From NCBI GenBank assembly GCA_031763025.1, contig JASSKH010000021.1, forward strand, positions 8,737,358 through 8,801,357: a stretch of DNA of 64,000 nt. The letters run 5' to 3'. The position numbers and the translations under genes are program-made. Each line of letters starts with the position of its first letter. Position 1 is the first letter of the stretch. The DNA comes from Macrocystis pyrifera. Taxonomy: Eukaryota > Sar > Phaeophyceae > Laminariales > Laminariaceae. Of the stretch, positions 1 through 64,000 are shown piece by piece. Below the pieces are notes generated by a model, which saw nothing but the letters and a program-made list of their open reading frames with translations, did no database searches and was not told the DNA's origin.

Positions 1-683
1 GGTACAGTCGAGCTCCCCTGGGTTGAAGAGCCCCGCCAATCAGAAAAGAGTTGTGCCCATTGAACCACCCCTATCCTAGCACGCCTCTTCCTTACCCCAC
101 CTTACCCTACCCCACCCTACCCTATCCTAGCCACGGGTCGCTTGCCTCAATTGTACGGTACCCTCACGACGTTCTCTAAGCATAATGCTATCGCTTTCCC
201 TGCACCGACACGCCTCCTCCTCGTACACCCACCCCTGCCTTCTTGTTTTTTTTTGTTTTTTTGCTTTTGCAGCACGTGCAGGAAGGCGACTGTGACTGGG
301 TAGATACCCTCGTCAAGAACCACAGCCTCGCCTCGTTGTACAACGTCGAGCTGTGAACAACATAACAGTTCGGCGTCGTCGAGCTGTGATACTGAACAAC
401 TTGAGTGTCAAGCTGCGAACAACTTGAGCGTCGAGTTGTTGTGACTGGGTCTATGGTGGGGTATCCGCCCATTTCGCAACCAGTGGCTGACCGAATGTGT
501 GCGTAGAGGCTGACGTGTTGTTGTACTACATACGGAATCGGTATAGATGACCCCGTCACGGGGGGATTCCGTTCGGATAGGATGGGTTGCAGCGCGTTGT
601 TTGCCGCAGACCCACCAAAGTTCGTCGTTCTACTGGAATTCTTGTCTGGGCTGTTTTTCCCTGCACAGACGGCCAGCGTAAAC

Positions 684-786
684 CTTTACAGCACTGAAAA
701 AGTTACTGCACTCTAATTCCAAGTAGGTTTCATCAACAAACGTGTTGCTGGTCGAAAGGCGGTGATGCGCTCGACCAATCACATAC
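684..786 (-). CDS. Possible exon of a minus-strand gene at the window edge
   Basis: On the minus strand an 18-nt poly(C) tract (808-825 as G) precedes acceptor CATCTTCCAG. The exon encodes YVIGRAHHRLSTSNTFVDET then YLELECSNFFSAVK and ends at a GTTTAC donor, phase 0. A phase-0 continuation LDVVQRGEAVVLDEGIYPVT begins after TTCACAG at 350. Family not recognised. Confidence 0.28.
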
Positions 787-2914
787 CTGGAAGATGGGAA
801 GGGGGGAGGGGGGGGGGGGGGGGGGTATTCCCAGATATTTGGGAACCCGCACTGTGCGTGGTGCACTGTACAAAGGAGTTCCTACGCAGTGCGCGGATAG
901 TTGCGATAGCTGCCGAGTGAGCCTTGTACACAATGTCAAAACTGAAAGCGTTGAAATCAATCAGAAGGAGATTTAGATAAATGTCTTGTGAAAAAGAGTA
1001 CTGCCGGGCAATAGACGAGTGTAGGTGGGGGTGGTAACTTATCTGGCAATATTTGTCGTGTGTTTGACGATGGGGACCGTTGGGCGTGAGACCCCTCAGC
1101 GGTTCAAGTGTCCCGCTTATGTCGAGGGGCCCTTACTAACCGTATATGTGTCCGTGGTGGCTGGCACCGGATGGAATAGGGTGTAGGGAGGGAGATTTTT
1201 GATGTCCCAGAGCTCTATTTGAGCACCGATTGGCGAGGAAGGGCTATGGATAGTTTTAGATTCATTGCGGCTGTGTGAACTCGTCGCAGATAGCCCTGCT
1301 TCGGCAAGCTTTTGTCGTGGTGTTGCAGTGGTAGTAGTAGTAGTATAGCAGGAGTAGTCGACTACAGTAGTAGTGGTGTTAATAGAAACAGTAGAAGTGG
1401 CGCTTTCCCTGAGCGAACGGCGGGGTATGCAGGGAACTAACTAAAGGTTGACGCATGGTATAACATGCCCGCACAAACACACGACTTGAATATCAACATC
1501 GTTCTTATCGTTCAGCTTTTCCATGGTATGACCTTTCCCCCGCCACGACAAAATATGGGTGCCTGGTACTTGCTGGTGGATTCACGTCGACCTATAGCTG
1601 GGGTGGGGGGGTGTTACATCCGCCCCTGGCCTAGCCACGGTCTAGCAGCCTGGAGGGAGTAGTTTTCGCCACAGCCCTTGATGAATCACCAGTGCAATGG
1701 CTCCTAACCGCAGAGCTCACCAACATGAGTTCGGCGGATGGCTCATGCGCACTATGGACCCCCTTTGTGTGCGGTGGGCATACCCTGAACACAGATTACG
1801 CTGGACGCCCATTGCACTTGCTGTAACCCGTTTTCTTAGCCCAGCCTGCGACACCGTGACGCACCGCCGGTCCGAGGTCCCCGGAAAAGAACAATGATTG
1901 TTAGGGGTGGCGCTTTATTTTTATCAGAGATTTTTTCACATGAGGATATCACAAATTCACCCAAAACAGGACTTCGAAGACTATATGTTTCAAGCATCCC
2001 GACCAACATTTCTGTGCGCTATACAGAGTCACACAAGATGAGTACTAGGGTAGAGGTCCACCTACGGTTTTCTGAGGCTCCATCGGCGAGGAGATCTTGA
2101 CAACGCTCAAAATTCGATTCGAAGAAAAAAAAGCAAAAGCGCGCCCGATGAACATACCCCAGGTATATCACACGAATAAAATAGCCATAAACATTCTACA
2201 CGCAATGGCGTTCCAACGACTTTTTTTTGGGTTAAGAAATGGGTTCAGTCATAAAACAGTTTCGACAAAAATGGCTAAATCTATCGTAGGACGCCTCAAA
2301 AAACAAAAAACAGTAGAAGTATCATAGTAGCCGGTAGTAATAGTTGCTCACTCGAGGAGCTCAACCGGTAATAAAATGTCGATCCAAAAAGGTGCACGCC
2401 CTACCGTGTGGCATTGCTCGGAAGACATACGTACGCAAACTCCGCGTGCCACTGGGTACAGGTAGGTGGTGGCAACACTTCTTTCTGAGGCTTCTTGCAA
2501 GCGAGGGAAGCCCCACAACTTGCTCAAACAGTCGACGTGAACAAACACAAAAAGCCAAGCTCGATACAAGATCAATCCGTTGGCTATGCGTAGAGGTAGA
2601 CATCTACTGCAGCGAGCAGTGTAGTAAAGTATACATCCGCGTGTGTTTGCCGCATAGGGGTATCGCCTATTTTTCTGAGGCTCTCCTCCCTCACGTGAGG
2701 AGCTCTATTCTCCACCCAACAGCCGAGTCTTGAGAAAATGCAGTAAGAAAAGCGGGATACAACCACCGAACAGGCTTGCAAGTAACGTATACCGTACACA
2801 TCGGAGACACAAATACATCAGGCGCCATTCCCTTCATTCGAGGACTCCCGTCAGTGGGAGATGTTTGGGCCGGGCTACAATCGAGTTAACCTCCTGCCGT
2901 GACGTTGTTACTAC
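787..2914. other. No gene seen
   Basis: Only short overlapping frames without domain signatures. A GTAGTAGTAGTAGTA run lies at 1330 and the poly(G) tract at 808-825. Confidence 0.6.
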
Positions 2915-3240
2915 TACGAGAGGGCTCCCGCTATGTGCAGGAGCGGCCTGCATGAAACTTGGCGCAGGGCGTGTGTCGTCAATTTTACCTTGTATGTCGG
3001 TCCAGACCAAGCCGACCCCGGCCACACACAAGCCCGAGCCCGAACCCGAACCCTACCCCTAACCCTAACTCTAACCCTTTGGGGGACTCGAGGTCGGCAG
3101 GGGTAATCACGCGGCTTCGTCGCGTGTTTTGTTGGCGTTTAAAATAAAAAAATTCCTGGCGGCCAAGACCCGTATTGACTAGCAAGACCCGAAACCTGCA
3201 CAAAGTTTTGTGCAGGCTGCTCCTGCACATAGACCGAGCC
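2915..3240. repeat. Dispersed repeat R1, copy with telomere-like insert
   Basis: Matches 8430-8720 (CCGCTATGTGCAGGA, then GGCTCGAGGTCGGCAGG and ACGCGGC--CGTCGCGTGT). The left copy contains CCCGAACCC and CCCTAACCCTAAC stretches at 3020-3078 where the right has CCCTAACCCGAAGCCC. Confidence 0.8.
3020..3078. repeat. Interstitial telomere-like repeat
   Basis: Degenerate CCCGAA and CCCTAA units ending in TAACCCTAACTCTAACCC, the complement of TTAGGG-type telomere repeats. A second short match, TTAGGGTTAGG, is at 57077-57087. Confidence 0.7.
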
Positions 3241-4439
3241 TACTACGATGGGTGGACCTGTTCGTTTCTGAGGCCTTTCGCTTGAAGGGGATCTATCCCT
3301 CGCCCAAAAGCGGCTTTTGAAGAGAAGACAACGAAAGCGTCGAAGCCGATGAAACAATCATACGGCCCTACGTAGGTATAGACAGCAGTAGAACCGAAAC
3401 ACGCTGGAAAAAAGGCAAATGATTATTGGACGATGTTGTCGTGTAAATAGTGTACGTCCTCAGTCGAGGGGTCCGTCCCAGCAGTCAGAAACGTTTCGAC
3501 CAGAAACATGCTACCGTTACTTGAAACCCCTGTCGCAGCATGCGTTGGATTACAATATATCGGGTAGATGTTCAGTTAACCCCCTCCGGGCTTATATGGG
3601 GGGAAGCTGACGATGAAAAGCGACGATTGCGGCAACGACCACCGCGTGACTGGGACACGATACAAAATGGTCACCGGGCTACAATGCAAGCAGTCGTACG
3701 GCGCAGGCGCAGGCGCAACCATGATCCTGCCCTTACTGTTGGGTAGTCACTCTCCTCGTCGACGGCTGGTGCCGCCAAAGCTACAATAAATTGTTTTGGA
3801 TGCTATCGCTACAAATGGGTCCTTAGGGGGTAAGGAACCTCATCAGAGAAACAGACCAGACCTTAAGAGCAACCCCTGCCATAGCACGGCTCTGTCGCTC
3901 GCACGTCTTTCTTCGGGGAAGATGTACACTTGTCAAGAAAAAAAAACGGAGCTCCCCAGAGCGCAATGCATTTTCAATCCAAGATAACTTGCAAACACTA
4001 CAACCACGATCGGTGCTGGAATGGCGGTAACTTTATTCCCGCAGTGTGATTGTCGTCGAGGCTCGGCTGATGTGAAGCGGTGGATCCTTTTCGGCGACCC
4101 TCGAGGGTCGTACCCTTAAATGTTTCACGAACTTATGTGCACACTCGCCGTTTCGCTGGTCTCTCCCATGTGTGACTTTTACCGGACGCATGCAATTTCC
4201 TGAGGCTCTCTTCGTTTCGAGAGCTCTCCATTATAGATGATACTTGTCAGTAGCCATCATAGTCATTACTCGATAACACTCACGTCATCTGGTATATATT
4301 TACGCCTTTCCGATCTGAGAGGAGGAAAGCTGGGTGACCAAAATCCCCACCACAACACTACAACGCCATTTGTCCCCCGGAGCAGCATCACCCGGGATCA
4401 TCGGATCGTATCACCCAAAAATCTGGATTCAAGGAAAAT

Positions 4440-4520
4440 TACGTTATCAGAGACACATCCCAACCACTGAGCTAACAGTCGGCGCTGACTGGTAGCTCTC
4501 AGTGGTTGGGGTGTATCTCT
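4440..4520 (-). other. tRNA-like A-box hairpin
   Basis: The minus strand has TTAGCTCAGTGGTTGGGATG, close to a tRNA D arm, mirrored by a second near-copy (CCCCAACCACTGAGAGCTACC) to form a hairpin. No complete cloverleaf, so probably a SINE relic. Confidence 0.45.
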
Positions 4521-4805
4521 AGTAGTGTACGTACGCTCGACTTGATCAGTAATCCTATGGCCTAGTACTATTAATAGGTCTATACATCGAAAAACAATTA
4601 AAAAAAACGAAAACGATGCAATGGTTGGGTTGTCCCCCAGTTGCAATGGTTGATAAGCATCATCAGCCAGAGATATCTTGGGGCCAAAAAAAGGTACAAC
4701 TTACATTAAACCCTATCGCGGCACGCGTCGCCAGACAACGTCTTCCTCAACAAGGCTCCGTACGGTAGAGGGTCATGTTTGTGGGGGCTTTTGCGTGAGT
4801 GACTA

Positions 4806-4916
4806 CTACGGGGGGCCATAGTAAATAGGACAAAATTTTGTTGGTAAAAATTCGTACGAGTAAATACATGGGTGTTTGTGCGTACCGTAGGTCCTATTAA
4901 CCATGGTCCCCCGTAA
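4806..4916. mobile_element. MITE copy, 111 bp
   Basis: CCATAGTAAATAGGA at the left and CCATGGTCCCCCGTAA at the right, with TA on both sides (4804-4805, 4917-4918). Confidence 0.85.
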
Positions 4917-6624
4917 TATGTACCCTATTTGTTTGCTGTCTTGAAGCCTTTTTTGCCTTTCACCTGAGGCTTTCCACCTAATGCTGGCGGTGACGCGAAG
5001 GCACGGGCGATGCTTTGCTCAGCTCTACCAGGTGCTCCTCATGCGCTCTTCGACGGATTGGGTAGAGTTGCCGTGATGCTCTTTTAGATGAAGATTTGGT
5101 GCTGTTAAGCGCGCTACAGTCCCAACGATGCTTTTTATGCGAATGATACGACTACGGAGGATGGGGGTAACAAATACTTAGTGTGTTTCCTGGATGTCCG
5201 GCATGCATGTTACGGTGTAGGGGTCCACACCGGGAATTCTTCTTATGGTTCCTCACTCGAGAGAACCTCTATACTACTGTATCAAAAAATCAAAACTGAC
5301 GTTGGAGAAAAAATTGTGAGGCTAACCCGACGAGCCATGTGTGACCTTAGAGACACTCCGATTTTGTTTTTGACGAAAAAAAAACGATACTACTCCGAAA
5401 GCGTAAATACAAGGACCATTTAGTGTTCATTTTTTTTATCTAAACGTTCCAGATATTTCCGTCCAGAGTGGCATTGGGTAGTTTTCTAGGTCGAAGATTC
5501 CAGTTGTTAGCCAGAAGACATTTTGGCCAAAACCCGCGTCCCGACACCGATCTCGGGACCGGTCCGGCATCTTTTCCCCCCGGCGGACTACACGACTTCA
5601 GCGGGAGCTCGACGAGGCTATTTTACGGCCTGCAAGTCCCCGCAGTTAGCACATCTGCCCGGGGGATCCAGCGTAGGTGGCCTCGGGGCGCAGACCTGGC
5701 TATCGGAGTTCGCATCGACGTTACGTATAGTTCAATAGGTCTACATTTTTCTGGGTTTTGGAGGTCGGGAGTCTGTAGTATATAGCTTCTGCTTTCACTG
5801 CCATTCTTCGTCCTGCCCACCCCTCTCCCCCGGTGGTTTGGGTATATAACTGACTAGAAATTCGTTTGGGCTGGTCGGTCGGTGGTAACCGCCCGGTTGC
5901 TTGCCCGGTGGCTACGGTTCTTTACGTAACTTTCAAGAGTTTTCGTTTTTAAATGCTGTTCGCTATTGCCCGGTGGCTAAGTACGAGTAGATGGTGCAAG
6001 GTACGAACGCCTGCTGCGTTAGTGCGACAGACAGTACTGCCCAGGGGTGCATTAAAAAAACAATTTTGAGTGAAGAGAAAGAAAACGCTGCAAATACGAG
6101 AAAAACAAACATTGCCATCCGCCATCCGCCATCTGGTCCAACAACGCAGTACTCGTCCGTATAGCGGCAAGAAGCACCGCAAAATATTACGTACGAGACG
6201 CTCGACGTCCGTACTGTATACTTCCTGTACATATAGATACTAAACAATTAGTTGAGCAGAAATCGATCGAGTTAATCGACAGTACGAAGCGCCGGCGAAT
6301 ACGTTGGTGCAGCAAGTTCAGCAGCAGCATAGCGTACAGGTACATATCATACGAAAATTACGCTGGCACGAGACCTCCGCCGAGCCGCCATGTAAATGTC
6401 AATTGCGAGACGGTACTAGTACAGATTCCGAAGCAGATGGATCCGTCTTTCAGCTTTAACGTGCGGAGATACATCACCGAGAGGAGTTGACTTGCACAAT
6501 ATCCATGCTTACACGGGGGTCAGCAGCAAAACCATGTCGCAGACAAAGCAGCAGCACTAGCAGCAGAACATAACATCGGCAGGACATGCACAGCTGTAGC
6601 ACCAAGGCAACAGATGAACAGCGG

Positions 6625-6646
6625 CGGCAGCAGCAGCAGCAGCAAT
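6625..6646. repeat. Short (CAG)n
   Basis: Six to seven CAG units. The flanking open frames have no recognisable domain. Confidence 0.85.
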
Positions 6647-7314
6647 CATGCACACCCGAAGCTGCCCCTGGCACAACGGTCGGGGCAGGGGAGCCCGGTG
6701 GCGCATGGGGAGGAAGAAGCGCGACGTCGTCGTCGTACCTCGTCGTAACCGGTACATGTTCACGACTTTAATCTTTTTGGGCGGTTACATGGAAAAAAAG
6801 AAAAACGCCTTCACAATACAACCGAAACTCCACGTCTCATGCTAATACTGGTGCCCAATGGCAATGACGAGTACTCGTCCTTGCCATTGCTGGGGCCTAT
6901 GAGAATTACTATAATATTGTCATTCCCATTGATGGCAATCATTGCCATTGTTGCTGCCTGCTGCGTGTAAAAAAAACAAAATCGTAGACAACGTTTGTAC
7001 GGTCACTGTGCCGCTCCTCCAGCGGCGTAGACTCATCTGATTCGGTCGAAACCAAAGACCCCGTCTTCTCTGCCTCACGGAGCATAGTTGCCCGGCGTGC
7101 ACATCAGCCGAAGAGGCTCGTGACGCTCGTTTCCCGACCATATGCTAGCCTACGAATCTCAGCATTTTCGCGCAAAACTCGTGCCCGAATCGGAATTTCG
7201 ACACTCGTTTCTGGAACGCCCAACCCTCAATGCACAAACAACGGTGGAGCATGAGGCCGGCCACCCCAGCCCATATTCATCACACTCTTGCCGCCATGAG
7301 CTGTCGAAAGCTAG

Positions 7315-7640
7315 ACTTGACGGGGCAAAGGTAGGCCGTCAACCAAAATATTTGGCCACGAGACTGTGATAAATCAAGTATCGACCACCCAACGAGCCCA
7401 ACTCACAGCTGACGTTTTTATAAAAAGCTTCTGCAAGAAACGAGCACAGCACACCCGGCCACAGCTGTCAAATACATCCTAATGGCAAAAAATAATAATA
7501 TTTTGGAAGAAGGCTTGACGGGCCAAGAGTAGGCCTGACGGGGCAAATGTAGGTCGACAACCAAATTCTTAGGCCACGACACTGTCATAAATCAAGTATC
7601 GACCACTCAGCTGGTCCCACTCACAGCTGACGTATTCACA
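7315..7640 (+). repeat. Tandem duplication of an AAGTATCGACCAC repeat
   Basis: GACGGGGCAAAGGTAGG, CACGAGACTGTGATAAATCA and CTCACAGCTGACGT recur about 220 bp apart. The AGTATCGA...CTCACAGCTGACG core is shared with repeats at 10.1, 26.5 and 40.4 kb. Confidence 0.75.
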
Positions 7641-8429
7641 CCCGGCCAGCTGGCAGCCAGGGCACGGCGCAAGCATGCCCGAGGCCGCCGACACAGTCGG
7701 GATCGGGGATCACGATGAGGCAGTTTCGTCCCGTGAGGTGAACCTCATCTCGCGCTTGCACGAACAACGCAAGAAAATACGTCCAAGAAACGCTGAGGAG
7801 CGCTGAGAGCACAGGGTCAACAATATCGTGTATATATCTAATATGCTTACCATCCGACCATGTGCAGCATGAGCTTCAACGTTGATCAATCAAAACAATA
7901 TTGAAAGAAGAAACCTACGCTGAGGTCTAGCTACCTTCTATGTCTACTTCCCGCTATCCTTTATATACAATCCTCTATTGTTATCCTTGTTTCCTCCTCC
8001 GTCTCATGATGTGCTTTTTGTTTCCCCGTTTTTGAAAAAATAAAGTTGCCGATCCAGGCGCTCTACCAACCATAACGCATGTGCCGGATGCTTCTCCGAA
8101 AAAGAGTCGACTCTTCTTCCTAAGGTAAATATGTACCATTGTATTTTATGTGTGTACCTTCAATTTCGAGTTGCAGGCGAGACATAGTGTCCAATGCCAG
8201 AAGTTTGGACATCCGCGTTCTGTTATACCATGAACCATACCTCATTGGTTATCAACTGATACCACAATACAAAAAACTGTCGGCAGCGCGGTTTTCTATT
8301 TTTACTCCGTCAGGGCATCGTTGGATTCGAAAAGCGGGTGAACTACTACAGTATACTGTCGCCTTGTTTCTTTCAATAGCAACAGACGGCGGCAAACACG
8401 TGAGTAATTGAACAATATTCGTGGTAGCC

Positions 8430-8720
8430 CAAAGACTTCCGCTATGTACAGGACTGGTCGGCACGAAACTTTGTGCAGGAGGTTTGTCGTCAAGTTCAAT
8501 CTTGCACGTCGGCCTAGACCAACCCGATCGCTGCCCTCGCCCTAACCCGAAGCCCATCCCTGTGGGGGGCTCGAGGTCGGCAGGAGCAGCTACGCGGCCC
8601 CGCCGCGTGTATTGGAGGCGTTTCCCCAAAACCATCCGAGCGGCCGAACAGCCAGCCTTGATCATTCAGACCCCGCAGCCTGCAAAAAGTTTTGCACCCA
8701 CCCGGCCTGCACACAAGGTG
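8430..8720. repeat. Dispersed repeat R1, second copy
   Basis: Homologous to 2915-3240. No gene is recognised in or around it. Confidence 0.8.
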
Positions 8721-10026
8721 AGCTTGTTTCAGAACGTTATTGAATAGCATTCACTTACGATCCGAACGATATATGGAAGCATTGCAATTAAAAGGAGGAG
8801 TAGTGTCGGACAATCATCTAGATGTGACTGAAAACATGAGCCACTTTATTCTCATGTACTAATACGCCGACGGCGTTCCTTATTTTGACGTCCACATGGT
8901 ATTAATTTGTCAATGTATCACGAGACGGCTTTGCCTGATACACCCGCGCACCGGGAAAGAAACACCAAGATACACCTGCATGAAGGCGTACCTGGTACGG
9001 TGATCGTCGAACGCACCCCGTCGGTCGAATACCTAATAGTAAGCAGTACGCTGGTGTTACCGACAACAGATACATAGAGAGAATGCGAACGCCGAGCGAT
9101 GTGTGCCCATGGAAAGATAGTACCCAAGCTGCTTCTATCGACCGCAACAACAACAGGTGGGGTATAGAGGATGCAGACGCCGAGCGATGTGCCCATCGAA
9201 ATATCTCTCGATGAGATATTTTCAAGGCCGCACCATTCTCCTCGTTGCGTGGGCCCCTCTCGTTTTCTCGGGAAAAGGCGTCTCTGAAAATTTACGTCCC
9301 CGCGTGATGAAAATACGGTACCACGCAGACAAAGATACGCGTGGTATCGGATAGCTGGTAGAAGACAGGAGCATGAGAAAGGTGATGGCATCAACGTATA
9401 GGTGCTCGTACTGCCGTACAAGGCGCTTCGCTCCGCGGGTGGCATACGCCGCCCGCTACGCTCGCTCAGGAAGGAGAACTACAACCAATTGTGCGAGCGG
9501 ACAGAGGTGCATGATTGGTTGTGGTTTTATGATCGTAGTTAGTTGCAAATTGGCGGCTTGACAATGCCAACAGTCCCGCTGCCATACTTCAGGAAAAAAC
9601 AGGTCGGACGCCACGCGTACGATGAGTATAGCAACACCGTACGTATTCATTTCGAGGTTCTCCCCTCGCAACCGTCCAGGGCGCTCCTCCACCGCCACCT
9701 CCACTACCACCTCCAGAACTCGCTCCGCCAGAAGCTGGGGCACCCGACTTGGATCGCTTTATTAGCGGGATGAACGGTAAACGCAATAGGCCCTGCCGTT
9801 TCGGAAAAAAAGCATGCGAAGCCAGTTCGAAGCTATAAACACGTGCTCAATGGCGGGGGGCAGTGATTTACAGTCTCTCTATATCACTATGTTTCCCACC
9901 CAACAATCAAACTTCATTTTCAAGTAAAGTGTGCTTGTGGCTGTGATTCCAACATTTGTTTCGGCCACGTTTGTCCACCGGAAAAGTATGTAGTTAAAAC
10001 GCAATGTAAGTATTATCGTCTCATCT
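8721..10026. other. No gene seen
   Basis: A 175-codon minus-strand frame at 8918-9445 arises partly from a local duplication (CGCCGAGCGATGTG near 9089 and 9177) and shows no domain. Confidence 0.55.
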
Positions 10027-10370
10027 ACCCTGGCAGCATCCAGGGGAGTCACCAACCAGTAGTCAATTGCGGGGGGAAATAATGGAAAAGGCGCGGACGG
10101 TTAACACGCAGCTTGCAAAATTTGAGTATCGACTGATCAGTTGAACACACAGCTGACGTGCCTCTTTTTTTTGTATAAACGTCAGTTGTGAGTTCGACTG
10201 GTTAAATAGTTGATACTCAACTTTGCAAGCTGTGTAATACGTCTTGTCTCTATCCCATTTATACCGAACTTCACAAGTGTTATGATAAGCCGATCGCGCG
10301 TATTCTTTATGTAATTCCTTGTCAAGGATACAGGCCAGTGACTCCCCTGGATGCTACCCGGGTCAACAGG
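10027..10370. repeat. Head-to-head inverted pair of the AGTATCGA repeat
   Basis: The left arm (GCATCCAGGGGAGTCAC, GAAATAATGGAAAA, CAGCTTGCAAA) and the right arm are reverse complements about a centre near 10182. Single copies occur at 26500-26665 (minus) and 40330-40450 (plus). Confidence 0.8.
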
Positions 10371-10540
10371 ACAATTGAAATGATCATTCTGCGCACTGAT
10401 ACCATATAACAACCCGAATAAGGGAGAATTGTATGACTTTGCAACATGTTGAAATCTTTTCATTTTACAAATTAAATATTGATGGAATGTTGTTGAGTTT
10501 TTGTATGGTATGGTTGTAAGTATAAGAATTTTTTCCGGGG

Positions 10541-10544
10541 ATGA

Positions 10545-10577
<33 letters not shown>
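10541..10577. repeat. (CTG)n microsatellite
   Basis: About ten CTG units followed by an imperfect one. Confidence 0.95.
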
Positions 10578-10579
<2 letters not shown>

Positions 10580-11562
10580 GGCCGCTGCTGCAAGGTGATT
10601 ATATATTTTCTGAAATCGGGGAGACGAAATCGCGGACATAGCACTCATTGCTCCGAGCTTGCACGTGCTGTGTGTCGTTGTGCGGACAGCGAGCCTTACC
10701 AACTTGAACGAAAGAGAGCCTGCCTCATCGCTGAAAGCTCGCCGCTGGCACTAAATAAACTGGAATTGATCATTTTGAAAATAGTGGAAGATCGGCTATC
10801 TTGCCCAGTTTTGAGGGGATTTGGATTCTGTCTTGATCATCCGTTTTTCGTTTTTTTTTTTCGTTTTTTTTTAATATAGTCTTGCAATTAGTAGTGTAGG
10901 ATCGGCTATCTCGCTCAGCTTTGACGGAATCTCGATTTCAAGTGCAGTTTTGAGATCCTTCTTTTAAACTTTTTATTCGGATATTTTTGTTGGATATTAT
11001 CTAATCTTGAACTTACTGTGGGATTTTTTATTTGAAAGAAGTGTGGGATTTTTTTTACTGTGGATTTAGTGTGAGGACTTTCATCTTGAGGTTAGTGTAA
11101 CGCAGCAAAGAAAGCAAATAACGCAAAGAAAACAAATATTTTCCCGAGAATTCGTTTTGGCACGATAAGCAAGCACGCAAAAAAGTAACCGAAGAACGCA
11201 AAGAAAGTTTTAATAGTAAACATCATGCTAGAGAAGCGACGATTATTCGTCGTAGACTAGCTGATCGCGAAGCAGATCCTCATAATCAAGTGAACGAAAG
11301 AGAAAGAAAAAAAAATGTTCGCAGGGGGGAGCTATTTATTTTCTGAACTTGGGGAGACGTAATGCTGAGAGTAACATATTTGCTGAACTGGTGGGGACGA
11401 AACATATATATGTGCGTGCTTGATGTGTGTTTTGTTTGTGTTTTTCGAATCCCCGCCGGAGGTTTGGTGGCGCTTTCGTTGCGGGCGATCGACGGAAAAA
11501 CGAAATCTTCAGTTAGTTTACTTTACGTCGACGGCTGTATTTAGCTTGTTTCATATTAGAAG

Positions 11563-11640
11563 GAAGGGAAGTGCCATAGATGTCGAGTCGAACCTGGGGG
11601 TCCTCCTCACAATAAAATTTGGCGTCGACGAAGGCTCGTG
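11563..11640 (+). other. Shared AIDVESNLGVL segment, copy 1
   Basis: GCCATAGATGTCGAGTCGAA then CCTGGGGGTCCTCCTCAC is nearly identical to 40738-40775. Both read RKG-AIDVESNLGVL in one frame, with third-position differences. Likely a fragment of a mobile-element ORF. Confidence 0.35.
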
Positions 11641-12305
11641 CCTGTGGCAGTTGTTGTTAACAAGCTATTTGCGACACCGGTGTCGTAATTTCTTATTTGC
11701 GACACGGTGTCGAAAAATAAGCAGCCTATTTGCGACACCGCGTCACGTTCGCGGCACATACCTCAGATTGGCCCCGCACCGCCAGGGATGTGTTGGCATG
11801 GTGCAGGGCCATTATTGAAGCTATTGCATTGCCGAAACGAGGCAGGACTCGAGGAGATATCTGGCCTCTTGGTGCACCCGCAAAATCTTCAGATCGGTGT
11901 CGCACATAAGCCATATTCGTGTCGCAAATACCGTATTTGCGACACCATACGACACCGCGACGTGGTTGCCGCACACGCTCCGGATCGGCAAAGCGCTATC
12001 AGCAGAATCTCAGCATGGCATAGGCTACCATTGAGGCCATCGTGTAGCCAAAACGGGCGTGTACTCGAGGAGATATGGGGTATTCTGGTACAACACCCGC
12101 AGAGCCTTCTGGCTGTCGCAAATAAGCCCTCTTTGCGACACCGCGACATGGTTGCCGCACACACTCCGGGTCGGCAACGTACTACCAGTAGAGTCTCAGC
12201 ATTGTGCAGGGATACCATTGAAGCTATCGTGTAGCCTAAACGGGCCTGTACTCGAGGAGATATAGGGTATCTTAGTACACCTAGACTGATGTCGCAAATA
12301 TAAGC
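11640..12305 (+). repeat. TTTGCGACACC palindrome repeat cluster
   Basis: Serial units of about 200 bp, each with GTCGCAAATA...TATTTGCGACACC palindromes, GGTTGCCGCACACGCTCCGG, CCATTGAAGCTATCGTGTAG and ACTCGAGGAGATAT. A fragment recurs near 12985-13165. Confidence 0.88.
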
Positions 12306-12327
12306 CTTACTGTTATTGCCCTCGATG

Positions 12328-12958
12328 AAATGCATTCGAGCGCTGTTCTCAGTTTGCTTGCCTCTTTTTTAGTGAAATCGCAGGTGGAGTTGTTTGAGAG
12401 TGACGGGAGAGGCCAGTTGGGACCAGCACAGACGGAACCCCAGAGTGCTGTGTTTGGCGCAGGCAGAGCGTCTACTTGTTGACTATCGGTATCACTTGTT
12501 ATAGTACTCGGCGGGGACATATATCCAGCGGCAGCACACTTAGACGGAAGGAGCACCCGCACCAGTACCACAGCAGTAGGATCGATATAATTGAGGTGTA
12601 ACTGGGGTTGCAGGGCTAAATACAAGATTGTTGGCCGATGAAAAACGAAACGTGAACGGGGAGAGATCTCCAACAATCAGTCAGAAAGCTGACGACGCTC
12701 TCTTGGATAAAGCAAAACATGTCGGTTGTTTATATTACAACAAGTAAAGGACAGATTGACAAGAGATCTCTGTACCGCGAAGTAGTTGTTGTTGGCGAAA
12801 TGAGAAGTGAGGTGGATGCATGCTCGAGGGGGCAAGAGCTTGCCGCCGGCGTCCTACGGTATCCTCCCAATCCTGAAAAAAACCCATTTTTTTTGTGTGT
12901 TGTTACACATTCGGCAGATTGACGTATTTTCAACTGCCGAGTTATTATTTTTGAGAGT
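12328..12958 (+). repeat. Interspersed repeat, copy 1 (uninterrupted at the 3' end)
   Basis: 12328-12445 and 12726-12958 match 19197-19495 plus 21252-21315 almost base for base (AAATGCATTCGAGCGCTGTT through ATTGACGTATTTTCAACTGC). Copy 1 has about 280 extra bases at 12446-12725; copy 2 carries the 1756-bp element instead. Confidence 0.88.
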
Positions 12959-13169
12959 ACATAATCCTATTAATAGTACACCTAGGCTGATGTCGCAAAT
13001 ATAAGCCTTATTTCGTGTGTACCCAGAACGGCTCATTGCAGTAGTAGATACTGCTGTGTGTGGTATCCTGGTCATCCTGGTGCACTGCTGTCAGAATTGT
13101 CAGACTGGTGTCGTAAAGCCGTATTTGACGACATGGCACGACGTTCGCCGCGCGCGCCCCGTCTAGACC

Positions 13170-15280
13170 AGGACAACCACGGTGGCTTATTTATAGCATG
13201 AGCTCGGACTATACCACTGTACAACATGTTTCAACGAGTACATCGATCGTTAGCCACGTCATCGTGAAATTTTGAAATTTACTTGGTGGTAGTACCGCGC
13301 CGTGTTCCAATAAGTCGTACGTACTATAATTGAGAGCGCTGGTATCGTTCAAAGCGCCGGGTGCTCTGTTCACGCGTCTATTAACATGGGCACAAATAAA
13401 GGGCACATAAGTTTATGCACGCTGCGCTCTGTATACGGTTTTTGTACTTGTTGTCTGTGGATGCTATCGAAATAGGTGGGTGTATGTCATCTATTACAGC
13501 AGTATCATAGTACCGCAGTAAACTCGGCGTTCGTTCCGTGCAACCATCATCACCCACCAATGTGGTTGTTTAATTGCCCTTGAACAGCCGTGTAAAAGCG
13601 CCTATCCCTCGGGCGTCTACCAACGCCTATCATTCTGCCGCACAGGACTGAACAAACTTTCGAAACCCTGTGCACAGTTTTTGTCGGATTAGTTAAGGCA
13701 ACGAACACACCCCATGGATGCACAGAGGGCGGCCTTGCTGCAGCTTTTGTTTAGCTGTGCGTCATGTTCGATGTATAGGCGTTCTTTCCGACACATTATC
13801 CTGCTTGTTGTTGCACCAACAGCAGTCCACAGTATCCGCACTGCTGTAGTATTGACATATTATAGCCTAATTGTCGTTGCTCTCTTCCCCTCTGCTGGCC
13901 GGGCCAGTTGGAACCATCTCTTGCATCATGTTTATCTTGTCCTCCCTGGGAGGCGGAACACAGCAACAGCGCAACGCAATGTCACAGAGTCAGGTCAGCC
14001 GAAAAAAAAACGAGTGCTGCAATGGTATTTACCCCGTATCCCTGTACCATAACGCCGTTCACAATTAGAGAATTATGTGGAAACCCATATCGACAAAATG
14101 TGGTGGAAATCGAGTTTATAAAGCCTTAAATTCATGTGGCGTTTGTTACGTAACATTTTTATTAGTCTAGCACATGAGAAGAAATTCCATTTTGACTGAC
14201 GACAAGATCTGCTGCGTACGATCAGATGCACGTCCCCTTTGTTATATTTTTATTCAAGCTGCAAGTGACAGGACAAGGTGAGCTACCATGGTAAGAGTAA
14301 AATAAGGTCGACCTCACGCAGGGGTACGTACTGCTGTTGATTGGACCACGCCAATGGTGGCCACGGCGTATAGCCACGATTCAAATTCTCACCGATTTTT
14401 TCGCCTATGATCTATGTGCGTGCGCGGCGGTTGTGCGAACTTACTTGTATCATACCAGTACAGCAACAAGCAGCAAGCAGCACCAGTGTGTGTAGAAGTT
14501 CCACGTGCGGTACGAACGTGTACGATACCACAGGCACGATATGCAGAGGGAAATTCGGGACCTGGTACGTATGCCTGAGTTGGCATGTTTGAACAGAGGG
14601 GGGATGGGCAAGATTGTCATATTGTAGAGTTGACGACGGGTGCAGTTGGTTGAACTGGGAAGACTTAGGCAGCGAAGCGTTGAGATAGCAACGAACAAGA
14701 CCATCTGCAGTACTCTGCTACTCGTGGGTGTGGACGAGCAGGGGTCTTGACATTTGAGTGGGAGGTCATCGAGGTGAGAGCATTGTGGACAAGGTCCAGC
14801 AATTACTACGAACAATAAATAATAATCCCAGATTCATGAGCAAAAAACGAAGTGTATTTAATACCTGGAATTGCTACTGGCTGTTCACCAAAATGTATTT
14901 CATAATTTTATCAAAATTAAAATATATATATATAAATACAACTATAATTACGATTTTTGAGGTCGTTGTCACTTGCTAGCTCTTGGCAGACAGACCGACT
15001 GATAGACAGCTCTTCGCAAACAGCCCTTCTTCTTTGAAACAGCCGAACAGCCAAACAAACAGCCAAACAACCTTTCTTCTTTCTTCTTCGCAAACTGCAA
15101 CCAATAGACAGCTCTTCGCACAACGCCTGGAAGAGGCGTCTCGCCTTCGACGCACGGCATCTAGATGCAGCTGTAGGCGGCCAAGCTGCTTGCTGCTGTC
15201 GGCGGCGAACCTGCTGGTGCTGCAGCCCCCGCCTCTCCCTCCTCCACGCCCCCTAAGCCCACCTCCCCCTCGTCGAGAGG
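13170..15280. other. No gene seen
   Basis: Short frames only. The CAAACAGCC-rich stretch at 15000-15080 is a local simple repeat. Confidence 0.55.
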
Positions 15281-15439
15281 CGCGTGGTCCTCGCCCTCTG
15301 GCAAGAGAGCGGCAACGACAAAGACCGACCTGGTGCCGACTGTTGTTTGCGACCGGTGCACGGACCAGCACTTACTTACTTGCCCAAGAACTCCGCACCT
15401 GGTGGCAAAAACGTGGCCTTCGCCACCTGCGAGGATCTC

Positions 15440-15548
15440 ATGTGCGATGGTGGCGGGATCATCCTGTATTGGGCAACCAAGTGCGAGTTATGTGCTCGCC
15501 CGATCAAGGAAGGGACTGTCTGGTACTCCCTCGAGACTGCTGACAGTG
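15440..15548 (+). CDS. Zinc-finger gene, exon A (left edge unresolved)
   Basis: The frame encodes ATKCELCARPIKEGTVWYSL then ETADS plus one base at donor AGTG|GTGATT. C-x2-C followed by P-IK-G resembles the first half of a PARP-type or similar treble-clef finger. The same frame is open upstream to about 15284, so the true exon start or initiator is uncertain; the ATG at 15440 is the nearest. The finger is completed by exon B. Confidence 0.5.
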
Positions 15549-15716
15549 GTGATTGTCTTGGGTCTATTGTTGAATGCTGTCTGTTGCCAGTACGTTTTTT
15601 TGGGGTTTTCAATTGCCTTTTTGCATACAAACCTACCTCAAAGCGTTTATGATTTTTTGGACTCATCCATGCTCGTTCTTTCCCCTTCGTGCGTTGCGTC
15701 GGCTCCTCTTACACAG

Positions 15717-15808
15717 AGCACGCGAACGCGCGCATGCACAACTGTTTGCGGGACGTGAACGAAGGAACGGAGGATTCAGCTGTCCCCGTCACCGCTGCAC
15801 CGAACGAT
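15717..15808 (+). CDS. Zinc-finger gene, exon B
   Basis: Good acceptor GGCTCCTCTTACACAG and donor AACGAT|GTGAGTG. The split codon gives Glu, then HANARMHNCLRDVNEGTE and DSAVPVTAAPND. H and C residues fall where a Cx2C...HxC finger opened in exon A would close (HNC, one residue shorter than the usual HxxC). Phase 0 at its end matches the next exon. Confidence 0.5.
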
Positions 15809-15899
15809 GTGAGTGCTGCTGCTACTGTGGTGCATTTTCGGTGCACACGATTTTTGTGTGTACATGTTTTGGTGACCCTACGTACCCCGTTTGCTCGTT

Positions 15900-15902
15900 T
15901 TC

Positions 15903-15938
<36 letters not shown>

Positions 15939-16940
15939 CAGCGCCACGCCATGAGTGCTGCTGCTGTGCACCTGCTGCTCCTGTGCACTTGCTGCTGCTG
16001 TGCACTTGCTGCTGCTGTAGCGCTGCTGCGTTGTTGCCGTGCATCATGCTGGAAGTGTACATATTTCGGATCGTCAATAAATTCCGTAGGGTTCGCGATG
16101 GCGGCATACTAGGGTACATCATGCTTTTTTTCCTCCATATTTTCATATCGTTGCTATGCTGCTGCTGCTGCTGCCAACGCTGCTGCTGCCAACGCTGCGG
16201 CGATTCGTTGCAGCTTCTGCTGCTGCTAATGCTGTAGCTGCTTCTGCTGCTAATGCTGCCGCAATATCCACTGAATGTTCGTACGGTATGTACTCGGATT
16301 ATTGTTTTTATTGGTCGTTTTTGTACCCAAATGGTTCTTCTGATACGTGAAAAATATTTTTGTCGTTTTGCTCCTGCATTTTGCGTACGTACTGCTTTTT
16401 CTCGTTTTTGGCTTGATTTTTTTTCCTGTCGTTGCTATGCTGCTGCTTGCTGCTGCTGTGGTGCTGCTGCGTTGTTGCCGTACATCATGCTGCACTTGTG
16501 TGTGTACATATTTCTGTATCGTCACTGAATTTCCGTAGGTTTTGCGACCGCGGCATACCAGGGTACATAGTTTTCTTCTTCCTTATTTTCATATCGTTGC
16601 TATGTTGCTGCTGCCAACGCGGATTATTGTTTTTGTTGGCCGTTTTTGTACCCAAATGTTTTTTTTTATACGTACGTAAAAAAAATATTTTGGTCGTTTT
16701 GCTCCTGCATTTTGCGTACGAACTACTTTTCTCGTATTTTAGCTTGGTTCTTTTCGTATTGTTGCTATGCTGCTGCTGCGTTGTTGCCGTACAGCATGCG
16801 GGGGTGGGTCTATCTATAGTGAGGTACCAAAAATACTTTTCGGACGGACTCGGGGTACATACTTTTTTTCTTCCTTCTATTCATATCGTTGCTATGCTGC
16901 TGCTGCTGCTGCTGCTGCCAACGCTGTGGCGATCCGTTGC

Positions 16941-16974
<34 letters not shown>

Positions 16975-17850
16975 AGTGGCGCCGCAATATTCACTGAATG
17001 TTCGTATGTACTCGGATAATTGTGTTTCTTGGTCGTTTTGTCGTTTTGTGGCGCTGCTGCGTTGTTCCCGTACACATCATGCTGGACATGATTTGTGTGC
17101 CTATTACACTTGTGCGTATGTACATATTTCTGTATCGTCAACGATTTTTTTTGTGGTGTTGCTGCGTTGTTGCCGTACATCATGCTGGACGTGATTTGTG
17201 TGTGCATTACACTCGTGTGTGTGTACGTATTTCTGTCTCGTCAATAATTACCGTACGTTTTGCGATTGCGGCAGACCAGGGTACATAGTTTTTTTCTTCC
17301 TTCTTTTCATATCGTTGCTATGCTGCTGCTGCTGCAGCCAACGTTGCGGCGATCCGTTGCTGCTGCTGCTGCTGCTGCTGCTAATGCTAATGCTAATAAT
17401 AATGCTGCCGCAATATTCACTGGATGTTCGCATGAACTCGGATTATTGTTTTTCTTGATCGTTTTTGTACCTAATGGTCATTTGGGTACCTGGAAAAAAC
17501 ATTTTGGTCATTTTGCTGCTGCATTTTGCGTACGTACTGCTTTTTCTCGTTTTGGGCTTCGTTCTTTCCATATCGCTGCTACGCTGCTGTGGTGCTGCTG
17601 CTGCGTTGTACATCATGCTGGTCATTTGTGTGTACATATTTTTGTTTCGCCAATGAAATTGCGTAGTTTTTGCGGTCGCGGCATACCAGGGTACATACTT
17701 TTGTTTCTTCTTTTTTATCATGTCTTTGCTATGCCGCTACTGCTGCCAACGCTGCGGCGATCCATTGCTGCTTCTGCTGCTGCTAATGTTGCTAATGCTG
17801 CCGCAACCACTGCTCGAAGCCGTTGCGGCTGCTGCTGCTGCTGCGGCTGA
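15900..17850 (+). repeat. CTG-rich minisatellite, about 410-450-bp unit
   Basis: Units begin at CATACCAGGGTACAT-like sites near 16108, 16552, 16853, 17273 and 17682. Each contains CATATCGTTGCTATG, CTG runs of 4-10 units, GTTGTTGCCGTACATCATG and GTTTTGCTCCTGCATTTTG. The array fills the 2.36-kb intron between zinc-finger exons B and C. Confidence 0.88.
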
Positions 17851-18172
17851 TGCTGCTAATAATGCTGGCTCAATATCCACTGATTCTTCTTATGTATTCG
17901 GATTACTGTTTTTCTTGGTCGTTTTTGCACCCAAATGGTCGTTTGGGTACGTTAAAAAAATATGTTGGCCGTTTTCCTGCTGCGTTTTACGCATGTACTT
18001 GCTGCTTCTGCTGCTGCTGCCGTCGTATAGCAAGCGATTACGTACTGCTGTTGTGCCGCTGTAGAGCAGTACAAATAATGAACTCTGCCCCCCCCCCCCC
18101 CCCCCCCTTCCCCCTCCCCCGCCATTCCCTGCACGCCACTCCCGCCCCGCGCACCCTGTTTACTTCGACCAG

Positions 18173-18335
18173 GTCGGTGGCAAGTGCTACAACTGCCGCC
18201 TGACGGACTCCACCATCAAAGACGGAGACATCATCATCAAGCATAAGAAGACTCCCTTCCATTTCGCCTGCTCCAGGGCTTCGCGGAATTCCGAAGCAGT
18301 ACGCCAAGCAGATTGTCTCCATCCAGGACGAATGA
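18173..18335 (+). pseudogene. Zinc-finger gene, exon C, with apparent 1-nt frameshift
   Basis: The acceptor TTCGACCAG follows a 20-nt poly(C) tract. The exon encodes GGKCYNCRLTDSTIKDGDII then IKHKKTPFHFACSR, a clean Cx2C...HxxC finger parallel to the first (KCxxC...IKxG). At the AGGGCT near 18277 the frame goes into low-quality sequence open to 18757. The +1 frame gives RGIPKQYAKQIVSIQDE and stops at TGA 18333-18335, which looks natural. Either one extra G is a sequencing error or the gene is broken. Function unknown; nucleic-acid binding is plausible. Confidence 0.5.
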
Positions 18336-18789
18336 GAGGCAACAAATTGTTCCCACATTTCCCAAAATCACGATTATTTCTCCCTACACATACCCAACGG
18401 GTTCAACAGCGGACATATCCACATTCTGGGCCTCCCGCCTCGTTACTACAGCAGCCTGGAAGACTATTTACATATCATGTCTCATCCAAACTCCTATGCT
18501 GGCTAAATCGAAATCGCGGCCACCCAGCAACTATACAACATTTCCATAACCGTTGTCGTTGCCGGCACTGCTGCTTTCCCCTCTGTCCCGAACCTTCCTT
18601 GAAACAACAGCCTGTATGTTGTATATCATCCACATGCCATGCACTACTCCACTCTCTCCCCGCACTGATTAAAGATGTTATTCTTATTATTAGACGAATA
18701 TGTCATTCTTACTCTTGCGTCACCCGATCTTACGTTTCACATTACATTCACAAATAAACGCGATTATTACATCCTTCACCGTTTCTTAC

Positions 18790-18994
18790 ACAAATACTTT
18801 TAGTTTGGTTGGCTTTGGGTATTGCCCCAATTGCAATATAACTGCAATTGGCGTCATAACATTTAGTTTGGTTGGCTTTGGGCTATTACCCCAATTGCAA
18901 TATACTGGTAACTGCAATTGGCGTCAAAGCCCAAAGCCAACCAAAACCGCAATTGGCGTCATAGCCCAAAGCCAACCAAACTAAATGTATTTGT
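18790..18994. mobile_element. Small inverted-repeat element, 205 bp
   Basis: ACAAATACTTTTAGTTTGG at the left is inverted at the right end (CCAAACTAAATGTATTTGT). Inside, TTGGTTGGCTTTGGG and CAATTGGCGTC occur several times in both orientations. Confidence 0.7.
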
Positions 18995-19196
18995 ACAAGA
19001 AACGACAGAATACCCACTCCGAAGGAAAGCCTTGTATATATATATAAAATCTTCGAGGAACCTTTCGGTAATTATTTATTTTTCGATTCGGAAATGCTAT
19101 CTGACCAAAACAATTAAATAAATTGACCCCAATTTCAATTTAATTATTTCGTACTGGAAATAGAGAGAATTATTTATTTTCCGTCTTCGGGCACAC

Positions 19197-19495
19197 GAAA
19201 TGCATTCGAGCGCTGTTCTCAGTTTGCTTGTCTCTTTTTTAGTGAAATCGCAGGTGGAGTTGTTGAGAGTGACGGGAGAGGCCAGTTGGGACCAGCACAG
19301 ACGGAACCCCAGAGTCAGTTGTTTATTACAACAAGTAAAGGACAAATTGACAAGAGATCTCTGTACCGCGAAATAGTTGTTGTTGGCGAAATGAGAACTG
19401 AGGTGGATGCATGCTCGAGGGGGCAAGAGCTTGCCGCCGGCGTCCTACGGTATTCTCCCAGACCTGAAAAAAAAACCATTTTTTTTTTGTGTGTT
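19197..19495 (+). repeat. Interspersed repeat, copy 2, left part
   Basis: Same family as 12328-12958. It continues at 21252-21315 after the inserted element. Confidence 0.88.
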
Positions 19496-21251
19496 CACAC
19501 CTCGGATAACGTAACACTTAACGTTTTATGTTAATGTTAGGCGTCAGCGAAAAAAATACGTAACATTACGTTACTACGTTAACTACTTTCTGGATTTTGT
19601 TATAACATTGTGTTATTACGGGGGTCCATAGTTAATGGGACCAAATTTGTTAGTACAAATAGGTAAATATATAGGTTTTTATGTATACCATAGGTCCTAT
19701 TAACTATGGACCCCCGTAATAGTGTGTTATGATATTGGCGGGCGATCGCGTAACATTATGTTGGAGTGTTACCTTGATCTCGTACTGACCGCAGTATATG
19801 TGTTACGGTGTTAGGGTATGCAGCCCATAGCGCGTAACACTATGTTAGCGTGTTAGCGGAATTCCTGGTGGTTACCGTAACACACGTTAAAGGGATAACG
19901 TACATGGTCACTTAAACCTTAACATTATGTTACCGTGTTCGCGGCATCAGCCCGTAGCGAGTAACGTTATGTTAGTGTGTCAGCGGGATTCTTCGTGCTA
20001 CCGTAACACCCTTTCGACGGATAACGTACACGGCCAAATAAACGCGTACATAACACTATGTTAGTGTGTTAGTGAAATTCCTAGGGGCTATCGTAACACA
20101 CGTTAGAGAGATGACGTATATGGTCAATGCAACGTTAACATTATGTTACTGTATCAGCCGCAGCAGCAGTCCGTTTCGAGCGATGTTATGTGAGGGTATT
20201 ACGGAAGTCTTGCTACCGTAACAACATAACATACGTCAAACGGATAACGTATATTATCGATAAAACACTATTAATAGCATTATGTTAATGTTGTTAACTC
20301 GTATGCAATGTATGTAGTGACACAAGTTAGTAGATAACGTACACCCCCAATCTAAACTCAACAATACGTTACTGCCGTGTTAACTCGTACGTGCGAGTGT
20401 GCAGATTACGTTATAGATGGATAACGTAATGTGTTATAGATGGATAACGTACTGGCGGGGTTTCCACAAACACAAATGAGGAGTTTTTTTGCGGGGATCC
20501 CTCATAAATACCCCTGTTTTGGGGTTTTAAAATATGGAGGCGTTTTTTTTACCGGGGATGCCATGCTAACCTCCCCCCCGGGGATATTTTTGTAGGGATG
20601 TCGGCGAAATTGGATAACACGTCAAGTATATTAGGATGTTACGCATGGGCCGGCCAAGACTGTAACGTGTCTAACGTACGTTAAGTGTTACGTTATCCGA
20701 CCCTAAGGCAATCAGATGGGGGGTCCAGATAACGTATAGTGTTAATAGTGCTGGTCATTGCGTTATGTTACGTTAGTGTGTTATCTGTAACACAATGTTA
20801 TGTGTTGGTAGTGCTGGCGAACATGGTAACGTTATGTTAGGGTGTTATGTATAACACTCCTCCTAAGGGTAACATAATGTTATTGTGTTACGTCTAACGC
20901 TGCGTCGACAATAACATTATGTTATCGTGTTAGTAAACACGTGGATATCGATCTGGGAATGTTAGAGTGATAACGTACGTATTTGGTCAAAGCCTAACAC
21001 TGTGTTACGGTGTTAGTTCAAGGACTGATCACGGCGTAACATAATGTTACTGTACCAGAGCTGGACGAGACCGAGCGGCAACATAACGTTAAGGCTCGTG
21101 CACGTTCGTGGGTTTCCAGTTAACGCTGTGTTACTGCGTTACCGTGATCGCTCCTCTAATGCTAACACTATGCTCGTACGTTACCACGTTCCTGTGTTAG
21201 GCCCCATAACGTAGATAAGTGTTATCCGAGTGTTACGTTATCCGAGGTGTG
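19496..21251. mobile_element. TIR element of 1756 bp packed with TAACATTATGTTA palindromes
   Basis: Inverted ends CACACCTCGGATAACGTAAC close both sides. The related repeat at 12890-12925 is uninterrupted and acts as an empty site, locating the insertion. The flanks GTGTT and GTATT suggest a 5-bp duplication with one change. The interior is built from dozens of degenerate TAACRTTATGTTA and GTGTTAGYG words in both orientations, with no ORF of note. A TA-MITE is nested at 19616-19719. Confidence 0.82.
19616..19719. mobile_element. MITE copy nested in a larger element
   Basis: Perfect TIRs and TA on both flanks (19614-19615, 19720-19721). It sits inside the 19496-21251 element, so it is the younger insertion. 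Confidence 0.92.
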
Positions 21252-21529
21252 GTATTGTTGCACATTCGACAGATTGACGTATTTTCAACTGCCGTGTTAT
21301 TATTTTTGCGAGTACCGGATGAGGATCGCAAAATACAAATCAAGGCGAAAAGTAGAAAGTAATCAACTAACTGCTGTTGTAAAAGATCTTCGATAATTCG
21401 TATGCAATTTTTTAGTAGTATTCAATTTTTTTATTTTAATAGTACTCGTAGACAATTTTGTTGTCGCACAAGAAGTAGTCCACTCCTGTTGCTGTAATGT
21501 ATAATCCTGTGGTTGTGCTATAGTATGCG

Positions 21530-22930
21530 AAGTTGTTGTTGGCCAAATGAGAAATGAGGTGGACGCATGCTCTAGGGGGTAAAAAACATGACTAAGTACT
21601 ATGGAAATATCAGATCGTATCGGGGTTATATATAGGGTAGCCCTATACTGATACCAGGCTCTACTGCTATAGTATGCGAATGACGACGCTTTGTTGGCCA
21701 ATGAAAAACATTTTGTGGGTTCTTACACATTCGACAGATTGACATGTATTTTCAACTGGCGGGTCATTATTTGCAAGTAACGAAACATACGATGAGGATC
21801 GCAAACAAATAAAGGCGAAAATAGAAAGTAATCTACTGCTGCCGGCGGCGTCCTACGGTATCCCGCCAAACCGAAAAAAAAAAAAGCCCACTTTTTGCCT
21901 TTCGCTGCTGTAAAAGACCTGCGATAGTATGCATTTTTTTTGCCATTCGAGACGGATACAGCACTACAAAGTAGTACTCGTAGATAATTTTGCTGTGGCA
22001 CAAAAAAAAACCCACTCCTGTTGTACTGTAAAAGACCTGCCATAGTATGCGAATGGGAACGCGAAGTACACCAAAAAAGTGTTATTTCAGCTCGTGCGAC
22101 GATACACGATAGACGCTCAATCTCGACAGAGACTCAGCCCACGGACAACCCGCGCGGTGGCGGGCAAGATCAACTAGTATAGATGACGGGCTCGAAGAAA
22201 TGAGGTGGATGCATGCTCTAGGGGGCAAGAGCTTGCCGGCGGCGTCCAACGGTGTCCTCCCAAACCTGAATAAAGCCCATTTTATGCCATTCGAGACGCT
22301 TGTTGAAATGTTTTTTTTTTTGCCATTCGAGACGGATACAGCATAATTGTGCTGTGGCACAAAAAGTAACCCACTCCTGTTGTACTGTAAAAGACCTGCT
22401 ATAGTATGCGAATGGAAACGCGAAGTACACCAAACAAATATATTATTTCAGCTCGTGCGACGATACACGATAGACGCTCGATGTCGACAGAGACTCAGCC
22501 CACGGGCAACCCGTGCGGTGGCGGGCAAGATCAACTAGTGTAGATGACGGGCTCGAAGAAATGAGGTGGATGCATGCTCTAGGGGGCAAGAACTTGCCGG
22601 CGGCGTCCAACGGTATCCTCCCAAACCTGAAAAAACCCCATTTTTTGCCATTCGACACGTTTGTTGTACTGTAAAAGACCTGCTCGTGCGACGATAGACG
22701 ATAAACGTTTGTTGCACAGTAACTGTAAAAGACCTGCTCGTGCGACGTAGACGATAGACGCTCGATGTCGACAGAGACTCAGCCCACGGGCAACCCGCTC
22801 GGTGGCGGGAAATATCAACTAGCATAGATGACGGGCTCGAAGAAATGAGGTGGATGCATGCTCTAGGGGGCGGGAGCTTGCCGGCGGCGTCCTACGGTAT
22901 CCTCCCAAACCTGAAAAAAACCCCATTTTT
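21530..22930. repeat. Degenerate serial copies of the 12.3/19.2-kb repeat
   Basis: The module GAGGTGGATGCATGCTCTAG then GGGGCAAGAGCTTGCCGG and the TTGCCATTCGAGACGG module recur near 21555, 21840, 22200, 22560 and 22855. GCTCGTGCGACGATACACGA also recurs. No gene is seen here. Confidence 0.75.
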
Positions 22931-22997
22931 TACCGTTCGAGACGGATACAACAGTAGTAGATAATGTTTTCCATCTATTTCGTGCACACCAGCGGCC

Positions 22998-23245
22998 AAT
23001 GCGCTGCACTGAGCGTAGGACCCAAGCGTCTGAGCCAACTCTTGTATTCATCGCCACCCTTGCACAACCGGACAGCACTACAGCAGTAGCGCGCATCTGG
23101 TCTGGTGTATAGACCTCTCCCCAACTCGGTATGGGCGTCTGAGCCAACTCTTGCGTTCATCGCCACCCTTGCACAACAAGACGGCACTACAGCAGTAGCA
23201 GGCACCTGGTCTGGTGTATAGACGTCTCCCCAACTCGGTATGGGA
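22998..23245 (+). repeat. Tandem duplication, about 117-bp period
   Basis: GTCTGAGCCAACTCTTG near 23028 and 23145, each followed by CGCCACCCTTGCACAAC and ACTACAGCAGTAGC; two copies. Confidence 0.75.
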
Positions 23246-23507
23246 TATGGGAATATGGGAAAACCACCGTATGCGGTATGGTATGTGTTGACGGTATGAT
23301 ATGGGAAAAACACAGTAGATGGTACGGTACGTTTGCGGCATAGTACCATGGTACGATGTCGTGGATGTAATATATGGCTAAAATTGCCTGGTGGTATGGC
23401 ATGTTTCAGAATATAAGGTCCGTACGGGTCGAATACGTCGTACGAATATCATCTGTAACGAGCTTATATATCGGCCATTACAAAGTGTTCGAAAATATAA
23501 GCCTTGC

Positions 23508-23541
23508 GGACAGACAGACAGAGAGACAGACAGACAGACAT

Positions 23542-23580
<39 letters not shown>

Positions 23581-23635
23581 AACAGACATACAGACAGACA
23601 TACAGACAGACAGACAGGCAGACAGACACACAGAC

Positions 23636-23720
<85 letters not shown>

Positions 23721-23729
23721 TACATACAT

Positions 23730-23811
<82 letters not shown>

Positions 23812-23892
23812 TGACAGACAGACTGACAGACAGACTGACAGGCAGGCAGACAGACAGACAGACTGACAGACTGACAGACAGACAGACAGACA
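23508..23892. repeat. (GACA)n microsatellite, about 385 bp
   Basis: Nearly uninterrupted GACA with scattered TACA, GACT and GGCA variants. Open frames on both strands across it are artefacts of the 12-nt frame repeat. Confidence 0.97.
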
Positions 23893-24514
23893 TATTTGCA
23901 TTTATCAAAACAGTGACTCAGTTCTACAAACTGAGAACTTAGGGCACATGCGTAGCACGTAGTTTGAAAATGGATTCCCGATGTTTATCTCTAACGGTTG
24001 TGAAACATACAATAGAAACCCACATCGGACTGCATAAGTTAAATGCAAGCGGCAAAGGGGTTAGCTGCCTTGTTCATGGTGACGAAGAAATCGGTATGTG
24101 TAACTCGTGTAGAAGGTCGTGGACTTCGTAAGCTGCTTGGAAGGTGACCTTCGATGCCTTGCAGTATTGTGTAGAGTTCCCACCGTGCTGTTGTATGCTG
24201 CACACACTGGTGCGCAGGTTGGAGGTTTTTCCATAAGTTTAGGCAGAATGTTTGCGGAGAGAACCCTAACCACTATGGAAGACTCACCAACATCCCGTAA
24301 CTCCAGCAGATTGTGCGCACTGACCTGCCCCACTCAAACCATGCGGATTCTCCTCGTCCAGCTACGCAGTCAATTCCCGATTATTTTGGATGCCCCGGTC
24401 GGCGAGGCAGTCTGATGGGTTATGTATGGTTTTCGCACTCCTAGCCTATCGTGTTTGTGTGTTTACTCTGTTGTATGTAGCACAGCAGTAGTAGAAGAGC
24501 CACGTTGAATATTC

Positions 24515-25000
24515 TGACCGTGTACTAGGATACCCTATACCTCCTCGAGTACTGGCCCGTTTTGGCTACACGATAGCTTCAATGGTAGCCCTACATCATG
24601 CAGAGACTCTAATGGTAGTGCGTTACCGACCCGGAGCGTGTGCGGCAACTACGGCGCGGTGTCGCAAATAAGGCTTATTTGCGACACCAGCCAGAAGATT
24701 CTGCGGGATGTACCAGGATACCCCATATCTCCTCGAGTGCTGGCGCAAAACGATGGCTTCAATGGTAGCCCTACACCATGTTGAGACTCTACTGGTAATG
24801 CTTTGCTGATCCGGAGCGTGTGCGGCAACCACGTCGCGGTGTCGCAAATACGGTATCGTGTCGCAAAATAAGCCGCTTATTCGCGACACCGATCTGACCG
24901 TTTTGCGGGTGCACCAGGATGCCAGATATCTCCTCAAGTAAGTCCTGGCCCGTTTCGGCCATGCGATAGCTTCAATGATGGCCCTGCACCATGACAACAC
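24515..25000 (-). repeat. TTTGCGACACC repeat cluster, opposite orientation
   Basis: Reverse-complement units of the 11.6-12.3-kb cluster (ATATCTCCTCGAGT, GGAGCGTGTGCGGCAACCAC). Confidence 0.88.
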
Positions 25001-25326
25001 ATGCAACAAACAACTTACCTAGCCAGTCAAATATCAGTTATTGGCGCCACAGAAAGCGCTTGTATACGAACGAGTATACAACAAAAATAATTCGTTGTTT
25101 GCGCATCTATCATATAAACAGGCGTGGTCTGCACTTCATGGTGCGCAGATCAGATCACACGCTTTTTCTAGCTCGTTCGACGTCAAAGCGGCTCAGTCGC
25201 ATTTAATTTGTTTCTGCCCAGTTGTGGCTGCGGGTTGTGGGATCCTTATATTTCCGTCCAAAGTGGTAGAGCGACAACATGAAGACCAAGCGTGCCTTAC
25301 ATTTCGGCGCGTGGAACAACACCGCG

Positions 25327-26465
25327 GACAGCTCATGAGCTAGCTCATCTATTGTGAATAGCTCAAGCTTCGAAAACATGTGCAGGTGAGCTATTAGAGC
25401 TCACGCCGGGGGAAAAATGTGTAGCTCATGTAGCTCCAATAGCCCCATCTCGGGCGCAGATGAGCTACAGTAGCTCATCATGTAGCTCCTACAGCTCAGC
25501 CTGGGAAAATGTGTATAGATGAGCTTTCTTCTGTTGCTCATCAAGCTTTCAAAACATATGTGCAGCCGAGTTACTACCTAAAAAAGCCCAAGACTTCAAA
25601 ACGTATGTGCAGATGAGCTATTAATACCACCTATTGTTATAGCTCAAGCCTTCAAGAAATGTGCAGATGAGCTATCGCCTACAGCTTCCCCGGAAAACGT
25701 AATAATCATAGCTCATGCACGCAGCTCATTGTAGCTCTTTCCCGGCAACACATCCGTGTAATATAAGTAGCTGAAATGCCTCCGGACAGCTGCGTATGAA
25801 TAGGAATAATATGGGTTCGGCCTGGGTTTGATCGTTGTCTTCATCCACATCGATGATGTTGTTCGTGGGGTCCACATCCATCGATTCGGTTGTTGCCGCC
25901 GCCAGCCTGGTCTAAGGCCGAAGCGCCGCTAGAGCTGCTACACCGGGTCGTGAGCACGCTAGTGGTGTTGCTGTGGGGTGTCGGTGTTGTGTTCTGTGCG
26001 AGCGCCTCTTGTGGTGTTCGTGGTGACAGCTGACAGCTGCTGTATGTAGCTGTCGTAAAAAAAAAAAATGAAAATTCAATTTCTGTTGGCTGTCGACCTA
26101 TATATTAATAGTATCATCAGGTAGGTATCTTCAGAACAGAAGCAGATCCGATCTCATATAATCACATACTGGTACTGTTGTACCTGGTACGTACAAAAAA
26201 TATACCTGGTACCTGGTATGGTTGTTTGTGTGGATATCGTTCTATTCTGCGTACCAAGTCTTGTACAGGTCACTCATACAGCTCATGAACTACAGCCAGT
26301 AGTAGCTCATCTATCCCCTATAGCTCAAGCTTTGAAAACGTATGTGCAGATGAGCTACCCTCCTATATATAGCTCGAGCCAGGAAAACATGTATAGCTCC
26401 TGTAGGTCACGTAGCTCACCGGTGAGCTAGCTCCTCAAAGAGCTAGCTCGAGCTACCGTGAGCCG
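25327..26465. repeat. AGCTCAT-word element
   Basis: The two flanks (25327-25760 and 26270-26465) are crowded with TAGCTCATC and GATGAGCTA in both orientations, bracketing about 500 bp of ordinary sequence. Its layout resembles the 19.5-21.3-kb element. Ends include GAGCTAGCTC on both sides; no target duplication was resolved. Confidence 0.6.
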
Positions 26466-26487
26466 ATCTGTGCGAGGTGTGAATATA

Positions 26488-26665
26488 TTATAAAAAACTA
26501 AGAAAGCATGTCAGCTGTGAGTTCAACCGATCGGCAGATCGGTCGATACTCGACTTTGCAAGCTGCGTGAACCGCGCGCGTTTTCCATTATTTCCCTCGC
26601 AACTGGCTACTCGCCAGAGACCCCCCTGGATGCCACCAGGGTCGACGAGACGATAATACTCACAG
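26488..26665 (-). repeat. AGTATCGA-family repeat, single copy
   Basis: The reverse strand shows GCATCCAGGGGGGTCTC, ATAATGGAAAACGCGCGCGG, TGCCGATCGGTTGAACTCAC and CTTAGTTTTTTATAA, matching 40330-40455. Confidence 0.82.
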
Positions 26666-26734
26666 CTGGTTCGATTTCCATTAATTATTTGATTTCGGCC
26701 AGTACCATTTCGCGCACAAGCCGAGCGTACAGCG

Positions 26735-28345
26735 ACGCTGACCCTGGCCTCGTCCGTCCTACTGCTACTGCTGCTGCTGTTTTGTTGCTGGAGAAACAAA
26801 CACGGCTGCTGTAGATAGATGTCGTACATCAGTACAAGCAAGTAGCAGTGGTGGCACCTGCTACCTGCTACGAGAAGTTCTCTCTCTTGGACAGAGCATG
26901 TCGGGTGCAGATTTTTCGTCTTCAAAATATTACGCCGAATTTCGAGTTAAAAACCAACACCTGACAAAAACAGCAGATCGACACGTGAGGGCCGGGGTAC
27001 ACAAGACGACAGTCAGAAATTTGGTTTACAGCAGTTCACACGTGACATGCACACCAAGACACTAGAAATTTTGAGTACTCCCTCGGTAAATAAATGTTGC
27101 AGCAGGTCTTGACGTACAAGTACGTGTTTTTGGTGAATCTCATTATCGTATGTGTTCTTGGCCTCTTCTGCTCTTGAAAAACACAGCAAGCACACACCTG
27201 TACTAGTAATTGTTGGTAATGAGGCGCGACCTCAGTAATACCTGCAGTAGTCATATCTGCGATTGATCATGCTGGGCGAATACGGATTATTATGTTTTGT
27301 GCTGAACCAACACAAAGGAACATCTACTGCTTGCTGCTGTACTACCTACTACCTATCTATACGCGAGTAGGTTTAGCAGATTGCTAGGGGACCTCCTATC
27401 GCCGTCGTTGGTGAATCTCAATAATATCGTAAATGTTTTTGGCCCCTTCTGCTCTTGATATATGAAAAACACAGCAGCAGTACGCACACAGCAGTTGATT
27501 TTTTTGTTGTGTATGTATGTCCTGGTTTCCACCTCGAAATCCGGCATAATAATTTGAAGACGAAAAATATGCACTGCTGTGACCACAGATCTTGTATTCG
27601 TATCGTATCTCTCGGGGATTCAAGAATCGGCGCGGACAATGCCGACGGGTAGAAAAAACGAAAAAACAAGAACACACACCTCACATGTTTTTTCCAACAG
27701 TGTGTTTGCTGGTTGAAATTCAGCATAATTTGTGAAGACGAAAAATCTGCATCTGAAATGTTTCGTCCAAAAGAACTCACAGAAAGAGCTTCTTTCTCGT
27801 AGCAGGTGCCACCACTACTTGCTACTTGTACTGATGTACGACATCTACAGCAGCAGCAGCAGTGTTTCTCCAGCAACAAAACAGCAGCAGCAGTAGCAGC
27901 AGTAGCAGCAGTAGGACGCACAAAGCCAGGGTCAGCGTCGCTGTATACGCTCGGCTTGTCAATCTAACCCTTGCACCCTTTGTACGCGTACTCGATTTTG
28001 TCCTGTGTTGGTTCCGAATTCGAAATTCGTCATAATTTGCAGACGAAAAATCTGCACCCGACATGCTTTGTCCAGGAGAGAGAACATCTCGTAGTAGGCA
28101 GCACCGCTACTCAGTTGATGTACGACATCTACAGCTGAGCTTCTCCAGCAACAAAACAGCAACAGCAGCAGCAGCAGTAGGACACACGAGGCCAGGTCAG
28201 CGTCGCTGTACGCTCGGCTTGTATGTGAACCCTTCGTACATGTGTTTCCTGGTCCCAAACTCATAATTTGAAGACGAAAATCTGCAATCGGACATGTGTC
28301 CAACAGAGCTTCTAGCAGTACCACCACTACAACTACTACTTACTG
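26735..28345. repeat. Serial copies of a 240-bp CAG-containing repeat
   Basis: GACGAAAAATCTGCA, GAGAACTTCTCGTAG, GATGTACGACATCTACAG, CTTCTCCAGCAACAAAACAG and GGTCAGCGTCGCTG occur together near 26740-26950 (minus), 27715, 27985 and 28225 (plus). Further copies lie at 30975-31340. Confidence 0.85.
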
Positions 28346-28745
28346 CTGTACAACAACTATACAGCAGATACTCTCCTGCTTCTCCGTCCCCTCATCAGCA
28401 GGAGGGTGGGCCTGCAGCATGTCTCGGGGACATGGCCCGAACGCTCGTTGCTGTGGACAGGCACAGTCTGCCTACCTACGAGTACTCGTCGAGCTGGGTT
28501 TCGTGAGGTGGAACTCAAAAAGCAAAATGTTGTTGGCTCTGTATTTTTTCAACATGGCTCAGCACAAACATGTGCCTACACACGTCACCACACCTAGCTC
28601 GAGCTACTGTGAACGACCTACCACCGCACCAGCACCAGGAGGAGATCTCTTTTGTGTATGCGCGCGCACAGAGCCCGCCGGGACTGGAATTGGTGCGGTG
28701 TGCGTCGAGAGCGGTGGTCAAACGTTGCCCAAAAAAATGTTGAAT

Positions 28746-28800
28746 CACACACACACCCACACACACACCCACCCACACACACGCACATACACACATACAG
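28746..28800 (+). repeat. CA-rich microsatellite
   Basis: ACACACACCC-type units, about 55 bp. Confidence 0.9.
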
Positions 28801-30460
28801 AGAAACTCAAACCAAGGCACCCTGCGCTCGTATCCGAGCCGCTATGAAGAGGCATTTTTTTTCTTGCAATCTTTTTTTTTTCTTGGAAAAATTCCAAGAA
28901 AAAGAAGGCTCGCACGCTCTGCGCGCTTCGCGCGCCTCGTTAAAATAGCAGAAGAAGGTGATCCAACAGCACAGGAGGTGATGCTCGTGTTTTCTGCAGG
29001 CAGCGAGTGGCGCATTCCGATCCTACAGCTCCTTGTTCCATCTCAGACGTTCTACCAGGCAATACGATCACGTGTGAATATTTCACAGTGGAATATTTTA
29101 ATATTTTAAAAAACCCGTATCTTAGGAAGCCTTCTCACCGGACCTACGTAACCTTCCAGGAAATATCTACTACTGGTGGTACGCCGTATATGCGGCAAGT
29201 ATTAAAAAAAAACATACCCCCCCCCCCCCTCCCTCTCTACACTGCTATGATACCACAGCCCCAACCCGCCGCCAGCGCGTCATTCTCTCACCTCGGCCAA
29301 GTTCTCTCTGTCTCTCTCCTTTACCGCACCTTCGCACACAAACGAGCTCCGTATACCTCGAGGCAGCTTTCGGGACCTACTACTGCTTTGCTGTAGTACC
29401 CCGAACTACTACTTCCCTGTTTGTTCTGCGCTCGGCTGCGATTGAGATCGAACAGACAGACGTGCACACCTCATCACCAGCAACAGTTAATTGTCAAGGT
29501 GAGACCAGTTTGGGCAACTATGATGTAGTACTCGCACGATTTTTAAGTATTCTTCCACACACTCCAGAGTTCTCTGGAGGCTGTCCTTGTGCCAATCTAT
29601 CCTGTGACCATGGACTCGATTTTTTTTGGCGATGAGAGTTAATCCTGCTAGGGCTGCGAACAGTCCCGTTTTGGGGCCAAACTGCTTAGGGTTTGAGTCC
29701 CTTGTCCCTGACACGAGACTGCTGTGTGTTCTTCACATTTGTTCTTTCTACCCGTCGACATCCAGCACATGCAGCCATTCATTGTCGTTCGTTCCGATTC
29801 TTTAACATTATTAACGAGATACAAGTTCTGCGGCCACAAAACTATGTACGCCACAGCAGAGATAGATGCTAAATAGCTACCAGGTGTGCAGCATGCAGAG
29901 TCGACATTGCAACGGCAATAAGGAAATGGAAGGAAAAAAAAAGCACTTTTATATATATTAATATCAATATACTGCAGTCCTACCAAACCCCTGGAAACCC
30001 ACAGCATGCAAACCTGAGGGATGGGCTCAGCTTCACCTCCGCTCTTAGCGATAGCATAATGACAAGTGCTTATATCCACTGTCAAGGGTGCTACGCTCAT
30101 CAGTGTTCACCTTCACTGACGTCAAACCTCGGGGGCGCTCACCTCGCCATGCCGCCTGCTAGTAAAGGCAACGTGCTCACTCCCCATCATGCTATCATAA
30201 TACGGAGAGTACCCAGTAATCTATAAACCCAACCTCCCTCCTTGTTTTGTGTGTTGTGACACAGCATAGACAAAACAAGTCCGTTTGAAGGCTGGCCCAG
30301 CTCGTAGTGGCAGTAAGTAAATTAAATTATTTCATGGTATTTTTGCAGAGTCCGTCCAGGACAACATGTCCGCTCATACTCGTTTAGGTTTTTAGGTTTT
30401 AGTGTGGTGCTCGAAGTAGGTTCTCTTATTCGTAGGTGTATGCTGTTGTAATTCATACAT

Positions 30461-30870
30461 ACCGGTACTTGATAACTATTGATACTGCTGTATGTACCGC
30501 TGTAGAAGGAGTTGACGTTGTCCAGGCGCCGTTGTTCCGGGACCACGACTGCTGTAGTACCTGATTTCAGATTGTCTAATAAACTTTGGTGACATGTTGG
30601 CAATCGTAGGCATAACTGCTGTAGTCTATATATATGCTGCTACAGGCAGTTCTTTTGGATATGTTGATCCCCATATAGGTGAAATAATGGTTGTCAGGAC
30701 CGGTACTTGATAGCTATTGGTACTGTATACACCGCTATAGAACGGAGTTGACGTTTTCAAGAATTGTTTTCCGGGATCACGACCCTGTCGGTGATTTCAG
30801 ATTGAGTAATAAACTTTAGTGATATATGTTGACAATCGCAGGCATAACTGCTGTAGTTCATATACTGCTA
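30461..30870 (+). repeat. Tandem duplication, 238-bp period
   Basis: ACCGGTACTTGATA starts at 30461 and 30699. Both copies contain GGAGTTGACGTT and GATTTCAGATTG. The 30657-30700 segment recurs at 31486-31530. Confidence 0.85.
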
Positions 30871-30974
30871 CAGGATCACCGCTGTGTGGTTGATTTGTTC
30901 TCCCCGAATCCGGAAAATAAATAATTGTTGCAAAAAATGGTTCAGCACATGCCATCGTTTATTTTATTGTACCG

Positions 30975-31340
30975 GCAGAGCTCGAACCAAAATACAAAAT
31001 ATGTCCTGTGTTGGTTTTGAACTCGAAATTCGGCATAATAATTTCAAGACGAAAAATCTGCACTCGACGTGCTCTGTCCAAGAGAGAACTTCTCGTAGCA
31101 GGTAGCAGGTGCCACCGCTACTACTGATGATGTACGACATCTACAGCAGAGCTTCTCCAGCAGCAAAACAGCAGCAGCAGTAGGACACACGAGGCCAGGT
31201 CAGCGTCGCTGTACGCTCGGCTTGCGTGTGAACCCTTCGTACATGTATGTGTTTCCTGGTCCCGAACTCATAATTGAGACGAAAAATCTACAATCTATAC
31301 GTGTGTCCAGCAGAGCTTCTTCTAGCAGTGCCACCACTAC
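30975..31340 (+). repeat. Two further copies of the 240-bp CAG-containing repeat
   Basis: One full and one partial copy, same orientation as those at 27.7-28.3 kb. Confidence 0.85.
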
Positions 31341-31449
31341 TACTACTGCTGTCAATACCAACTCATACCTATGCATGAGCAACAACACCCCTCAAAACCC
31401 TTATCCCGACACCTATCATCCCGTGTGATAAATATACTGGCTTATTTGT

Positions 31450-31606
31450 AAGCAAAATACTGATACGACCACGCCTTGATTATGGTTATGTTGATCCCCA
31501 TATAGGTGAAATAATGGTCGTCAGGACCGAACAGGTCAAAGTACTAAAACAACTCTATTTCGTACGCATTTGCAAATACATACCAGATACAAGTATAATA
31601 CATGTA
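31450..31606 (+). pseudogene. Possible reverse-transcriptase relic
   Basis: The frame reads ILIRPRLDYGYVDPHIGE then VRTEQVKVLKQLYFVRICKY. RP-LDYG followed by a V--LK-LYFVR-C helix is reminiscent of the C-terminal part of LINE reverse transcriptases. It is too short to classify. Confidence 0.3.
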
Positions 31607-31899
31607 CAACAGTAGTTGGTGCGAAAAAAATGTTGTGCCCCCTAGAAGATGTGGCAGACAACACAAGAATCAGCAAATATAAAATATCCTTCCTTAAATC
31701 AGTAGTATCCCTCATACACTTCTCGTCCTGTCGTTTCCAAATTCCAGCTTGTACATTCAAGAACACGCCCTACCAACTCCCGGCATGCGTTATTGTCTGC
31801 CCACACTTTGTATATATTGCGAAAATCGCAGCCTCACCAGTCGTGAGGTTTGAGCTCCAGGACCCACGCTTTTGATAATAACAACAGCGACAAATTACG

Positions 31900-34150
31900 G
31901 TACTTTTGTAGACCATAGGGGACCCTTGGATTAAATAAAGGAACCAATGACAACCATGATCAAAACCAACGCGACTATTTCATATTGATAGCACGACCCA
32001 GGTAAACACATCGAGGCCGGAAAGGTAATCGAATCTTTTGTGTGTCGTGCTCTTGACATTTTTAGCAGATTTGGAAGGTTCATCAAATCTTTGGCCGTAG
32101 CATAAACTCTGAAGTACAGTAGAGTCGTAGCCCATTCACGGCGGTAGCTATCTCATCGCTTTCCTCGGCAGCATGGTGCACAGAAGTATGTGGCGTATCT
32201 GCCAAGACTAAACTGAGTCTGTGTGAGGCAGCTCGGTATGCTGAATATATACTGAACATACTTCGCATATGAATAATGTAGAGAAAACATACTTTGCAGT
32301 AAGCCTGAATGATGTAGCGGTCGTATCTATACGCTTGTGGTACTGTCTCTGTATTGCGACCCCTCGAATATGGTTTGTAACTACGGTAATATGAGTGTGT
32401 TGTCTTCACATACCGTCCTTTCAACCTAACTGCATCAGTACAACCCAGTGTCCGTTCTGATTTCTTACATTAGAGACGTACTATTATTAGTTATGTGCAG
32501 ACTGAGATCAACCAGAAATAATCGCAGATTAGTAAGTAAAGCATGTTCAATGCCCACAAACCGGGTACGAGAACACCACAACACGAGCTATATGATAGCA
32601 TACATATATTTAAATACTTGTCGTTTCTTCTGGTAGATATCAGTTTCGACGTAACAATCATAAATTGCATTCACCCAAACGATGGCCTGCTTGCTGTACT
32701 CCACAGCTGAACAGCTTTATAGAGGTACTTCCTGCCGGGAGGAAGCGGTGTGATACTCTGCTGCGGTAATGCACACTGCTGTACATACGTAGGAAGAAAG
32801 GTATATATCTCCACCCTAGTAGAAGCAAAAATAATGGTAGGCCCGAGGGTCCAGAGAGATCTTGCCATACGTCCTACCAGGTGAAGTTCTACTAGTATGA
32901 ATACCATGTATACATACATCCTCCGGGTATGTGTTTTTTTTCGACGAGTTAAGATGATGACTTGTTCCAATGGACCTTTTCTGTACACATATATATGTAT
33001 CGGGACCAAGGTAAATAGCCCCACGCCAATAGAAGCGAGAGAGATAGGCCCAAGGTCCAGATAACTCTTGCTTGTGGTTTGGTAATAACTCACTCCGCGA
33101 CTGAGTAACTGCAACCCGTGCGACACAGCCTCCCCCCCCCGATTTTTTCGCTTAAGGTACACCTTACAGTAAGAAAAATATCAGTATTTTCAACTGTGGG
33201 CACAACATCAGAACAACGAGAAAAAACAATCCTTAGGTTGTGTTACACCCGCTACATACCTGTTAGCCTGGTAGTGGTCAGGCTTGGCTGCATTGCATAT
33301 CTATCATGCAGCCTGAACCCTCCGGACACAGCAAACCATCGCTCCCTCTGTTGTGTGCAAGCTCATCATCACGCCCAGCTGAAACTATCTCACCACGTGT
33401 GACCCGTGTCCCACAGGGGCTTGCGTACCCGTTCTCCATCTGCTCCAGTTTTCCTTCTACGTTCCTTTATTGCTCTGTGTTCAGTCCTTCAAGTGTTGTA
33501 CCTGGTCCGGAGCATAACGCTCGGTTGGTATGCAACACAAACAATGGTGGAACCGTGGGCATCGAAGAGGGTCAAACGTGCCTCGTACTCTTCAATGGGT
33601 GTGCATACTGTATCGTCGTTCCGCCGTCTCGGTGTCGTGCTATAGATGCACAGCCTATGTGCGACGATCGGTCTATTACTTCCGATGTAGTCAGATCATC
33701 GCGGTTCCGATGTAGTCAGATCATCGCGGCAAGGATACTGGTTGCCAACAACAAAACAGGTGTACACACGTACCTGGTATACGACAAAATAATATCCAAG
33801 ATTGAATGTTAGATGGTACAAAACCATGAACATCATTTCACAGTTTTTCAAACATTCCGATCTCCCGAAATGCACTTCGATCACCCTGAGTTCACCATGA
33901 AACCCAAGGGCTGGGGGTCGACAGGACGGGTATCGCAGAGCACTTAGCTTAGACTTTCTTTGGTTCACTTGGTTGTGTTTGCATTCAACTCGCGTTGCAC
34001 TGCATCAGTCTCCGTAGAGACGTGAGCGTAATGCGACCTTTCTCCTCTGTTGGATATTGTATTTCGGTCCAGCGTTGTGAGGAGCGCTTCCCCTTTGTTT
34101 GTTGGCGATGCTGGAGGTTCCTTGGTTGGTTTCCATATTGATATTGCTTT
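31900..34150. other. No confident gene
   Basis: A frame at 33306-33812 (+) and one at 32671-33162 (-) are open but lack family signatures and paired splice sites. Confidence 0.45.
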
Positions 34151-34169
34151 CATCTTCCCTCGTAATTCT

Positions 34170-35705
34170 TCAGAGCGGTGTAGTCAGGGGGCAACATCAC
34201 TACGATTGGAGATTGTTAATACTTCGGACGTCTTCTAACCTCGTTCATCGCGTGTTGCCGCGCAAGAGAACTACTAACTCCTTGCGAGTGAATATATGCG
34301 GACAAGGGACCAGGTTGCTCCGGCTGATTCGATGAGAAACGTGGGTTCGGGAGGAGTGGAGTCTCCGAGGTTCCTTTCATTACATTCCGCTCGTGTGTGA
34401 ACTCGAGAATATGTTTGGTCGTTGAAAGGCATGCATGCATTCGTCGGTGAACGAGCATTCATGTAATATGCGATGTGGCATGCATACAAGCACAGCGAGC
34501 GATAGACGTATAGAAGAGCGACGAGTGTGCTTGCTTGCAATTCAAGACTAAATATAATCCGAATTCGTCCACGGGCTGACTATAACGTCGAGTTCCAATG
34601 GCGATCCGATGCCAGCGGTTGCTGTGCAAGAGAACAATTCCTTGCGAACGAATTAAGGTGTTGACGGGGAGCCCCGTTGCTCCAGTTGATTCAATAAGAA
34701 ACGCGGCTTCGGCAAGGGTGGGGGGTCTCCTAGGTTCTTTTCATTACATTCTGCTCGTGTTTGAAGTCGAGAATATGTTTGGTCGTCGAAGGGCATGCTT
34801 GCATCCGTTGGTGAACGAGCGTTCATGTGATATGCGAAGAAGCATTTAATACAAGCACAGCGAGCGATAGATGTATAGACGAGCGGGGAGTGTGCTTGCA
34901 TGCGATTCACGACCAAATATAATCTGAGTTCGTCTACGGCTAGAGAATAACGTCGAGTTCCTGTGGCGACCCGACCCCGGTCGTGTCTGCGCTAAAGAAA
35001 CAATTTCTGGGGAATGAATTGAGATGTTGACGGGGGACCACGTTGCTCCGGCTGATTCAATGAGAAACGTGGGTCCGGGAGAGGTGAGGTCTCCGAGGTT
35101 CCTTTCAGTACAATCCGCTGGCGTTAGAAAACATGTTTGGTCGTCCAAAGGCATGCGTGCACTCGTTGGTCATTCATGTGATAAGCGGTGAGGTATGCAT
35201 ACAAGCACAGCGAGCGATAGACGAACAGACGAGCGACGAGTGTGCTTGCATGCGGATCGAGACCAAATACAACCTGAATTCGTCTGCGGGCGGGCCATAA
35301 CGTCTAGTTCCATTGGCGCCCCTACCCAGCACCCAGAGCGGTGGCGTGGCCAGGGAGCAACAGCGCTGCAAATACTGAGTTCTACTCTGTTGAGGGTGGG
35401 GTCTCCGAGGTTCCTTTCGTTACAATTCGCTGGCGTTTGAATTCGAGAATATGTCTGGTCGTCGAAAGGCATGTATGCATTCGTTGGTGAATGAGCATTC
35501 ATGTGATAATGCGACGAGGCATGCATACAAGCACAGCGAGCGATAGGCGAACAGACGAGCAACGAGTAGTGTGCTTGCATGCGGGTCGAGACCAAATATA
35601 GCCTGAATTCGGCCATAACGTCTAGTTCCATCGGCGACCTGACCCAGCGCCCAGAGCGGTGGTGTAGTCAGAGGGAGCAGCGTTGCGATTACTGCATTCT
35701 TCTCT
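34170..35705 (+). repeat. Tandem array, about 364-bp unit, four copies
   Basis: GAGGTTCCTTTC anchors at 34368, 34732, 35096 and 35408. The units share GAATATGTTTGGTCGTCGAA, ACAAGCACAGCGAGCGATAG and CATAACGTCGAGTTCC. It shares the ACAAGCACAGC-AGCGA word with the 37.8-kb array. Confidence 0.9.
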
Positions 35706-35709
35706 ACGT

Positions 35710-37360
35710 TAAGGATATATATAGATGTGTGTATATGAGTCTCAGCCACGGTCACGCCCCCCCCCCCCTGTATATCCTTAACCTGTCGTAAGTATGTGTG
35801 TATAATCTGTGGTAAAGGGGGAAAGACCCGCGAGGAGTATGGTGTTACACTGATAACCGTCCAATAAGTGGTTCCTGGTAAGGGGAGAGGACTAAATAAA
35901 ATATAATATATATGTGTATGCATGTATATACGTACTTTTACGAACGACGTACGAGTACAGAGTTTATACGTCAATACAGAAGAATTGCAACAGAGGAAGG
36001 GCAGACGCATACGGAGAGAAAACGCAGTGTACGTATGGCCTCTCTGATTGGTTCAAAGTTGGCCCAAATCAGTTGAAAACTATCCAGCAGACAGAGTAGA
36101 AAAATCAGGTGTACCTTGGCCCTTTCGTGCTAAAGTCAGTTACAATGTGAGCTTGGCCAATAGCAGGGCTCCTGGTGCGTGTTTTGTATATAGTTGATTT
36201 CAGTATGTAACTGTTTTTGGCACGAAAGTGGCCAGGTATACCTGATTTTGGCAAAAAACCTTTTATTTTTGTCTGGGGTGCAGATAGATGTGCATCAGCG
36301 ATAATAGAGCAGTACGTATGTATGAGTACACAGGTGGCCACTGGAGTACCTTGAGAGCGTGCTCTGTCTGGTGGGCCTTAAGTACAAACAACACCTTGAG
36401 TCACAAATCTCGAGGTGGATTATTGCCGAACGTCAACGTTCACAACGTCCCCGGATCGTCGAATGTACGCGTCACATTGTACTCAGGTTCGAAAACGTTC
36501 GAAAACGTACCACAAGTCAATGTGCTGTGTTTTTTGTTACGGCTGTAGCAGTATTTGATAGCACAACAAACAAAATCAAAACCGAATCGCAAACAGACGA
36601 CAAAATGAAAAACGACAACAACAGCAAATCAAAGCAATATCATGACACCCGGAAAAAAAAACAAGACACAATACACGCAATAATCACAAAAAAATTGAAG
36701 TAATCAGGAAAAAAAAGTGATATATATATAATATGTACACGACGAACAAAATAAAGTAATGATTAAATTGGAAAAGACAACATCGTTCAATCCACAACAT
36801 ATATATATATATATGTATATGTGTGTGTACATATACATACATTTATTTGTTCATTTATTAATAATTGTTATTACGTGAATTCGAAGGACGATTAAGACAT
36901 CTGGTGTGCGGACAACTTGATATGGCGGTGTTTTACTCTGGCAGTGACTTCGTCCTGCCCGCTAAAGATCTTGCTATATACATCACTTACATTAATAGTA
37001 ATAATTCACAAAAGGTAAAAAAAGGTTTACTCATGTGTATGTATTTGATTTGTCTTGAAGATAACCTTACCTATACCTGTTCTCTATAACACAATAAATT
37101 AAAATGAGAAAAGGGGTTTATTTAGTTGTTTGCGTATTTTGGTCTTGGAGTTAGTATTACCGATATACCTGGTATATAATATTTACCATGGCAAAATTAA
37201 AGACGGGCGTTTGATGGTTGTTGGTCCGTCGTGTCGTTGTTTTCTGGTGGTTCGAAGACAGGAGACAGGAGACAGGGGCATTTCAAGTTGTTCAAGTGGA
37301 CAGTAATGTCGAGTAGAAAATGACTTTTCTGTTATCTATACGCGGCAGTATAATAGGTAC
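35710..37360. other. AT-rich, no gene seen
   Basis: TA microsatellites at 36720-36740 and 36800-36840; no coding signature. Confidence 0.55.
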
Positions 37361-37369
37361 GTTGCAGCA

Positions 37370-37600
37370 GCGTGATGTGTGCTGGTATGTGGACGAAGCA
37401 TCGGTGGTGCGTGCGTACGTATGCATGTGGACGGAGCGTTGGTCTGCGTGCTTGCGTATGTATGCATGTGGAGGTTTGGCTACGTCAGGGACTAGCGTTG
37501 GTATGCGTGTGTGCGTATGCATGTATGTGCAGTGTGAACGAAGCGTTGGTGTGCGTGTGTGCGCGTGCATGTATGTAGATGAAGCGTTGGTATGCATCAT
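37370..37600 (+). repeat. GTATGCATGTGGA-type minisatellite
   Basis: Irregular units built from GCGTTGGTATGCGTG and GCATGTATGTG words. Confidence 0.65.
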
Positions 37601-37765
37601 GACTTTGACTTGCAAATAAAGTTGTTGGTGAACATGCATGTTTGAGATGCATACATTATTTCGATAATGCCCTGGATTGTGTGTACAAGCACAGTTGAAG
37701 CCGGTAAACGAGCATCCATATGAACGAAGAAGCGGGCATGCAAGCACGGCAAGGGAAACGTCCTT

Positions 37766-38658
37766 GTAGTTGAAGCGGTGGTATGCATCACGGGATTGAC
37801 TTGCGAAATGACGTTGTACAAGTGTGGTAAATCTCTCCGAAAGGTACAAGCAATGTTGCTGGTGAATGTCCATATTAGAGATGCATACATTGTTTTCGAT
37901 ACTGTGATGGTACAAGCAACGTTGTTGGCGAACGTCGATATCAGAGATGCATACATTGTTTTCGATAATGATGTGATGGAGCATGTGTACAAGCACAATT
38001 GAAGCTGGCAAACGAGCATGCGATCGAAGGAAGAAGCGGTCATGCAAGCACAGCAAGCGACACTGCCTGGTAGTTGAAGCGGTGGTGCGCATCACGGGTT
38101 TGACTTGAAAATTAAGTTGTACAAGTGTGGTAAGTCTCTCCGAAAGGTACAAACAATGTTGTTGGTGAATGTCCATATTAGAGATGCATACATTGTTTTC
38201 GATACTGTGATGGTACAAGCAACGTTGTTGGCGAACGTCAATATCAGAGATGCATACATTGTTTTCGATAATGATGTGATGGAGCATGTGTACAAGCACA
38301 ATTGAAGCTGGCAAACGAGCATGCGATCGAAGGAAGAAGCGGTCATGCAAGCACAGCAAGCGACACTGCCTGGTAGTTGAAGCGGTGGTGTGCATCACGG
38401 GTTTGACTTGAAAATTAAGTTGTACAAGTGTGGTAAATCTCTCCGAAAGGTACAAGCAATGTTGTTGGTGAACGTCCATATTAGAGATGCATACATTGTT
38501 TTCGATAATGTGATGGTACAAGCAATGTTGTTGGTGAACGTCCATATTAGAGATGCATACATTGTTTTCGATAATGATGTGATGGAGCATGTGTACAAGC
38601 ACAATTGAAGCCGGTAAACGAGCATGCGATCGAAGGAAGAAGCGGCCATGCAAGCACA
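37766..38658 (+). repeat. Tandem array, 303-304-bp unit, about 2.9 copies
   Basis: Units start at GTAGTTGAAGCGGTGGT at 37766, 38070 and 38373. Each holds an internal duplication of GAGATGCATACATTGTTTTC. Divergent partial units extend left to about 37590. The 455-residue minus-strand open frame is repeat-driven and not supported as a gene. Confidence 0.93.
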
Positions 38659-38730
38659 CCCCTTGTAGTCCAATGGTTAGGATATATGACTTTCACTCAT
38701 GAGACCCGGGTTCAATTCCCGGCGAGGGAG
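38659..38730 (+). tRNA. tRNA-Glu (TTC)
   Basis: Complete cloverleaf of 72 nt. The acceptor CCCCTTG pairs with CGAGGGA (first pair mismatched, one G-U). D stem GTCC/GGAT, anticodon stem TATGA/TCATG around CTTTCAC with anticodon TTC, T arm CCGGG-TTCAATT-CCCGG, discriminator G. A box TAGTCCAATGG and B box GGTTCAATTCC are present, no intron. A TTTT follows about 35 nt downstream. It lies at the 3' edge of a 304-bp tandem array. Confidence 0.93.
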
Positions 38731-39591
38731 CCATGTTACGGGAAGCGACCCTATGCGCATCACGATTTTGTATACCTGACGGGTGTATTGTTGTCCTATT
38801 ATTGCGTGAGACATCGTATTAAAGCATGCTTTTCATTCTACGGTCTGACCTGTGTGGGTTTCCGGAGATCATGGCAAATCGGAGGGTTAGGTCAGGCGGG
38901 TGACTCACGAGCGTGCACATAACGTTCCAAGCATTCAGGGCGAGTGTTCCGTGCGTTCAGAGCATGCATTTCGTGCCAGGGATTCACAAGTTCATCACTT
39001 GTTCTCAGATTGGTTCAAGTTCGTGCTTTCCAGTGATCGACATACCCAGCTGCCCCAGAGCCCCACGCACGTTTAATCGTTCCCCTTCTATGCTATCCTT
39101 CAGAGGTACTACAACTTCGAGTTCACAAATAAAATATGGTGAAATGCCCCCTGCTCGTCGTGACACATCGAAACTATCTGTGTCTCGGAATAAAATGTAT
39201 TCGCCTCATACAACGACCTACACTATATTTTGGGTATATTGGTAGCCCCACGTGCTTCCTTATACCCCGCCTCCGAAGGCACCACACGCACGTTAATGCA
39301 GGGAGAAAAATATAGTGCACAGAGCATATCCTCGTTATGCCGTCGAAATACCTATATTTACGTATGTGACGAGTACTTCAGCAGGAGCGCAGATACTTGT
39401 GCGGTGAGTTGTTCGTATCGTTTTTTTTTTGTGTCTTTTTATTCGTTTTTTTTTGTAGAGGGGTTGCTGGGTAATTTTAATCGCCTCCCGAGCACCCAAT
39501 TCCGGTTCTATAAGGTTACTACTAGTACTGCATCCTCTGATCCAGTGCGTGCGTTGCCTCTACTGTACAGCCCAACCCGGCACCGGATCAT

Positions 39592-40130
39592 CATGGATTC
39601 CTCCAACCCTCGCGGTGAGCACTATCCACATGCTGCAACTACGAATGGTACAGACGTTGAGACTCTTCCCGAGCAGATTGTTTTCACGGCACAATACCAT
39701 CTTGCGGCCGAGACGATGACGATACTCCAATCAACTCGCAATTAAACGGGAGCCCCTGGCGTTCGATATGGCCACGTCACACGCCGAGGCCGGAAATACT
39801 ACTACATCTGCGGGAGGCGTCGAACCGGCACGATTATTTCCGATGCTCTCGGGAAATATGTATCGGACCTCAAGAGGCAAACGTCACGCAGGCTATTACA
39901 CAATATGCCACCGCGACGACAACCGCGCTCAATCTCGAGCTCGTTGTGCTCCTACCCTGGTGCGCACGCCACCCCCGGCTTCCACAGCTCCCACTCACGC
40001 GGCCACGACTTCGCCTGTATCCACTAGGGTTCAGACGCTCCCGTCGCGCCGGCCCCTGCCCTCTTTTGTTTTTGTTTTTTTTAACCCTCTGCCAGCGGAC
40101 GTTCCTAACAAATACACTGCCTGTCCCTGA
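39592..40130 (+). pseudogene. Possible decayed retroelement Gag-like frame
   Basis: MDSSNPRGEHYPHAATTNGT leads to TLPEQIVFTAQYHLAAETM and a stop near 39742. An overlapping frame continues LAIKREPLAFDMATSHAEAG and on through a Pro/Ser/Thr-rich stretch. This frame-broken layout suits a retroelement relic, but no diagnostic motif is visible. Confidence 0.2.
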
Positions 40131-40329
40131 CGCCTATAGGCCTCACTCCGAGATGTGGGGAATTTTTCAGCCTCACTTCGTAGCTTAGAACGTCCACATC
40201 TTCGACCTTCTTCCCCGGTCTTTTCGGATGAACTCCGTTATCACCCATCGACCGTCATGTGGTCTGCATATACGACTATCCAGAGGGTGGGTTAATTAAT
40301 GCGAAATGTGTGGGTTCTAGGTTCTCGAC

Positions 40330-40455
40330 CAGACCGTCGCAAATGGGCAATAATGGAAAACGCGCGCGGTTCACCCAGCTTGCCAAGTTGAGTATCGATC
40401 GATCTGCCGATCGGTTGAACTCACAGCTAACGTGCTCTCTTAGTTTTTTATAAAA
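40330..40455 (+). repeat. AGTATCGA-family repeat, single copy
   Basis: About 90 percent identical by eye to 26488-26620 in reverse. It ends at CTTAGTTTTTTATAAAA. Confidence 0.82.
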
Positions 40456-40699
40456 TTGGTTTTGTCCCGCGGAGGTCCCACCATTCGCCGAGGTCGTGGA
40501 TATCCGTATATCCTGTTGTACGACTGTGATCACCCATATTCCTGGACTATTTGTTGTCGTCAGCAGTGACATTGTCTCGTGACAAGTAATCATTGCAGCT
40601 TCGAATGCAAGGCCCGTGCCTCACACACACTCTTCCTCTCCATCATCGTTGATGGTCGTTTCGTGGGATCATCCGTGCCGATCTTATGCCAAAAACCTT

Positions 40700-40803
40700 G
40701 CGTGTCCTACACGCTACCCTCTGAGAAAGGGGATTGCCATAGATGTCGAGTCAAACCTAGGGGTCCTCCCCACGTATGCAGTAGTATTGGAAGAATGGTT
40801 TTG
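40700..40803 (+). other. Shared AIDVESNLGVL segment, copy 2
   Basis: The frame reads PLRKGIAIDVESNLGVLPTY then AVVLEEWF and a stop. See 11563-11640. Confidence 0.35.
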
Positions 40804-41116
40804 AGATAGCCCGCGTGGCATCGAAGCCACGTAACACCAAACGAGTAATCTCAGGGCTCTAAAATTTCCCCTGTAGTACGTACAACATGGTTTGGATAGC
40901 CGATAGGAGAATGATACACAAGGGACCGAGAGCGGTTCCTCGGACAAGTGCCTTTACCCGTCTAGCGGGTCAATAGATGGAGAGCAGAGTGAGCTTGATC
41001 CCTTGATTCAAGCCCCTATCGAATCAGTCTCAACAGCTTCCTTCCACTCAGCGTGAACAGGACTATATTACGGTATCCCCTCTGCCCTGTTGCGGCGATA
41101 TTGTTTGTAACTGTTA

Positions 41117-41620
41117 GGCCAATTCTTAAGCATTTTTTTTTGCAGTCAGTTTGGAAATAGTGCTATCAGCAAGTTCGCACGAGCTTTCGCCCCCAAAATG
41201 CACGAAACTGCTGTTTCTCGCCTCAGAATGAGTTGTACTTTTTTTTTAACACCTATCTAGAGCTGTTTCCTGCTTCTCCAGGTATCCAGTTGCAGGAAAT
41301 CACCGCCGGTATTTTTCCGATCCAGCTGGGTCAAATACGATTGCGATCAGGGATCCGACCGAAACAAACGTTTTTTTTCCGATCCAATCCGGGATTTAAT
41401 CGTATTTGACCAGATGGATCGGAAAAGTACCGGCGGTAATTTCCTGCTCCTGGGCACCTGGAGAAGCGGGAAACAGCTCGAGATAGGTCTTGGAAAAAAG
41501 TGCAACTCATTCTGCGGCGAGAAACAGCAGTTTCGCACATTTTCGGGGCGAAAGCTCCTGCGAACTTGCCAATAGCACCATTTCCAGCTGACTGCAAATC
41601 CGACTGCTTAAGAATTGGCC
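41117..41620. mobile_element. Foldback element, PIF/Harbinger-like, 504 bp
   Basis: Two arms of about 230 bp are imperfect reverse complements. The ends GGCCAATTCTTAAG mirror each other, and TTA flanks both sides (41114-41116, 41621-41623). A TTA duplication with GG-starting TIRs fits PIF/Harbinger MITEs. The whole element could fold into one long hairpin. Confidence 0.85.
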
Positions 41621-42011
41621 TTACGGCTAGGGACCGTTTCAGGAGTTACGACGACATGCGTTTTTGTATCATCAGCAGGGGTCGCGTCATTTACGGCCCT
41701 TCCCCAATTTGTGGATTGCCACTCCTATTTGGCGGTCCTACCTGTTACCTTGGTCATCGATCTCGACCTGGGGCTCAAAGCAATCAGTTTACCATCTACA
41801 TACCTGGGAGACCTTCTCCCTAACGTCAAAAGCACGCTGTAGCCCTCTGGGACACGTGCGAGAGCGCGTCTCGACTCGGTCGGATCGTGACCAGACTTGA
41901 AGTTGGTCTTGTTATTCATGATTATTCGCTTACTGTAGGCATGTGTTGTAATCCTCTTCTATCTGATGCGGACTACGAGCTGGTCTGGCCTAGAGCCAGC
42001 CGTGACAGTGA

Positions 42012-42297
42012 AATGATTTTTCGCAGCGCAGTTTCGCGAATTTTGATGATTTAGTTTTACATGGGGCCCGGTACGCGATTTCTCCATCGGGCCAAAGCGG
42101 CTCCAGAAAACAAAAAGCTGAGGAGCTAAAATTGCAGCAGGTTTGAGTGAAACACCAAGATAGAAATCGACCGAAATGTAGTTGAAAAACCCTTTTTTTT
42201 ACTCTGGAGCCGCTTTGAAGGCCTAGACAAATACGCTTCGAATCACGTGTCAATTTTTCGGCCCAAAATTCGAAAAATTGAGCTGCGAAAATCGGAT
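42012..42297. mobile_element. Short foldback repeat
   Basis: GATTTTTCGCAGCGCAG near 42016 is inverted against CTGCGAAAATC near 42285, and AAAGCGGCTCCAGA near 42104 against TCTGGAGCCGCTTT near 42205. Exact ends and flanking duplication were not resolved. Confidence 0.6.
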
Positions 42298-42841
42298 TTT
42301 GTGTCGCCCATTGCAGTATCTAGACTTTGTACTGCGGATCGTAAACACGCAATATCTCTTGACAGACGACGAATTAGGCGATCGCGAGGATATCGATTGT
42401 TTCGTAATGCCTCAAGGAATGTTCACACCTAATAATCAGCGTCATCAACAAAGTAGATTTTTCGGGATTTCGTATTGACTTCAGTACCGACATACTTCTA
42501 CATTTTTTTTAGTGTGAAATATGAAAAAAAAAACTTGGCGCGACCAAAAAAAGAAAATTCTTAGAATGTTCTGTACTATGATAAAAACCAAAAAAAGTAT
42601 TGACTTGATTTTGGTATTGAACGCAATATTATAGAGTCTATGGACGATTTTCCCCACTACAGCATATTTCTTTCTCCGGTCCGCCAAACTCCAGATATTC
42701 GTGTATTCTTCTACTTTTCCCTCTTTTATCGGATTAATTTGCAGTTCAATAAAACACGCTCTGAACTAAACCTCCCGGTAAATTTTACGACAAAAGAAGA
42801 CTGACGTCATCATCCTCGGCCAATTTTCCAATCGTTATTTT

Positions 42842-43629
42842 CAGGGCTTTTCGCGGGTCACGGGGTGTTCAAAATGTCACGGGTCGGGTCGGGTCGGGTT
42901 AGGAAGTGTTTTAAATCTCACGGGTCGGGTCGGGTCAGTTCAAGAGGTTTTCAAGTTATCACGGGTCGGGTCGGGTCGGGTCAAGAGTTTTTCAAATCTC
43001 ACGGGTCGGGTCGGGTCGGGTCAAGAGGTGATGAAAAGCTCACGGGTCGGGTCAGGTCATGACCCGCGAGAAACGGGTCACTCGCGGGTCGGGCCAGCGT
43101 GACCCGCGAGTTCTTTTCTGCTGACCCGCGGATCGGACCCGTGCATCCGGCCCGCGGATCCGACACTCAAAACACTTCCCGCTCTCTTACCCAAAGGCTT
43201 TTCTCGTACAAATACTCAATAATACTCCTTTATCTTATTCAAACATTAAAACACTACCAAATCCATATACGCATGCCCGCATCCATTTATACCCACTACA
43301 GCCAGGCCACATATCGCTTGTGGGCACAAAAGTGAATATTAAATTGTTTTGGAAGTGTCGACCCACGGGCCGGATCCGCAGGTCGAACCTGCGGGGCAAG
43401 ATAAATAGTCTCGCGGGTCAATCCGAAGGTGGCGGGTAGGGTCGGGTCGGGTCAGGAGGTTTTGAAATCTCGCGGGTCGGGTCGGGTCGGGTCAGGATGT
43501 TTCCAAATCTCACGGGTCGGGTCGAGTCGGGTCAACATCATTTTAAATCTCGCGGGTCGGGTCGGGTCAGCTGACCCGACCCGACCTGACCCGACCTGTG
43601 AGATTTGACCTGACCCGCGCAAAGCCCTG
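42842..43629. mobile_element. Non-autonomous hAT-like transposon, 788 bp
   Basis: The ends read CAGGGCTTTTCGCGGGTCA and, in reverse, CAGGGCTTTGCGCGGGTCA. A perfect 8-bp duplication GTTATTTT flanks it (42834-42841 and 43630-43637). TIRs starting CAGGG and an 8-bp duplication are hAT hallmarks. The subterminal 200-250 bp on each side are tandem GGGTC units separated by about 20-nt spacers such as AAGAGTTTTTCAAATCTCAC. No transposase is present. Confidence 0.93.
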
Positions 43630-43739
43630 GTTATTTTATTCCGAAAAATGACATCACGAATCCGGATGACAACTAAACGTCGACCAAAGATGTTCTACCA
43701 ATCAGCATAAAATTCCAACCTATAAAATATAACCAATCA

Positions 43740-44527
43740 GGCCGTTTCCTATGCGGTTCGACTTTTGAGCTTCAGATTTTGACCCGATGGCATTTTCTGA
43801 TATGGACTTGGCAAATCGAAATAGTCTACCTATGCGGGAACATTAGATTTATTGTGCGTGTAGAGATTCCAGCAAACGCGAGACCAACTGCTGTTTTGGC
43901 GGTTTGGCGCCGCGAAGAGACGCGCTGGGTGCGCTGCCCTGCGCGTAGGACCCAAGCGTCCGAGCCCACGCTGACTGCCTCTGGTCTGGCAGCGAAGAGA
44001 CGTGGCGAGTGCGCTAGAGTCAACCTGTGTTGGTATTTTGTGTTTCATTTTGTGACCGACTGCTGCTGCAGTGTAGTCTACGAGTACGTATCCACGGAGA
44101 GGCGCGTGCCGAGTGAGCTTCTCTTGGTCTCTAGACCCGAGCCCGCGCCAGCCGACTCTAGTCTGGCCACGGAGGGACGCGCCGTCTGCGCGTCGGGCGC
44201 GAAGCAACGTCGCTATACAGCAGCTGCATCACCATCCAACTCATCGATCGTTCTGCTGCAGCTCTTTGATGTCGTGGATAACATCTTGAATTTAAAGAGC
44301 ATGCCATTTTTCGATCTGAAAATCTGATGACCCAGGTCGTCGGATTTTGGCCCCCAAAATCCGACATTTTGACCCCCAAAATCCGACTACTTGGGTCATC
44401 GGATTCTCAAATCGAAACATTTTTCGGTCGGATTTTGCATATTTGGACTGCATAAGCAGGGTCATCCATTTTTGAGATAGAAAAATACAAATCTGAAGCT
44501 CGAAATCGAACCGCATAGGAAACGGCC
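43740..44527. mobile_element. Non-autonomous element with GGCC TIRs and TCA flanks, 788 bp
   Basis: The left end GGCCGTTTCCTATGCGGTTC and the right end are inverted over about 40 bp, with TCA on both sides (43737-43739, 44528-44530). The interior carries two degenerate GC-rich repeats with GTAGGACCCAAGCGTC, a sequence also found near 23015, and an internal palindrome at 44335-44395. No transposase was recognised. Confidence 0.8.
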
Positions 44528-44740
44528 TCAGAAAGCTGCGGGCACGAAATGTCTTTCTATCTCTAGACACCACATTATCCACCCCCTTTAGGATTGCACT
44601 TACTTACTCCTATTCTGGGTACAAAACACTTAGAACTACAGTCTTATTAATGTGCATCTACATTGCATGACTGGAAGGGTTACATCTGTGACTTTCACCC
44701 CCCCCCCCCGGCTTCATTTTCGGTCTGTGATATTGCCCAG

Positions 44741-44940
44741 AAACGAACGGTGCATTCGAACGTGAGCTTCGACATGTTCAGGACGAGGTCAGCGGTGATC
44801 AGGGGTTGGCAAGGAGCAGCTGCTCGCACCTGCCACGGAAGAGTGGGGGTGGGAGCTGCTGTCGCTATGATCACAAAGCCTGTTGCTTCGGGATTGGGCC
44901 AGTCTTTCTCCCATGTGACATCATCAGCGACCCATCCGAG
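44741..44940 (+). CDS. Possible exon of an unrecognised gene
   Basis: A 12-nt poly(C) and T-rich tract leads to acceptor TATTGCCCAG, and the segment ends at CCGAG|GTGGGG. Two frames are open throughout its 200 nt. One encodes a Cys-rich stretch (SCCRYDHKACCFGIGPVF); the other is Ala/Val-rich. Splice-site context resembles the confirmed exons, but no partner exons were found. Confidence 0.22.
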
Positions 44941-45232
44941 GTGGGGAAATGGTTTTTATTTTTCTGAGCTAACGATGCGCATGCACGGCGGTGTGTACAA
45001 CGTAAAAAAGGAGTCAAACTTTCGTAGGGTCTCTTCCTTATTTTCGGTGCGATACGGTGTGTTTGAGCCAACGATGTGCGTGCACAGTATGTAAAATGAC
45101 AACGAAACGAATAGCTCATTTTCGTAGGATCTCCGTCCCTCGATTTTCCATGGTGTCCTTCTCCCTTCTTCGAGCTTGCGTTTGAGGTGATTTTTTCGAC
45201 GCGTTCTGCGACAATAGGAGTATGGGTATGTA

Positions 45233-45338
45233 TTACGGGGGTACATAGTTAATAGGACCTACGGTGTACATAAAAACCTATATATTTAACTATTTTTACT
45301 AAAACAAAATTGGCCCCATTAACTATGGACCCCCGTAA
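45233..45338. mobile_element. MITE copy, 106 bp, TA target duplication
   Basis: Both inverted ends are intact and TA lies on each side (45231-45232, 45339-45340). Confidence 0.92.
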
Positions 45339-45927
45339 TAGCACTTTTTTCCTTGCGAGGCAAATATTTCTTACTGATGGGGCTCCTCAACTGAAGAACT
45401 GCCCAACAAGGAGGCATGTCTTATCGATTGTTTCTGCGTTCGATTGGTTTTTTCGTCACATACTTTCTAACTAAAAAACGTTAAGGCCATGGGATCGCGC
45501 ATCGAGGCCACTGTGTGATTTTGTTTCCGACATCCAGTTTTTTTTGGGTGAGAGAGCAGACCTCCTCAACCGATCGGAGCCTCGCAGAAAATTGAATGGA
45601 AAGGTGCACCTGTACTACCGTGGCTTGCGTTGTTGAAGCTTCCGCACCTCGAACAGATCATCTACAGATCAATTTACGATCTATATCTTTCATGGAAGAT
45701 CTGCACCCCCGATCGTGTATGACCTAGATCATGTTGCCGGGTGGGACCCGTATGACTTGTGTGATCTAGCGCATGTTTCCAGGGTTGGGTCTGTGCTACG
45801 TATGCAGTATGCAGATACTGCACAACTTCTCATGACGGCAGGCCAGGAACTAGACGATCTATCTGCAGATAGATCATGGTGTGTCTGTGTCTTCTCCTGT
45901 GCCCATTGTCGGACGTCGAAAACGACA

Positions 45928-46032
45928 TTCCGGCGGACCATAGTAAATAGGACGAAATATTGTTAGCAAAAATCGTGGAATATCTTGTTTTTTGTGTGTG
46001 CCGTAGGTCCTATTTACTATGGTCCCCCGTAA
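45928..46032. mobile_element. MITE copy, GACCATAGTAAATAGG subfamily
   Basis: The left end TTCCGGCGGACC is mutated; the right end is CCCCCGTAA. The inner TIR reads CATAGTAAATAGG rather than CATAGTTAATAGG. Confidence 0.85.
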
Positions 46033-46575
46033 GAGTATCATGTACCACTCAGTCCCAACCTACAAGGATCGTTTGAATACTTTTAGTAGAAAATCCAAAC
46101 GGTCCTAATATTTTGAAACATAGTGGTACCGTTGTCGTGCACGGAAATACCTCGACGAGGTATTTTTAAAGTCGCCATCTTCAATCTGCGTGCCTCCCTG
46201 GCGTGGGAGACGCATCTCTGGACGTTAATGTAAGGACCACTTGGTATTCATGTTAAAGTCTCAAATGAGACCTTATATTTTATCCGGGCGTGGTAATCGA
46301 CTTGGAAGTTCATCTCCGGGACAGGTGGCCGGGACCCCCCCCTTGCACAATGTGGGCGTAGCACAATCATTGTGGAGGCATTGAACAATGCACAAGAAGC
46401 AAACCCTTCAAGAGTTGGACAGCCTCTCAATTCGGTACGTCTAATGGTGCGGTATGTTGTTCCGTGTCTCAACAAGGATTTCTTCACGTCTATCTTGTGC
46501 AAGAAGGGGGTCGCGGCCATATATGAGGGGGTTGGTTGTCTTGCGTGTTATACGTAGCACAGAATGGTTGCGCGA

Positions 46576-46679
46576 TTACGGGGGACCATAGTAGATAGGA
46601 CCAAATATTGTCAGTAAAACAATATAAATATATAGGTTTTGAGTGTACCGTAGGTCCCATTTACTATGGCCCTCCGTAA
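46576..46679. mobile_element. MITE copy, GACCATAGTAAATAGG subfamily
   Basis: TTACGGGGGACCATAG on the left; the right end has one mismatch (CCTCCGTAA) and is followed by TA. Confidence 0.88.
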
Positions 46680-46681
46680 TA

Positions 46682-47554
46682 GCCGTATTGGGTGGAGCAA
46701 AGTGTGTGACCTGTGCTATCATCCAGGTCTGTGCATTCACAGCTCACAGACGAAAGCCAACAGCAGTGTAGGTCGGAATGTACTCAATGCAGTAAATGAA
46801 GGACGGATGTTTTAGGTAGTTGTGTTCCCATATACGGTGCCGCCTCTAGTATTCTTATCTGATGCTTTCTTTTGTTTTCGTGTGTATGATGCCTTTTTTT
46901 TTTTCGTTCTTACAGTTGATGCCCTCTCTTCGTGAGTTCTTACAAATGATGACCTCTCTTGTGCTCTTGTATGTGGACCCTTCTCTTGTGTGTAATTACG
47001 TATGGTGCCCTCTGTTGCGTTCTTATTTATTGTGCACTCTCTGGTGTGCTCCCCGGTCCCGCAGAGGCGCCTCGACGGTTACCCCACGTTGGTATGGCGA
47101 GTGGTTTCGGCAGTTCCAAGCGAACGCTACTTTGTAGTGATTCTGAAAGGCGTCTTTCTGGGAACCCGAAACGATCGAGTTTTCGGCTATCCCAAGGCAC
47201 GTCTTCCCGGCGACCCCGTATTGATACCTGTGTTCCCTTTGTCGTGTTCACGTATGTGGTGCTCTCTCCTTCCGACGTGTGGTACGATAGGGGTGCGTCT
47301 ACTTTAGACGCGTGCCTTCTGCGACTCTAACGTGAGGAGTTCTATCACGATTTAGTAGTCATCCAAAACTCGGATTGAAGAAAAATGCACCCCTATCCCG
47401 ATGAGCCTACGAGGTCTACTCCAAAAAATACTATTAAAAACGAACGATTTCGGGGAGTTCCTAAGTTTAGAGGGCGTTCTCCATCGGAAATATCTCGTAA
47501 AAAAATGTCCTTTCATCGTAGTACGCCTCTTCGTTTGTTCTCTATGTGTGTATT
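46682..47554. other. Upstream region of the HypX-FolD gene
   Basis: No clear TATA box or initiator was identified. A GC-richer block at 47065-47220 is open in several frames, with CCGCAG before it, and might be a 5' exon or a repeat. Confidence 0.35.
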
Positions 47555-47773
47555 ATGCCCATAAATAGGCGAGTACAAGCAGACGTCGTACAATATCCAT
47601 TGAACATGGACGTGCCCCGACTTGGACAACCGGATCACCAGAAGAAGACGAGAACGTCGCGCGTGTTACCGTCGCCGTCCAGAGCGCGCGCTATGCGCAT
47701 CCTGTTCTTGACCAACGCGCATAACGGCATGAGCCAGGCTCTTTACCTCAACCTCACGGAGCAGGGCCACCAG
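47555..47773 (+). CDS. HypX-FolD exon 1: N-terminal extension and first strand of formyltransferase fold
   Basis: From the ATG at 47693 the exon encodes MRILFLTNAHNGMSQ and ends in TEQGHQ, the typical first beta-strand and helix of HypX. The frame is open upstream to the ATGs at 47606 and 47555, adding 29 or 46 residues rich in R, K, S and P. That extension could be a targeting peptide or untranslated; no clear signal is visible. The donor CAG|GTGACA is phase 0. Confidence 0.82.
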
Positions 47774-50700
47774 GTGACATTTTTTCTGGTTGTCTTCATG
47801 CGAGAAAACGTATTCTATACCACAGGTTGAGGTTCTCTTTTGGGGACCTTCGGACGTGGGGCAACACCAAGGGCAAGGCTGATTACGGCTTTCGTGCAGC
47901 GACTGGTGCTGCGTTATAGGGGGAGTATTGTGCCATTATTTATACCACTCGAGAGGGTGGGTCTGTGCCTGTATCAAAATTGGACTTACACGTATTGTCA
48001 TGGCGGAGCGAATTAACCAATCTCAAGGCGCCACAAATTGCGAATTTGAAAAGCACGAGAACTTGAGAGTAAGACCGGAGCGCAATAATTTAGGAGTCAA
48101 TCTCCCGTGTGGCTCTGGGCGGCTGAAAACGAATGACCCGAAAGTGCCTCCCCGCCTACCGCCTGGTCGGTGAAAACAAGGCGTGCTCCGTCCCGGCATC
48201 GTCCGTCCCGGCATTGCAGTGCTTCGAGGGTTCTCGGTCGTACGGCGACTGCCCTACATGATATCGAGTACCCCCCCCCTCGCCCACTCTAGCACGAGTA
48301 GTCCATGTTTAAAAAAACGAAAGGCTCACCTGTTTTTCGAATGTTTAGGGTTCTACAGCCCATCAATTCCAAAGGCATAACGGCCTACGAAAGGAATCGG
48401 TATGTATATGCACGTACTCTAGAGAGCCGGGGTTCTTCATCAGCCAACTTCGTGGGGATGTCAGTTGCGCCTCACAACGTCAGTCGTTTACACGCCAAGC
48501 CTAGGCGCTATATGTGGGACTGTACCTCGTGTTTAGGCCTTCACTCTGTCTCATCGTCAGCGGGTATTGGACGAGCAAAATCGAGTTCCTTAAGCAAGAA
48601 GAGTCCGAAACGTCAGCTGCTGTATACTACTACAATGTACATACACCATGCCTCAAACGTTGTCCGTGTTGCCCGTCGTATTTCCTTTTCTTGCCTCCGC
48701 CCGGCGTAACGGTTTTCTCCTTCGCACGAAAAACAAAAGGTAATGCTACACGTCGCGCGCGGAGAGGACGACATGCTGGCAGCCCACGACGCCTTCGGCC
48801 CCGACGCTATCGTGGCACCCTTCCTTACCAAGCGCGTACCAGACCGCTTGTGGAAGAACAACACGACCTGCCCCGTGCTCATCGTCCACCCCGGCGTGCG
48901 CGGCGACAGGGGGGTCAGCTCCATCGATTGGGCACTCAAAGGTGCGAAGTCTGAGACTGTAGTGTACCCGGTAGAGCGTAATATCGAGAATGTTCGATTT
49001 TAGGTTACACGCTCGTTGTCCTGTGCGCGGCGTGCGATGTCGACCAGCGCCCTCCGCCGTTCGGGTGCTTAAATTAAAGGTGCGTTACGTGAAGCTACTA
49101 CCTTCGAAATGTAGTACGAGGGTGTGCGGTGTTGGGGCCACGGAATCCTTGGCCTTCAAAACGAAGTGCAACGTTGACCAGGACACTGCAATGGTTGGGC
49201 GTTCATATATTCGTGTTTTCTGTAGCAATATCGTGAGAGGGTGTGCAAGTGTGGGCTGCAAAATCCACGGCCTTAGGACGACAGAGTTTGACCAGTGCAC
49301 TCTACCGATTGAGGGCCCAAAGGTGCGTAGAATACTATTACGGGGGCCCATAGTTAACGGGACCAAATTTTGTTAGTAAAAATAGGTAAATATATAGGCT
49401 TTTATGTATGCCATAGGTCCTATTAACTATGGACCCCCGTAATAAGTGCTAAACTAGGAGAGTGTGCAACATTTGGCTACGAAGCCCTTGGCCTTAGCGC
49501 GCCCCGCAATGCTAGCCAACGCGCTCAATCGGTTGGGTGCTCGAAGGCGCGTAGTCAGCTGCCATTAGAGCTGGGCACTGGCACAGTATGTACTTCAGTC
49601 GAAGTGGAAAGCTACTCGCAGTAGTAATCTATTGGTTGACATGGCAAGTATTTCGCCCGCAGTTTTTACACTGCCGGCGTCCCCGGTGGCTTGGTAGGTT
49701 GTCCGCGTGCCTATCAATATCAATTTCGTGGGTTCGAATATCACCGAGTGCATGCTCGTAGAGGAACTTTTTCTCTCATAACAAATTGATTAGCGGGAGG
49801 CGCGAGAGCATGAGTTAGCTACATTCGATGAAAATCGACGAGCAGTGGGAATGCTGAACCCTGTGCGCGACAAAGAAATAAAAGCACGTACCGGGGGGGG
49901 AGAAGGGACGACACCTGTGACCTCGGCTTGCCCAGAAGATCGCTGACGTACAAATCTCCTACGAGTTAGGCTGGAAAGTAAAACTGATGATTAAAAAAAA
50001 AGAAGAAGGACAAATTACGTGTGCCCAAGAAACACGCCATATCAGGGTACAGAAACCCGCTAAATGTGTTTCCGGGAGGAGGGGGTAAGGAGGAGAGACA
50101 GCACACTGCTGCAATGGAGTAGACGGATTGATTTGGCGACAGTGTATTCGCTACGGTGATTGAGTCACCCAGTGCTCAACCCAAACTGCTACTATCGTGT
50201 AATATTCCGAAACTGTGCCATATTGCGTTACGAAACCCTTCTCCTTAGCACGGCATGCAAAACCGACCGCATGCCCCGTGAACCCTTTTGTCAAGACTCT
50301 TGACGAAAAGTGTCGACTAACAAAAACGGCTGAAAGTCAAGCAAAAAAAACGGCTTCGTGGTCATCTCGAAAGGGGACCCTATTTAAATATTTGGCATCA
50401 TCAAAAGTTACAAGCTCGCTTTCGCTCGTGATTTTGCGTACCCTCCGGTTTTATTCAGATTCCCTGCAAGAGTGGGGGGTAACGATTCTGCAGGCGGACG
50501 AAGAGATGGACGCCGGGGCCGTGTGGAGATCGCGCAACTTCTCCGTCCCTCAATCGTCGACGCTCACAAAGTCTGCATTCTACAACAAGGTACATACAAG
50601 CGGCTGTGAATATCAAGTGAACGTTTGAAACACCTCGGGGCAGATCTGGACTTTCCAGGGCGGATGTGCTGCCGATCTGTCATGGTGCCTCGTGTGAGCC

Positions 50701-53700
50701 ATGTGAACTGCAGTAATTATGCGTGTGTCGAATGAACTTGATGAACGTCCACGTTGCCGCTGCCCTCGCGCAGGCCTGGATGTGTAGACACATGCTACAC
50801 AAGGGGCCTATCAACCATGGCATCCGTGTTTGGAGGCTCCCCACTCGAGGGGGTCTGCGTGTCATCCACAGACAGGTTTTAGAGACGGCAGTATACGCTT
50901 ACCCCGATGGGCAGCCTTTACCGAACCATTGTTGGGTAGTTTCCCAGCTGAGAAGTCCCATTCACTCAGATTTGTTGTTCGCCCAGAAGTGCTGTCCATA
51001 TTCGTCAGTCTGCGTTGCTTCCGTGTAAGCCTTGCGGTACCCACCCTCTCACGCGTCCTACTCTCCTTTTCTTACATCCAAGGCTGTCGTTAAATGTCGC
51101 TGCTATGGGTTTCGTTCACAGCGATGTGATGCAGCTCGCAGAAGTCACAATCAATTGTACACCTGTGTCATTATGGGTATCTTCCACAACAATGGGAATG
51201 CAGCTCGCGAAGGTCATGCTCAAATTCTACACTAGAGTTATGAGACTTCTGAGTGACTTGGAACCCATTGTCCCCCCCCCCCCCCCCCCCCACGCTTTCC
51301 CGGCGGCGTGTCCCTCTCTTTTTTCGAACTGTCCACTCCTAACCCTTCTTCGTCCGCCTGCGACCGATACTTACGCGGTGCCTGCCTCGATGTTTACCGT
51401 GTCTGTCGTTTCACAACGTAACGCCGTAGCTGTGTGTGCCGGCGGCTCTGGCTGGCGTCCAGGATGCTCTGAAAAGGCTCCAGCATGGTGTCCCGCCACG
51501 ACCTTTGGATTACAGGTTAGCCATACTTCAAGCATAGGTGTATAAAACCGGGATCATCAGTGTAGAGACACGTGGTATAAAAAACTGGGATAGTCAACGT
51601 AATATAGATGTCGGTTTCTTTTCGTCGCTAGCTGTGGACTCAGGTATGGGTGTGCACTCTTTGGCAATTTTCGAAAGAGCCTTCGCGTGAGCGAGCATCA
51701 TTAGAACGCCTAAGCCACAGAACAATGATAGCGCTTCAGATCTTGCTACTTTTGGGGAAGACTCCCACCAACCGCGGAGCCAAAACTGCCCCGACGCCAC
51801 CCCCCCCCTCCTCCGTCACAATAAAAATATCCTGCGAGATGGATTAGTTGAACCACCGTTAGCAGAGCTTTGATAATGAGCCGCTTGATACACGTAAAAA
51901 AAACACGACTCGCCGCATATCATAGCTCGTGTCAAATGATGAATAAAAAAACAAATACTGCTGTATTTATTGTCCACAGCCACTCCGATGTGATAGGCAC
52001 GCTGCGGCCGACCATGAAGATGGCCGACCGCGCCGTGGACTGGACAGCCATGTCTGCGGACGAGGCGGCGCGAACCGTGCGCTTCAGCGACTCGAGCCCG
52101 GGATGTCCGCACACCATCCGCGGCACCAAGTACCGTCTTTATGGTGCCTTTGCCGAAGGGGGACGCACCCGCGAAACCGAAGAGGCCTTGGCCGCAGCAA
52201 GCGCTGCACCTGGAGAGCCCGTCGGTGAGACCGAGGTTGACGCGCGCTAGGCTAGGGGGTACAGAACGAGTAGCGCGTTTTGGCCGAGAGTACTTGGTGG
52301 GACTGACGAGTAACCACCGTACCCACATCTTCGGCCTCGCCGCACCGATTGTTTTCTCAATTACTTGTTTTGTCTGATATCGATGGAAATCCATTAGTTC
52401 GTATTGTGGTTTGAGTTGCCCGGGCTATGATATTTTCCATCGGGTGTCACTTCGGTTTTTCTTAAAAAATCCGCTTTTGGGTGGGGGCGTAAGGCTGCTC
52501 AAGTGAGGGACTTCCGAAGAAACAGTCCCACCTCTACCGTGGCAGGGTCAATATCGGTCCCCACCGCGCGACAGCCCTTAGAGGGGTGGTGTCATATATA
52601 TGAGCATAGTTTTATGATCACGAGTATCGTAGGCGCTGAGTTGGGTAGCCATTTTAGTCAAGGCACCACCACAGGTATATATTACCGAAGCTATCACACA
52701 GTGCACAGATCACAATCCAGATCATCTACAGATAGATCGTCTAGATCCTAAAGTGCCGTTGCGCGAGAGAGTTGTGCAGGATCGTTGTGCTGTAGTGATG
52801 TCGTGGCCTACGTGTATGATAGTTGGGAGACCCGTAGGCCTAGTGGTTACCCTCGCAATCTACGATTACGAAAGGTTGATACGTGAGTACCAATCCCACC
52901 GTGGTGGTATATCGTTTTTCTTCATTTTACTGAAATAAGAAGAGGCAAGTGCTGAGAGCGCAAAGCTTGGGTAGGCGCCATCCGACAAGAGTCCCGACAA
53001 GAACAGAAAACGTGCTGAAGTCTCTGCCTCGTGACTAAAAACAAGGTACGAACCGTAGTGAGCAGGGGGGAGGAGAGCCTGCTATGCAACGCCGGATTTG
53101 AGTCACGACTGTTACGAAGGAGAGAGAAACGAAGGGCGGAGGTGGTGACCGTGATGGGAAACAAAACGAAAAAGCAACAGCACATCCCAACACAGGAAGC
53201 ACGTCCCGGGCCATGCGGATGGTATAGGTTCCCGCCCGATACCCAACACGCGATACTGTAGATCATCATGCTGCACTACTGTAGTATCAGGGACAAATCT
53301 GCCGTGAAACACTCATCATAATCGTCAAGTAGGAACCGATGCGCTGTCTGAGGTGTGAAAGCTATAACACCGGCCAGCCGTGCATCTGGCATGACGCATG
53401 CAACACACGCGTTGTAAAAAATAGGCTGTCGACAGGGTTGTATCTTCGTTCAGAAGAGGTTTGTGAATGTGTGTTATAGTGCTGCGCAGCACACCATTTG
53501 TGGTGTTTGAACGCAAGATTTCGGTTTCGTTGTGTAGTCAAGAATGCGTTTAGTGGCTTTCGACCCGCGGGATCTTTTACCTCCGAACCTGCAAAAGTGC
53601 TAAACCTAGGGTTGCACATACACGTACGACATAGCACCCCCCCCCCCCCCCTCCCTCTACACACGGCACATTGTTTTTTCTACAAACGATCAGAAAATTA

Positions 53701-54578
53701 TCAATGAACAGATACAACAACATATCATACCCGGATCCATAGTTAACGACACCAAATTTTGTTGTGAAAATAGTTGAATATACAGGTTTTTATGTATACC
53801 ATAGGTCCTATTAACTATGGACCCCCGTAATAGTACAGTACGTACATGATTAACGTCACCACGGTGGTATCTGTTATCATATGTACAACGAAAACATCAT
53901 TTTCACACCGCCTTCGAACGAACAGTCCACATCCTGGAGAGGGTCTAAACACGCCGACCTTTGAAGGTTTCGCATATGTCTGCGCTTGCGCCGGCCGCAC
54001 GGACTCTCGTGCAGGCTACCGCGCGGGCCTTTCCCCGGTGAGGTCGAGACAGGCATGCACAAGAGGAAACGAAAATGTTCATCTCGCGCCCCGAGAAAAA
54101 GGCCTTGGAGCATGGGGCACCATCGGAATTCCAGTGCTTCGACGACACGCATCTGGGCCTCCTGTATATTTCGCCCTCGGAATTCCAGTGCTGTGACGAC
54201 AGGCATCTGGGTATCATACATATTTTATAAGCACGATAAACGCCGCAATACACACACTCCGTACGTCCACGGCTTCGCATTTGGTTCCCGGCCAATCGGG
54301 GATACATCATGTACATGTATATCCTTCGTGAGGTCGAATGAGACCCGTAGTGTACGTGCGCGATAGCGAAGTGTTGCGAACAGCTCGCAAAGGTGGGTTT
54401 CGACGAAATTCTCGATCTCGCACATGTTGAAGATCGTCTTTTTTCGCATAGGTTGCAAAGCGCAAGCCATGGAAACAATCCTGCAAGTTCTTTGATACCA
54501 GGAAATGGAGATATTACAACAGCCAGTACTATATACGCACAGTAAGCTCCGCAACCTTCAAAGCGACGGCCGCGACAA

Positions 54579-54672
<94 letters not shown>

Positions 54673-57600
54673 CGTGCATGCTTTGTTACCCGGATGTTTT
54701 ACGAACATTTGACGCGTAAAGGTAAGCGAAACGGGGCTGTTCTGTTCAAGTGCTCGGACGGGACGGGATTGTGGATTTCGCATATGAAGCGCACCGGCGC
54801 CAACACTACGGACAAACATGAGGTCCCTCCCTTCAAGCTCCCGTCGGCCTCAGTTCTCCCCAAGGATGTTGTGGATGCTCTGCCTTGCATCCCCGAGCCC
54901 TCCCTATACGTGCCCTTCGGAGAAAGGCCGTCCACATTCCAGGAGGTACCAAGATTCAGCAGTATATACCGCAGTTCGACACAGGCGAACACATAACAAA
55001 CAACCTCTTCAGAGAGTGATGTCGCAAGGTTGGGGGGGCGCTAAGAATTTTGGATTATGGGCTCGTGCTTTGCGGCAAGAGCTTCACTTAGTCTTACCAG
55101 GAATAGATAAGACTATTGCAAGGAAGACGCCCCACCCACAACCGGTGAACTTCCACCGGAAGCGTGCATGGTGTAGGTTCACGCAGGTGAAGGGATACCT
55201 TGGTCATCCGGAGATGCGCGATACCGTGGCAGACGCGTGGTACGATGAGGGTAGCGCCTGCTTCTCCCGTGCCTCACCCCAAACTGACATGCACAGCATA
55301 GCTAGGCTTACAGTAAGTCGGTGAGCGATCCCATGGCTTGGGTATATAGGGACGAATACTATTTTGCAACCCAAATGGGACAACGGGGCTCAATCGGAAA
55401 AGCTTCGGTCAAAATTATGTACAGTAGTCCTATCCTAGCGGGCGTGATTACACAGTACACAGTGAATAAAAGCTGTAGATAGATCTAGACATCTATCATA
55501 TTGAACATTGTACGAGTATCGCCGGCGGGGTTTTTACATTCTGCCCCCCTCCCCCATCCCGTCTATACTATACACCTGATATATATTGGTTGAGTTGGCG
55601 TCGATTGGCGACGACGCTGTAAAACACGCCTCGCACTACGTGAGCTAGACAGCCAGGGTACGTTTTGTTTTTTTTGGCGGTCACCACAGCTGGCGGTCGA
55701 GTTAGATAATGTTTGTGCTGGGAGAACCTTCCCTCCGCACAAGGGGGATGATCGTATCACGTAGTATGTATATGGTAAGGCACCCACAAGGCAGTTACAT
55801 CGTGAACCCGTTGTTGTCTGTGGAAGTGGCCACACCAGAAATTAAATCAATTCATTGACGCTGTCATCCGTATGCATGAAAATCCGCCTCAAAAGCGGTT
55901 CTTAGTAGGATGCAGCTCACCCTTCATGCGACTCGCCGGACAACTCACGGCGCGTCGTCTTGATCCAAGCAATGTCTGCCTGGTCCCTGAACACCCGACG
56001 TGCTCCGTCCCGGCATTGTAGGGTATGCGAGGGTCTATGGTCACACGACTACGGCCATGCATTATATCGAGTACACCCCCCGCCCCTGCACCAACCACCC
56101 TAGGTGTGGGTTTCCATCGACAACGGAATCGCCTACGTGCACAGCGACTTCTACAACGGGGCGGCGAGCACCTCCCAGTGCGAACGGCTGACGGCGGCCC
56201 TCCAGGAGGTCGGTGAACGAGACGCCGTCAAGGCCATCCTGCTCATGGGCGGCGAGCACAGCTACGGAAACGGTATTAACCTGAACACGATCGAAGCCAG
56301 CGCAGACCCGCAGATGGTGAGACGGTGACTACACAACGTGGACAATACCTTTTCGACCCAAGAACGTGGTTCCCATATTTGTGCCAAAATTCGAGCTCGC
56401 CTGACTGGATCGCCGTCTAGGTGTTGTATTCCGTCTCCCCTGCCGAAGGCAATCGAAAGCAAGTATTAGGTAGGATGAGGTCTCCTGCGCCGGCTGTAAC
56501 TTCTGTAAGTACTGTAGTTCCTTCGTTGTATTCGTTGACCTCGTATTGGGTGTACCGTTGTTGTTTTTTCTCTTCTTTTCCTTTTTCGAATGTATATATG
56601 GTGGCATGGACATGTTCCTGGAATTGTATGGTTGCAAGTGATACGCGATGGTATATCCCAGCGCGTTGTTACCGCTTCTCATACGGGCTGGTACGGCACT
56701 GCCGTGCGCACTATTTCGTACTTTGGTTGTTCTCTCCCGTCGAGACGCATTTTGTTACAGCCTGTTTCGTGACCAACAGGCAGGATTTCAGGGAAATGAG
56801 CGAGTGTAAGAACATAATGCCATCATCATCACGTCAGGTCTACGTGATTAGAGTATGGCATTACTGTATGTGTACTTTCCATGTCTACCCGTGATGTTTG
56901 GAATTGTCTGAAAATTCCAAATCCACTGCGGCTACTTGATCGACGGTTTTTAAACAAAACCATTCGCCTGACTTCATTTGTTTGTGCGCAGTCCGATGGG
57001 AACCTGTCCGACGGGTGGCGACGGCAAATCATTGCAATGCCGGTCGCTGCCCTGAACCTCTCGGTCGACGTTATAGTTAGGGTTAGGTTATCCTTTCCTT
57101 CGCAACCCGCTCCGCGAACACGAATCATCCTCGACGTTTCTTTGGCGTCAATGTTTCGTTTCTCCCTCAACGATGAAGGGCTCGTTGTGATGTTTCCTTA
57201 CCACCAACTTGGCTGTTCTTTTATTCGGATATTTGTTTGCACCGTGGGTTTCTCCCCTGATTATCGACGAAGGAATCGTGGTTGAACATCAACGCGATCA
57301 ACGACTCGATAAAGGCATCTTTCTTCATCTTGGACAAGGTCGTGGTGAGCGTCATGCGGGGCAACGCCGGCGCGGGCGGGGCGATGGCAGCTATGTCGTC
57401 AGATGTCGTGTGGGCGCACGAAAACGTCATCCTCAACCCTCACTACAAGGTATAGGTGATGAGTACGCGTTTTTTTGCATTTACTGGTACCAATGAACGT
57501 GCAGTCTGAGATAAAGAGGAAGCCTGATATACACAGATTACATCCTCTAGGCATCGTGCAGGAGTAAGCTACTACCACGGCAACGGTAAATTCCTTGCCC

Positions 57601-60600
57601 ATGATCTCAATGTTTCAGCCCAACCTTCAAGGGCATGCGACGTTAGGGTGTATGCGAAGAATCTGGTTGGCTTTTCGTTTTTGTGTGGACTGTTTTGTGC
57701 CGGTACATAGTAGCAATATCGACTCACGAATAACTACTTGCTGTGACAAAACGTTGCCGAAATGACTCTTTTTGTCTACAGCGTTCCGGGGTGGGCTCAC
57801 TCTGTGGGTTGATTAGCGAAAGAAAAAATCATGTTCGGCTAGTGCCTTCGGGTTCACCTTTTCAACCAATCAGCTCTCCTCGCGTTTGTCGGTTTCACAC
57901 ATTTTTACAACTGAACAAAATTGGATCGTCACAAACACCCCAGGAGTACATACCGTGGGAGCTAGTGCACCTTACTCTGTATTGCCGCAACCTCCGTAGA
58001 TCCATGCAGGCAGTTACATAATACACACCCAAGGCCGACAAGGTGCATATATGCCTGAAGATCACAAAGCCCCCCCACCCGCTGCAGTGTTAACGAAGAC
58101 ATATACGCATCCTCAAGATCCATGTATACATATCTCCAGTTCCACCACCTTAAACGTTTCTCTCAGTACAGAGAGCCCTGAACTCCTTGACCTGGGATGA
58201 AATCGATCGACTTCTCACAGCACACGAGCCATAATCTGGTCACATGGTTCGGGAACAGGTATATAGGTAAACTGCGATCATAACTTCGAGGCCCGCACCC
58301 GCCATCCTCGAGGAGCCTCGATCACATAAACCCAGTCAGCCTGACGGTGGTTCACGCACTGACTCAAGCAAACGGTTGACACACCCAATGTACGAGACGA
58401 AACTGGGACTGACCCAAACCAGACCTGGGCCAATCAACCAATCTTTAGCGTCACTCCCTTTTCTAGTACACAGCACTGCGTCCCAGGCATATTATCAACT
58501 ATGTTGGTGGTAGCACTGGTCCACCTCTCGACCCGACTTAACCCTCCCCATCATTAACATCATTGCGCGCGTTCTCTACAACAAGGCCATGGAGCTTACC
58601 GGGGGAGAGTACTGGACGCACTTCTTGCAAGGCAGAGTAGGTAGGGACGCTGCGATGGAACTCACCGGCGCCACGCGGCCGATCACGGCCAGTCAGGCGC
58701 ACGCCCTCGGCATGGTGGACGATTTGTTGCAGCACTGTCCGAGCTCTAGCTTTCGCGAGGAGGTAAGGGAACAGACACATTACGCTTCGCGGTAGACACA
58801 TTCGCACCTTCAATATGCCTGAGGCTCTCTCACTACAGGAGCTGCACACAATTCGCCCAAAAACGATGAACTTCTGAGACGAATGAAAGTGCCATCCGAC
58901 AGGCAATCGGTTCAATCCCGCGATCTTGGTGGGTATTGGCAAACACGCACTACTTTTTCAAACATTATGTTGATGCCCCCAGTCGAGGGGTCTCGGGTCA
59001 ATCGTTTTTGTTTTGGCGATAATGTGCCACCCCTGCCCTGTCGATTTATCTCGCGGTAGGGGTTGCGCCTTTTGGCCTCCTGAGGCAATATTTTCTGATC
59101 GGTTGAGCTCCTCTTCAAGTGAGCAGGTGCTGGTTGGTACGATACTTATACCTACCACAAGTACAACTAACCTTTGTTTTAGGACTACTTGTACCGCAGT
59201 AGCAAAGTTGGCCGGGTCCGGCGAACAAAACTCCTCGAAAGTCAATTTTCCGATGAGACACTGAGATCCTCATGTGTGAGGGGTCCAAAAATCAAGGCAC
59301 CGTCCCTAACGGAACATTGGCTCGCGTGAACCAACAGCGTAAAGCCATTTACAATCGAAAACTCCTTTTTGGGGGCAGCTTGGTTTGGTATTTCTCAGTT
59401 TATTAAGGTCTCCTACACCCCTATTCTCCCGACAGTGTCTGTCAATATCTGTCTGGTCGAAACCTGTCTGGCCTGGAATGCACTCTCCCATAGGACCAGC
59501 ACAGCGTAACGCCTTCACAACTGAAAACCCGTGTTTGAGGACGCGTTACTTGAAAATTGTTAAGTGGGGGGTTCGGGGGCTCTAACTAACCCACGCTTTT
59601 GGGTAAGTGAAGTAATCCACTCTGGAGGCAATATTAAGGTCGTTTAGACACAACAGGAATATCATACTATCTTTACGTTGATGTCCAGAGGGTCGCCTCA
59701 TAGAGCACGTTGGAGAGTACAAGGAGGGCCCCCGAGTTAGAAAGATTTGCCGCGCTTGTTCTCGGAAATACTGCGCACCGTATCGTGTCACAGAGCGAGT
59801 GTTTTGCGATTCGGACCATGCGGTATTGATCTATCACGTTAGGTATTCGACACACTGTCTTTGTACTGATTGACTGTGTGCTGTGTTACGTGCGGTGTAG
59901 CCGCAGATAGGCGCAACGCTTTTAATAATTGAATCGTACGTTTATGCCGAATATGGTTTAAAGGGTCATGTGTGATGGTTTCGTCCTTACCGAGTGGTCC
60001 CGTGTGACATTTCTTGCTCGACACAGTTGTGCGCCATCCGAACTCGAGCCGAGACGCTCGTGTCGAGTGGACTGGCCGACAAGATCATTGCGGAGAAACT
60101 GCACGTCAGGAACGATGCCTGGTTCGAGAAGGTGAGTGTACATCTCTGCTGACGTAAACATACTGCTGGCATAGTTATAGCTGTGTGTGTCAAGGATATT
60201 CATTTGCCAAAGGTATTGTGTATATCCTGTCGGTTACTAGGGGTGAACATGCACCTACAATAGTTGCGATGTATTTTCCATCCTTAGAGCAGCAGTAGGT
60301 ACAGCAGTAGTACAGGCACACACCTACATGTGTACAGTATATAGCAGGCGCCCATGCTCTACGTAGGACGAATGTTTATGCATGTATACCAGGCGCCTAT
60401 ATCCAAGCATAGGGGTCCAGGGATACAGGCGCAAATAAACCAAGAATATTACAGTACAGCGCCGACAAAGGGACCACTATTCTGCTGCACGTAGGGGCAG
60501 TGCCTCTGTGCTTTCGAACGAATTGGGATTTCATGATCCGGTCGACAAGTATCAACGCACGCCTGCGACTAGGTAGAAGGTTAGCGACCTTCCTTCAATG

Positions 60601-63600
60601 ACATGTTACGTATTTAGCAGTTACGTTTTGTGGGAAGACATAGTTGCTGCTCCGTCTAGTTTTGTTTGGAGTTTTCCGATTCGTTTTCGTTCTTTCTATT
60701 TTTGTTGGGTTCGTCATCCGGGTAAATGTGCAGCAGGAGCCTTGACGTTGATCACTCATCAACATTCCCCGACAGAAGACGACAAGGAAGGGGAACAGAT
60801 GAAAACAAAAAGGAAACCTATTGAAGTAGCCTACTAATAGACTGCAGTACGATGCCTATTGGCTCAGCAGCTTCAACCTTGATCACTCCTATGGATTCCA
60901 CCCACGAGGGGGATACATATATATATAATATATATATTTATATTATATTTTCTTATATTTTGTGCGGGCGTTTGGCATTGCTGCTAAATGTATCGCCAGC
61001 TAAAGAAAAGCTAATGGGTCACAGTAGTGGCCCCTCTACAGTGCTGGCTGTCTGTTACGATGTCTGTGAAATCGCTTAGCACAGATGGGATTCATTTTAA
61101 TAGTGTGGCAGTGGGCGGAGTAAATAGTGCCGGGTTACCGTGATAGCGCCGATATTGTTGGCTGGCGCATACCGGCACCATAGAGGGCCCGATACTATAG
61201 CGAGGTACAAGTTCTCTGTCTATGGAATACTGCTACATTTCTTGACTAATTTTATCCCGTACCCGTGCAGCAAACATTAGAAATAGTGTCACGGTATGGC
61301 ACGTATCTCTGTCATGGAGCAAAGTACGAAAGATACCCATGACACCAAGAACGGCTAAAATACAACTTCACGCACGGCCGGCAGGTAGAGAGGTGCAGGA
61401 CGTCCGAACTGGTGAGGATGAAGGAGTGCTTCTCCAGCCCGTGGTACCACGACGCCCGCCGCCGTTTCGTCTACAAGGTGATATCTCATCCGTGTCCTCA
61501 ATGCATAGAGTAGGTAGGCGCTCAGCGATAAGGGAAAACGGTACACACGGGATCTCAACTTTTATGGGGCTCCGCGCTAACGGAAAACAGTAGAATATAG
61601 AACGGGACCTCAAATTTCTGCCCACCGGTTTGGTCGACTACTGGCCGCAAGGGGCCGGTACAAACTCTGATCAGCGGGGGTGGTACAGAAGGGACCTCCG
61701 ATCCCGAACGCACTAGGGTCACTTGAAAGTGGATACTTACTGTACGGGGAACGCGCTAGGGAGATGGTGGTGATGGTGGTGGTGATGGTGGTGTCGTTTC
61801 GCATCAAAGAAGCAGCTGTGTCTGCGGTATGCTCAGCAGGCACTGTTACGTGTGAATGAGCGGGTGGGTGGGTGGGTGGGTGGGTGGGTTGGGAAGGTGG
61901 GCAGATGGGTGGGTACGTACTTGCGTGGGGTGGGTGTCCTTGTGACGTACGAGCCTCGACCGTGTACGGTCTCCGCTGGTGTTGTTAATCGTGACCTTCG
62001 TGTGGCGTGGTTTTATTAGTGTCGTCGACATTTGGCATTAACCTTTCCCGGTGCCCGAGGCTGCACATACATGCATGCGTGCTGTATATATATCACGTGT
62101 GTCACGCGAATGACACCACCGAAAGATGCACGCTACAACTGAGATTGCGACCTAACATATATTGAGGCTCCTAACTTGAAGAGCTCTGCACCCCACTCAA
62201 AGCCCCGACCTCGACAAATCGGAAAGCGCAACCCGATGAACCTTGCCATGGCTTGGATAATCATCGAGAACTAGCGAAAATCACAAGTGCTGTTCCAGTG
62301 ACATTGGGTAATTCCTCAACAAAGGAGCCCTGTCAGTCACGCACCGCTCTGAGCGGAAATAAGGATCGTTTACACACAAATATCAGTACTAATCGGTCCT
62401 TATTTTTCCACCCAAGAATGGTATAGTCTAGCGTGAAAAGGGCACGCGGCCGGTAGTACTTGCATATATGGAGGAGGCGTTCGCACCCAACATTTATGAG
62501 GATCCTATCTTGATGATAGCATGGGAGCTCTATACCTCCCAAAAAAACATGTTTTTTTAATAAAAGCTAAAGCGTGCAACATCACCTGGGAGGAAAATAC
62601 CACAACTTGGGTATATCACGAAATGTGTTGGTGAAACACTAAAAGGGTAGCGTTCCAACGGTATTGGGTTAAGAATCCCGGTCAGCCAGAAAATAGTCTG
62701 ACGAAAAAAATGCTACCCCTGTCGAAGCACGTGTCGGACTCGAGAATGGCGACCTTAGGATGAGTAATGCGTTGTAACAAAGAAGAATGGCGACCTTAGG
62801 ATGGGTGATGCTTCGTAAAAAATGTACCCTGTGAATCATGTCCACCTATTGCATACCAGGGTATGATACCCGCTTCCAGCAATGGCTATTAATAGTCCAC
62901 TATACTACGACACATAAATAAAAAATCCCAAGATGGAATCACAAGAGCATGTACAGCTACTGCACCGTATGTGTGTACGTGGAGGTAAAATGTTATCCTT
63001 TTCTCGGACTTTGTGCCCCTGCAAACAGAACAGTCCCCCCTTTCGGGCATTGTACGGGTGCCAGGGTTTATTGATATGCGACTACGGCCATACATGCCAT
63101 GAAATCACTCGCCCCCCCCCTCCCCCATATAAGGATGTTTCCAGCGAAACAGTATCATACCATAGCAAAGGTCGCAGTGACGCTGCACATCAGACAAAAA
63201 CGTAAAGATCGAATGCTGTGCTCTACCCGCTTACGTGTTTCGTGTCACGCAGAGCCCCACACTGAGCACCACGCCGACACATATGGTGAGAGAAGCCGCC
63301 GTGCCCGCACTATCGCTCAACGGCAAGCTCGCGGCAAAGGTGATCAGGCAGCAGATCAAGGAGCGAATCGCCGTCCTTGCCAAGGAAGGAGATCGGAGCA
63401 GCGCCAGCAGAGTGCCAGGACTCGGAATCGTCATGGCGAACGGGTGGGAGGCATGGGGTGGGATGGGGTAAGGTGGGGGTGGAATGGGGTGAGGTGGGGT
63501 GGATGGGTGGGAGGGTGGACGTATGAGTGGGTGGGTGAGTGGGTGCGCGCGCATCAAAAGAACGGCAGAGAAGGTTTCGTGTTGACTGTTCTACCCTCTG

Positions 63601-63882
63601 GCTGACTGTATGGCGTGGAACACTTTGGGCGGAAATGTATAGAGCGTTTAAATCCATGTTTTCGTCCCAGCCGCCCTTACATTTGCGTCCAGAGTGCCGC
63701 TTTAGCCTGAGCACATTGTCACCAAGAACATGCTGCTGATTGGTTTCCGTCGCCCTATCAGACGACCCGATTCCAGCATCTACGTGGACGCCAAGATACG
63801 TGCCGCCAAGGAGACCGGAATGAAGACAACCCTTGTAGATATACCAACGGAAGGCTTGTCACCCACCGCTTTGGAAGCTGAG
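47555..63882 (+). CDS. HypX/HoxX-like protein fused to FolD, 13 exons, 3' end outside window
   Basis: Exons: 47555-47773, 48740-48941, 50471-50589, 51430-51515, 51980-52224, 54722-54945, 56104-56316, 57273-57449, 58586-58762, 60027-60131, 61385-61477, 63253-63443, 63762-63882. All twelve introns are GT-AG with phases 0,1,0,2,1,0,0,0,0,0,0,2, and the reading frame stays open throughout. Numbered from the ATG at 47693, residues 1-160 are a formyltransferase-type Rossmann domain (VHPG at 76-79, MDAG at 107-110), about 163-270 a Fmt-C-like domain, about 320-574 a crotonase domain (GNAGAGG at 420-426), and about 585-678 the N-terminal FolD domain (Y645, K649). The HypX part, 574 residues, matches the usual HypX length. 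Known role of HypX: formyl transfer from 10-formyl-THF to CoA, then CO release. Known role of FolD: methylene-THF to 10-formyl-THF. Coupling of the two is inference. In-frame ATGs lie at 47555, 47606 and 47693; the last gives the canonical HypX N-terminus. Confidence 0.88.
48182..48279 (+). repeat. CGTCCCGGCATTG repeat with poly(C) end
   Basis: GTGCTCCGTCCCGGCAT, GAGGGTTCTCGGTCGTACGG and TGATATCGAGTACCCCCCCC. Related copies at 55998-56098 and about 63015-63130 end in the same way. Confidence 0.7.
48740..48941 (+). CDS. HypX-FolD exon 2: formyl-THF binding and catalytic His
   Basis: Acceptor AAAAG|GTAATG, phase 0. It encodes a helix, the strand DAIVAPFLTKRVP, and the motif LIVHPGVRGDRG followed by SSIDWALK. 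In formyl-THF enzymes the histidine of this strand (H77 here) is catalytic. HPG-GDRG-S-DWA is specific for the HypX branch rather than methionyl-tRNA formyltransferase. Donor AAAG|GTGCGA, phase 1. Confidence 0.92.
49338..49442. mobile_element. MITE copy in HypX-FolD intron 2 (TA-flanked, 105 bp)
   Basis: Terminal inverted repeat TTACGGGGGYCCATAGTTAA on both ends, an AT-rich centre, and TA on both flanks (49336-49337, 49443-49444). It belongs to a seven-copy family; TA duplications suggest a Tc1/mariner-type mobiliser. Confidence 0.9.
49690..49757 (+). other. tRNA-like relic in HypX-FolD intron 2
   Basis: CCCGGTGGCTTGGTAGGTTG resembles an A-box region and GTGGGTTCGAATATCACCGAG a B-box/acceptor region. 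Acceptor pairing is nearly complete, but T and anticodon stems are degenerate. Confidence 0.4.
50471..50589 (+). CDS. HypX-FolD exon 3: catalytic Asp motif
   Basis: The split codon restores GAG (Glu), giving EWGVTILQADEEMDAGAVW and then SRNFSVPQSSTLTKSAFYNK. D108 in MDAG corresponds to the catalytic aspartate of the formyltransferase family (GVT-Q-D-G pattern). Donor AACAAG|GTACAT, phase 0. Confidence 0.92.
51272..51291 (+). repeat. 20-nt poly(C) upstream of exon 4
   Basis: One of eleven C runs of nine or more on the + strand (also 18088, 29217, 33132, 35757, 44698, 48271, 51800, 53637, 54580, 63112). Several sit in the last 150 nt of introns. Confidence 0.9.
51430..51515 (+). CDS. HypX-FolD exon 4: linker helix, 28 codons
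   Basis: Small exon between acceptor CGCCGTAG and donor TACAG|GTTAGC, in the phases required by its neighbours. It encodes AALAGVQDALKRLQHG and PPRPLDY; the tail joins exon 5 to give PLDYSHSDVIGTLRP, the conserved HypX sequence leading into the second domain. A 20-nt poly(C) tract lies 138 nt upstream of the acceptor. Confidence 0.8.
51980..52224 (+). CDS. HypX-FolD exon 5: start of Fmt-C-like domain
   Basis: Acceptor CCACAG|C completes the Ser codon. The exon encodes SHSDVIGTLRPTMKMADRAVDW, the RP-M-ADRA-DW signature that opens the C-terminal formyltransferase-like domain, then a helix and the segment CPHTIRGTKYRLYGAFAEGG. It ends in APGEPV plus one base at donor GTCG|GTGAGA. Confidence 0.9.
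52823..52895 (+). other. tRNA-like relic in HypX-FolD intron 5
   Basis: GGCCTAGTGGTTACCCTCGC followed about 45 nt later by GTGAGTACCAATCCCACC. Decayed A and B boxes. Confidence 0.4.
53727..53830. mobile_element. MITE copy in HypX-FolD intron 5 (104 bp)
   Basis: The right end is intact (ATGGACCCCCGTAA then TA). The left end is decayed (ATACCCGGATCCATAGTTAA). Confidence 0.85.
54580..54671 (+). repeat. 92-nt uninterrupted poly(C)
   Basis: A pure C run in intron 5 of the HypX-FolD gene ending 50 nt before exon 6. Its exact length may be affected by assembly. Confidence 0.95.
54722..54945 (+). CDS. HypX-FolD exon 6: end of Fmt-C-like domain and linker
   Basis: Joined to exon 5 it reads PGEPVGKRNGAVLFKCSDGT and then GLWISHMKR, matching the beta-barrel strands of the Fmt-C-like domain. 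A linker with FKLPSASVL leads to RPSTFQE at the crotonase boundary. The acceptor GTAAAG is 50 nt downstream of the end of a 92-nt poly(C) run (54580-54671). Donor GGAG|GTACCA, phase 0. Confidence 0.9.
55014..55324 (+). pseudogene. Possible LINE relic in HypX-FolD intron 6
   Basis: The open frame includes FHRKRAWCRFTQVKGYLGHP then EMRDTVADAWYDEG. HPE---V-DAW is characteristic of the endonuclease-RT linker of L1/Tx1-like non-LTR retrotransposons. The flanks show no RT, so it is a fragment, not a host exon; HypX needs no residues here. Confidence 0.4.
55998..56098 (+). repeat. CGTCCCGGCATTG repeat with C-rich end, just upstream of exon 7
   Basis: GTGCTCCGTCCCGGCATTGT, GAGGGTCTATGGTCACACGA and TATATCGAGTACACCCCCCG. 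Its C-rich end lies immediately before the exon 7 acceptor. Confidence 0.7.
56104..56316 (+). CDS. HypX-FolD exon 7: crotonase-fold core, first oxyanion loop
   Basis: Encodes VSIDNGIAYVHSDFYNGAAS and TSQCERL. After AVKAILLMGGEH comes SYGNGINLNTIEASADPQM. The NGI-LN-IEA loop is the HypX counterpart of the first oxyanion-hole segment of enoyl-CoA hydratases. The acceptor CCCTAG follows a C-rich tract. Donor ATG|GTGAGA, phase 0. Confidence 0.94.
57273..57449 (+). CDS. HypX-FolD exon 8: second oxyanion loop GNAGAGG
   Basis: Starts ESWLNINAINDSI, the conserved W-NINA-ND helix of HypX. VSVMRGNAGAGGAMAAMSSD follows, then VVWAHENVILNPHYK. GNAGAGG is the second oxyanion-hole turn, and NPHYK is the HypX equivalent of the catalytic-loop region of crotonases. 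Donor CTACAAG|GTATAG, phase 0. Confidence 0.94.
58586..58762 (+). CDS. HypX-FolD exon 9: crotonase C-terminal half
   Basis: Encodes AMELTGGEYWTHFLQGRVG, then a helix and ATRPITASQAHALGMVDDLL. The G-EYWT-L--RVG and A--LG-VDD patterns are typical of HypX and of crotonase trimer-interface helices. Donor GAGGAG|GTAAGG, phase 0. Confidence 0.93.
60027..60131 (+). CDS. HypX-FolD exon 10: C-terminal helices
   Basis: Acceptor CACACAG|TTG, phase 0. It encodes RTRAETLVSSGLADKIIAEK and ends NDAWFEK. Position and helical character fit the long C-terminal helix of HypX. Donor GAGAAG|GTGAGT is a near-consensus 5' splice site. Confidence 0.82.
61385..61477 (+). CDS. HypX-FolD exon 11: end of HypX portion
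   Basis: Encodes ELVRMKECFSSPWYHDARRR then FVYK, matching the conserved HypX C-terminal M--F-SP-YH-AR--FV-K. The acceptor is placed at GGCAG|GTA; an alternative six bases downstream also keeps frame. Without splicing at 61478 the frame adds 11 residues and stops at TAG 61511-61513. Confidence 0.82.
61858..61921 (+). other. GGGT-repeat, G-quadruplex-capable tract in intron 11
   Basis: Six GGGTG units in a row followed by further GGG runs, preceded at 61762-61795 by a GGTGGTGAT repeat. It lies on the coding strand of the HypX-FolD gene. Confidence 0.7.
63253..63443 (+). CDS. HypX-FolD exon 12: linker plus start of FolD domain
   Basis: Acceptor CACGCAG|AGC, phase 0. It begins SPTLSTTPTHMVREA, then LSLNGKLAAKVIRQQIKERI and VPGLGIVMANG, the first helix and strand of FolD. 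As I recall, bacterial HypX ends in a P--TP-HL-type tail; PTLSTTPTHM would fit that and supports a true fusion. The in-frame ATG at 63283 leaves a separate FolD gene possible. Donor AACGG|GTGGGA, phase 2. Confidence 0.85.
63444..63546 (+). other. G-rich start of intron 12
   Basis: The 318-nt intron begins GTGGGAGG and continues as about 100 nt of GGGG and GGG runs separated by T, A or GT. The tract abuts the 5' splice site inside the FolD coding region. Confidence 0.7.
63762..63882 (+). CDS. HypX-FolD exon 13: FolD catalytic Tyr/Lys helix
   Basis: The split Gly codon gives NGRPDSSIYVDAKIRAAKE and then TGMKTTLVDIPTEGLSPTALEAE. S--YV--K carries the Tyr and Lys that FolD enzymes use for cyclohydrolase/dehydrogenase catalysis. 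Donor GAG|GTGTGT. The remaining FolD residues, including the NADP-binding half, lie beyond 64000. Confidence 0.92.
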
Positions 63883-64000
63883 GTGTGTTCACCAGAGTTT
63901 TGTTTTCGCAGTAAAGTTTAGGGGTGATGCCTTAATGCCCGAGCTCCTCGCCTGAGGAGTTCAAAATCTCACCCGAATATCGACTTCGAAGAAGATATTG

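Follow-up and report, generated by a model that had tools for sequence, protein, structure and literature searches.

The window analysed here, a stretch of 64,000 nucleotides from the genome of the giant kelp (Macrocystis pyrifera), raises the question of whether a nuclear gene of a eukaryote joins HypX to FolD in one polypeptide and, if so, what the product would make. The favoured reading is that the locus belongs to a nuclear kelp gene family that probably encodes a three-module enzyme, in which HypX (10-formyl-THF:CoA formyltransferase and formyl-CoA decarbonylase) is joined to a methylene-THF dehydrogenase/cyclohydrolase (FolD) and makes CO. A literature search, far from exhaustive, found no published description of a HypX-FolD fusion or of a eukaryotic HypX.

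Gene structure in the window

The initial annotation placed thirteen exons between 47693 and 63882 of the forward strand, open in a single frame through HypX into FolD, and all thirteen were found there with GT donors and AG acceptors. Exon 1 (47569..47773) carries the start of HypX in 47693-47773 MRILFLTNAHNGMSQ, preceded by a probable N-terminal coding extension in 47569-47692. The formyltransferase domain continues in exon 2 (48740..48941), which includes the HPGxRGDRG motif with H77 and D83, in exon 3 (50459..50589), which includes the catalytic Asp, and in exon 4 (51430..51515). Exon 5 (51980..52224) encodes a linker and the Formyl_trans_C (OB) subdomain, and exon 6 (54722..54945) the OB subdomain and the interdomain linker. 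The crotonase domain begins in exon 7 (56104..56316), with GNAGAGG and the catalytic Tyr (LNPHY) in exon 8 (57273..57449), the catalytic Glu (GGEYW) in exon 9 (58586..58762) and its C-terminal part in exon 10 (60027..60131). The HypX module ends in exon 11 (61385..61477; YHDARRRFVYK). Intron 11 (61478..63252), in phase 0, separates it from the FolD module, which starts in exon 12 (63253..63443) after the linker SPTLSTTPTH and has its Tyr/Lys motif (YVDAK) in exon 13 (63762..63882).

In phmmer searches of PDB chains, residues 1-583 of the spliced product matched Aquifex HypX (6J0P) over its length (E 1e-94), and residues 594-676 matched the FolD-type structure 4a26 (6.9e-6). Pfam searches detected ECH_1 (5e-15), THF_DHG_CYH (1.3e-10) and Formyl_trans_C (4.6e-7), and Formyl_trans_N scored 24.6 bits, 1.5 below the Pfam cut-off of 26.1. 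The HypX and FolD matches are far beyond chance level. An N-terminal 10-formyl-THF transferase (Rossmann plus OB) followed in the same chain by a crotonase domain is the order that defines the HypX family, and the proposed HypX identity is borne out by the phmmer match and by ECH_1 and Formyl_trans_C.

Four copies in the kelp genome

Four HypX loci are present on three scaffolds of 12.5-13.7 Mb; all four continue into FolD, and the exon order is the same at each. Copy A (C196) alone is intact as assembled, with 19 exons, GT..AG at 18 of 18 introns and a product of 927 aa once exon 3 is corrected as described below. Its FolD part matches PDB 1a4i, which we take to be human MTHFD1, over nearly the full domain (E 5e-53). 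It has complete catalytic and NAD(P) domains and retains YxxxK, VQxPLP, the second Asp of KDxD and GGVGPMT, of which the Tyr/Lys, Gln, Asp and GGVGPMT are presumably the functional residues of FolD. In copy B the frame shifts within a run of G in exon 2 and exon 10 has a GC donor; its FolD exons 12-19 are open. In copy D (C203), which is clearly a pseudogene, at least four exons contain stops and no exons 18-19 were found. A separate canonical-looking FolD locus is also present in the genome, so the fused FolD would be dispensable for general folate metabolism.

Copy C, the window copy, continues past the window on the forward strand in six further exons (64432-72703, extended window coordinates), ending at ~72.7 kb. 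Its exons 16 and 18 are longer by 2 and 5 nt than those of the intact copy, and the FolD frame is broken; the first half of the domain is open and exons 16 and 18 are frame-shifted as assembled. The proposed downstream fusion therefore holds for the in-frame start of FolD in the window and for the complete domain of copy A, but not for the second half of the window copy. Because the frame of its FolD half is shifted as assembled, the window copy may no longer encode the second half of FolD and may not give a working three-domain enzyme. It is possible, if on the unlikely side, that this copy is a decaying pseudogene at a locus without a function of its own, as its indels and the clear pseudogene at copy D would suggest; this would concern the window copy only and is compatible with the explanation offered for the family. 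Against it, the HypX frame of the window copy is fully open with a dN/dS of 0.11 relative to copy A, and FolD exons 12-15 and 17 are more constrained still (0.06). The indels are possibly assembly errors, as residual indels are plausible in an assembly of PacBio Sequel II reads made with Canu and Racon (PMC10498591). Between copies, dN/dS is 0.11-0.14 for HypX and 0.06-0.21 for FolD at a dS of 0.46-0.78, values which indicate that both modules are under purifying selection.

Comparison of the copies alters two exon limits. Copies A, B and C share an AG acceptor that lies in frame, 12 nt before the original exon 3 start; at the original position copy B has GG. The four residues added fill a four-residue gap in the original model relative to Aquifex HypX, and exon 3 probably starts at 50459 rather than 50471. 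With these 12 nt, D108 is renumbered D112 and the part of the protein encoded in the window grows from 678 to 682 aa. Upstream of exon 1 the frame is open from an AG conserved in all four copies, with indels of three bases. Exon 1 thus probably reaches to 47569, with 47569-47692 encoding a presequence-like segment and the start codon lying in an upstream exon, so that translation may not begin at the ATG at 47693. No first coding exon for this extension was recognised by BLAST of the 9 kb upstream stretches, in which the hits were mostly repeats.

Exon 12 bears on whether the two modules belong to one gene, and in each of copies A, B and C its first base follows a splice acceptor. Ungapped identity at this boundary is 0.30-0.55 over the last 60 nt of the intron versus 0.83-0.87 over the first 30 nt of the exon, and 9 of the 10 residues preceding the FolD Met are identical across the three copies. 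In the gene models a single reading frame joins HypX to FolD with almost no linker, and a spliced transcript is predicted. Two neighbouring genes, with HypX stopping in exon 11 and FolD using its own promoter in intron 11, would fit the exon 12 ATG of copies A, B and C, which would be suitable as a FolD start. However, conserved codons precede that ATG in the frame of exon 11, copy D has Thr instead of the Met, and the exon order recurs at four loci. Comparison of intron 11 in copies A, B and C revealed no block common to the three, and thus no candidate for a shared promoter or first exon. From the intron 11 and exon 12 comparisons a separate FolD gene was judged very unlikely, and the separate transcription unit that would have undone the initial annotation finds no support. 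Contamination by bacterial DNA, or misassembly of a bacterial gene, might be suspected, as HypX is known otherwise from bacteria, but is excluded in practice by the 18 introns of the intact copy, by the four loci on scaffolds of this size and by a best full-length bacterial relative that is 44% identical (a 108-residue fragment, L063, reaches 52%). These intron-rich loci agree with the earlier view of HypX as a eukaryotic nuclear gene.

Origin and hydrogenase context

Identities and a 34-row tree did not reveal a specific bacterial donor of the kelp HypX. Both used 31 of 40 bacterial loci (L048, L050, L052, L053, L057, L060, L062, L063 and L064 were dropped), and the tree, with Aquifex HypX and kelp copies A and C as further rows, was midpoint-rooted for drawing only. 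The branch leading to the kelp pair measures 1.63 changes per site. The mean identity of copy A hardly differs between HypX without hydrogenase markers nearby (0.387, n=11, leaving out the partial sequence L059) and marker-linked HypX (0.376, n=19). Among viral contigs, 56 pattern matches included no HypX relative.

Searches of the kelp genome gave no matches to the [NiFe]-hydrogenase large subunit (PF00374) or to HypD (PF01924), in accord with the absence of hydrogenases expected at the outset; searches of the same kind did recover FolD and FTHFS, which are likewise divided into exons. Because the large subunit and HypD, which together would mark a maturation system, were not found, the kelp sequence is assigned to HypX by its domains yet is not classed as a hydrogenase maturation factor. 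A hydrogenase or Hyp marker was called near 26 of the 40 bacterial HypX loci and none near 14, the calls being rough as they used short regular expressions and some marker-free loci are on short contigs. Whole-genome searches covering 12 of the 14 marker-free loci and L034 gave no large subunit for 9 of the 13 genomes (9 of 12, and 0 of 1 for L034), many of which are MAGs and may be incomplete. Three bacterial HypX genes adjoin MHYT genes, and one HypX is fused to hemerythrin. The kelp genome, these nine bacterial genomes and the three MHYT neighbours suggest that HypX may act outside hydrogenase maturation.

Predicted reaction and relation to known systems

The catalytic motifs named in the initial annotation are all present in the window copy: H77, D108 (now D112), GNAGAGG (420), Y645 and K649. 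The His/Asp/Asp network of Aquifex HypX (H74, D80, D109) corresponds to H77, D83 and D112, and the proposed decarbonylation-site pair (Y416, E426) to Y452 and E461; roles for the five are given in PMC6802093. Copies A, B and C retain all five, with the frameshift of copy B read as X. Seven residues that contact CoA in Aquifex HypX have been probed by mutation, and kelp differs at four of them (Arg9 to Ala, Arg131 to Asn, Gln195 to Ser and Arg542 to Lys), a point against the favoured reading, although each of these positions is variable among bacterial HypX too. The 3'-phosphate contacts S194, Q195 and N306 are Ser, Ser and Asn in kelp, and position 195 is variable in bacterial HypX as well.

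In the proposed pathway, the FolD module would oxidize 5,10-methylene-THF to 10-formyl-THF, and HypX would transfer the formyl group to bound CoA and then convert formyl-CoA to CO and CoA. As no [NiFe]-hydrogenase was found to mature, CO would probably be released as an end product, either a gas or a signal. Release of CO in vitro is reported for bacterial HypX in PMC12134894. From the kelp gene models we infer CO formation by one polypeptide, and its use. The crotonase domain could also act otherwise on formyl-CoA.

A rather unlikely alternative is that the fusion is real and forms no CO, the HypX module hydrolysing 10-formyl-THF or making formyl-CoA for another acceptor and serving, with FolD, one-carbon oxidation and NADPH supply. 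It draws on the homology of the N-terminal domain to 10-formyl-THF dehydrogenase hydrolase domains (4qpd, 1s3i, ~1e-9) and on the lack of a detected hydrogenase as CO recipient. However, a HypX-type Asp occupies the position of the hydrolases' Ser, and kelp copies A, B and C retain both the crotonase Tyr and the Glu that the HypX phenotype in Ralstonia requires (PMC6802093), whereas Thr stands in place of the Tyr in six Bacteroidota HypX. The CO-forming three-module enzyme is preferred.

The first report of CO in kelp floats dates back about a century, and we know of no enzyme named for it. In the man-of-war Physalia, float CO is formed from serine via folates. High CO in the inner bulb of the kelp Nereocystis is noted in PMC9601103, citing Liggan and Martone 2020. 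We tentatively suggest, as a somewhat unlikely extension, that HypX-FolD could be a brown-algal CO synthase, a single polypeptide taking serine-derived methylene-THF to CO gas, and the source of kelp-float CO as well as of a lower-output CO signal, with hydrogenase-independent use of HypX also in bacteria. Methylene-THF oxidation and formyl-CoA decarbonylation joined in a float-bearing kelp would provide a concrete candidate; the link to float CO is an unproven idea.

Among known systems, HypX/HoxX (Aquifex aeolicus 6J0P; Cupriavidus/Ralstonia HypX) has the same two domains end to end, and kelp and Aquifex HypX are 37-39% identical and share the five proposed catalytic residues. Unlike HypX/HoxX, the kelp protein is eukaryotic and has a C-terminal FolD, and it is encoded at four intron-rich loci in a genome in which neither the [NiFe]-hydrogenase large subunit nor HypD was found. 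Bacterial HypX from genomes with no detected [NiFe]-hydrogenase (Paenibacillus alkalitolerans, a Kordia MAG, Teredinibacter ISS155, a Cellvibrionaceae MAG and five others) keep His/Asp/Asp, as in kelp. The bacterial loci differ in that tblastn with kelp FolD matched none of the 40 in flanks of up to 8 kb, some ended by the contig and the search having no positive control; phmmer with the same kelp FolD domain reaches E. coli-type FolD at ~1e-52. FolD and MTHFD1 resemble copy A over nearly the full domain and differ in having KDVDG where the kelp fusion has KDADA, a change that counts against the favoured reading. In MTHFD1 the dehydrogenase-cyclohydrolase is joined to formate-THF ligase; kelp FolD follows HypX, neither standing alone nor joined to that ligase. 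The hydrolase domain of 10-formyl-THF dehydrogenase (ALDH1L family) has the same formyltransferase fold as the kelp N-terminus, a weak match, and is followed by further domains where kelp has the crotonase. Of its His-Ser-Asp triad, the Ser is replaced in kelp by the Asp typical of HypX (roles in PMC6802093).

Kelp HypX-FolD loci

A protein search of the kelp genome (537,376,219 bases in 223 contigs) gave at least 49 exon matches, every one within four loci, and the exon order, HypX then FolD, is identical in all four. That a kelp gene family has this architecture is strongly supported. The M. pyrifera reference was assembled from PacBio Sequel II reads by Canu and Racon (PMC10498591). Copy A is on contig C196 (13,669,674 bases), copy B on the minus strand of C203, copy C is the window copy on the plus strand of C202, where the window spans 8737358-8801357, and copy D is on the plus strand of C203 from 11442336 (regions L067-L069). 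Copies D and B are arranged tail to tail, with ~16 kb between the last exon found of D and the last exon of B.

Copy A is intact, with 19 exons, 18 GT..AG introns and a single frame up to a TAA, and its predicted length is 927 aa once exon 3 is corrected as described below. In copy B, a G run of exon 2 contains a frameshift, and the donor that follows exon 10 is GC. Copy C is open across HypX and FolD exons 12-15, and relative to copy A it has 2 extra nt in exon 16 and 5 in exon 18. Copy D is a pseudogene, with stops in at least 4 exons and exon 1 divided between two frames; exons 18-19 found no match. Nei-Gojobori dN/dS for HypX is 0.109 for A-C (578 codons), and 0.138 for A-B and 0.133 for B-C, both calculated without exon 2. 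For FolD, A-B gave 0.136 (exons 12-19) or 0.207 (exons 12-15 alone), and A-C and B-C gave 0.062 and 0.110 from exons 12-15 and 17. With dS between copies of 0.46-0.78, copies A, B and C are judged to be old and retained as proteins, and the indels in B and C would thus be recent or assembly errors.

Gene model and catalytic residues in the window

The 13 exons of the initial annotation (47693-63882) are all present; they share one reading frame, and the introns between them begin with GT and end in AG. Residues 1-583 of the 678-residue product match Aquifex aeolicus HypX (E 1e-94) and residues 594-676 match a FolD-type structure (6.9e-6), bearing out the proposed start of FolD downstream of HypX. 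Pfam concurs with both assignments, with Formyl_trans_N falling 1.5 bits below the cut-off. The exon 3 acceptor is probably another one, which moves the exon start from 50471 to 50459. The AG 12 nt upstream is found in A, B and C, is in frame, and adds 4 residues that fill a 4-residue gap relative to Aquifex HypX; copy B has GG at the original site.

The frame 5′ of the ATG at 47693 is open in all four copies from a conserved AG, the first base after which is 47569. The stretch 47569-47692 and its counterparts are Ser/Arg/Pro-rich with indels of three bases, and are far less constrained (pN 0.19-0.38, pS 0.38-0.59). The low constraint fits a presequence, and these features suggest that 47569-47692 may be coding, with a further first exon upstream. 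Such an exon was sought upstream and not found, and the stretch might instead be a 5′ leader.

The catalytic residues named initially are found in the spliced product at the positions assigned to them. In HypX, His74, Asp80 and Asp109 are proposed to act in formyl transfer, and Tyr416 and Glu426 in decarbonylation (PMC6802093). All five are present in A, B and C, as H77, D83, D112, Y452 and E461 in the window copy. Bacterial HypX sequences have the His and both Asp in 31/31, and among the 30 that are long enough the Glu is universal and the Tyr is found in 24. The remaining 6, all from Bacteroidota, have Thr (L031, L033, L038, L040, L042 and L043); hyp-gene markers are nearby. Copy A FolD aligns over its length with PDB 1a4i (E 5e-53) and retains YVDAK, VVQMPLP, KDAD and GGVGPMT, which we take to hold the catalytic Tyr, Lys, Gln and Asp. 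The fused FolD has KDADA in A, B and C and KDADV in D, whereas a separate kelp FolD locus (C203:2.03 Mb) has KDVDG.

MITE-like elements of ~100 bases with inverted-repeat ends TTACGGGGGTCCATAGT...ACTATGGACCCCCGTAA are located at about 19616-19720, 45233-45339, 46576-46680 and 49338-49443, with the right end also near 46016 and 53814, and also occur upstream of copies A and B. Intron 5 includes a run of 92 C (54580-54671).

Junction of the two modules

Exon 12 starts directly at an AG acceptor in A, B and C, and their ungapped identity rises from 0.30-0.55 in the preceding 60 nt to 0.83-0.87 in its first 30 nt. The linker is SPTLSTTPxHMVREA in these copies and TPTLSTTPTHTVNEA in copy D, where the candidate FolD start Met is replaced by Thr. 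Intron 11 (61478-63252) shows no match below E 1 between A and B and no block common to all three copies; its best matches, 57 bases (81 percent) for A-C and 16 bases for B-C, are not above those of other introns. As HypX extends to its C-terminal tail and FolD starts immediately after, neither module lacks a part. Together, the acceptor, the conserved linker, the Thr of copy D, the intron 11 comparison and the completeness of both modules argue for a single spliced product.

Hydrogenase context and a putative route to CO

Searches of the kelp genome with PF00374 ([NiFe]-hydrogenase large subunit) and PF01924 (HypD) found no match. Searches of this type did recover FolD and FTHFS, so they do not as a rule overlook genes divided into exons, though absence of the two from kelp is not thereby proven. 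The one Fe_hyd_lg_C locus, on C205, is presumably a eukaryotic NAR1-type protein.

One scan gave 40 bacterial HypX loci, none (0/40) with a FolD match. Among full-length relatives, the one from Paenibacillus alkalitolerans is closest (42 or 44 percent identity in two comparisons), and a 108-residue fragment (L063) is 52 percent identical. The large subunit was unmatched in 9 of 13 bacterial HypX genomes (12 chosen for no hydrogenase marker near HypX, plus that of L034), many of them MAGs and perhaps incomplete. Three related gammaproteobacteria, with no [NiFe]-hydrogenase detected, carry a gene for an MHYT membrane protein (2-3 scored repeats) just upstream of HypX (L032:7112-7891, L035:6637-7404 and L059:6770-7633). 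The MHYT domain has been proposed to sense O2, CO or NO. A further bacterial HypX (L036:8001-10157) is fused to a C-terminal hemerythrin domain (Pfam 2.7e-7). The MHYT neighbours, this fusion and the genomes without a large subunit suggest HypX roles outside hydrogenases, perhaps CO-related. MCP, CheW and response-regulator genes are also found near the L032 pair, and the L059 HypX is divided between two frames.

Homology makes a route from methylene-THF through 10-formyl-THF and formyl-CoA to CO most likely. The FolD module would oxidise methylene-THF to 10-formyl-THF, from which the HypX module would formylate bound CoA, and the formyl-CoA would be decarbonylated to CO. Bacterial HypX is described as making CO from 10-formyl-THF in vitro (PMC12134894), and CO production by kelp HypX-FolD is probable. 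We hypothesize a role in float CO. In the kelp Nereocystis, the inner bulb is described as high in carbon monoxide (PMC9601103), and PMC6820529 lists papers dealing with folates in the Physalia float and with where its CO comes from. The HypX and FolD families are both known; within the limited literature searched, it is their combination and its host that appear to be new.
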